Shown here one piece after another: positions 1-34,433 of a stretch of 34,433 nucleotides of DNA (the first letter of the stretch is position 1; each line of letters opens with the position of its first letter). The translations under genes and the position numbers were made by a program. The DNA is from Deltaproteobacteria bacterium. Lineage in GTDB: Bacteria; Desulfobacterota; Desulfobacteria; Desulfobacterales; Desulfobacteraceae. The stretch spans positions 1 to 34,433 of the forward strand of contig JAQIBP010000070.1 of assembly GCA_027858995.1 (NCBI GenBank), given 5' to 3'. Under the pieces are notes generated by a model, which was not told the origin of the DNA, did not search any database, and worked only from the letters and a program-made list of their open reading frames with translations.

Positions 1-596
1 AGGGCAAGCTTCGCCCCTTTATTGTAAATAGCAAGGCTTAAATCCCGTAATTTTTCCGCCTTTTCCCGGCCCAGGATATTTATGGTTTCTTCAAAACTGA
101 TATTAATATCATGATCCCCAACCTCAGCTTTTGTTGATGGTGTAAAAAGAGGTTTTTCCAATTTGTCTGACTCTTTTAATCCTTCTGGTAATTTAATGCC
201 GCACACATGCCCCTCTTTTTGATAGGATTTCCAGCCGGATCCTGTAATATATCCTCTTACAATACATTCAATTGTGAGAGGTTCTGCTTTTTTTACAAGC
301 ATGCTGCGTCTATCCAAAGCTTTTGAGTGCTGTTGATACTCTTTAGGATATTCATTCACATCAGTAGTGATTATATGGTTTTTAACAATAGTTTCCATCT
401 GTTTGAACCAGAATACAGATATCTGGTTTAAAACTTTGCCTTTGTCAGGAATAATATCCGGCAGTACCACATCAAAAGCTGAAAGCCTGTCAGTAGTAAC
501 CATCAATAAAGAATCTCCTGTATCAAAAATATCTCTGACCTTGCCCTGTCTGACCAGGGATAAATCATCAAATTGAGTCTTGGGAATGGATGTCAT
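1..596 (-). CDS. purC: Phosphoribosylaminoimidazole-succinocarboxamide synthase, 5' part (C-terminus outside window)
   Basis: SAICAR synthetase joins aspartate to CAIR using ATP in de novo purine synthesis, in the cytoplasm. Translating the minus strand from the ATG at 594-596 gives 198 codons that stay open to the window edge. Family landmarks are visible: the N-terminal [10 protein letters not shown] motif, [14 protein letters not shown], and a central block with DRRSMLVKK, then [17 protein letters not shown]. The start is supported by an AAGGAG ribosome-binding site about 7 nt upstream. The gene is divergent from the TolC-type gene, with about 220 bp between the two starts. Only the 3' end is missing, because the window ends there; there is no sign of damage in the visible part. 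The family identification is secure. Confidence 0.95.
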
Positions 597-815
597 ATTA
601 ATCTCCTTTATGTTTTAGCACCCTGCCAATATCAGCAAATGGCTATAAGCTTGTATCTTAATTTTAAATCTTAATCATATCATATATTTTGCTTGTTTTC
701 ATATCATACAATCTGGTATTTATCCATTTTAATATTTTGTAAACTTGACTTGTGTTCACAAAATTATAATATTATTGCCCAAATGATAATTTGTCTTTTA
801 AGAGGTTATGGAACC

Positions 816-2111
816 ATGAAAAGAGGTATTTATTTATTTTGTATATTATTTATTATTGCTGTCAACCAGATTCCCGCTTACTGCCAGACCAGTTATTCTC
901 TATTTGATTTAGCTTTACTTGCAAACAAACAGAGTGAAACAATTAAAATTGCAAAAGAAGATGTTTATATTGCCCAACAGGATAAAAAAAGAGCTTTATC
1001 TCTTTTAATACCAAGAGCAACTGCTTTTGGATCCATGACAGAACATAAAAATGTTGAATTTTCAACTCCAAACACTACGGTCATGGGTATAAAGTTAACA
1101 CAGTCATTTACCCTTAATGGTAAAGAGTTAATTGCTCTGAATGTCACAAAAAAAAGTATTGTCGGCAGAGAGTATTCCCTTGAATCTGTTCGATCCGAGT
1201 ATTTACTCCAGGTCACACAGGCTTACTTTAATATTTTAAGTTTTCAGAAATCTCTTGAAATTGCACAATCTGATATAGAACGCCTTACTGCCCATCTAAA
1301 TGCTGTTAAAGAGAAATTGAGTGTTGGCAGCGTAACCAAACAAGACCTGTTTAGAGCAAAAGCAGAGTTATCAAAAGCAATGACAGACGAGGTTATAGCA
1401 GAAAATCGAGTATTGCAAAGCAAGGCAAATTTACAGAATCTGGTCATAATTGATGATGATTTTACTCTTAAACAGGATAATTTTAAAAAAATTGACAATT
1501 ATGAAAGCATTTTAGAAGATATAGAAACTCAAGCATTGAAAAACAGACCTGAAATCAAAGAAGCAAAAACCAACCTTGAGATTACCCAAAAAACAATCCA
1601 ATTTCAAAAAAGTGACTATTGGCCAACCATTTCACTTGAGGCAGGCTATAAAGAGACAGATATCGAATATGGCAGCCTCCTAGAGGATGGTGATATTGAA
1701 GATACTTATTTCGCTGGAGAACTTGTCTTTACCTTATATGACGGTGGTTTGAGAAGAGCTCAAATCAAACAGGCTCATGCTGATTTTAGAAAAGCTGAAA
1801 ATGCGCTCTCCTTACAGAAAAAGCAAATTATTCTTGAGGCAAAAGTAAATTTTCTGGAAAACAAAGCTGCAAAAAGCGCTTTATTTAATTTACAAGATGA
1901 AGTCAAATCTGCCCAGGAAAACTTTGATGCTGTTCAAATGCAGTTTAAATACGGCATGGCTGACAGTATAGATATAATGGATGCAAATACTTTACTTGTT
2001 TCAGCTCAAAGAAGAATTTCAGACGCGCAATACATTTATTATTTTTCTGTCTTAAAAATTCTTTATACCAAAAATGAACTCAGCCAACTGCTTTTACAGA
2101 AGGATAGTTAG
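816..2111 (+). CDS. TolC-family outer membrane efflux protein
   Basis: The 431-residue protein has a signal peptide (MKRGIYLFCILFIIAVNQ then a cleavable AYCQ region) followed by two outer-membrane efflux protein (OEP) repeats rich in heptad-like helices, as in TolC/OprM trimers that form an outer-membrane channel and periplasmic tunnel. The repeat signatures are seen as QAYFNILSFQKSLEIAQSDI near residue 140 and ENKAAKSALFNLQDEV near residue 350. The frame is open further upstream to 693, but the ATG at 816 has an AGAGGTT ribosome-binding site and immediately precedes a good signal sequence, so it is preferred. No membrane-fusion protein, RND pump or ABC exporter lies beside it, so its inner-membrane partner must be encoded elsewhere. 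The family call is firm; the substrate is unknown. Confidence 0.88.
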   Translation: MKRGIYLFCILFIIAVNQIPAYCQTSYSLFDLALLANKQSETIKIAKEDVYIAQQDKKRALSLLIPRATAFGSMTEHKNVEFSTPNTTVMGIKLTQSFTLNGKELIALNVTKKSIVGREYSLESVRSEYLLQVTQAYFNILSFQKSLEIAQSDIERLTAHLNAVKEKLSVGSVTKQDLFRAKAELSKAMTDEVIAENRVLQSKANLQNLVIIDDDFTLKQDNFKKIDNYESILEDIETQALKNRPEIKEAKTNLEITQKTIQFQKSDYWPTISLEAGYKETDIEYGSLLEDGDIEDTYFAGELVFTLYDGGLRRAQIKQAHADFRKAENALSLQKKQIILEAKVNFLENKAAKSALFNLQDEVKSAQENFDAVQMQFKYGMADSIDIMDANTLLVSAQRRISDAQYIYYFSVLKILYTKNELSQLLLQKDS

Positions 2112-2253
2112 TGAACAGGTATTCAATCTATAAGATTTTTTTTGCTTTTCTGCAAGCCATTAGGATACCTTTGAAACTCCAATGAATTTTGTTTTATTGT
2201 CGTGGAGTGTTACTCTATTGCACTGAATCCTGAATGTTCTATGGATACAAAAC

Positions 2254-2282
2254 TTGACATGGATATAATGTTCAAATATATG
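2254..2282 (+). promoter_or_regulatory. Candidate sigma-70 promoter for the 104-aa gene
   Basis: A perfect TTGACA (2254-2259) is followed after 17 bp by TATATG (2277-2282). It lies about 57 bp ahead of the start at 2339. A further TATAAT at 2286-2291 could be an alternative -10 but has poorer spacing. This is a sequence match only. Confidence 0.45.
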
Positions 2283-2338
2283 CTTTATAATAATTAAATC
2301 AAAGTTGTTGTATAAACAAATCTAAAAGGAGAAAACAG

Positions 2339-2653
2339 ATGTTTGAAATAATAGCAGATCCAGAAGAGTACCAGATTGATCATCTAATCAATGGAACCGG
2401 TAATGCAAATATCGAGCTGTCCGAAGACGAAAGGGAGAAATGGGCTGATGAAATTGTAAGTTTCAGTAACAAATTAACTGAATTTGCAAAAAAGTCCAAG
2501 GAACTTGCAACACTTTTCTCTGGGACAGAAAAGATATCTGCAACGCCTGCTTCTTTAAAAACTTTAAAAATTCAATTATTTATGATCAATGATTCTCTGA
2601 ATAAAGCAGTTGGAATTGCTGAGCAACTTGAATCTGATATCATAAAAAAATAG
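2339..2653 (+). CDS. Small conserved-looking protein of unknown function (104 aa)
   Basis: I do not recognise this family. The protein is acidic, lacks cysteine, has no signal peptide or membrane segment, and most of it (about residues 28-104) is predicted by eye to be alpha-helical with heptad-like leucine/isoleucine spacing, so a small helical bundle or coiled-coil partner protein is plausible. The start is well supported: an AAAGGAG ribosome-binding site sits 8 nt upstream of the ATG, and a sigma-70-like promoter lies about 60 bp upstream. It stands alone on the plus strand between the TolC-type gene (227-bp gap) and the convergent aroC (33-bp gap). It is probably a real gene given these signals; its role cannot be inferred from context. 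Confidence 0.75.
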   Translation: MFEIIADPEEYQIDHLINGTGNANIELSEDEREKWADEIVSFSNKLTEFAKKSKELATLFSGTEKISATPASLKTLKIQLFMINDSLNKAVGIAEQLESDIIKK

Positions 2654-2686
2654 ATAGCAATAAAAAGTCTAAACATTCAACTGGAT

Positions 2687-3754
2687 TCACAGAACAGATA
2701 AAAAATATCTGTTCTGGCGCAGTAAATGGTCTGTGAGTGTAATAGCCATCATAGATTCACAGACCATGTTAATTCTTGGGATAGCACATATATCATGACG
2801 CCCTTTGGTTGATATCTCACTTGGCCTGCCCTCTACATCAATAGTAACTTGAGTTTTCAATATTGAAGGTATGGGCTTAATATGAACCCTTGCAATAATA
2901 TCATCTCCATTTGAAATTCCAGCCAGAATCCCGCCTGAATTATTTGTTTGAAATCCAGTTGGCAAAATTTGATCACTGTTTTCAAAACCTGTCATTTGAG
3001 AAGCTGAAATTCCAGCTCCTATTTCCACAGCCTTGACTGCACCGATACTCATCAAAGCCTTGGCTATATCGGCATCAAGCTTGTCAAAAACAGGTTCTCC
3101 CAAACCTGCAGGTACATTAGATACTCTGATTTCAACAACTCCTCCAAGAGAATCTCCCTCTTTTTTTATATCTTTAATTTTTTTTATCATTTTGTCGGCA
3201 GCATCCAGATCAGGGCATTGTAAATCATTTGTATCTTTTTGGGATATGTCTTCAAAATTTACAGCTTTAATACCACCAAGTTCCAATGTATAGGTTTTTA
3301 TTTTAATATTATATTGATCAAGTACTATTTGGGCGACAGCACCTGCTGCAACCCTTGCAGCAGTTTCCCTGGCAGAAGCCCTTCCCCCTCCCCTATAATC
3401 CCTTATGCCATACTTAGCCTGGTAGGTATAGTCTCCATGTCCTGGTCGAAAAAGTGTGGCAATATCATCATATGATTTTGATTTTGCATCCTGGTTTTCA
3501 ATAAAAATCATAATGGGAGTACCAGTTGTCTTGTTATTGAAGATACCTGACACAATAACTGACCTGTCCGGTTCACTCCTTTTTGTGCTGGAAATCCCTA
3601 CCCCTGGTTTTCTTTTATCAAGAGCTTTTTGTATGACATTTTCACTGATTACAAAACCAGGGGGACAGCCTTGAACTACAACACCGATACCTTTGCCGTG
3701 AGATTCTCCAAATGTGGTAATATTAAATGCTTTTCCCAGGGTACTGCCCGACAT
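2687..3754 (-). CDS. aroC: Chorismate synthase
   Basis: AroC converts 5-enolpyruvylshikimate-3-phosphate to chorismate, the last step of the shikimate pathway, using reduced FMN. The 355-residue length is normal. Signatures are the N-terminal GESHGKGIGVVVQGCPPG, the RPGHGDYTYQAKYG segment followed by RDYRGGGRASARETAARVAAG (about residues 110-140), and the C-terminal GRHDICAIPR. The gene is last in aroE-aroK-aroC; its first codons overlap the end of aroK by 32 bp, implying translational coupling. The last codons form a perfect hairpin (see the separate entry). No anomaly in the catalytic regions. Confidence 0.97.
   Translation of the reverse strand: MSGSTLGKAFNITTFGESHGKGIGVVVQGCPPGFVISENVIQKALDKRKPGVGISSTKRSEPDRSVIVSGIFNNKTTGTPIMIFIENQDAKSKSYDDIATLFRPGHGDYTYQAKYGIRDYRGGGRASARETAARVAAGAVAQIVLDQYNIKIKTYTLELGGIKAVNFEDISQKDTNDLQCPDLDAADKMIKKIKDIKKEGDSLGGVVEIRVSNVPAGLGEPVFDKLDADIAKALMSIGAVKAVEIGAGISASQMTGFENSDQILPTGFQTNNSGGILAGISNGDDIIARVHIKPIPSILKTQVTIDVEGRPSEISTKGRHDICAIPRINMVCESMMAITLTDHLLRQNRYFLSVL
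2690..2716. other. Perfect 11-bp hairpin at the 3' end of aroC
   Basis: CAGAACAGATA (2690-2700) and its exact complement TATCTGTTCTG (2706-2716) flank a 5-bp A-rich loop. It encodes the last residues of AroC (the stop is 2687-2689) and lies between the convergent 104-aa gene and aroC. No U-tract follows on either strand, so it is not a typical intrinsic terminator; it could still act as an mRNA 3'-stabilising structure. Confidence 0.5.
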
Positions 3755-4265
3755 CCTTTAATCTCCTGTAAATTATGTTAACAATTTCTTTAGGGTTATG
3801 GATTGTTGTATCAATCCTTACATGAGCGCTTTTTTTATACAAGGGATTCCGTAAGTTTAACATCTCTTTTGTTTCTGTCACAAGATTGTTGTTTGTCAAA
3901 GATGGTCTTGACAAAGATGTTCTTGAATCACTGCTTAATCTTTTCAATATTGTTTTGATATCAGCATCAAGCCAGATGGAAAATCCATTTTTTTTTATGA
4001 ATTTTATGTTGTCAGGATCAATAATAATACCACCACCTGTGGCAATAACTATATTTTCATAATTTTTTGTATTTAAAATTGTCTCTTTTTCCAATAACCT
4101 GAATCTGTTCCATCCCTGTTTTTCAACAATTTGCCTGATATTTGATCCTGTTTTTTGTTCAATGATCTGATCTATATCAAAAAAATCAAAATTCAGCCCT
4201 CTGGCAAGAATTTTTCCAATGGTTGTTTTTCCGGTACACCTGTAACCTATTAAAAATATTTTCAT
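3723..4265 (-). CDS. aroK: Shikimate kinase
   Basis: The 180-residue protein phosphorylates shikimate at the 3-hydroxyl using ATP. A Walker A motif GYRCTGKTTIG lies at residues 7-17, followed by FDIDQIIEQ with the shikimate-binding aspartate, the RFRLLEKETI segment carrying the substrate arginine, and the ATGGGIIID glycine motif near residue 77. A lid region rich in Arg/Ser follows. The gene sits between aroE and aroC and overlaps aroC by 32 bp. Before the mobile element arrived, aroE would have ended about 27 bp upstream of this start; now the distance is about 130 bp. No strong ribosome-binding site is visible at the ATG, so its translation may have depended on coupling to aroE. Confidence 0.93.
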   Translation of the reverse strand: MKIFLIGYRCTGKTTIGKILARGLNFDFFDIDQIIEQKTGSNIRQIVEKQGWNRFRLLEKETILNTKNYENIVIATGGGIIIDPDNIKFIKKNGFSIWLDADIKTILKRLSSDSRTSLSRPSLTNNNLVTETKEMLNLRNPLYKKSAHVRIDTTIHNPKEIVNIIYRRLKDVGQYPGKSI

Positions 4266-4292
4266 GAAACACTGTTTTTATTGTTTTATGCT

Positions 4293-4295
4293 CTA
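4293..4295 (-). other. Fossil stop codon of the pre-insertion aroE
   Basis: If the 139-bp element and one copy of its 8-bp target duplication are removed in silico, the aroE reading frame runs straight into this TAG, giving a C-terminus that ends in HRHH. The site is now untranslated spacer. Confidence 0.7.
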
Positions 4296-4302
4296 ATGGT
4301 GC

Positions 4303-4310
4303 CTATGTAG
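4303..4310. repeat. Left target-site duplication of the MITE
   Basis: CTATGTAG abuts the left end of the inverted-repeat element; the identical 8-mer abuts its right end at 4450-4457. Confidence 0.8.
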
Positions 4311-4449
4311 TGTCTGACCGAAAACCTGATAATTTGTTCAAGTACAAGGCGGTAAAAAATTTTAACCACAGACATACAAATAGTATTTCGAGGATTAAAA
4401 TTTTTTACCAACGCCGTAATTGGGCAAATTAGCGGTTTTCGGTCGGGCA
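4311..4449. mobile_element. 139-bp miniature inverted-repeat element (MITE) in the 3' end of aroE
   Basis: The element begins TGTCTGACCGAAAACC and ends GGTTTTCGGTCGGGCA, near-perfect terminal inverted repeats. The similarity continues inward for about 57 bp per arm (matching blocks include TAATTTG and GTAAAAAATTTTAA), leaving a centre of roughly 25 bp with no coding capacity. Identical 8-bp CTATGTAG copies flank it, the expected scar of a cut-and-paste or copy-in transposition. It encodes no transposase, so it must have been moved in trans by an element with the same ends. I cannot assign the family; 8-bp duplications are known for IS66, IS6, ISL3 and IS1595 families among others. It supplies the current stop codon of aroE. 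Confidence 0.85.
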
Positions 4450-5255
4450 CTATGTAGTATTGCCTCTTGTACTGTTTTAATCTCAGGAGTTATACCTGTC
4501 CATAATTTAAACTGTGCTGCTCCCTGATGCATGAACATGGACAATCCGTCAATAACATTACATCCCCTGTTTTGGGCTTCTGCCAACAGCCTGGTTTTCA
4601 AAGGATTATAAATGATATCCATGACAATCATTCTCCGGTGTAATAAACGCGATGGAAAAGGAGAAACTTTAATATCAGGATACATACCAACAGATGTAGT
4701 GTTTATAATAATATCAGCCTCAAATTTATCTCTTTTATTAATTTCATCCATTGAGATAAAATCAGCATCATATTTTAATGCCAGAGTTTTACCTTTTTCA
4801 ATGGATCTGTTGATGATGACAAGCCTGCCTCTTTTTTCTTTTATCCCATGAGCAACAGCACGGGCAGCACCTCCTGCACCAATAATACAAACTTTTTTAT
4901 TATTGATACCAAAGTGTTTTAAAGGTTCAATCGCAGCCATAAAATCTGTATTAAAACCTGTAAGTTTTGTGTCTGAGTTTACAATAGTATTAACAGCACC
5001 TATTTTTAATGCGTTCTTATCAATGTGGTCAAGACAATCCATAACAGATTCTTTATATGGAATTGTCACAGAAGCTCCTTGAATATTTAAAGTTTTAATT
5101 GCTGTAACAGCGCTGGATATATTATTTATTTCAAAGGCAAGGTAGGCTGCATTAATTTTATATTGTTCAAACCATGCATTATGAATAACTGGGCTTTTAG
5201 AATGTTTTACTGGTTTGCCAAAAATACAATAAAGGTCAGTGTTTGAAGAAATCAT
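4395..5255 (-). CDS. aroE: Shikimate dehydrogenase (NADP+), C-terminus rewritten by a MITE
   Basis: AroE reduces 3-dehydroshikimate to shikimate. The 286-residue protein shows the shikimate-binding KHSKSPVIHN motif (about residues 17-26), IPYKESVMDCLD with the catalytic lysine, the nucleotide-binding GAGGAARAVAHGI (about 125-137), NTTSVGM, and the C-terminal GLSMFMHQGAAQF. All core motifs are intact. The last 18 residues after EAILH are encoded by the inserted inverted-repeat element: the current tail is HSARPKTANLPNYGVGKKF, while the ancestral frame would end HRHH. Because the change follows the last conserved helix, the enzyme is probably still active. The gene is first in aroE-aroK-aroC and lies 42 bp downstream of the CorC-like gene. 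Confidence 0.94.
   Translation of the reverse strand: MISSNTDLYCIFGKPVKHSKSPVIHNAWFEQYKINAAYLAFEINNISSAVTAIKTLNIQGASVTIPYKESVMDCLDHIDKNALKIGAVNTIVNSDTKLTGFNTDFMAAIEPLKHFGINNKKVCIIGAGGAARAVAHGIKEKRGRLVIINRSIEKGKTLALKYDADFISMDEINKRDKFEADIIINTTSVGMYPDIKVSPFPSRLLHRRMIVMDIIYNPLKTRLLAEAQNRGCNVIDGLSMFMHQGAAQFKLWTGITPEIKTVQEAILHSARPKTANLPNYGVGKKF
4450..4457. repeat. Right target-site duplication of the MITE
   Basis: CTATGTAG, identical to 4303-4310, immediately follows the right terminal inverted repeat. It also encodes the Leu-His of the AroE tail. Confidence 0.8.
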
Positions 5256-5297
5256 GCAAAAAACTTTTAATTATTACAAAATATATTTCATGCAGGA

Positions 5298-6542
5298 TCA
5301 AGATTTATCTTTTGTTACTATAAAATTTTGTATCCTGTTGCCATCCATCTCTTTTACTGTAATACTCCATTGATTAACAATAATTGACTCACCCGGATTT
5401 GGAATCCGGTCAATCTGTTCCAGAAAATAACCTGAAAATGTATCATAAATTCTGGATTCCGGGATTTTTATATTAAGCTCTTTATTTAAGTCATCAATAT
5501 CAATTTTTCCTGCCACAAGCCATCTGTTACCTTTAAGCTTAACAATATCAGGTGTCAGTCTGTCGGTTTCATCAATAATTTCACCGAATATCTCTTCTAT
5601 AACATCTTCAAGGGTTACTATCCCTGAAATCCCACCATGTTCATCCACAACAACTGCCATATGATTTTTTTTTTGTTTAAAATCCTGTAAAAGAGAATCA
5701 AGCTTTTTTGATTCCGGTATAAAATAGGGTTTTTTCATTATCAATTTAACATCTATGGATTTAACAGAATTTGTGGCGCAGAATTTTTGAAAATTTACAA
5801 ACAGATCTTTTATGTGTACAATTCCCACAACATTATCAATGGTATCTTCAATAACTGGAATCCTGGAAAATCCTGTTTTAAGTATATATTCAATATCCAT
5901 GGTTTGTGATACATCTATCACAAACATATCAGCCCTCGGAGTCATGATCTCAGAACATGAAGTGTCGTCAAATTCAAAAATATTGGTTATAAGCTCTTTC
6001 TCCTCCTCCTTGATTTCACCATCCTCTTTAACAACCTCAACCATTGTCATTAATTCATCTTCGGTAACTGTTTCATGGAAGATATTTTTTACTCCCTGAA
6101 GTCTGGGAATAAAATTTAAAATATAGATAAAGGGATAAAAGAGTTTAGAAAGCCAGAAAATTGGATAAATTACAACTCTTGCAACAAGAACATTATTATT
6201 ATTGGCAAAGGATTTAGGAAAAATTTCACCAAAAACAAGAATAAGTATTGTCATTATGCCAGTGGCAATTCCCACGGCATTGGATTTGAAATATGAAATG
6301 GCAATGAATGTTGCAATAGCAGAAGCTCCGATATTAACAAGGTTATTCCCAATAAGAATAGTTGTTAAAAGAGTGTGGGAATCCTTTTTCATTCTTAAAA
6401 TTAACTGCCCGGTTTTCGACCCATCTTTTGCAATATGAAACGCCTTGATGTTACTGATTGAAAAAAGAGCTGTTTCTGATGAAGAAAAAAAACCGGATAA
6501 CAAAAGACCTAAAATCAGTAAGATCAATTCAAAAGTCATCAA
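5298..6542 (-). CDS. CorC/HlyC-type CNNM transporter with CBS domains
   Basis: The 414-residue protein has the standard order of this family. A DUF21/CNNM membrane domain with about four hydrophobic segments covers residues 1-180 (it includes FFSSSETALFSIS and FGEIFPKSFANNN). A CBS pair follows (about 195-320, starting at EIMTPRADMFVIDV and including HMAVVVDEHGGISGIVTLEDV). A CorC/HlyC C-terminal domain covers about 335-410. Family members are implicated in Mg2+/Co2+ efflux or resistance; calling it a hemolysin is historical. The frame opens with two consecutive ATG codons and a weak AAGGAA upstream. It lies just upstream of the aro genes on the same strand. The transported ion cannot be decided from sequence. 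Confidence 0.9.
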   Translation of the reverse strand: MMTFELILLILGLLLSGFFSSSETALFSISNIKAFHIAKDGSKTGQLILRMKKDSHTLLTTILIGNNLVNIGASAIATFIAISYFKSNAVGIATGIMTILILVFGEIFPKSFANNNNVLVARVVIYPIFWLSKLFYPFIYILNFIPRLQGVKNIFHETVTEDELMTMVEVVKEDGEIKEEEKELITNIFEFDDTSCSEIMTPRADMFVIDVSQTMDIEYILKTGFSRIPVIEDTIDNVVGIVHIKDLFVNFQKFCATNSVKSIDVKLIMKKPYFIPESKKLDSLLQDFKQKKNHMAVVVDEHGGISGIVTLEDVIEEIFGEIIDETDRLTPDIVKLKGNRWLVAGKIDIDDLNKELNIKIPESRIYDTFSGYFLEQIDRIPNPGESIIVNQWSITVKEMDGNRIQNFIVTKDKS

Positions 6543-6648
6543 AATATAAAAATTATTCCTTAATTTTCATTTGAAATCAATGAAACATGAGATCTTTACA
6601 CAGGGTATTGTACCTCAAGTTTCCTTATCTCAATTCTCATATCTTTCA

Positions 6649-6819
6649 GGTTTTGTCAAACTTAATATGGTAAATACCTGGATATTTGCTGGTACCTGTA
6701 AGCAATTTTCCATAATGCTCCCGTAAGGCAATCACCCTTACACTGGAAGGTGTAGCAAGTTTGAAAATACTTTGACAGTTATTAAAAAAATATTGGTGGA
6801 TAGTATCTTCAATATAAAT
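6649..6819 (-). pseudogene. Possible gene remnant, 57 open codons without a start
   Basis: On the minus strand, the frame between the TGA at 6820-6822 and the TGA at 6646-6648 reads as a protein-like stretch with normal amino-acid composition: it includes FKLATPSSVRVIALREHYGK and then LLTGTSKYPGIYHIKF. There is no good start codon or ribosome-binding site. I do not recognise the family. It may be the C-terminal stump of a lost gene, or chance. Local inverted repeats, such as TTGCT...AGCAA at about 6687-6706, mean it could instead be a structured non-coding repeat. Confidence 0.25.
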
Positions 6820-7076
6820 TCATTGGGAATTGAAAGATTTAATTTTTGCTTTTCCCAATTGAATATTTTTTTGGAAAATTATTTACTCCGTATTATAATT
6901 TATAGTACTGTAATTTTTGGTATGGGAAGCTTAAAAATGAGAGGATTGTGAGCTTTGATGGATTTATTTCTTTCACTTTTCCTCAAATATATTACTTATA
7001 CGTCATGACACATAAATAATATTTACATCTTTTCTTGATATTACAATGAATTTAATTTTGAATACTCTAAGCAACC

Positions 7077-7099
7077 ATAGTAATCAAGAGGATTACTAT
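7077..7099. promoter_or_regulatory. 9-bp perfect inverted repeat upstream of the DUF3465 gene
   Basis: ATAGTAATC (7077-7085) and GATTACTAT (7091-7099) flank a 5-bp AAGAG spacer, about 45 bp before the start codon. A TATAAT at 7106-7111 follows. It could be an operator or an mRNA leader hairpin; there is no direct evidence for either. Confidence 0.4.
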
Positions 7100-7143
7100 A
7101 AGACATATAATAATTGTTATAAATCAAGAATGAGTCATCCAAT

Positions 7144-7548
7144 ATGAAACATATTTTTTTAGCTTTTATTTTTTGTGTCGCATTGTTTCAATGGTTAAAT
7201 CCGTTGTCGGTATTGGCAGAGGATTCTCTTTCAAATGCTTTTATTAATCATCAAAGAAATATTCAGGTAAGTGGTTATGGTACGGTTATTAAAATACTAT
7301 CTGATGATAATACGGGTTTCCGGCACCAAAGATTTATTTTAAAATTACTTTCTGGGCAAACTATTTTAATCGCTCATAATATTGATTTGGCTCCAAAAAT
7401 TAATGGAATCTCAAAAGGAGATAATATTCAATTTTATGGGCAATATGAATGGAATAATAAAGGCGGCGTAGTTCATTGGACTCATAAAGATCCGAATAAT
7501 CGCCATGAACATGGTTGGCTGAAGCATAATGGCCGTATATATCAATAA
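7144..7548 (+). CDS. DUF3465 family secreted/periplasmic protein
   Basis: The 134-residue protein starts with a typical signal peptide (KHIFLAFIFCVALFQWL, probable cleavage after VLAEDS near residue 26). The mature part matches what I know of the DUF3465 family: GYGTVIKILSDD, then RHQRFILKLLSGQTILIAHN, IDLAPKI, a GDNIQFYGQYEWN block, and the highly conserved GGVVHWTHKDPNNRHEHGW end. The role of the family is unknown; the compact beta-rich pattern suggests an OB-like fold, which is my inference. It is on the plus strand between minus-strand genes, and a long hairpin begins only a few bases after its stop codon, a layout that recalls an integron gene cassette. Confidence 0.83.
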   Translation: MKHIFLAFIFCVALFQWLNPLSVLAEDSLSNAFINHQRNIQVSGYGTVIKILSDDNTGFRHQRFILKLLSGQTILIAHNIDLAPKINGISKGDNIQFYGQYEWNNKGGVVHWTHKDPNNRHEHGWLKHNGRIYQ

Positions 7549-7553
7549 ATTTT

Positions 7554-7651
7554 ATAACCAGTCGGTCAAAATGACAGCTTTTTGCTTCGTTTTTTTGCTG
7601 TGGCTGCGCCACTTTACCGCAAAACGCTACACAAAAAACTGCCTGTTACAT
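7554..7651 (+). repeat. Long imperfect hairpin, attC-like
   Basis: The segment starts six bases after the DUF3465 stop. TAAC (7555-7558) and CAG can pair with CTG and GTTA (7645-7648) at the far end. Between them a long imperfect stem leads to a perfect apical hairpin GTGGC-TGC-GCCAC. Terminal AAC/GTT boxes, imperfect inner arms and placement right after a small gene are the hallmarks of integron attC sites. However, the R' box GTTACAT and R'' box TTATAAC only partly match the consensus, and no integrase or second attC is in the window. An unrelated hairpin or MITE remains possible. Confidence 0.3.
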
Positions 7652-7827
7652 CAACGTTCCTCTCTTGGTTTGTGGGCTTTGTGCTGATGTGGGTAGTTAT
7701 ATGGAATATGAATGTATTGCCGCAAAGACTTCTTTATATTGCTGGACCGCTTAGCTTGTTTGAAGCCTTCTTAGCTACTTGGATTATAAAAAAACTATCT
7801 CCAGAGGAAAGTAATGAAGCTCTTTAG
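7582..7827 (+). CDS. Small putative membrane protein, possibly truncated
   Basis: The 81-codon frame begins with TTG inside the preceding hairpin and has no convincing ribosome-binding site; the first in-frame ATG is at 7687. From about residue 14 on it looks like real protein: two hydrophobic segments (about 24-42 and 48-66, including FVGFVLMWVVIWNM and LLYIAGPLSLFEAFLATWII) and a charged tail KKLSPEESNEAL. I do not recognise the family. The N-terminal part being encoded by hairpin sequence suggests the gene lost its original 5' end when the adjacent DUF3465 unit arrived. It could be non-functional. Confidence 0.4.
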   Translation: MLRFFAVAAPLYRKTLHKKLPVTSTFLSWFVGFVLMWVVIWNMNVLPQRLLYIAGPLSLFEAFLATWIIKKLSPEESNEAL

Positions 7828-7865
7828 TAAACTTAATATGACAAATTTATTTCAAAGCGAATACC

Positions 7866-9026
7866 TTAAAGCATTCCCATTGCAATAGTGGCAGTTTTTG
7901 ATGATGCTCCTCCCTTGCCAAGCATTTTCCTGACCATTTGAAGCTGATTTTCAAAATAGATTAAATTATCAAGCATATATATGGCTTTATTACTGATTTT
8001 TTCAGCAGTAGCATCATCCTGCAAGAGCTCAGGCATAATTTCTTTATTGACAATCAGATTGGCAAGCCCTGCATACTGTATTTTAACAACTCGTTTTGCA
8101 ATATGATGAGTAATCCGGGACATTTTATATATAATGATGGTTGGAATGCAGCAAAGCGCTGCTTCAAGGGTAACAGTACCTGATGCAGCAACTACAAGAT
8201 CAGATTTTACAAAAATATCTTTGGCTGGTACTTTTTCTATTTGAAATAGATGTTTTACTCCTGAGTTTTTTAAAACAGCCTCAATATGTTCATGTTTAAT
8301 TGAGTTTGCTTTGGAAATAAGAAAAGAGACCTTTTGATTCTCCTGGCAAATCAGGTGTGTTGAAATCTTATCTGCTGCTTTAATCATTATTCCCAGCAAA
8401 TTGTCAATTTCTGTCTTTCTCGACCCTGGCATAAGGCCGATAACCAGGTGCTTTTTCCTTGACAAACCATATCTTCTCAAAAAAGGTTTGGAAATATTTT
8501 CAGGATAATCATCCAAAAGTGGATTACCAACATAGGTGGCTTGTATCTTGGCTTTTTTGTATATTCTCTCTTCAAAAGGCAGGGTTAATGCTGCATGATC
8601 AACATATTTTTTAATTTTTTTGAGTCTTGATTTATTCCATGCCCACACCTTGGGAGCTATATAATATAAAACTTTAATTTTATAATGTTTTTTGACAAAT
8701 TTTGCAGCTTTTAAATTAAACCCTGGATAATCAACCAGTATCAACAGATCTGGTGTATTGCTCTTAAGTTTTTTTTTAAACAAATCAAATGCCTGCTTTA
8801 TTTGTCTGAACTGCATAATAACTTCTGTAAGTCCCATTGCAGAGAGGTTGGCAATATTATAAAAAAGATCAACACCTTGATGTTCAAGGTGTTGCCCACC
8901 TATGCCTGAAAAATATATATTTGGTTCTGATTTTTTGATTTCTTTGATAAGATGCCCTGCATGCAGATCACCGGACGGTTCACCCGTTAGAACCATTATA
9001 TGCTTAAATTTTACAGGATGATTCAT
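7866..9026 (-). CDS. lpxB: Lipid-A-disaccharide synthase
   Basis: LpxB (GT19) condenses UDP-2,3-diacylglucosamine with lipid X to form the tetraacyl disaccharide 1-phosphate at the inner face of the cytoplasmic membrane. The 386-residue protein begins with the characteristic TGEPSGDLHAGHLIKEIKK, has DLLILVDYPGFNLKAA, the YYIAPKVWAWNKSR segment (about residue 140), GLMPGSRKTEI, and the ASGTVTLEAALCCIPTIIIYK motif (about 283-303). Length is normal. It is the last gene of the envelope run, 37 bp downstream of lpxI. The ribosome-binding site is weak. Confidence 0.96.
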   Translation of the reverse strand: MNHPVKFKHIMVLTGEPSGDLHAGHLIKEIKKSEPNIYFSGIGGQHLEHQGVDLFYNIANLSAMGLTEVIMQFRQIKQAFDLFKKKLKSNTPDLLILVDYPGFNLKAAKFVKKHYKIKVLYYIAPKVWAWNKSRLKKIKKYVDHAALTLPFEERIYKKAKIQATYVGNPLLDDYPENISKPFLRRYGLSRKKHLVIGLMPGSRKTEIDNLLGIMIKAADKISTHLICQENQKVSFLISKANSIKHEHIEAVLKNSGVKHLFQIEKVPAKDIFVKSDLVVAASGTVTLEAALCCIPTIIIYKMSRITHHIAKRVVKIQYAGLANLIVNKEIMPELLQDDATAEKISNKAIYMLDNLIYFENQLQMVRKMLGKGGASSKTATIAMGML

Positions 9027-9063
9027 CTTTGTGTGACCATTTCAGTTATGTATGACATTCGGA

Positions 9064-9894
9064 TTATATGCGACCTTCAGTTATATCATCATCTGTCAGC
9101 CCGATAATGGATATATTGTATTGATCTGCAAGGGCTGTCATTTCATCTCTGTCAAAAGAGATTGATTTTTGAGCTTCCAGCACAAGCACCCTGGCTCCGG
9201 CTTTATGCATAATTTCAATTGTTTGAAGACCTGAAGAGGGAAGGTCAAACCGTAAATCCTGGGAAGGTTTGGATAGTTTTATCACAACAGCACCGCTCTG
9301 TTTTGATAAAAGACCACCCCTTTTAATTGTGGCATCTGTGCCATCAATGGCTTCAACTGCAAGAATAGTTCCATTGTTTATTACTATACATTGTCCAATA
9401 TCAAGCTTGCCAATCTGTTTTGCAATCTTCCAGCCCTGGATAATATCTTTTTTCTGGGCACTATCTGGTTTTATCCTCGTCCAGCATCCTTTTGGACTTA
9501 TGAGTTCAGGAAGAAGGAATGTAGAGGACAGGATTTCAATGCCTTCTTTTAAAAGCAGGTCTGCAAAAGAGGTTAAGATTGAATTATCATGGGTTTTAAC
9601 TGTTGCTGCAATAAAAGCCAGAGCCTTAAAATCAGGACGGACATCTTTAAAAATATTGGTTTTATTTATTGAGCCAAGCATTACTGCCTGGGTTATCTCA
9701 TGCTTTTTAAAATATTTTAATAATTTAGAAATCTGACCAAGATAAATCCACTCTAATTGCTGGACATGGTTACAAAGAATTTCATCTGTTTCACTGTTAA
9801 ACCCAACAGCATAAACTTGATAGCCCTTTTTGGCAGCTTTCTTTGAAAAAAGAACCGGGAATTGTCCTGCACCAGCTATAAGCCCAATTTTCAT
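9064..9894 (-). CDS. lpxI: UDP-2,3-diacylglucosamine pyrophosphatase LpxI
   Basis: LpxI (formerly DUF1009) hydrolyses UDP-2,3-diacylglucosamine to lipid X, substituting for LpxH in many alpha- and deltaproteobacteria. The 276-residue protein starts with the family motif IGLIAGAGQFPVLFSKKA, contains AVMLGSINKTNIF, and the C-terminal domain with IDGTDATIKRGGLL (about residues 180-193) and FDLPSSGLQTIEIMHKAGA. It sits between lpxA and lpxB, exactly the context in which the substrate is consumed. The ATG lies 14 nt after a GGAGG, which is long spacing, so the start is probable rather than certain. No LpxH-like gene is in the window. Confidence 0.93.
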   Translation of the reverse strand: MKIGLIAGAGQFPVLFSKKAAKKGYQVYAVGFNSETDEILCNHVQQLEWIYLGQISKLLKYFKKHEITQAVMLGSINKTNIFKDVRPDFKALAFIAATVKTHDNSILTSFADLLLKEGIEILSSTFLLPELISPKGCWTRIKPDSAQKKDIIQGWKIAKQIGKLDIGQCIVINNGTILAVEAIDGTDATIKRGGLLSKQSGAVVIKLSKPSQDLRFDLPSSGLQTIEIMHKAGARVLVLEAQKSISFDRDEMTALADQYNISIIGLTDDDITEGRI

Positions 9895-9947
9895 TGTTTA
9901 ACGCGTGACCTCCAGGTTAGTCATCAAGTCAAAATAACTTACATACC

Positions 9948-10035
9948 TTGTTTGTTCTTTTGCCTGTTTTCAGCGTTACGTCAAGGTTTATATACATTTG
10001 TTATGTGCACTTTAAAGTGCCTTGAGAACAAACAA
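9948..10035. promoter_or_regulatory. Structured lpxA-lpxI intergenic segment
   Basis: The 182-bp gap is unusually large for this run. TTGTTTGTTCT (9948-9958) is the exact complement of AGAACAAACAA (10025-10035), TCAAGG (9981-9986) can pair with CCTTGA (10020-10025 region), and GCACTTTAAAGTGC (10007-10020) is a perfect 14-bp palindrome. On the minus strand a TTTAAA and a TATAAA about 18 bp apart could form a promoter for lpxI-lpxB. Whether it is a processing site, promoter or operator cannot be told from sequence. Confidence 0.35.
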
Positions 10036-10076
10036 AATTACGGCACAATCTACATAATTTATTTTAACTTGCCTCT

Positions 10077-10847
10077 TTATCTAGTAACACCTCTGTTTGA
10101 TTTAACAATAGAATTTATAAAATTCTGTACCTCTGGAATTTGTTCAGTTTCAGCTTTAACTCGTTCAGCTGCCTGCTTGACAGTCAGCCCGATTCTGAAA
10201 AATATTCTATAGGCTTTTTTAAGTTCACGAAGAGTTGATTTAGGGAATTTATGCCGTTTTAAGCCGACATTATTTAAACCATGAAGACTTGCACGATCGC
10301 CTGCTGCTATCACATATGGCGGAATATCTTTTATCACTGCTGATTTTCCTCCAATATAGGCATAATCCCCAATATTGACAAATTGATGAATTGCAACAAG
10401 ACCGCCCACTGTAACATTATCACCAATAATGATATGACCACCAAGAGTAGAGTTATTGGCAAGAATAACCTGTTTTCCTGTTTTGCAGTCATGGGCAATA
10501 TGGGTATAGGCCATCAGATAGTTCTCTTCTCCAACCTGAGTGAGACCGCCACCAAATTCCGTACCTCTGTTAATGGTTACAAATTCTCTGATTATTGTTC
10601 CTCTGCCAATTTGCAGATATGATTTTTCACCATGGAATTTTAAATCCTGGGGAGCGCCGCCAATGGAAGCATATTGAAAAATCTTGCAGTCTGCTCCAAT
10701 ATTTACATATTGATCAATGGTGGTATGGGGGCCTATAGTGGTTCCTGACCCTATGCTAACATCTGCTTTAACAATTACAAAAGGTCCTATTTCAACATTG
10801 TCATCAATTTCAGCAGTAGGATCTATAATGGCTGTGGGGTGAATCAT
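10077..10847 (-). CDS. lpxA: UDP-N-acetylglucosamine acyltransferase
   Basis: LpxA transfers the first 3-hydroxyacyl chain from acyl-ACP to UDP-GlcNAc, starting lipid A synthesis. The protein is a left-handed parallel beta-helix with hexapeptide repeats from the start (MIHPTAIIDPTAEIDDNVEI), the catalytic histidine in YTHIAHDCKTG (about residue 125), then NNSTLGGHIIIGDN, and a helical C-terminus. The frame is open upstream to 10961, but the ATG at 10845-10847 is chosen: it begins at the universal family start, has a GGAG site 6 nt upstream, and gives the normal 256 residues. The gene follows lpxD by 20 bp with no fabZ in between. Confidence 0.96.
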   Translation of the reverse strand: MIHPTAIIDPTAEIDDNVEIGPFVIVKADVSIGSGTTIGPHTTIDQYVNIGADCKIFQYASIGGAPQDLKFHGEKSYLQIGRGTIIREFVTINRGTEFGGGLTQVGEENYLMAYTHIAHDCKTGKQVILANNSTLGGHIIIGDNVTVGGLVAIHQFVNIGDYAYIGGKSAVIKDIPPYVIAAGDRASLHGLNNVGLKRHKFPKSTLRELKKAYRIFFRIGLTVKQAAERVKAETEQIPEVQNFINSIVKSNRGVTR

Positions 10848-10867
10848 ATTTACTCCATATATTATTT

Positions 10868-11902
10868 TTATTTTTCTACTTTTTTTACTCTTTTTTCCAA
10901 TGAAAAAAGTTTTTTTCTCATTTCCGGTAATCTGGACATTATACAGACAACTTTTCGCCATTGTTTATGCGGCATGTGAGGAGCACCTGATACAATTTCA
11001 TTTTCAGGTACATTGCTGTAGACACCAGCGTGGGGTCCTACAATTGATCCATCACCTATTTTAATATGTCCGGAAATGCCTGCTTTACCTGCTATTATTA
11101 CATTTTTACCAATTCTTGTACTTCCGGCAATACCAACCTGGGCAACAATCAGGGTGTTTTCTCCTACCTTGACATTATGTGCAATATGTACAAGATTATC
11201 TGTTTTAACCCCATCCCCAATAATGGTGTTACCAAGTGTTCCTCTGTCAATAGTGTTGCCAGCTCCTATTTCAACATTGTTACCAAGCTGTACATATCCA
11301 GTATGAATTATTTTTTCATGAATTCCACTGCTTTGGACAAAACCAAAACCATCTGAACCAATAGTTGTCCCGGAATGGATAATAACATGGTCACCAATTT
11401 TTGATTTTTCCATAATGGTGACATTGGGTTTAATCAAAGTTTTATCACCAATAAAAACATCGTCTCCGACATAAACTCCCGGCATAATATGTACATTGTC
11501 ACCAAGGCTGACATTATCACCTATGACAACATTTGATTGAATAATACAATTTTCTCCGATTTTGACATTCAATCCAATATCTGCACTCGGATGAATTCCG
11601 GGATTTGTTTTTTTTGGAGGATGAAATATTGATACCAGCTTGAAAAAAGAGATTTTAGGATTCTCAACCTTTAACAAGACTATATCTTTGAATCTTTCTA
11701 TGTCAATGCCATGGGATTGAGGAACAATGACAGCTCCTGCTCCTGTCTTTTTAAATTTGTTGAAAAATTGTGAATCATTTGCAAATGTAATATCATAAAT
11801 ATTAGAATCTTCAAACGATGAGACACCTTTAATTAAAAGAGAGTTGTCCCCAAAGATTTCAGCATTGATTATTTTTGCAATTTCTTTAACAGATAGTTCC
11901 AT
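10868..11902 (-). CDS. lpxD: UDP-3-O-(3-hydroxyacyl)glucosamine N-acyltransferase
   Basis: LpxD adds the second 3-hydroxyacyl chain, at the 2-amino group. The 344-residue protein has the N-terminal uridine-binding domain (about 1-100) and then a hexapeptide beta-helix with GSDGFGFVQSSGIHEK, the IDRGTLGNTIIGDGVKTDNL block and the catalytic HIAHNVKVG (about residue 238). The C-terminal helix ends in a lysine-rich tail. It starts 7 bp after the ompH stop, with no strong Shine-Dalgarno sequence, so coupling to ompH translation is likely. It is followed directly by lpxA; the usual fabZ is missing. Confidence 0.96.
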   Translation of the reverse strand: MELSVKEIAKIINAEIFGDNSLLIKGVSSFEDSNIYDITFANDSQFFNKFKKTGAGAVIVPQSHGIDIERFKDIVLLKVENPKISFFKLVSIFHPPKKTNPGIHPSADIGLNVKIGENCIIQSNVVIGDNVSLGDNVHIMPGVYVGDDVFIGDKTLIKPNVTIMEKSKIGDHVIIHSGTTIGSDGFGFVQSSGIHEKIIHTGYVQLGNNVEIGAGNTIDRGTLGNTIIGDGVKTDNLVHIAHNVKVGENTLIVAQVGIAGSTRIGKNVIIAGKAGISGHIKIGDGSIVGPHAGVYSNVPENEIVSGAPHMPHKQWRKVVCIMSRLPEMRKKLFSLEKRVKKVEK

Positions 11903-11909
11903 AAAAGAG

Positions 11910-12443
11910 TTAATTTATTTTGGAAACTTTTAAATTATATTGTTTGATAATTTGATCAGTTATATCTAATTCATCTTGATAAAAAATTATACCGGCAGTC
12001 TTTTTTTCAACAATGATTTGATACTTCTCTTTTTCCCCAATTTTATTTGCAATTTCAAAAACCTGTTTTTGTATTTCATTTAACAATTGGATCTCTAACT
12101 GTTTGAACTGCTGGGCAAAATCTTGTTGCATTTTTTTAAAATCATTGACTTTGATTCCAAACTCTCTCTGTTTTTCCTGCTGTTTTTCAGGACTTAAGAC
12201 AAGAGATTCTCTTTCAAATGTTTTTTTCATTTCATCAAGTTGTTTTTTTTTATCCTGAAGCTTTTGCTGGAACACATCTCCCTTTTCCTTCATCTGCTTT
12301 TGTGTCATTTTCCCGGCACTTGATTCTTTTAAAATCTTTTGGAAATTAACCACTCCAATTTTTAATGAATCAGCACAAAACACCGTTGAATTAAACCCAA
12401 AAATCAATATTATAACAGTTAAAGCAATAATTGTTTTTTTCAT
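11910..12443 (-). CDS. Periplasmic chaperone Skp/OmpH
   Basis: OmpH/Skp binds unfolded outer-membrane proteins in the periplasm and delivers them to the BAM complex. The 177-residue protein has a signal peptide (KKTIIALTVIILIFGFNS, cleavage near FCADS), the LKIGVVNFQKILKESSAGK beta-strand region, a long charged helical hairpin (about residues 55-130, with many K/Q/E), and the closing IVEKKTAGIIFYQDELDITD strand. The frame is open to 12455, but the ATG at 12441-12443 follows a GGAGG by 5 nt and starts the signal peptide, so it is preferred. It lies 24 bp downstream of bamA, its functional partner. Confidence 0.93.
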   Translation of the reverse strand: MKKTIIALTVIILIFGFNSTVFCADSLKIGVVNFQKILKESSAGKMTQKQMKEKGDVFQQKLQDKKKQLDEMKKTFERESLVLSPEKQQEKQREFGIKVNDFKKMQQDFAQQFKQLEIQLLNEIQKQVFEIANKIGEKEKYQIIVEKKTAGIIFYQDELDITDQIIKQYNLKVSKIN

Positions 12444-12467
12444 GACATCCTCCAAAATCTTTATTAT

Positions 12468-15107
12468 TTAAAAAAACCCACCGGCAGAAAATTCAAATTG
12501 TCCATCACCACTCTCTTTAACATCCTTACCATCAATTACCCATCCATACTCTAACCTTATAGGTCCCATGGGCGAATCCCACCTGAATCCCATACCAACA
12601 CTTGAAAATTGATCACCAAAATCAATATCTTCACTCACCTTGTAAACATCACCACGGTCATAAAATACAACACCGGCAACATTATATTCTTCAACCAACG
12701 GGAAAGTTATTTCTGCATTAAACTGGACATATTTATCTCCGCCCCTGTCCTTAGTATCACCAGGCTCGTTAGCATTGATATCATATTTGTCAAATCCACG
12801 AATTGAACTCATTCCACCAAGATAGAATTTGACATAATCTATGTTTGGATCATTGTTACTTCGATCATCCAGGTATCCTCCTTCTGCATGCAAAGCCCCG
12901 GTAAACTTCCAGAAAAGAGGAAAAAATATAGCAGTTTCTGCAAGGTATTTAGTATAATCAATTTCACCGCCCAGGAATTCTCCAGCATATTCTATGGAAA
13001 ATTTATGTTTAGAGCCTTCTGTTGGCATAAAAAAATGATCCCTTGAATCATATTGGATATAAGGCCTTATACTGCTTGTCAAAAAAGTGCCGGGTGTCAT
13101 GAAAGTTTCAGCAGTTTCAACATTGGTTATCTCATAATCTTCAATATTATAGTTGATTCCAATTCTTGTATAATCAAAAAGCCTGTAACCTAACTTTAAC
13201 GTCATTCCGAGAGATTCTTTATCATAATTGTCAAATTCTCTATCTTCTTTATATAATTGAATCCCACCGGAGATTTGCGTATCCAGGAGGTATGGCTCAA
13301 AATAACTAATATTATATAAGATACTTTCTGCACCAATTCTAGCTTCAAATTTTATAGTCTGCCCTTTTCCAAAAAGATTTTGCTCTTGAACAGACCCTGT
13401 AAAGTATCCACCATCTTCACTGCTGAAACCACCTCCAAGAGAAAAACTGCCTGTTTGTTTTTCAACAACCCTGACATCCAAATCCTTTATGTTTTCATCT
13501 TCTGTTTTTACCGGTTTAATATCAACACCAGAAAAATATCCCAGCCGGTTTAAATTTTTAAAACTTTTCTGGATGTTTTCTTTGCTGTAAACATCCTGTT
13601 CAACAATTTTCATCTCTCTTCTAATAACTTTATCTCTGGTTTTATAATTGCCGCTGATATTGATTCTATTAAAAAAAACAGGTTCGCCTTTATCAATTGA
13701 ATATGTGATATTCATCATTTTATCTTGCTCCATTTTATCTACCAGGGGAGTAATATCAACATTTGCAAAACCTTGGTTGGCATAGATATCAGAAATCGTA
13801 TAAATATCTTTTCTGATATTTTCTCTATTGTATAATTCTTTTTCCTTTGAAAGGATGGATTCAAATATCTCTTTTTTGGATAGAATCATATCACCTTTGA
13901 TATTAATTTTGTTAATCTTATATTGAGAACCCTCATAAATATTAAAATGAATTGATATAAATTTTTCACCTATATTGATATCTGGATCAGACACTTTTGT
14001 ATCAATGAAACCATTGTTTTTATATAAAGATTCAATTCTAATAACATCATTTTTAACCTCAATGTCATTAAGGTCTCCTGAAGATGTAATAAAAGAGAAA
14101 AACCCATCTTCAGATGTTTCCATGGCTTTTTTAATCTTTTTATCAGAAAAATACTTATTTCCATTAAAAGTAATCTGTTCTACTTTTATTTTTTCTCCCT
14201 CTTGAAAAATAAAAACAATGTCCGTCTGAGAGTGTTCAAGCCCAACTATTTCATAAGTTACCAAACAATTATGATAATTCTTTTCAGTGTACATCAAACG
14301 CATTTGATTAACATCTGAATTTAGTTTATTTATATTTAAAATTGAACCGGTTCTTGTGGCAACAATATCGGTAAGTTCCTCATCTTCATAGACAGTATTA
14401 CCCTTGAATTTGACTTTTCTTACAGTTGATTTCTCAGTTACTTTAAAGTTAAGCTTGACTCCATTATCAAGGGATTGTTTTTCCACAATAATATTATTAA
14501 AATAACCCATTTTATAAATGTTTCTAAGATCTTTAGTAATATTATCCGATTTTATGATATCACCAATCTGAATATCTATAATTCTTAAAATTGCATCGGT
14601 TTCAACCCTTTTATTTCCTGTGACAGCAATATCTATAATAATTTGTTGATGAAACAACTTTCCAATAATTTCCCTGCTAAGTTCTGTAACAGCAGAAAAC
14701 AGGTCTTCAAAATTGTCTGCATCCGCATAGATGGAAGTGGAACTTCTCTTTTCGTAAATATCTATAAGTTTTGAATTAATACTAATACTTTGACCTGCAA
14801 TAAAAATTGATCCCGTTAGAATATAATCAACTCCTGTTTTAATCCCAAATTGTTTAAACTGCTGAAAATCCCATTGATCAATATTGTCCTCAATCTCTGG
14901 CATCAGCACCTCTGCACCTTCTAATTGAAGTTTCTCTAAAAGTAATAGAGAAATTTTGTTTTTTAACTGTTCATTGTCTTGTTGAGCAACAAGGGAAAAA
15001 GGTAAAATAGCAACTTTAACAGCTGTTTTTGCATATAAATTACCATGCGAAACAACACACAATAGAACACAGATAAACAATATTTTTTTCAAGAAAATTT
15101 TATACAT
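12468..15107 (-). CDS. bamA: Outer membrane assembly factor BamA with N-terminal TolB/CsgG-like domain
   Basis: BamA inserts beta-barrel proteins into the outer membrane. At 879 residues it is longer than the usual ~800. After a signal peptide (1-26) comes a domain of about 125 residues (28-155) starting VKVAILPFSL, with a GVDYILTGSIFIAG segment, which resembles the TolB N-terminal / CsgG-like alpha-beta fold. Five POTRA repeats follow (about 157-548; the first begins IAVTGNKRVETDAI), then the 16-strand barrel (about 555-879) with the loop-6 motif GGMSSIRGF and a final SAGGFF ending in the C-terminal phenylalanine expected for BAM recognition. The genes around it (lolC, lolD, ompH, lpxD) serve the same envelope assembly. 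Confidence 0.96.
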   Translation of the reverse strand: MYKIFLKKILFICVLLCVVSHGNLYAKTAVKVAILPFSLVAQQDNEQLKNKISLLLLEKLQLEGAEVLMPEIEDNIDQWDFQQFKQFGIKTGVDYILTGSIFIAGQSISINSKLIDIYEKRSSTSIYADADNFEDLFSAVTELSREIIGKLFHQQIIIDIAVTGNKRVETDAILRIIDIQIGDIIKSDNITKDLRNIYKMGYFNNIIVEKQSLDNGVKLNFKVTEKSTVRKVKFKGNTVYEDEELTDIVATRTGSILNINKLNSDVNQMRLMYTEKNYHNCLVTYEIVGLEHSQTDIVFIFQEGEKIKVEQITFNGNKYFSDKKIKKAMETSEDGFFSFITSSGDLNDIEVKNDVIRIESLYKNNGFIDTKVSDPDINIGEKFISIHFNIYEGSQYKINKINIKGDMILSKKEIFESILSKEKELYNRENIRKDIYTISDIYANQGFANVDITPLVDKMEQDKMMNITYSIDKGEPVFFNRINISGNYKTRDKVIRREMKIVEQDVYSKENIQKSFKNLNRLGYFSGVDIKPVKTEDENIKDLDVRVVEKQTGSFSLGGGFSSEDGGYFTGSVQEQNLFGKGQTIKFEARIGAESILYNISYFEPYLLDTQISGGIQLYKEDREFDNYDKESLGMTLKLGYRLFDYTRIGINYNIEDYEITNVETAETFMTPGTFLTSSIRPYIQYDSRDHFFMPTEGSKHKFSIEYAGEFLGGEIDYTKYLAETAIFFPLFWKFTGALHAEGGYLDDRSNNDPNIDYVKFYLGGMSSIRGFDKYDINANEPGDTKDRGGDKYVQFNAEITFPLVEEYNVAGVVFYDRGDVYKVSEDIDFGDQFSSVGMGFRWDSPMGPIRLEYGWVIDGKDVKESGDGQFEFSAGGFF

Positions 15108-15143
15108 ACCACATTCCTAACCTAATAAATCTTCTACTCCTAT

Positions 15144-15833
15144 CTAAACCGGGACAACTTTTCCATCCATTATTGTAACATTTCTTGTCATCATTCCAGC
15201 TAATTTGTTATTATGAGTAACCACAATCACAGTCATTCCAAGTTCTTTGTTCAATTCATCAATTAGACCATGTACACTTTCACTATTAGCCTGATCAAGA
15301 TTACCTGTTGGTTCATCAGCAAGAAGTATTGCAGGTTCCATTACCAGAGCTCTTGCCAAAGCGACCCTTTGCTGTTCTCCACCGGACAAATCTTCCACTC
15401 TGTGGGAAACCCTTGAAGAGAGCCCTACCCTTTCAAGCATATTCAAGGCAGTTCTCTCAACCTTTTTTTTATTTTCATGGGCAATTAAACCCGGCATCAT
15501 AACATTTTCAAGGGAGGAAAAACCTTGAAGCAGATAGTGGAATTGAAAAACAAAACCAATTGTAAGATTCCTGAAACAGGCAAGCTTATCATCATTATAC
15601 AAGGACAGATCGCTATCTTTAAAAAAAAATTTCCCACTATCTGGTTTATCAAGTGTTCCAATAAGATTTAACAATGTTGATTTGCCAATGCCCGAAGGCC
15701 CTACTACGGCAATGGTTTCACCTTGAAAAATATCAAAGTCAGCCTTATTTAAAATTTCTATTTTTGATGCTTTGGAATAAAAGGTTTTGGAAATATCTTG
15801 AAGAGACATAAGCTTGGTCAATGAATTATCCAT
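15144..15833 (-). CDS. lolD: Lipoprotein-releasing ABC transporter ATP-binding protein
   Basis: LolD drives release of outer-membrane lipoproteins from the inner membrane. The 229-residue ATPase has Walker A GPSGIGKSTLLNL (about residues 40-52), a Q-loop in FVFQFHYLLQGFSSLENVMMP, the signature LSGGEQQRVALARAL (about 142-156), Walker B PAILLADEPTGNLD (159-172), and the switch histidine in VIVVTHN. The LolD/MacB-subfamily signature and the tight link to lolC identify it over other ABC ATPases. Its start overlaps the end of lolC by 8 bp. Confidence 0.95.
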   Translation of the reverse strand: MDNSLTKLMSLQDISKTFYSKASKIEILNKADFDIFQGETIAVVGPSGIGKSTLLNLIGTLDKPDSGKFFFKDSDLSLYNDDKLACFRNLTIGFVFQFHYLLQGFSSLENVMMPGLIAHENKKKVERTALNMLERVGLSSRVSHRVEDLSGGEQQRVALARALVMEPAILLADEPTGNLDQANSESVHGLIDELNKELGMTVIVVTHNNKLAGMMTRNVTIMDGKVVPV

Positions 15834-17049
15834 ATCGCAATGCCTCGACAGTATCCATTTTTGATGCTTTATAAGAAGGATATAAAGTTGAAAAAAAGCA
15901 TATTATAATTGCACTGACTGCTATGATAGAAACATCAACAACCTCCAATTGCACTGGAAGCGTTGAAAAAGGATAAGCATCAGGCAATTGGATAAAATCA
16001 TATTTTTTAAGAATAAAACAGGCAGCAACGCCCATGGTCGTTCCAATAAGAGTTCCAAGAAGTCCTATAATCATACCTTTAAAAATGAATATTACTCTTA
16101 TGGTTTTATTAGTTGCGCCCATAGCCTTTAGAACAGCAATATCTCTGGTTTTTTCCATTACCATCATAATCAGTGCACTGGCAATATTAAATGCAGCAAC
16201 AAGAATAATTAAAGTAAGAATAATAAACATAGCTGTTTTTTCAAGTTTTAAAGCTGAAAAAAGGCTTTTATTAATTTCCATCCAGTCCCGCATATAAAAT
16301 GGGTATTTTAAAATATTTGATAAACTCTCTTTAACTTTTTCAACCTCAAATACATTATCAATCCAGATACCAATTGCCGAAACTGAGTTTTCAGCACCAC
16401 TGAGCTGCTGGGCTTCTTTTAAATTGACATAGGCAAGAGCATTGTCATATTCATACATACCAGAATCAAAGGTATCTTTTACTATAAACCGCTTCATGGA
16501 TGGAATATGACCCACAGGAGAGATTAATCCATTGGGTGACATTAAAATTACTTTATCCCCCCTTATCACTCCTGCAGAGTTTGCAAGCTCTTTGCCAAGA
16601 ATAATACCGGGCAATTCATTAATTGCTCTTTTTTTACCAAGCAATCTTATCAATTTTTCAGGATCAAAGCCTTTAACAAGACTGAAACCTTTTTCAGGAT
16701 CAATACCACGTACCATGACACCGGAAAAGGAGTGACTTGACCTTATCATTGCCTGGGCAAACAAAATAGGTGCGACTCCCTTGATTAGTTCACTTTGCTC
16801 AAGCTTTGTCACCATCTGAGAGTAATTGTCAAATTTACCTGAATAATTCATGACAAGTATATGGGGTTCAAGCCCGAGAATACGTTTCCTGAAATCAGTT
16901 TCAGCGCCACTCATAACTGCAATAACAATTACAAGAGCCATTACTCCCACTGTAACACCTGCAACAGAAAGAAAGCTAATAAGAGAGATAAACCCTTCTT
17001 TTCTTTTTGCCTTAAGGTATTTGCCTGCTATGAAAATTTCCAGATTCAT
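15826..17049 (-). CDS. lolC: Lipoprotein-releasing ABC transporter permease LolC/LolE
   Basis: The 407-residue permease has one N-terminal membrane helix (LISFLSVAGVTVGVMALVIVIAVMS, split here as residues 21-45), a large periplasmic MacB-PCD domain (about 46-265), and three C-terminal helices of the FtsX domain (about 268-395). The family motif IAVLKAMGATNKTIRVIFI lies near residue 313. Only one permease is present, so the exporter is probably a LolC2D2-type homodimer (LolF-like) rather than LolCE; this is inference from the single gene. It lies 4 bp after lysS and overlaps lolD by 8 bp, a compact operon. Confidence 0.93.
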   Translation of the reverse strand: MNLEIFIAGKYLKAKRKEGFISLISFLSVAGVTVGVMALVIVIAVMSGAETDFRKRILGLEPHILVMNYSGKFDNYSQMVTKLEQSELIKGVAPILFAQAMIRSSHSFSGVMVRGIDPEKGFSLVKGFDPEKLIRLLGKKRAINELPGIILGKELANSAGVIRGDKVILMSPNGLISPVGHIPSMKRFIVKDTFDSGMYEYDNALAYVNLKEAQQLSGAENSVSAIGIWIDNVFEVEKVKESLSNILKYPFYMRDWMEINKSLFSALKLEKTAMFIILTLIILVAAFNIASALIMMVMEKTRDIAVLKAMGATNKTIRVIFIFKGMIIGLLGTLIGTTMGVAACFILKKYDFIQLPDAYPFSTLPVQLEVVDVSIIAVSAIIICFFSTLYPSYKASKMDTVEALRYG

Positions 17050-17053
17050 CTAA

Positions 17054-18532
17054 TTAAACACTCTTTTTCATATGGGGAAAAAGGATAACTTCTCTTATTG
17101 ACGGAGAGTCAGTAAGCAGCATAACCAGCCTGTCAATTCCAATGCCTTCACCAGCTGTGGGCGGCATCCCGTATTCCAGTGCTTCTACATATTCAGAATC
17201 CATGATATGAGCCTCATCATTTCCTTCATCTCTCTGCTGTACCTGCATTAAAAATCTACTATACTGATCTTCAGGATCATTTATCTCAGAAAATCCATTG
17301 GCAATTTCCCGCCCGGCAATAAATAATTCAAACCGGTCGGTTATTTCAGGCTTTAAGTCATTTTTTCTAGACAGGGGGGACACTTCCACAGGATATCCTG
17401 TTATAAATGTGGGCTGGATAAGTTTTGGCTCCACCAGAACATCAAAAAGTTTAGTTAATATCTTACCGTGACGCTCTTTTTTAGTAATGTGTATACTGTT
17501 TTTTTGGGCAAATTCAAGCAATGCATCAGTACTGTTCAATATATCAGGAGCAATTTGGCCTATTTCAGTAAGAGATTCAATCATAGGTATACGCGGCCAT
17601 CCTTTTTTAAAATCAATAATCTGACCCTGATACTCAACCTTATTAGATCCTGAAATGTTGTTTGCAATGGATTCAAACATCTCTTCAGTTAAGTCCATCA
17701 GATCTTCATAATCTACATATGCCTGATAAAATTCAACCATTGTAAATTCAGGGTTATGCCGGGTAGAGACCCCTTCATTCCTGAAATTTCGGTTAATTTC
17801 AAATACTTTTTCAAAACCACCCACTACAAGTCTTTTAAGATATAATTCCGGGGCAATCCTTAAAAACAGTTCCATTCCAAGAGCGTTGTGCCAGGTTTTA
17901 AAGGGAGTTGCCTCGGCACCGCCGGCCAGAGGCTGCATCATTGGAGTCTCTACTTCCATAAACCCGTTTTCTTCAAAAAAACTTCTCATGGAGGCCACAA
18001 TTTTAGATCTTTTTATAAAAATCTCTCTTGAATCCTTATTCATTATAAGATCAAGATATCGCTGGCGGTAACGCTTTTCAGGATCTTTTATTCCATGAAA
18101 TTTTTCAGGCAAAGGACGTACAGCTTTTGACAGCAACCTGAATTCTTTACATAGAAGAGTCCACTCCCCGGTTCGTGTTTGGAAAATGGGACCTTTCACT
18201 CCAATAAAATCACCAATATCAAGTTTTTTAAAAAGAGAATAACTTTCATCCCCTATACCATTTTTCTGTAAATACACCTGAAATTGATCTGCACCTTCTT
18301 TAAATCTTATAAAAGATGATTTTCCCATTTTATTTATGGCCATCATTCTTCCTGCCATAGAAAATTGTTCACCCTTTTCTCCAAGAGAGTCTGGTTTTTC
18401 CTGTATAATTTCTCTAAGTTTTTTAATGGAACATGAGGGTTTAAAATCATTAGGATACAGATTAATCTTGTTATTTTTTAATTGAGATATTTTTTCTTTT
18501 CTGATTTGTATCAACTTGCTTTCTTTATCCAT
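17054..18532 (-). CDS. lysS: Lysine--tRNA ligase, class II
   Basis: LysRS charges tRNA-Lys. The 492-residue protein has the N-terminal OB-fold anticodon-binding domain (about 55-150, with AGRMMAINKMGKSSFIRF) and the class II catalytic core: motif 1 around VETPMMQPLAGGAEATPF, motif 2 FRNEGVSTRHNPEFTMVEFY (about 250-269), and motif 3 GIGIDRLVMLLT (about 465-476). Length is typical. It heads the envelope run and is followed within 4 bp by lolC, an arrangement known from other deltaproteobacteria. A plausible promoter lies about 55-90 bp upstream. Confidence 0.97.
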   Translation of the reverse strand: MDKESKLIQIRKEKISQLKNNKINLYPNDFKPSCSIKKLREIIQEKPDSLGEKGEQFSMAGRMMAINKMGKSSFIRFKEGADQFQVYLQKNGIGDESYSLFKKLDIGDFIGVKGPIFQTRTGEWTLLCKEFRLLSKAVRPLPEKFHGIKDPEKRYRQRYLDLIMNKDSREIFIKRSKIVASMRSFFEENGFMEVETPMMQPLAGGAEATPFKTWHNALGMELFLRIAPELYLKRLVVGGFEKVFEINRNFRNEGVSTRHNPEFTMVEFYQAYVDYEDLMDLTEEMFESIANNISGSNKVEYQGQIIDFKKGWPRIPMIESLTEIGQIAPDILNSTDALLEFAQKNSIHITKKERHGKILTKLFDVLVEPKLIQPTFITGYPVEVSPLSRKNDLKPEITDRFELFIAGREIANGFSEINDPEDQYSRFLMQVQQRDEGNDEAHIMDSEYVEALEYGMPPTAGEGIGIDRLVMLLTDSPSIREVILFPHMKKSV

Positions 18533-18592
18533 AAATTCTTACCTTCACCTGCTTATATTTAACATGTTATCCAAAATTTGATAAAACAAGGA

Positions 18593-18622
18593 TAAATAGC
18601 CTGATTCACCAGTAATTGTCAA
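18593..18622 (-). promoter_or_regulatory. Candidate promoter of the lysS-lolC-lolD-bamA run
   Basis: On the minus strand TTGACA (18622-18617) is followed after 18 bp by TATTTA (18598-18593), about 60 bp before the lysS start. The -35 is perfect, the -10 matches four of six. The genes downstream are separated by at most a few tens of bases as far as lpxA, so this could serve them all. Confidence 0.45.
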
Positions 18623-18630
18623 GATATTGA

Positions 18631-19941
18631 TTATATTTTTGACGGGTTTTTAAATGAAGCATTATCAAAAAGTACAGTGAAGATTGTACCCTGACCACTT
18701 GATGATTCAAAATCAATCATTCCATTATAAGTATCAATAATTTTATGTATAATTGAAAGACCAAGACCTGTTCCATCTGGTTTGCTTGTATAGAAAGGGT
18801 CAAAGATATGACTGAAATCTTTTTGGTCAATTCCAACTCCACTGTCTTCTACTGTCAGATATGCACGTCTGTTTTTATTAATATCCAGACCAATTTTTAT
18901 TTGGCCATGTCCCTTGATGGATTGAGCTGCATTTTTCAACAGATTCCAAAGTATTTGATTAAAATGCAATGGATCAATAAACACCCATATATCTTTTTTT
19001 AAATTCATGGTCAGCTTAATCTTACTGTTCCATCCAGGATCATTTAAAAAAAGCTGGACTATCTCTTCAATTGAGTCTGATATTTTTGTTTCACAGGCAT
19101 TGGCCATTCCTGGTCTGGCAAACATCCTGATGTCATTTACTATCTTCTCAAGACGATTTGTCTCCCTTAAAATTATCTTCATGAGCTTATCTTCACTGGA
19201 ACCTGGATTGGTATCTTCCTGAAGCAATTGAATTGACCCTGATAAAGAAGCCAGTGGGTTGTTTATCTCATGGGCAATACCTGCAATCATTTCATCCATG
19301 GCAGCCATTTTTTCAACTCGTTTTAAATGCTCTTGTGCCATCTTTAAATCCTGTTTAGCACCTTTTAGCTGACGTGCCAGAATACCACTTAAGAGTGCCA
19401 CGGCAAAACAGGCTACAATAACAATAATGACTCGATAAAGAATACGATTCTCATCAACCGAGCCGGAAAGATAAAAACTGCCAAAATAAGGTGTAATAAT
19501 TTCATAATATTCCAGTTCAATTAAAATTGCGTATTGAAGACATGAAATTGTGGTAATAATTATGGATCCTTTTTGAAGCAGCAGCATGGAAGTATAAATT
19601 ATAACAACAAGATAAAGAAAGGTAAAAATACTGTCATAGCTGCCAGTAACAAAAATAATTCCTGTTACAATAAAAGTATCAACAATGGTTTGGAAATATG
19701 CAAGACTCAGTATTGAATTAAATTTATTGAGCCAGATAAGATAGATAATTGAAAGGGATAGAATTACACCTGCAATATTATATAGAGACAAAAAAGGTTG
19801 TGAAAAAACAAACAAATTTTCCCCTGAGGAAAATACAATACAGGCTATTATTATGATAGCGGCAAAAGCAATCCTTGAAAGAATAATCCATCTAATCAGG
19901 TTTATAAAATCTGTTTTTTCTCTGAATAATCTATATTGCAT
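18631..19941 (-). CDS. pilS: PilS-like membrane sensor histidine kinase
   Basis: The protein (436 residues from the ATG at 19939-19941) has about six hydrophobic helices in residues 15-190, a short coiled-coil linker, and a HisKA domain with the phospho-acceptor in AGIAHEINNPLASLSG (H224). The HATPase_c domain shows N-box ILWNLLKNAAQS, G1 VEDSGVGID, and IFDPFYTSKPDGTGLGLSI. The frame extends to 20010 but that would overlap pilC by 65 bp; the ATG 4 bp after the pilC stop is preferred. Position after pilC and the six-helix sensor argue for PilS, the kinase of PilR that controls pilin genes. No pilR follows; the next gene is lysS. Confidence 0.85.
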   Translation of the reverse strand: MQYRLFREKTDFINLIRWIILSRIAFAAIIIIACIVFSSGENLFVFSQPFLSLYNIAGVILSLSIIYLIWLNKFNSILSLAYFQTIVDTFIVTGIIFVTGSYDSIFTFLYLVVIIYTSMLLLQKGSIIITTISCLQYAILIELEYYEIITPYFGSFYLSGSVDENRILYRVIIVIVACFAVALLSGILARQLKGAKQDLKMAQEHLKRVEKMAAMDEMIAGIAHEINNPLASLSGSIQLLQEDTNPGSSEDKLMKIILRETNRLEKIVNDIRMFARPGMANACETKISDSIEEIVQLFLNDPGWNSKIKLTMNLKKDIWVFIDPLHFNQILWNLLKNAAQSIKGHGQIKIGLDINKNRRAYLTVEDSGVGIDQKDFSHIFDPFYTSKPDGTGLGLSIIHKIIDTYNGMIDFESSSGQGTIFTVLFDNASFKNPSKI

Positions 19942-19945
19942 GGGT

Positions 19946-21157
19946 TTATGAGATAGCACCTGCCATGGAAAAAATAGGCAGATACATTGAAACAACAAGA
20001 CCTCCGACAATCACTCCAAGAAAAACAAGCATGACAGGCTCTATGGCATCTGTCAAATTTTTAACGGCCTGATCAACCTCATCGTCATAAAAATCAGCAA
20101 TTTTTTCCATCATTGTGTCAAGGGCACCTGTAGATTCTCCAACTGCTATCATTGAACAGACCATGGAGGGGAAAACGCCACTCTCAAGCAGGGGGTCAGC
20201 CATTGATCTTCCTTCAGCAATACCGGATTTAACATCATGGATGGCAAACTCCACTATTTTATTTCCTGCAGTTTTTGCTACTATATCAAGAACTTCAAGG
20301 ATTGACACACCACTTGAAAGCATAGTGCTGGTAGTCCTTGTAAATTTAGCGACAGCCACTTTTCTGATAAGAATACCAACGACAGGAAGCCGCAAAAACA
20401 TGTCATCCATTAAAATACGCCCTTTTTTTGATGCATATATCTTTTTTATAATAAATACGCTTGCAATCATCCCTCCTATAATCCAACCTATATTGCCAAT
20501 TGCAAAGTCACTAAGGGCAACCACAAATAGAGTTGGACCCGGCAGGGCTGATCCAAAATCTGCAAACATCTCTGCAAAAACAGGTATGACAAAAACCAGG
20601 ATAACAGAAACAACTACGAGGGCAACAAATAAAGTAATAGCTGGGTAAGTCATGGCACCTTTAACCTGACTTTTAAGTTTTGCCATCTTTTCCATATATG
20701 CAGAAAGTCTTTGTAAAATAATATCAAGGATACCACCAGCCTCTCCTGCTGCAATCATATTAATAAAAAGCTCATTAAATATATTTGGAAATTTTTTTAA
20801 AGAGTCTGCAAAGGTTTCACCTGATTCAACAGACTCTTTGATTTTTTTCAGAGTTTTTTTAAATGTTGGATTTTCCTGTTGTGCTTGAAGAATATCAAGA
20901 CATTGAAGAAGCGGCAGCCCTGCATCAATCATGGTGGAAAATTGTCTGGAAAATATAATCACATCTTTATCTTTTACTTTAGGTTGAAGAAATTTAATAT
21001 TTCCCAATAAATCTTTTGGTTTTTTCTTAACTTTTGTAGGAGTAATTTTTCTTCTTTGCAGGTTTTGTCTCACCTGTTCAGGAGTTTGAGCCTCCATTTC
21101 ACCTTTGACTTTTCTTCCCCTGGGATTTTTCCCTTTCCATTCATAAAGTGTGGGCAT
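19946..21157 (-). CDS. pilC: Type IV pilus inner-membrane platform protein PilC (type II secretion F family)
   Basis: PilC is the integral membrane platform on which the pilus assembly ATPase acts. The 403-residue protein has the N-terminal cytoplasmic stretch (YEWKGKNPRGRKVKGEMEA), then two T2SSF domains (about 70-193 and 273-395), each with a conserved helix bundle: FSRQFSTMIDAGLPLLQCLD and FTRTTSTMLSSGVSILEVLD start the two repeats, and GEAGG / GESTG mark the matching turns. Three membrane segments lie near 170-192, 222-245 and 375-398. It is linked to the sensor kinase by a 4-bp gap. No pilB/pilT is adjacent, so other pilus genes may be upstream elsewhere or scattered. Confidence 0.93.
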   Translation of the reverse strand: MPTLYEWKGKNPRGRKVKGEMEAQTPEQVRQNLQRRKITPTKVKKKPKDLLGNIKFLQPKVKDKDVIIFSRQFSTMIDAGLPLLQCLDILQAQQENPTFKKTLKKIKESVESGETFADSLKKFPNIFNELFINMIAAGEAGGILDIILQRLSAYMEKMAKLKSQVKGAMTYPAITLFVALVVVSVILVFVIPVFAEMFADFGSALPGPTLFVVALSDFAIGNIGWIIGGMIASVFIIKKIYASKKGRILMDDMFLRLPVVGILIRKVAVAKFTRTTSTMLSSGVSILEVLDIVAKTAGNKIVEFAIHDVKSGIAEGRSMADPLLESGVFPSMVCSMIAVGESTGALDTMMEKIADFYDDEVDQAVKNLTDAIEPVMLVFLGVIVGGLVVSMYLPIFSMAGAIS

Positions 21158-21192
21158 TCTCTATCCTTTTAATATTTTATGTCCATAGCTAT

Positions 21193-21221
21193 TTGTAAAA
21201 ACCAAACAGATATACTATATA
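21193..21221 (+). promoter_or_regulatory. Candidate promoter for the tRNA nucleotidyltransferase gene
   Basis: TTGTAA (21193-21198), 17 bp, TATATA (21216-21221), then about 38 bp to the GTG start. The -10 overlaps the -10 of the divergent pilC promoter. Confidence 0.4.
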
Positions 21222-21242
21222 AATTTTATCTATTTATTACAA
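21214..21242 (-). promoter_or_regulatory. Candidate promoter for pilC
   Basis: On the minus strand TTGTAA (21242-21237), 17 bp, TATAGT (21219-21214), about 57 bp before the pilC start. It shares its -10 zone with the plus-strand promoter, so the two may compete. Confidence 0.4.
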
Positions 21243-21259
21243 CAGGAGTTATTTTTTGA

Positions 21260-23929
21260 GTGAAAAAAAATAAGATCGTTAAAGCTGACACAATTATAAC
21301 CAGTCATATTAATGCTGATTTTGATGCCATTGCATCAATGCTGGCAGCTCAAAAATTATATCCTGATTCAATTATTATTTTTCCTGGTTCACAGGAAAAG
21401 AGTTTAAGAGATTTTTTTATAAGTTCAACCAGTTATCTTTTTAATATGGCAGATCCCAAATCCATTGATTTTTCACAAACATCAAAACTTGTAATTGTGG
21501 ATACCAGGCAAAAAAATAGGTTGGCTCATGTGTCCAGGATTATCGATAAAAAAAATATTGAAATAATAATTTATGATCATCATCCAGCCATGGAAGGAGA
21601 TATAAAAGGTACATTTGAAACTATCCGGCAAACAGGTGCCACCACAACCATATTAACCTCTTTGCTGCAAGAGAAAAACATTATCCCCAGCCCTGAAGAA
21701 GCTACAATCATGGCTCTCGGCATATATGAAGACACAGGGTCTTTTACCTTCTCTTCGACTACAAAAGAGGACCTTGAGCAGGCTGCTTTTCTTTTATCCT
21801 GTGGTGCAAGTTTGAATACTATTGTAAGTTTTGTGGTTAAGGAAATAAAATCTGAACAAGTGACCTGGTTAAATGAATTATTAAATGAAATGACTATTCA
21901 CAAAATTAATGGTGTTGATATTCATATATCTGTTATCTCTTCTTCCTCATATATTACTGATCTGGCTTCCATTGTTCAAAAAGTGGTAAGAATGGAAAAT
22001 CTTGATGTATTTTTTGCCATTGTTTTAATGGATAATAAAATCACTATTGTTGCAAGAAATTCCATACCAGAAATTAATGTGGGTAAAATACTTTCCCGAT
22101 TTGATGGCGGAGGCCACTCTTATGCTGCTTCTGCAAAGGTTGATAACAAGACTCTTGCACAGGTTGAGATAATACTCATTCAACAACTTCAAAAAGAGGT
22201 TAAAAGTTTTCAGGTTGCAAAAAACCTGATGACTACACCTGCCATCACCATTGAGCCTGATACAACATGTAAAAAAGCAGGTCAGCTTCTGACCAGGTAT
22301 AATATCAATACACTATTGGTGGTTGATAAAAAAAAGAATTTATATGAAGGATATATTACCAGGCAGATAATAGAAAAAACACTATATCACAATCTGTCCC
22401 ACCTCGCTGTGACTGAATATATGAATTCAGAAGTCAGATATATCTCTTCTGATGCAGATGTCTCTCAAATTGAAAATATTATTATTGAAGGAAAGCACAG
22501 GATTCTACCTGTTATTGATAATGGATGCATAAAGGGTGTTATCACCCGTACTGATCTTTTAAACTATCTTGTTGAACATAACAAAACTTTTAAAGAAAAA
22601 GGGACTGAACCTGCCATTAAAAAGAACACCAGGAAAAGAGATGTTTCAAATATTCTTTTTCAGCGACTTGATAACCTTGTAAGGCAACTTCTTCAAGATA
22701 TCGGCAAAACAGGCAGTGAGCTTGGATTTAACATGTTTGTTGTGGGAGGATTTGTCAGGGACTTTTTACTGAGCAGACCGATTGATGATATCGATATTGT
22801 TGTTGAAGGAGACGGCATTGAATTTGCAAAGCATTATGCAAAAAAACAGGGTTGCAGAATCAATACCTATAAAAAATTTGGCACTGCAGTCATAATTTTT
22901 CCTGATCATTTTAAAATAGATGTGGCCTCTGCCAGGCTGGAATATTATAAAACACCGGCAGCTTTGCCCATTGTTGAAAAAAGCTCCATCAAACTTGACC
23001 TTGCCAGAAGAGATTTTACTATCAATACCCTGGCAATCAGTCTTAACCCTGAAAGTTTTGGAACAATGGTTGATTATTTTGGGGCCAACAGGGATTTAAA
23101 AGATAAAACCATCAGAATCATACACAATTTAAGCTTTGTTGAAGACCCAACACGTATATTTCGAGCCATTAAATTTTCTAACCGGTTTGGGTTCAAAATT
23201 GGAAAAGTTACATCTAATTTAATTAAAAATGCCATTAAGATAGATTGCTTTAAAAATTTAAGTGGACTTCGTGTTTTATCTGAACTAAAACAAATTTTTG
23301 AAGAAGAGAATCCAATCCCTGCCATTAAAATGATGGAAGGGTATGGTCTTGAAAAAATTATCCATAAACATCTTGAATTTATTCCAAATACTTACCAATT
23401 GCTTGAATCTGTAAATAAAATATTATCCTGGCATGACCTTTTATATGTTAAAGAACAATACCCAAGGTGGGCAGTCTATTTTATGGCACTTCTAAATAGA
23501 TGCTCTTACAATGTTTGCGAACAAATCTGTACCAGACTTAACATACCTTTAAAGGAACGCGGCATTCTCCTGGAGAAGAGATTAAAAGCAGAAAAGAAGC
23601 TGGCTGTTATTGAAAATTCATCAAAATATTCCACTCAAGATCTTTACTGGGCTCTTATTACTTTTAAAACAGAATTTATTTTATACATGATGGCCCTTGC
23701 AAAGGATGAGAAGACCAAAAAGGCTATATCTTTATTTTATACCCATCAAAGAAACATCAAACCTTATATTCAGGGAAGAGATTTAATGAGAATCGGGTTA
23801 AAACCAGGTAAAATTTTTGGAAACATATTAGACAAGGTATTAAATGAAAAATTAGACGGGAAGTTAAAAACCAAAAAACAGGAAATACAATTTGTGATAG
23901 GCTATGCAAATAAAAATAAATTTATATGA
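21260..23929 (+). CDS. DHH-CBS-poly(A)polymerase fusion, tRNA nucleotidyltransferase (A-adding/CCA-adding)
   Basis: The 889-residue protein has three modules. A DHH/DHHA1 phosphoesterase covers about 8-315, with HINADFDAIAS, VDTR at 80-83, DHH at 106-108 and the GGGH motif at 283-286. A CBS pair covers about 322-440 (KNLMTTPAITIEPD; YMNSEVRYISSDAD). A class II nucleotidyltransferase covers about 475-889, with VVGGFVRDFLL and the metal-binding DID at 510-512, followed by the tRNA-binding helical region. In bacteria with this architecture the enzyme can act as the A-adding partner of a CC-adding enzyme; whether it is A- or CCA-adding cannot be read from sequence by eye. It starts with GTG, 9 nt after an AGGAGT site. 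It is divergent from pilC and ends 2 bp from the convergent dynamin-like gene. Confidence 0.92.
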   Translation: MKKNKIVKADTIITSHINADFDAIASMLAAQKLYPDSIIIFPGSQEKSLRDFFISSTSYLFNMADPKSIDFSQTSKLVIVDTRQKNRLAHVSRIIDKKNIEIIIYDHHPAMEGDIKGTFETIRQTGATTTILTSLLQEKNIIPSPEEATIMALGIYEDTGSFTFSSTTKEDLEQAAFLLSCGASLNTIVSFVVKEIKSEQVTWLNELLNEMTIHKINGVDIHISVISSSSYITDLASIVQKVVRMENLDVFFAIVLMDNKITIVARNSIPEINVGKILSRFDGGGHSYAASAKVDNKTLAQVEIILIQQLQKEVKSFQVAKNLMTTPAITIEPDTTCKKAGQLLTRYNINTLLVVDKKKNLYEGYITRQIIEKTLYHNLSHLAVTEYMNSEVRYISSDADVSQIENIIIEGKHRILPVIDNGCIKGVITRTDLLNYLVEHNKTFKEKGTEPAIKKNTRKRDVSNILFQRLDNLVRQLLQDIGKTGSELGFNMFVVGGFVRDFLLSRPIDDIDIVVEGDGIEFAKHYAKKQGCRINTYKKFGTAVIIFPDHFKIDVASARLEYYKTPAALPIVEKSSIKLDLARRDFTINTLAISLNPESFGTMVDYFGANRDLKDKTIRIIHNLSFVEDPTRIFRAIKFSNRFGFKIGKVTSNLIKNAIKIDCFKNLSGLRVLSELKQIFEEENPIPAIKMMEGYGLEKIIHKHLEFIPNTYQLLESVNKILSWHDLLYVKEQYPRWAVYFMALLNRCSYNVCEQICTRLNIPLKERGILLEKRLKAEKKLAVIENSSKYSTQDLYWALITFKTEFILYMMALAKDEKTKKAISLFYTHQRNIKPYIQGRDLMRIGLKPGKIFGNILDKVLNEKLDGKLKTKKQEIQFVIGYANKNKFI

Positions 23930-23931
23930 GT

Positions 23932-26202
23932 CTATGATAATAAACGATTCTTTCCTGGAATTACATTTTTCTCAACACGCAAACCCATTGGGAAAATACT
24001 GTTACACTGGATGATTACCTGCTCAGTTTCTTTTTGAATTAAGCTGATCTGCTTTTTTTGTTCCTCTCTTTCAGATTGTTTTAAGGAAAAAATATACTCA
24101 ACCTCTGATTTATAAGAGTGATAGAGAGCAAATCGTTCATTGATTTTCTCCTTAAAATCTCTTGTGACAGCTTCAATCAGCGGTATAAAATAATCAGTTT
24201 CCAGATTGATATGGTATTGTTTAAATTGGGTTTTTATAAGCTTCAGGTTTTCTTGTCTGATTTTTATAGCAGCCTTGTTTAATCCGGGTGAGAAGGAAAA
24301 CACTCTGTTTTGTTTAAATAAAATAGATAATATCCCGGAGAGAGTGTGCAGCCCAAAACCTGTTAGTACATTTGCCCTGATTTTTGAAGTATACTTTGCC
24401 TTAAAAACAGTTGCAGGCATTTGAATGCCCAATATTTTTTTAATTTTTTCTAAAGAGGCGGAACCATTATACTTGGTTGCAGGATTTGGCAAATTTTTAA
24501 AAACACCGGAGATATCAGAATCTTTGATCAGATCAATTTGAAACGAATCAAATAATGAGTAAAAATATGATATGATTTCCTCTTCTTGAGTTTTAACAAA
24601 TCTTTTTAATTCCGGCTTAACATTTTCAAGAACGTATAGATCAAGTTTACGTTTAAAATCTTGAAACATTAAATAGAGAATCTGATTAAAGGATTCATTT
24701 GTAGTTGTTTTGTATTGTTCAATATCAATGGATGATGCATTGTTAATATAGTCCGAAGTATTGTTTAAAAATGCTTTATGCTCACTCATAAAGGCATTTT
24801 CAAGGTTTAAATGTATTTTCTCTTTTAAGTCCTTTACACAACTCTCAATAGATTTCTTCACAATGGATTCAAGTCTGGTTGCATTCTGTTCAAGGCCATA
24901 AATAGTTTTCATGGCCTTTTTCTCCTCTTGTTTATCAGAAGAAAACAGGCTGGAAAAAATCTTTGTCTGCTGCTCCAGGTGAGACAATGTAATTGCCAGT
25001 CGGTTAAAATGATTTGAAATTAAAAAATCATACCTGTTTTTATCTATTATTCTTTGAAAAAACAGATTAAAATCTTTGGTCTGCAAATCACAATATCTAA
25101 TAGCTTTCTTCTCCTCCTGCCAGAGTTTCAGGCGAATTAAATCTTTATTGTTTAATTTTGCTTTGCACTCTTTAAAAAGATTATAAAGCGAGGAGAGAGA
25201 AAAAATTTTCGGGTTTATTTCAAGGAATTCAATATTTTCCTTAATGCTTGTCTCAATCTTAAGAAGATCGTCAAAATTTTCATGTTCACTGAAATCGCAA
25301 TTATTAATAAATATAATATTATCAAGCAGGCCAAGGTTTTTAATCTGGTTTAAAAAAATGATATCTGCCTGTCGCAGCCCTGTCCTTGAGCTTATACAAT
25401 AGATAATGAGATTAGATGATTCAAGATAATTCAAAATCTGGCCAAGCTGTTGAGGATCTATTGAATCTGCACCCTGGCAATCGGCAATTTCAATATTTGG
25501 ATCAATAATTTTCCCATAAACTTCAAGGCAGACATCTTTTATATAAAAAGCTTTATCAGAATCAGAAATAAAAATTTTGTATTGATCAAACTTTTTTGAT
25601 TCAAAGGTCAGGCAGGTTTCATCTGCCTGAACAAACTCTTTACAGATATCAAAACCTTGAAGAGCATTTTTGATTAACAAAGTTTCAGGTTGTATGCCTT
25701 TTTTAGTTACAGGAAAGTCACAGGTTAAAATTTTAAATACTTTTTTTAATAACTCCCTGTCCTTTTTACGTCTAATATCAAAATCAGTTAAATTCTCAGT
25801 TTGAAATTCTATACCTGCTCCATCATCCGGGAATAACTCCATGGCTTTTTGCAGTTGGATATTTATTGCATCCCATGATTTAAAATATATGTTTGCCCTG
25901 TTTTTTTTGCCTTTTCTTATTCTTGTTGTAATTGATGTGACAACACCTGCTCCCCTTTTTACCAGGTCCTTTCCAACAAGCGAATTAATAAAGGTACTCT
26001 TTCCCGATTTAATGGTGCCTGCAACAGCAATTTTGAGACGATTAGAGTGAATATCCTCCAGAATACGATGACATGTCTTTTGATGTTCATCAAATGAGCT
26101 GTCATACATCTGTGGAATTTTTTTGCACTCTTGAAGAATGCTTAATGTACTATCTATTATCGTTTCTAATGAATTTATCGGTGAATTTCTTCTATTGATC
26201 AT
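23932..26202 (-). CDS. Dynamin-like large GTPase
   Basis: The 756-residue protein has a dynamin-type GTPase head in about residues 55-390. G1 is AGTIKSGKST (61-70), a switch-like threonine lies in VVTSITTRIRKG (88-98), G3 is DCQGAD (241-246), and G4 appears as NNCD (300-303) instead of the usual TKxD. A long helical, lysine/glutamate-rich stalk follows (about 400-756) with a mildly hydrophobic stretch near 640-660 that might be a membrane paddle. Bacterial dynamins remodel or protect membranes; no role is shown here. The gene follows algH by 29 bp on the same strand, with a poor ribosome-binding site, and is convergent with the tRNA nucleotidyltransferase, 2 bp away. Confidence 0.82.
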   Translation of the reverse strand: MINRRNSPINSLETIIDSTLSILQECKKIPQMYDSSFDEHQKTCHRILEDIHSNRLKIAVAGTIKSGKSTFINSLVGKDLVKRGAGVVTSITTRIRKGKKNRANIYFKSWDAINIQLQKAMELFPDDGAGIEFQTENLTDFDIRRKKDRELLKKVFKILTCDFPVTKKGIQPETLLIKNALQGFDICKEFVQADETCLTFESKKFDQYKIFISDSDKAFYIKDVCLEVYGKIIDPNIEIADCQGADSIDPQQLGQILNYLESSNLIIYCISSRTGLRQADIIFLNQIKNLGLLDNIIFINNCDFSEHENFDDLLKIETSIKENIEFLEINPKIFSLSSLYNLFKECKAKLNNKDLIRLKLWQEEKKAIRYCDLQTKDFNLFFQRIIDKNRYDFLISNHFNRLAITLSHLEQQTKIFSSLFSSDKQEEKKAMKTIYGLEQNATRLESIVKKSIESCVKDLKEKIHLNLENAFMSEHKAFLNNTSDYINNASSIDIEQYKTTTNESFNQILYLMFQDFKRKLDLYVLENVKPELKRFVKTQEEEIISYFYSLFDSFQIDLIKDSDISGVFKNLPNPATKYNGSASLEKIKKILGIQMPATVFKAKYTSKIRANVLTGFGLHTLSGILSILFKQNRVFSFSPGLNKAAIKIRQENLKLIKTQFKQYHINLETDYFIPLIEAVTRDFKEKINERFALYHSYKSEVEYIFSLKQSEREEQKKQISLIQKETEQVIIQCNSIFPMGLRVEKNVIPGKNRLLS

Positions 26203-26231
26203 AGGTCAAGGTATAATATATATCATTTTAA

Positions 26232-26762
26232 TCAATATATCATCATCATTGCTTTTTCATATTTAAATTGAGTCTGCGTGGAAAAAAGAATCTCCTCTGT
26301 TACAGGAGAGGAAAGCCATGCTGCATCATACATTTCATTATCCAATTGCAAGGGAGCCCATCCAGCACAACCAAGTATAATCATAAAAGACTCGGGACCT
26401 TTTTGCTGTGCAATTGCCTCGAGAATATCACGTGAATTACTCAAAGCCAGCCAGTCTGCAATTTTCAGACTTTCATTCCAGTTAAAGGGAGGGCCGTGCA
26501 AAACAAAAACACCACTTGGCTGAACAGGTCCGCCAAGGTAAATTTCAAGTTTATCAACGCTTTTATTGCATGTGATTTTCAGATCATCAAATAACTCTCT
26601 TCCTGTTAAAAGAGGATGAATTTTATTTACAATAAAGCCGAGAGCTCCGGATTCATTGTGTTCACACATGCATGTTACAGTCTGGGCAAAATTTGGATCA
26701 GGAAGCCCTGGAATTGCAAGTAAAAATTTTCCCTTCATGCTTTGTGAAATTTCATCTGTCAT
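26232..26762 (-). CDS. YqgE/AlgH family protein (UPF0301)
   Basis: The 176-residue protein carries the family landmarks: GKFLLAIPGLPDPNFAQTV near the start, CEHNESGALGFIVNK, the YLGGPVQPSGVFVLH block (about residues 85-99), and the closing MIILGCAGWAPLQLDNEM. AlgH/YqgE proteins are widespread and of unclear function; a role in transcription of alginate genes was proposed in Pseudomonas. A GTG at 26771 would add three residues, but the ATG at 26760-26762 is preceded by GGAG sites, so it is preferred. It is upstream of the dynamin-like GTPase with 29 bp between them, suggesting one transcript. Confidence 0.9.
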   Translation of the reverse strand: MTDEISQSMKGKFLLAIPGLPDPNFAQTVTCMCEHNESGALGFIVNKIHPLLTGRELFDDLKITCNKSVDKLEIYLGGPVQPSGVFVLHGPPFNWNESLKIADWLALSNSRDILEAIAQQKGPESFMIILGCAGWAPLQLDNEMYDAAWLSSPVTEEILFSTQTQFKYEKAMMMIY

Positions 26763-26773
26763 CTGCTCCACTC

Positions 26774-26805
26774 CGTAATTTCTCTGGTCCGTAATTATTC
26801 TGGTC
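26774..26805. repeat. Tandem 16-bp repeat in front of algH
   Basis: CGTAATTTCTCTGGTC (26774-26789) is followed directly by CGTAATTATTCTGGTC (26790-26805), 14 of 16 bases identical, with a decayed third copy starting TGTAATA at 26806. It lies immediately upstream of the algH start and could include operator sites or simply be slippage. Confidence 0.6.
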
Positions 26806-26867
26806 TGTAATAAATTTTGACATTATAATTATAATTTTAAAGTATAGTTTTAAATATTTTTCCCTAA

Positions 26868-26891
26868 TTTGCAATAGTTTTTGCAATAGTT
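26868..26891. repeat. Perfect 12-bp tandem duplication
   Basis: TTTGCAATAGTT occurs twice in direct succession (26868-26879 and 26880-26891), in the algH-manC intergenic region. On the minus strand it lies upstream of algH. Confidence 0.65.
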
Positions 26892-27007
26892 TTGTCATCA
26901 AAGGATATGTTTATGGATGAAATAAATCCAAACGCTATCAACATTGATAAAATATCGACTATTGATTGAAATATTAAATTCAACTGCGGCAATTATACAT
27001 AAAATTT

Positions 27008-28435
27008 TCACTGTCTCTGCTCTTTTCTTCCATAGACATCATCATATCTGACAATATCATCTTCACCAAGGTAGGAGCCTGATTGAACTTCAATGAGCTC
27101 GAGAGGAATCTTACCTGGGTTTTCAAGGCGGTGCATGGTTCCCAGGGGAATATATGTGGACTGGTCTTCTTTCAGCAGCATTTGCTCATCTCCCTTGGTG
27201 ATTACTGCTGATCCTGATACCACTGTCCAGTGTTCTGCACGGTGAAAATGCTTTTGCAAGGAAAGCTTTGCCCCGGGCTTTACTGTAATTCTTTTTACCT
27301 GGAATCTTGGTTCAATATCTATGGTTTCATAACTTCCCCAGGGTCTGTAAACTTTGCTGTGATTAATGGCTTCACTTCTATTTTGATCTTTTAACAGTTT
27401 AACTATTTTTTTTACATCCTGAACCCGGTCTCTGGGAGAAATAAAAACAGCATCTTTTGTCTCCACAATCACAAATTTCTCAAGGCCAACCGCTGCTATG
27501 AGACTTTTTTCTGAATTAATATAGGTTTCTTTAACATCATGGGTTAAAACATTGCCTTTTATAACATTCAAATCACTATCTTTTTCACCTGTCTGCCACA
27601 AAGCATCAAATGATCCCATATCATTCCAGCCTGCATCCATAGGAATAACAACTCCTTTGGATGTTTTTTCCATTACAGCATAATCAATTGAATCTGAAGG
27701 AATATTTTGAAAATCCTTTAAATTCAGTCTGAAAAAATCAAGATCCTGGGTGGCTGTAGATATTGCTTTTCTGCATGGTTGCAAAATTTTTGGAGAATAA
27801 TTTTCAAGCTCTTTTATAATTGCAGATGCTTTGAACATGAACATTCCTGAATTCCATGTATAAGAACCTGAATCAAGATATTTTTTTGCAGTTTCAAGAT
27901 CAGGTTTTTCAACAAAACTTTGAATTTTAGAGATTCCCCTGTTGTCTTTGAGCAATTCTCCCCTCTTTATATAACCATATCCAATTTCAGGGGAATCCGG
28001 GACAATTCCGAATGTTATCAAATTATCCTGTTCTGCATATTCAATCCCTGAAAGAATTGCATCATGAAATTCAGAAATTTTCTCAATAACATGATCTGCA
28101 GGCAGTATTAAAAGTATTGGATCATCATTGTTTTCCATAGCTTTTAATGCAGCAATGGCTATGGCGGGTGCAGTGTTTCTTCCCACAGGCTCAAGAATAA
28201 TTGCCTGGGGTTCAACACTGATCTCTCTTAATTGCTCTGCAGTCATAAATCTGTGTTCTTCATTACAGACCACAATGGGAGAACCTGAATTTTCAAGATC
28301 TTCAAGTCTTGATATTGTATTTTGCAGCATGGTGTCTTCATTATAAATATCTATCAACTGCTTTGGATAAAGCTGTCTTGATAGTGGCCACAGCCTTGTT
28401 CCAGAGCCCCCTGCAAGGATTATTGGAATAATCAT
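27008..28435 (-). CDS. manC: Mannose-1-phosphate guanylyltransferase / mannose-6-phosphate isomerase
   Basis: A bifunctional type II enzyme that isomerises fructose-6-P to mannose-6-P and makes GDP-mannose from mannose-1-P and GTP, for polysaccharide synthesis. The 475-residue protein begins with the nucleotidyltransferase signature GGSGTRLWPLSRQLYPKQL (residues 9-27), has FVEKPDLETAKKYL and WNSGMFMFKA, and ends in a cupin isomerase domain (about 355-470) with LQKHFHRAEHWTVVSGSA and YIPLGTMHRLENPG. It is 17 bp downstream of the ArsR-methyltransferase gene. A GAGGG lies about 10 nt upstream of the start. Confidence 0.95.
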   Translation of the reverse strand: MIIPIILAGGSGTRLWPLSRQLYPKQLIDIYNEDTMLQNTISRLEDLENSGSPIVVCNEEHRFMTAEQLREISVEPQAIILEPVGRNTAPAIAIAALKAMENNDDPILLILPADHVIEKISEFHDAILSGIEYAEQDNLITFGIVPDSPEIGYGYIKRGELLKDNRGISKIQSFVEKPDLETAKKYLDSGSYTWNSGMFMFKASAIIKELENYSPKILQPCRKAISTATQDLDFFRLNLKDFQNIPSDSIDYAVMEKTSKGVVIPMDAGWNDMGSFDALWQTGEKDSDLNVIKGNVLTHDVKETYINSEKSLIAAVGLEKFVIVETKDAVFISPRDRVQDVKKIVKLLKDQNRSEAINHSKVYRPWGSYETIDIEPRFQVKRITVKPGAKLSLQKHFHRAEHWTVVSGSAVITKGDEQMLLKEDQSTYIPLGTMHRLENPGKIPLELIEVQSGSYLGEDDIVRYDDVYGRKEQRQ

Positions 28436-28452
28436 AATTTTAAAATCCCTCT

Positions 28453-29367
28453 TTATGTTTTTTTTGATATAAATAAATTTATAGTTAATTTGTGCTTTAC
28501 CTTAAAAGAATCAATGGACAAAAGAGTGAGCCCTGCATCTTTTAACCATGTCTTTATTTTTTCTTTTTCAAATCCAGACCATGACCCTCCCATGATTTTT
28601 TTTATTTTTTTATTATCATGCTTTTCAAAATCTGTAAGTATAAATATGCCTTTTGATTTGAGCACTCTATATACTTCAGCAATGGGCAGCTGCGGTTGTG
28701 AAATATGGTGCAGCACCATATTCATAACTGCTGTGTCAATTTCTCTGTTTTTCATGGGAAGGTGTTCAAGTTCTCCGAGCCTGAGATCTGCTTTAGTGGT
28801 TTTGGAAAGTCTGAGTCTTGCCTGTTCGAGCATTTCAGGAGAACTGTCAATACCAATAAGTTTATCTGATCTATCAAAGGAGAGCTTTTCAATAAGTTCT
28901 CCTGTTCCGCAGCCAAGATCTGAGATATTGCCGTGGAATAAAATTTTTTCTTTAATAATTAAATCAAGATCAAAATTGCCAAGCACCTCTTTTTTCATTG
29001 CATCCCATTGAGATGCTATGGTTTTAAAAAATCTTTTTGTTCTGTTTTTACGTATTCTGATTATCTCCCTGGCTTTTGTCAGATCGTTTTGAAAAACCTG
29101 CTGCAAGTCATTGCTCTTATTAATCAGAGAGATTAAAGCTTTTGCAGTATCATGCCTTGCAGCAGTATAATAGATAAAGCTTGCATCCCTTCGAAAAGTT
29201 AAAATATCAGATTCCACAAGAATTTTCAGGTGCCTTGAAACTCCTGACTGTATCATATCTACAATCTGAACAATTTCATTTACATTGAGCTCATATTCCT
29301 GCAATAGATATAATAACCTGAGACGGGTTTTATCAGAAAGCGCCTTAAAATTTTTAATTAATTCCAT
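28453..29367 (-). CDS. ArsR-family regulator fused to a SAM-dependent methyltransferase
   Basis: The 304-residue protein joins an N-terminal ArsR-type winged helix (about 1-80; ALSDKTRLRLLYLLQEYEL, then MIQSGVSRHLKILVESDIL as the recognition region) to a class I methyltransferase (about 110-290) with motif I ISDLGCGTGELIEKL (148-162), the acidic loop GIDSSPEMLEQAR, and VMNMVLHHISQP. There is no cysteine pair in the ArsR helix, so it is probably not a metal sensor. The fusion suggests that SAM or a methylation substrate sets DNA binding; this is inference. It lies between the collapsed hydrolase gene (19 bp) and manC (17 bp), apparently in one transcript. Confidence 0.88.
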   Translation of the reverse strand: MELIKNFKALSDKTRLRLLYLLQEYELNVNEIVQIVDMIQSGVSRHLKILVESDILTFRRDASFIYYTAARHDTAKALISLINKSNDLQQVFQNDLTKAREIIRIRKNRTKRFFKTIASQWDAMKKEVLGNFDLDLIIKEKILFHGNISDLGCGTGELIEKLSFDRSDKLIGIDSSPEMLEQARLRLSKTTKADLRLGELEHLPMKNREIDTAVMNMVLHHISQPQLPIAEVYRVLKSKGIFILTDFEKHDNKKIKKIMGGSWSGFEKEKIKTWLKDAGLTLLSIDSFKVKHKLTINLFISKKT

Positions 29368-29386
29368 TCTATGTGTGACCTTGAGG

Positions 29387-29614
29387 TTAAGGTAAATTTA
29401 TCTCCTGGCCAAATTCAAGAACCTGGCAATTTATTCTTTTAGTTTCATGGTTGTTTTCAAGTCTGTTTTTAAATTCCAGAGGTTCAGCATTAACATCATC
29501 AAAGGTGTTATAGTGCATTGGGACTGCCTGTTTTGGATTCACAAAAGAGCATGCCGTTACACCACTGTCAAGTGTGATTAAAAAAGATGAATGTGAAAAA
29601 CATCTTAATTCCAT
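29387..29614 (-). pseudogene. Collapsed UPF0173 (metallo-beta-lactamase fold) hydrolase, in-frame internal deletion
   Basis: The 75-residue frame keeps only the two ends of a UPF0173 metal-dependent hydrolase (normally about 210-230 residues). The N-terminal strand pair MELRCFSHSSFLITLDSG matches the family start, and the C-terminal part from NPKQAVPMHYNTF to the VLEFGQEINLP end matches the family end. The whole middle, including the HxHxDH metal site, is gone, with the join just after LDSGV. The frame is uninterrupted and the start at 29614 still has an AAGGAG site 7 nt upstream. It may be a decayed gene kept open by chance or recent deletion, or a retained small protein. The open frame extends upstream to 29704 but without family similarity. 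Confidence 0.8.
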
Positions 29615-29707
29615 GTTAGTCTCCTTATGGTTTAGATATGAGTGGTAAGATTTGAGAAATGAGTGGAGAGAAGATTGACACCTTACCCGTACTTCACATC
29701 TCATATT

Positions 29708-31792
29708 TCATATCGAATTTAAAACAAGGGTTATGGGTCTGTCTTCTTCTGCATTGCCTGAAAAACGCACAGGACCCGGTCGTCTATACCTATCCTGGTT
29801 GGATTGAGCAGCAAGCCACTCCTCCCTTAAAGATTTAAAGACTCGAAAAGCATTTGAATTTAAATCCACAATACTTTTTTCAATTACAAGTTCAAGCTTT
29901 CCCTTTCTCTCTTCAAGGTGCATCATCTTTGCAATGGGAATGCCGATTGGTTCCCATTTATCAAACTTTTTTTCAAGATTTTTAATGGCTGCCATCTGCC
30001 CTGTTGCCCCATTGGCAATAAGATGAAAAGCCGTCATACCAAGATTATAGGCATAATTACAGTCAAAATGAGTAGGATCGGATCCCCTGCCGTCATATCC
30101 ATAAAAATGTGTCTGGGTTTTAAAATCTGGATCGGATTTTTTATATATATCAACTATACAATCGGGTGTTTCATCAACAGAACTTATCAAATCTGTATTA
30201 ATCAATGCCTGTTTCAATGTTTTTAAAGATATAATTGACTCTTTGACTATTAGAAATTTATCATTCGGGTTTTTAAAAATCGCCTTTGCAAATTGATCAG
30301 GTTGAAGATTGGCATTTTCCATGACAGATTTATAATAGGAGTTTTCTATGCCTACTTTGTATCTGCCCTGCTCCTTTAATATGTCAAGGTATTCTTTAAC
30401 CATATCCATTATAATTATTTCAGTCTGCACCTGGGAAAACTGGAAATTGCCATGTGTGTCGCGTTCCACAAGCAGCCCTTTTCTAAAAAAAGAGGGCAGT
30501 TGATTAAAAAGATCATCATCCCGCGAATTCCATATGGGGAACCTGTCTTTATCTGTCATGCCCCTGGCAAGTCGCCTTAAGTATTCAAGCTTGTCATTTA
30601 AAGTGACAAATGTATAATGGAAATCTTTATCATGCTTATTATTGTAATCTGCAATAATGGTATTGAGCTTAATAATGAATACTTGAATTTCATTTATAAA
30701 CTCAAGCACACCTTCAGGAATAATCATTACACCAAAATTTTTACCGCTTGCAGCTCTTTTGACAATGATATTGCATATCATTCTTGATAGATGGCGCAAA
30801 GTTATACCATAGGCTGTATAATCAATTTTCCCCTGTTTTTCAGCTTTTTCAATTCTCTCATAATCTGTATAATCAGCAAGTTCTTCACCAATCAAAACCA
30901 GGTTTGCATGAGTCTGGAAAGCACACTCAAGGGTTAAATGACTTGCAACTCTTCCCATTACCTTACAGATATGCCAGTATTTTATATCTGAACTTGCATC
31001 GGTGGTAAGGTTACTGATATTTTGTGAAAATGCTCTTGCAGCAGTATGAAATCCAAAGGATATGGCACAGAGAATCTCACCACTGTCTGTTCGTACCTGT
31101 ATATCACCGTCAATGGTTTTAGGAACTCCAATGACCTTAATGTTGGAACTTTTAAATTTCTGGGCAAGAAAAGCTGCATTTGTGTTTGAATCATCTCCTC
31201 CAATCACCACAAGTGCATCTAATTCAAGATCAATACAGGTTTTTAAAGCCAATTGAATTTTATTTTCTGAATCAATTTTGGTCCTTCCAGTCTTTATCAT
31301 GGTAAAACCACCGATATTCCTGTATGCATCCACAAGGCTCTGGGTAATTTCAATATATTTTGATTCCAGTAAACCGTCGGGACCAAAAAGAAATCCAAAT
31401 ACTCTTGAGTCTGAATTATATTTTTTTGCCTCATCATAAATCCCTGCAATGACATTGTGTCCGCCAGGTGCAGGGCCTCCTGAAAAAACCACTCCGATAT
31501 TTCTTGATTTTAAAAAATTTTGTTTTTCACTTTCACTTTTTTTATGGCCTGAAACAATCTTCTGAACACTGTTGTTAATAATATCAGGAAGTGCTTTGGA
31601 AGCTTCTGTATCATGCTTGAATTTATATTCAGGGCAATCTTTTATATTGGTAAACTTTGATGAAAAAAGCTTGATTTTTTTCGGTAAAAAAGATCTTCTC
31701 TCAATGGTTTCAGTATTTACATCATGGGTCACATGATCAGTTTTGGGATGATTCAATAAAAACTCAAGTGATTTATGGTTTTTTGATTCCAT
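29708..31792 (-). CDS. Diphosphate-dependent phosphofructokinase, long form
   Basis: The enzyme interconverts fructose-6-P and fructose-1,6-bisphosphate, using pyrophosphate. The 694-residue protein has a non-catalytic N-terminal extension of about 97 residues, then the PFK fold starting NIGVVFSGGPAPGGHN. The GGDDSN at 198-203 has aspartate where ATP-dependent enzymes have glycine, and PKTIDGD (224-230) has glycine in place of asparagine; both features point to PPi as phosphoryl donor. The MGRVASHLTLEC motif is at 279-290. PPi-PFK is reversible and common in anaerobes. The AGAGGAAG site supports the ATG start. It is 93 bp upstream of the collapsed hydrolase and 24 bp downstream of the GGDEF gene. 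Confidence 0.92.
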   Translation of the reverse strand: MESKNHKSLEFLLNHPKTDHVTHDVNTETIERRSFLPKKIKLFSSKFTNIKDCPEYKFKHDTEASKALPDIINNSVQKIVSGHKKSESEKQNFLKSRNIGVVFSGGPAPGGHNVIAGIYDEAKKYNSDSRVFGFLFGPDGLLESKYIEITQSLVDAYRNIGGFTMIKTGRTKIDSENKIQLALKTCIDLELDALVVIGGDDSNTNAAFLAQKFKSSNIKVIGVPKTIDGDIQVRTDSGEILCAISFGFHTAARAFSQNISNLTTDASSDIKYWHICKVMGRVASHLTLECAFQTHANLVLIGEELADYTDYERIEKAEKQGKIDYTAYGITLRHLSRMICNIIVKRAASGKNFGVMIIPEGVLEFINEIQVFIIKLNTIIADYNNKHDKDFHYTFVTLNDKLEYLRRLARGMTDKDRFPIWNSRDDDLFNQLPSFFRKGLLVERDTHGNFQFSQVQTEIIIMDMVKEYLDILKEQGRYKVGIENSYYKSVMENANLQPDQFAKAIFKNPNDKFLIVKESIISLKTLKQALINTDLISSVDETPDCIVDIYKKSDPDFKTQTHFYGYDGRGSDPTHFDCNYAYNLGMTAFHLIANGATGQMAAIKNLEKKFDKWEPIGIPIAKMMHLEERKGKLELVIEKSIVDLNSNAFRVFKSLREEWLAAQSNQDRYRRPGPVRFSGNAEEDRPITLVLNSI

Positions 31793-31816
31793 ATCTTCCT
31801 CTCTATTCTCTTTACA

Positions 31817-33229
31817 TCAATTAACTACAACTGTGTTTCTTCCCTGTTCTTTAGCTTTATATACTGCAATATCCGCACGTTCAAAAATCTGTAAATGATC
31901 TTTATCACCCTTCCGGGATTGAGATACTCCAATGCTTACAGTAACTTTAATCTTTTTTGATTTATACAAAAACCCTATTCTTTCAATATTCTTTCTGATT
32001 TTTTCGGCTGCTTTTTTTGCACCTGCTTTGTCGGTTCCCGGCAGAATAATAACAAATTCGTCTCCTTCATAGCGTGCGAGCATATCATTTTTACGCAATA
32101 AGGGAAGTGTACGTTTGATAATTTCTTGGAGGCATTTATCTCCAACGGTATGGCCATAATCATCATTTATCAGTTTAAATTTATCTGCATCCATCATAAG
32201 CAGGGAAAACATTGTGCCATATCTTAAGAACCTTTCCATCTCCTCTTCCACTCGCCGGTCATAGGCACGTCTGTTATATGCTCCTGTTAGCTGATCCCTG
32301 TCAAGTTTCTTTTCAAGCTCTTCTGAATGTTTTGTTGCTTTGTCAAGTTCCTGCTTTAATCTTGAAAAACCTGTTTTAAATGCATCCTGATTCTGTCTGA
32401 CAAGTTTTTTTACAGCCTGGTCTTTTGTCTGTTTTGTTTCAAGAGCTTTTTTAATTGATGAAAGCCTTTTTGCCACCTGAATTTTGAAATCATCAAGACT
32501 TGAGGATACATCTTTTATTTGCTCGAGATCTGTTATCTTGAAATTTAATGCTTCCTCAAATTCATCATTGGATTGAAACATGGAGCCTGTATATTCAAAG
32601 CTTGAAGTAATAGTGGATTCAATATCAAAAATCTTACCTGCAATTTCCAGGACAAATGCATTTACTTTATACCTGTCCTGACTGGTATCGGAAATATAGG
32701 CAAAAACAAGTCTGAATACATTTTCACGGATATCACTTATATCTCCTGTATCTTCTGCAGTTCGTATCCTTTTAGTAATATTATCAAGTTTGCCTGTATA
32801 TTGTTTATCAAGGTTAGATCTAAGATTGTTAACCACATCATAATAACTCAGTTTATACGCATCAATAAATAATTCTGAGCCACTTTTTTGAAAAGCAGAG
32901 AACAATCCTTTTTTCTTCTCTCCCGGCAGAGAAGCGATATCCTCTCTAAACATAGCTGTTTTCAAACGTTCAAAAATATATTCAAGCTTGCCTTCAGAGA
33001 CCCCTTTTTTCAGAGCCTGGCTCAAATCTTTACAAATTCTTGAAAACGCATTATCACCTATGGCAACAGAATCAATAATCACAGGAAAATATCTACGATA
33101 TAATCTATTGATTTTTTCAAACCGCTCTTCAACCACATCAAGTTCCTTTAACAGGATATCTTTCTGAGATTGTAATTTTTTTACCTGATCCTGCAACATC
33201 ATTGTTTTTTCATCTGCATCAGAACTCAT
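31817..33229 (-). CDS. GGDEF-domain protein (probable diguanylate cyclase) with novel N-terminal region
   Basis: The 470-residue protein ends in a GGDEF domain (about 308-470): DQLTGAYNRRAYD, MMDADKFKLINDDYGHTVGD, and the active-site loop YEGDEFVIILPG with EGDEF in place of GGDEF (388-392). An inhibitory I-site RKND lies five residues ahead (379-382), and the C-terminal VSIGVSQSRKGD is present. The last four loop residues (GDEF) are conserved, so activity is plausible but not certain. The N-terminal 300 residues begin with a coiled coil (10-45), contain a helical region I do not recognise (50-230) and end in another coiled coil (240-310). No membrane segment is visible. A GAGGAAG site precedes the ATG. 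Confidence 0.87.
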   Translation of the reverse strand: MSSDADEKTMMLQDQVKKLQSQKDILLKELDVVEERFEKINRLYRRYFPVIIDSVAIGDNAFSRICKDLSQALKKGVSEGKLEYIFERLKTAMFREDIASLPGEKKKGLFSAFQKSGSELFIDAYKLSYYDVVNNLRSNLDKQYTGKLDNITKRIRTAEDTGDISDIRENVFRLVFAYISDTSQDRYKVNAFVLEIAGKIFDIESTITSSFEYTGSMFQSNDEFEEALNFKITDLEQIKDVSSSLDDFKIQVAKRLSSIKKALETKQTKDQAVKKLVRQNQDAFKTGFSRLKQELDKATKHSEELEKKLDRDQLTGAYNRRAYDRRVEEEMERFLRYGTMFSLLMMDADKFKLINDDYGHTVGDKCLQEIIKRTLPLLRKNDMLARYEGDEFVIILPGTDKAGAKKAAEKIRKNIERIGFLYKSKKIKVTVSIGVSQSRKGDKDHLQIFERADIAVYKAKEQGRNTVVVN

Positions 33230-33319
33230 AGCAACTCTTCCTCTATTTTAATTAAGCACTGATATAAATCAGACTATGCTATTTTTACCCATAGATACTA
33301 AGAAAGTAAAGACTCAATC

Positions 33320-34300
33320 TTAGTTTTTGCCCAAACTACCTTCACCCATTTTAGCACTCAGATAGCCATCAATCATCAAATGAACAATATGATGCATGAC
33401 ACAAACAAGTAAAGCTATTCCAAAATCACTAAAATAGTTCGCCTGAATCATTATAGACAGAGGCAGGGTTTTTTGTGAACCCATAAAAATAACAGATTCA
33501 TAAGAACCTTTTTTAATAGAAAATATTTTTATCAAAAAGAGTGAACTGCCCAGTAGAATCAGATGGAAAGCTGTAACAAGGATAACAATATATAAAATAA
33601 CAATACCTTTGCCCATGAGTACCTGTTTTACCCCTGCAATGGAAATAAAAACCATACCGATAACCATGCATTGATTAACAATCTGTAACTTGGATTTATC
33701 AGGATGAATAATTTTAAAAACAAAAGGTTTTGTATATATCCCCATTATCAGAGGGACAAGAACAAGAGCAGTGAGTTTGATAATCATAGCGCCTTGATCA
33801 ATGGAAAGGTTCTTTGACTTGTCGAGAAACAGTAAAAGCCAGGAAAGAATAAGGGGTATTGAAAAGATACCTATAAAATTGGATGTAATGGTTAAAAAAA
33901 GTGCATGTGCCATATTACCGCCGGCAGTACCGGTCATCACCACACCTGAAGAGAGGGTTGTAGGCATTACAGCAACAAGGAAAAGGCCAATGGCAACACC
34001 TGTTTCAAATGGCAGACAGCTAAACAGGAGAGCAGCTGCAGGGGAAATAATCACAATGATCATTAATGATAAAAGTGTTGATTTTATATCTCTTATTCCA
34101 GCTTTTATCTGATCTTTATCTATTAACAAACCTGAAATAACAAATATGAAAAATATTATAATTTCAGATGCATAATTATCTTTAAAAAAAATCCCAACCC
34201 CTGCCAGAGTATCTGTTATGTCGATAATTACAGCCATAAATACGAGGACAAGGCCAAGCAGAAACCAGAACTGTTTAATTTTTTGCATCAAATTTATCAA
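33320..34300 (-). CDS. SBF-like (bile acid:sodium symporter family) membrane transporter
   Basis: The 326-residue protein is almost entirely hydrophobic with about nine or ten membrane segments, first FWFLLGLVLVFMAVIID. The pattern IIFFIFVISGLLIDKDQI near residue 50 and the AVMPTTLSSGVVMTGTAGGN motif (about 110-130) match the YfeH/SBF-like branch of the bile acid:sodium symporter superfamily. Substrates of this branch are largely unknown. The longest frame begins with TTG (34298-34300), with AAGG 6 nt upstream; an ATG at 34286-34288 would be four residues shorter and lacks a ribosome-binding site, so the TTG is retained with moderate certainty. It stands alone, 90 bp upstream of the GGDEF gene on the same strand. 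Confidence 0.83.
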   Translation of the reverse strand: MINLMQKIKQFWFLLGLVLVFMAVIIDITDTLAGVGIFFKDNYASEIIIFFIFVISGLLIDKDQIKAGIRDIKSTLLSLMIIVIISPAAALLFSCLPFETGVAIGLFLVAVMPTTLSSGVVMTGTAGGNMAHALFLTITSNFIGIFSIPLILSWLLLFLDKSKNLSIDQGAMIIKLTALVLVPLIMGIYTKPFVFKIIHPDKSKLQIVNQCMVIGMVFISIAGVKQVLMGKGIVILYIVILVTAFHLILLGSSLFLIKIFSIKKGSYESVIFMGSQKTLPLSIMIQANYFSDFGIALLVCVMHHIVHLMIDGYLSAKMGEGSLGKN

Positions 34301-34318
34301 TGAGAACCTTGATCAAGG

Positions 34319-34353
34319 GTGTGCGACAAATTTATGGGTAATTTTATGCACAC
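34319..34353. repeat. Quasi-palindrome upstream of the SBF-like gene
   Basis: GTGTGC (34319-34324) pairs with GCACAC (34348-34353), and the inner AAATT/AATTT segments also pair with mismatches between, giving a 35-bp imperfect palindrome about 20 bp before the TTG start. It could be an operator or leader hairpin, or the edge of a repeat that continues outside the window. Confidence 0.35.
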
Positions 34354-34433
34354 GCTCGATTCTCCCAAAAATCTTCCCAGCGGTTACTCATGATACAGCA
34401 ACGTAACGCGATTATATTATTTGCATTTTTTAC

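Follow-up and report, generated by a model that had tools for sequence, protein, structure and literature searches.

Organization of the aroE locus

The window analysed here is the whole stretch of 34,433 nucleotides of contig JAQIBP010000070.1, from a Deltaproteobacteria bacterium of the Desulfobacteraceae. Below, G000 denotes the window's own genome, G017 a sister genome and L numbers denote loci. The aroE and aroK genes lie on the minus strand, and a short inverted-repeat element forms the 3' end of aroE:

3723..4265, minus strand: aroK, shikimate kinase, downstream of aroE (Pfam SKI, E 2.1e-47)
4293..4295, minus strand: TAG closing aroE after removal of the element plus one TATGTA (joined flanks)
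4395..4451, minus strand: 18 codons plus TAA stop contributed by the element (translation; the first base of the Ser codon is that of the duplication)
4395..5255, minus strand: aroE, shikimate dehydrogenase, 286 aa with the donated tail (TIGR00507, E 4.3e-81, and NF001319, both above cut-offs)

As read, AroE ends in ...LHSARPKTANLPNYGVGKKF, where the donated 18 residues run from S through F. The gene enters the element from the right and meets a TAA after 18 codons, within the AATTTTAA tract of the core; translation confirmed the original prediction, made from the sequence of this locus, that the element supplies the last 18 residues and the stop. When the two flanks are joined into an empty site, AroE would end in ...QEAILHRHH*, 27 bp short of aroK, compared to a present gap of 129 bp. 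This agrees with the predicted excised frame (ending in HRHH, TAG at 4293-4295, about 27 bp from aroK) and with the claim of a roughly fivefold wider aroE-aroK gap. The tail of this core enzyme was also said to have been 'rewritten'. The new tail is real, but the word is too strong: three residues (RHH) are replaced by 18, all of them past the last helix of an AlphaFold2 model built with an alignment. In this model the last AroE helix spans residues 259-269 and residues 270-286 have pLDDT below 50, and the tail looks like a short, loose, probably unstructured extension. Because the gene is intact, AroE presumably still functions and would tolerate the addition.

The comparison with relatives, suggested together with the prediction, went in its favour. 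The closest AroE found (72-74% identical) is that of G017, where aroE carries no element, there is a 4-nt overlap with aroK, and the tail differs (LWTGISPVSMDQVVVSK); the aroE end there has diverged too far for the target 6-mer to be recognized. The donated tail was seen in none of the 12 congeneric AroE that were aligned, from 18 congeneric loci, and these end within several residues of the joined empty-site end. The aroE-aroK spacing was read in 14 of the same 18 loci, those matched on the plus strand. Direct succession of aroE and aroK was seen in G000 (window 3723-5255) and G017; aroK lies 1.2-1.4 kb further on in 11 of the 13 other congeners read and was not seen in the locus for 2.

Bounds, ends and target duplication of the element

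Comparison with other copies gave the following organization:

4304..4309, no strand assigned: left TATGTA target duplication (sequence; 6 bp is the length favoured by class A elements)
4310..4450, no strand assigned: class A-ended MITE, 141 bp (copy comparison and target-duplication test)
4310..4326, plus strand: terminal inverted repeat GTGTCTGACCGAAAACC (end pattern matched exactly; same end type on ISNCY elements L089, L109 and L371)
4333..4429, plus strand: fold-back core common to MITEs with unlike ends (covariance model R1, 112.3 bits, E 3.6e-24; the aroE-site copy is among the 29 chosen copies used to train R1)
4434..4450, minus strand: terminal inverted repeat GTGCCCGACCGAAAACC (end pattern matched exactly)
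4451..4456, no strand assigned: right TATGTA target duplication (sequence; 6 bp, as on the left)

In the window the element reads GTGTCTGACCGAAAACC...GGTTTTCGGTCGGGCAC, with GTG...CAC outermost and TATGTA on either side. As originally described, inverted arms lie between two identical copies of CTATGTAG, at 4303-4310 and 4450-4457. The element itself stands; its size, given as 139 bp, is 141 bp (4310-4450). It is short and carries no transposase gene, its longest internal open frame having 47 codons. Folded as single-strand DNA it reaches -44.3 kcal/mol, compared to -13.1 +/- 2.7 for 200 shuffled sequences, none of which was as low. No promoter-like (sigma-70-like) or terminator-like site was found in window 4200-4560.

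The duplication had been taken to be 8 bp long. Other copies carry TATTTA, TATCTA, TAAATA and similar 6-mers directly outside GTG...CAC. Among 65 class A elements, a set that includes overlapping alternative bounds, 6 bp were identical on the two sides in 22, where shuffled pairs gave 3.2, and differed in the rest; identity at 7, 8 or 9 bp was found in 0/65. Since both the flanks of other copies and this test show 6 bp, and none show 7-9, the class A duplication is 6 bp and not 8, with TANNTA preferred. The outer C and G of CTATGTAG equal the last and first base of the element through coincidence.

Dispersed copies and ISNCY partners

The element had been presented as a non-autonomous repeat with further copies. 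At E <1e-40 it occupies 17 places in its own genome, itself included, and it has a match in 19 of the 38 genomes of the relatives set, own genome counted. The search for a full IS with matching ends, also proposed at the outset, yielded L089, L109 and L371. Neither outcome that was to count against the prediction, the same tail in relatives without the element or the lack of any other copy, occurred: the G017 tail differs and copies abound. The element is short, has ends in common with an autonomous element, is flanked by a target duplication and exists in many dispersed copies, as a MITE does.

On the short G000 contig C110, L089 is a full element of 1892 bp with ends GTGCCTGAACGAAAAGT / GTGTCTGAACGAAAACC, encoding a 494-aa protein that is an ISNCY-family transposase by NCBIfam NF033593 (E 2.9e-158, 527.2 bits compared to a curated cut-off of 325). 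Its left duplication is uncheckable because the contig starts 2 bases ahead of the left end of the element. L109, from another genome of the genus, has the same end type and a protein 56% identical; its 6-mers, TACCTA and TAGTTA, are two letters apart. In other genera, L371 is an ISNCY element with class A-type ends and TAATTA on either side, and L372 an ISNCY element with GTGTCCGTCCAGAAA-type (Ap) ends and TAGATA on either side; L370, L371 and L372 also exceed the ISNCY cut-off. The partner ends match those of the MITE, whose resemblance to the partner is confined to the terminal ~17 bp, the interior being the fold-back core. The terminal repeats are shared with autonomous ISNCY elements, and the MITE would be moved in trans by an ISNCY-family transposase.

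Two further observations concern this family. G071 holds 18 copies (L375 and 17 others) of a 462-aa ISNCY-like gene (129.8 bits, below the cut-off) with ends TAGTATCYGCTGAATTTC. At L089 (1895-3082) the ISNCY copy sits just upstream of a gspF/pilC-like gene, as read by eye from the translation; elsewhere, a MITE of the same class as L089 caps a GspE/PilB-like ATPase.

A second gene capped by the element

That such elements donate protein tails, as was predicted, is borne out by this G000 ATPase (TIGR02538, E 2.6e-152, yet 508 bits compared to the model's cut-off of 676). Its C-terminus, VTFIDSARPETANLSNYGVGKKF, closes with nearly the same 18 residues as AroE, the terminal ones being SARPETANLSNYGVGKKF. 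The G017 counterpart, an 89% identical gene, ends in VTFIENRGT, and its DNA, ACATTCATAGAGAACAGAGG, is the unfilled target. The G000 site reads ACATTTATAGATA, element, TATATAACAGAGG, with two 6-mers (TAGATA and TATATA, one letter apart) compared to one in G017. This site gives the direct filled/unfilled comparison that is missing for aroE.

Frame analysis covered 157 elements flanked by at least 260 nt on each side and used open frames of at least 80 codons, which are not proven genes. Of these elements, nine bring an incoming open frame to its stop after at least 4 of their own codons, the G000 ATPase being one such case, and 2 let the frame run through. In G000, where 27 elements were bounded and 20 loci remained without bounds (some being the same copy twice), 3 of the 27 close an open frame after at least 4 codons. 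Similar tails, ETFAKCPLLLNSSVRLKF and ETFAKRPLLPNSGVRLKF, close open frames of two further genomes, in each case contributed by a class C element. The aroE case is a new example of an already known process of tail donation.

A widespread fold-back core

The central imperfect hairpin of about 97 bp (4333-4429) is spread far more widely than the ends of the element. The original prediction had missed that this core is common to MITEs with quite different ends. In G000, model R1 gave 94 rows, corresponding to 74 distinct places by hand count. Under stricter filters, R1 detected the core within the order in 102 of 146 genomes, which represent 72 of 104 genera; of 247 genomes taken from the phylum, 43 carry it, and 38 of these 43 are listed outside the order. 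A pattern scan of named genomes returned at least 114 stretches with the core; among the matches listed are Desulfobacterales, Desulfobacteraceae, Desulfobacula, Desulfobacter postgatei, Desulfosediminicola flagellatus, Desulfococcaceae, Candidatus Desulfaltia and bins named only Deltaproteobacteria, Proteobacteria or Pseudomonadota. Two queries of plasmids with the core gave no match.

The stem is upheld by paired changes: both sides changed in 66 cells compared to 22.2 in shuffles, and 96.2% of cells are paired compared to 30-52% when the alignment is slid, these counts leaning towards a structure derived from the same alignment. Rfam gave no convincing RNA family, the best match having E 0.0039 and 27.3 bits compared to a gathering score of 195, and the best of a second Rfam search E 0.02 and 32.2 bits compared to 50.

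Several related structures were observed in G000 and elsewhere. Small hairpins (e.g. GTGAGCATACGCTCCTCTTCGAGC, CCCTAAAGGGCAGAAAC) are nested at varied points in the arms and cores of G000 copies (L012, L015, L022, L028, L306, L307, L324, L339, L340, L345, L350). G000 also holds a more distant core, built on a GTAC stem (CAACCGGAGTGTACT...AGTACATGAGGATTG) and bounded by still other ends (L341-L344, L347-L349, L351-L353); one copy of it, queried on plasmids, gave no match. Also seen were very short elements, roughly 37-74 bp in length, that carry class A, B or C ends and hardly any core or none at all (L095, L096, L099, L303, L304, L316, L317). Of these, L303 and L304 look like internal deletions because half a core is kept.

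Six end classes on one core

The core was found between at least six types of terminal repeat, whose consensus sequences were built from arms of modal length only:

Class A: GTGYCYGAMCGAAAACC
Class Ap: GTGTCCATCCAKAAATG
Class App: GTTYCYGTAGAAAAACG
Class B: GACAGGYTGTTACA
Class C: GAGACCTTTGMAAAAYG
Class D: GAGCCASTTTCAAAACG

Ends of the same class stand on both sides in 190 of 258 distinct core copies (C 82, A 52, B 20, D 20, Ap 13, App 3), and no hybrid element with two different end classes was found among the 258. When only the 235 copies with enough flank are counted, 184 are bounded by one class at both ends and the flanks of a further 13 pair strongly; the remaining 38 match a class on one side (27) or on neither (11), several of these 11 showing degenerate or other ends by eye. 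Conversely, elements found by their ends contained the core in 52/65 cases for A, 14/15 for Ap, 3/3 for App, 25/25 for B, 84/87 for C and 17/17 for D, shares that are inflated because loci were mostly gathered for holding the core or the MITE.

The duplication depends on the class. Besides the 6 bp of class A, Ap shows 6 bp (identical in 6/15, 0.8 expected), C shows 5 bp (50/87, 0.8 expected) and D shows 4 bp (13/17, 1.0 expected); no length stands out in the 25 class B elements. The geometry is shared. From the end to the central motif, a left arm of 51 nt is the commonest in all six classes (A 47/52, C 74/82, D 20/20, Ap 11/13, App 3/3, B 11/20), and at least 152 of the 190 two-sided elements measure 141-144 bp. 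An A-rich stretch lies between end and core in the end types. G000 by itself holds classes A, B and C; at least two two-sided classes occur in 5 of 127 genomes, most of which are sampled by few copies. Matches to class C ends numbered 270 in G103, 239 in G043 and 124 in G053; G121 lacks class C ends, yet has at least 28 scored cores.

The ends of classes B, C and D would be used by transposition machineries different from that of class A. No autonomous partner of these three classes was found among inverted end pairs 0.8-2.8 kb apart in the gathered loci. On visual reading, the long frames inspected between B, C or D end pairs resemble host genes (a response regulator, a hydrolase, a histidine kinase and others), and those of L302 are likewise host-gene-like.

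Exchange of ends or divergence

To compare cores with ends, distances, a tree and AU tests were computed, leaving out the 68 of 258 core copies without a two-sided class. Near-identical cores can bear unlike ends: L157 (C) agrees with L158 (A) at 83 of 87 positions and with L259 (D) at 84 of 87, and the aroE-site copy L001 (A) agrees with L033 of G017 (B) at 78 of 87. On a tree of 186 cores, built on about 90 columns and with 11 of 183 inner branches strongly supported, the end class changes 27 times, compared to a minimum of 5 and a shuffled mean of 93.4. Cores mostly track end class, distances in G000 being 0.12-0.18 within a class compared to 0.29-0.38 between classes. Class A cores of G000 are at 0.295 from A cores of other genomes and at 0.285 from other classes at home; the corresponding values are 0.202 and 0.308 for B, and 0.300 and 0.381 for C. 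Ends have probably changed several times on a common core, separated by long intervals of stability. As the spacing is constant, new ends seem to have been written in register and not joined at random, and the A-rich stretch is a plausible switching point.

Slow divergence of the end classes by point changes from one MITE and its transposase, with no exchange, deserves the closest comparison. Spacing and length are the same in all classes, and the constant spacing and the lack of hybrids (0/258) fit divergence as well; A and Ap ends, moreover, are both found on ISNCY elements with TANNTA targets. Uncorrected AU tests of single clades do not reject A (p 0.067) or D (p 0.199), whereas C (p 0.036) and A+Ap+App (p 0.0155) speak against it, as do A-ended copies inside groups of C-type cores, such as L158 next to L157. 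The duplication length also differs by class (6, 5, 4, none), and different duplication lengths point to different transposases. We consider divergence without exchange rather unlikely.

Alternatively, the core could be an independent mobile palindrome that inserts mid-hairpin into existing MITEs, so that its sharing would be convergent. The smaller hairpins that sit inside elements at varied points, and the nearly coreless elements with the same ends (L095, L096, L099, L316, L317), speak for this. It should, however, vary the spacing, whereas the 51-nt left arm is kept in most copies of five classes and in 11/20 of the sixth. In addition, L303 and L304, coreless elements of class B, still contain half of it and look like deletions, and same-class ends lie on both sides in 184/235 copies, with pairing flanks in 13 more. 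A core that jumps by itself seems improbable to us.

We give slightly less credit still to the possibility that the hairpin is kept for a host function (a 3'-end RNA structure, an sRNA or a protein site) with mobility secondary. The paired changes that uphold the stem and the many central bases that are invariant, or nearly so, in the 29 aligned copies speak for it; however, no convincing Rfam family was obtained, copies carry transposon-type duplications, copy number differs widely between genomes (with counts up to at least 28 per genome) and window 4200-4560 holds no terminator-like or sigma-70-like site. Finally, a native origin of the AroE tail, with the element present through a coincidence of frame, is hardly credible: aroE is open and intact as read, but the 12 aligned congeneric AroE end without this tail near the joined empty-site end, and a near-identical tail closes an unrelated ATPase in the same genome.

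Our preferred reading, which we hold to be probable, is that the ISNCY-moved 141-bp MITE in the aroE end is one end-variant of a wider hairpin-core family with alternative ends. An ISNCY-family transposase would act in trans on the MITE and insert it into a TANNTA target (TATGTA) at the last aroE codons, with 6 bp duplicated; translation would then run on for 18 codons to the TAA of the AATTTTAA tract, giving the AroE tail. Across the family, a conserved core at fixed spacing would be combined with alternative terminal repeats serving different transposition machineries. Existing hairpins probably received new end types by in-register copying, perhaps via template switching or conversion at the A-rich stretch. 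We propose that the element spreads likely because a hairpin of such size is a good substrate, and that gene capping is a likely side effect of insertions near gene ends. The broader idea that the hairpin core, almost constant in size, is a lasting replicator, spread in Desulfobacterales and other orders by repeatedly acquiring the ends of unrelated transposases, is put forward more tentatively, as a possibility that we do not favour outright.

Relation to known systems

The comparisons below rest on excerpts of the cited papers. The closest parallel for tail donation is with QMITE1 and QMITE2 of Coxiella burnetii, MITEs that sit at the 3' ends of genes and lend the protein either a stop or new residues at its C-terminus (PMC5896051); the aroE case is likewise a short MITE at a gene 3' end creating a new C-terminus. 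QMITE2 duplications are 7-9 bp, in an unrelated host, compared to 6 bp for the aroE-site class, and the excerpted QMITE account describes no core common to several end types (PMC5896051). Rickettsia palindromic elements (RPE) are palindromes of about 150 bp that enter genes and add a peptide, and are reported to lie in frame within genes (PMC10969869). Here too a palindrome of similar size adds a peptide to a gene product. Unlike with RPE, AroE is terminated inside the element, and more generally 9/157 elements end a frame and 2/157 are read through.

As regards the transposase, the IS1202 family, once placed within ISNCY, has DDE transposases of 394-507 aa, and its subgroups show duplications of 3-5, more than 15 or 0 bp, with outer ends 5'-TGT in the ISAjo2 type (PMC10132070). 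The partner described here resembles IS1202 in transposase size and ISNCY filing, and differs from it in the 6 bp seen for A and Ap elements, L371 and L372 and in its GTG ends. REP palindromes are units of 20-40 bp that bear a GTAG or CGTC tag and are associated with HUH enzymes, and some tyrosine transposase genes of REP systems carry differing inverted repeats (PMC3733652). The likeness is that of abundant hairpins; unlike REP/RAYT, the present elements are mostly 141-144 bp, with target duplications and GTG...CAC or the other listed ends. In the open-licence literature, outside which most subscription papers lie, we found no published core common to several end types.

Implications

MITEs are usually seen as relics bound to one parent insertion sequence. 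Should the core persist through changes of ends, a non-coding hairpin would be able to outlast any single transposase and change vehicles. Such a core also makes it testable why one hairpin of one length (141-144 bp) succeeds so widely. At the level of the genes, aroE and the ATPase, the latter with an unfilled site in the sister genome, clearly exemplify how mobile DNA can add one standard peptide to the end of ordinary proteins.
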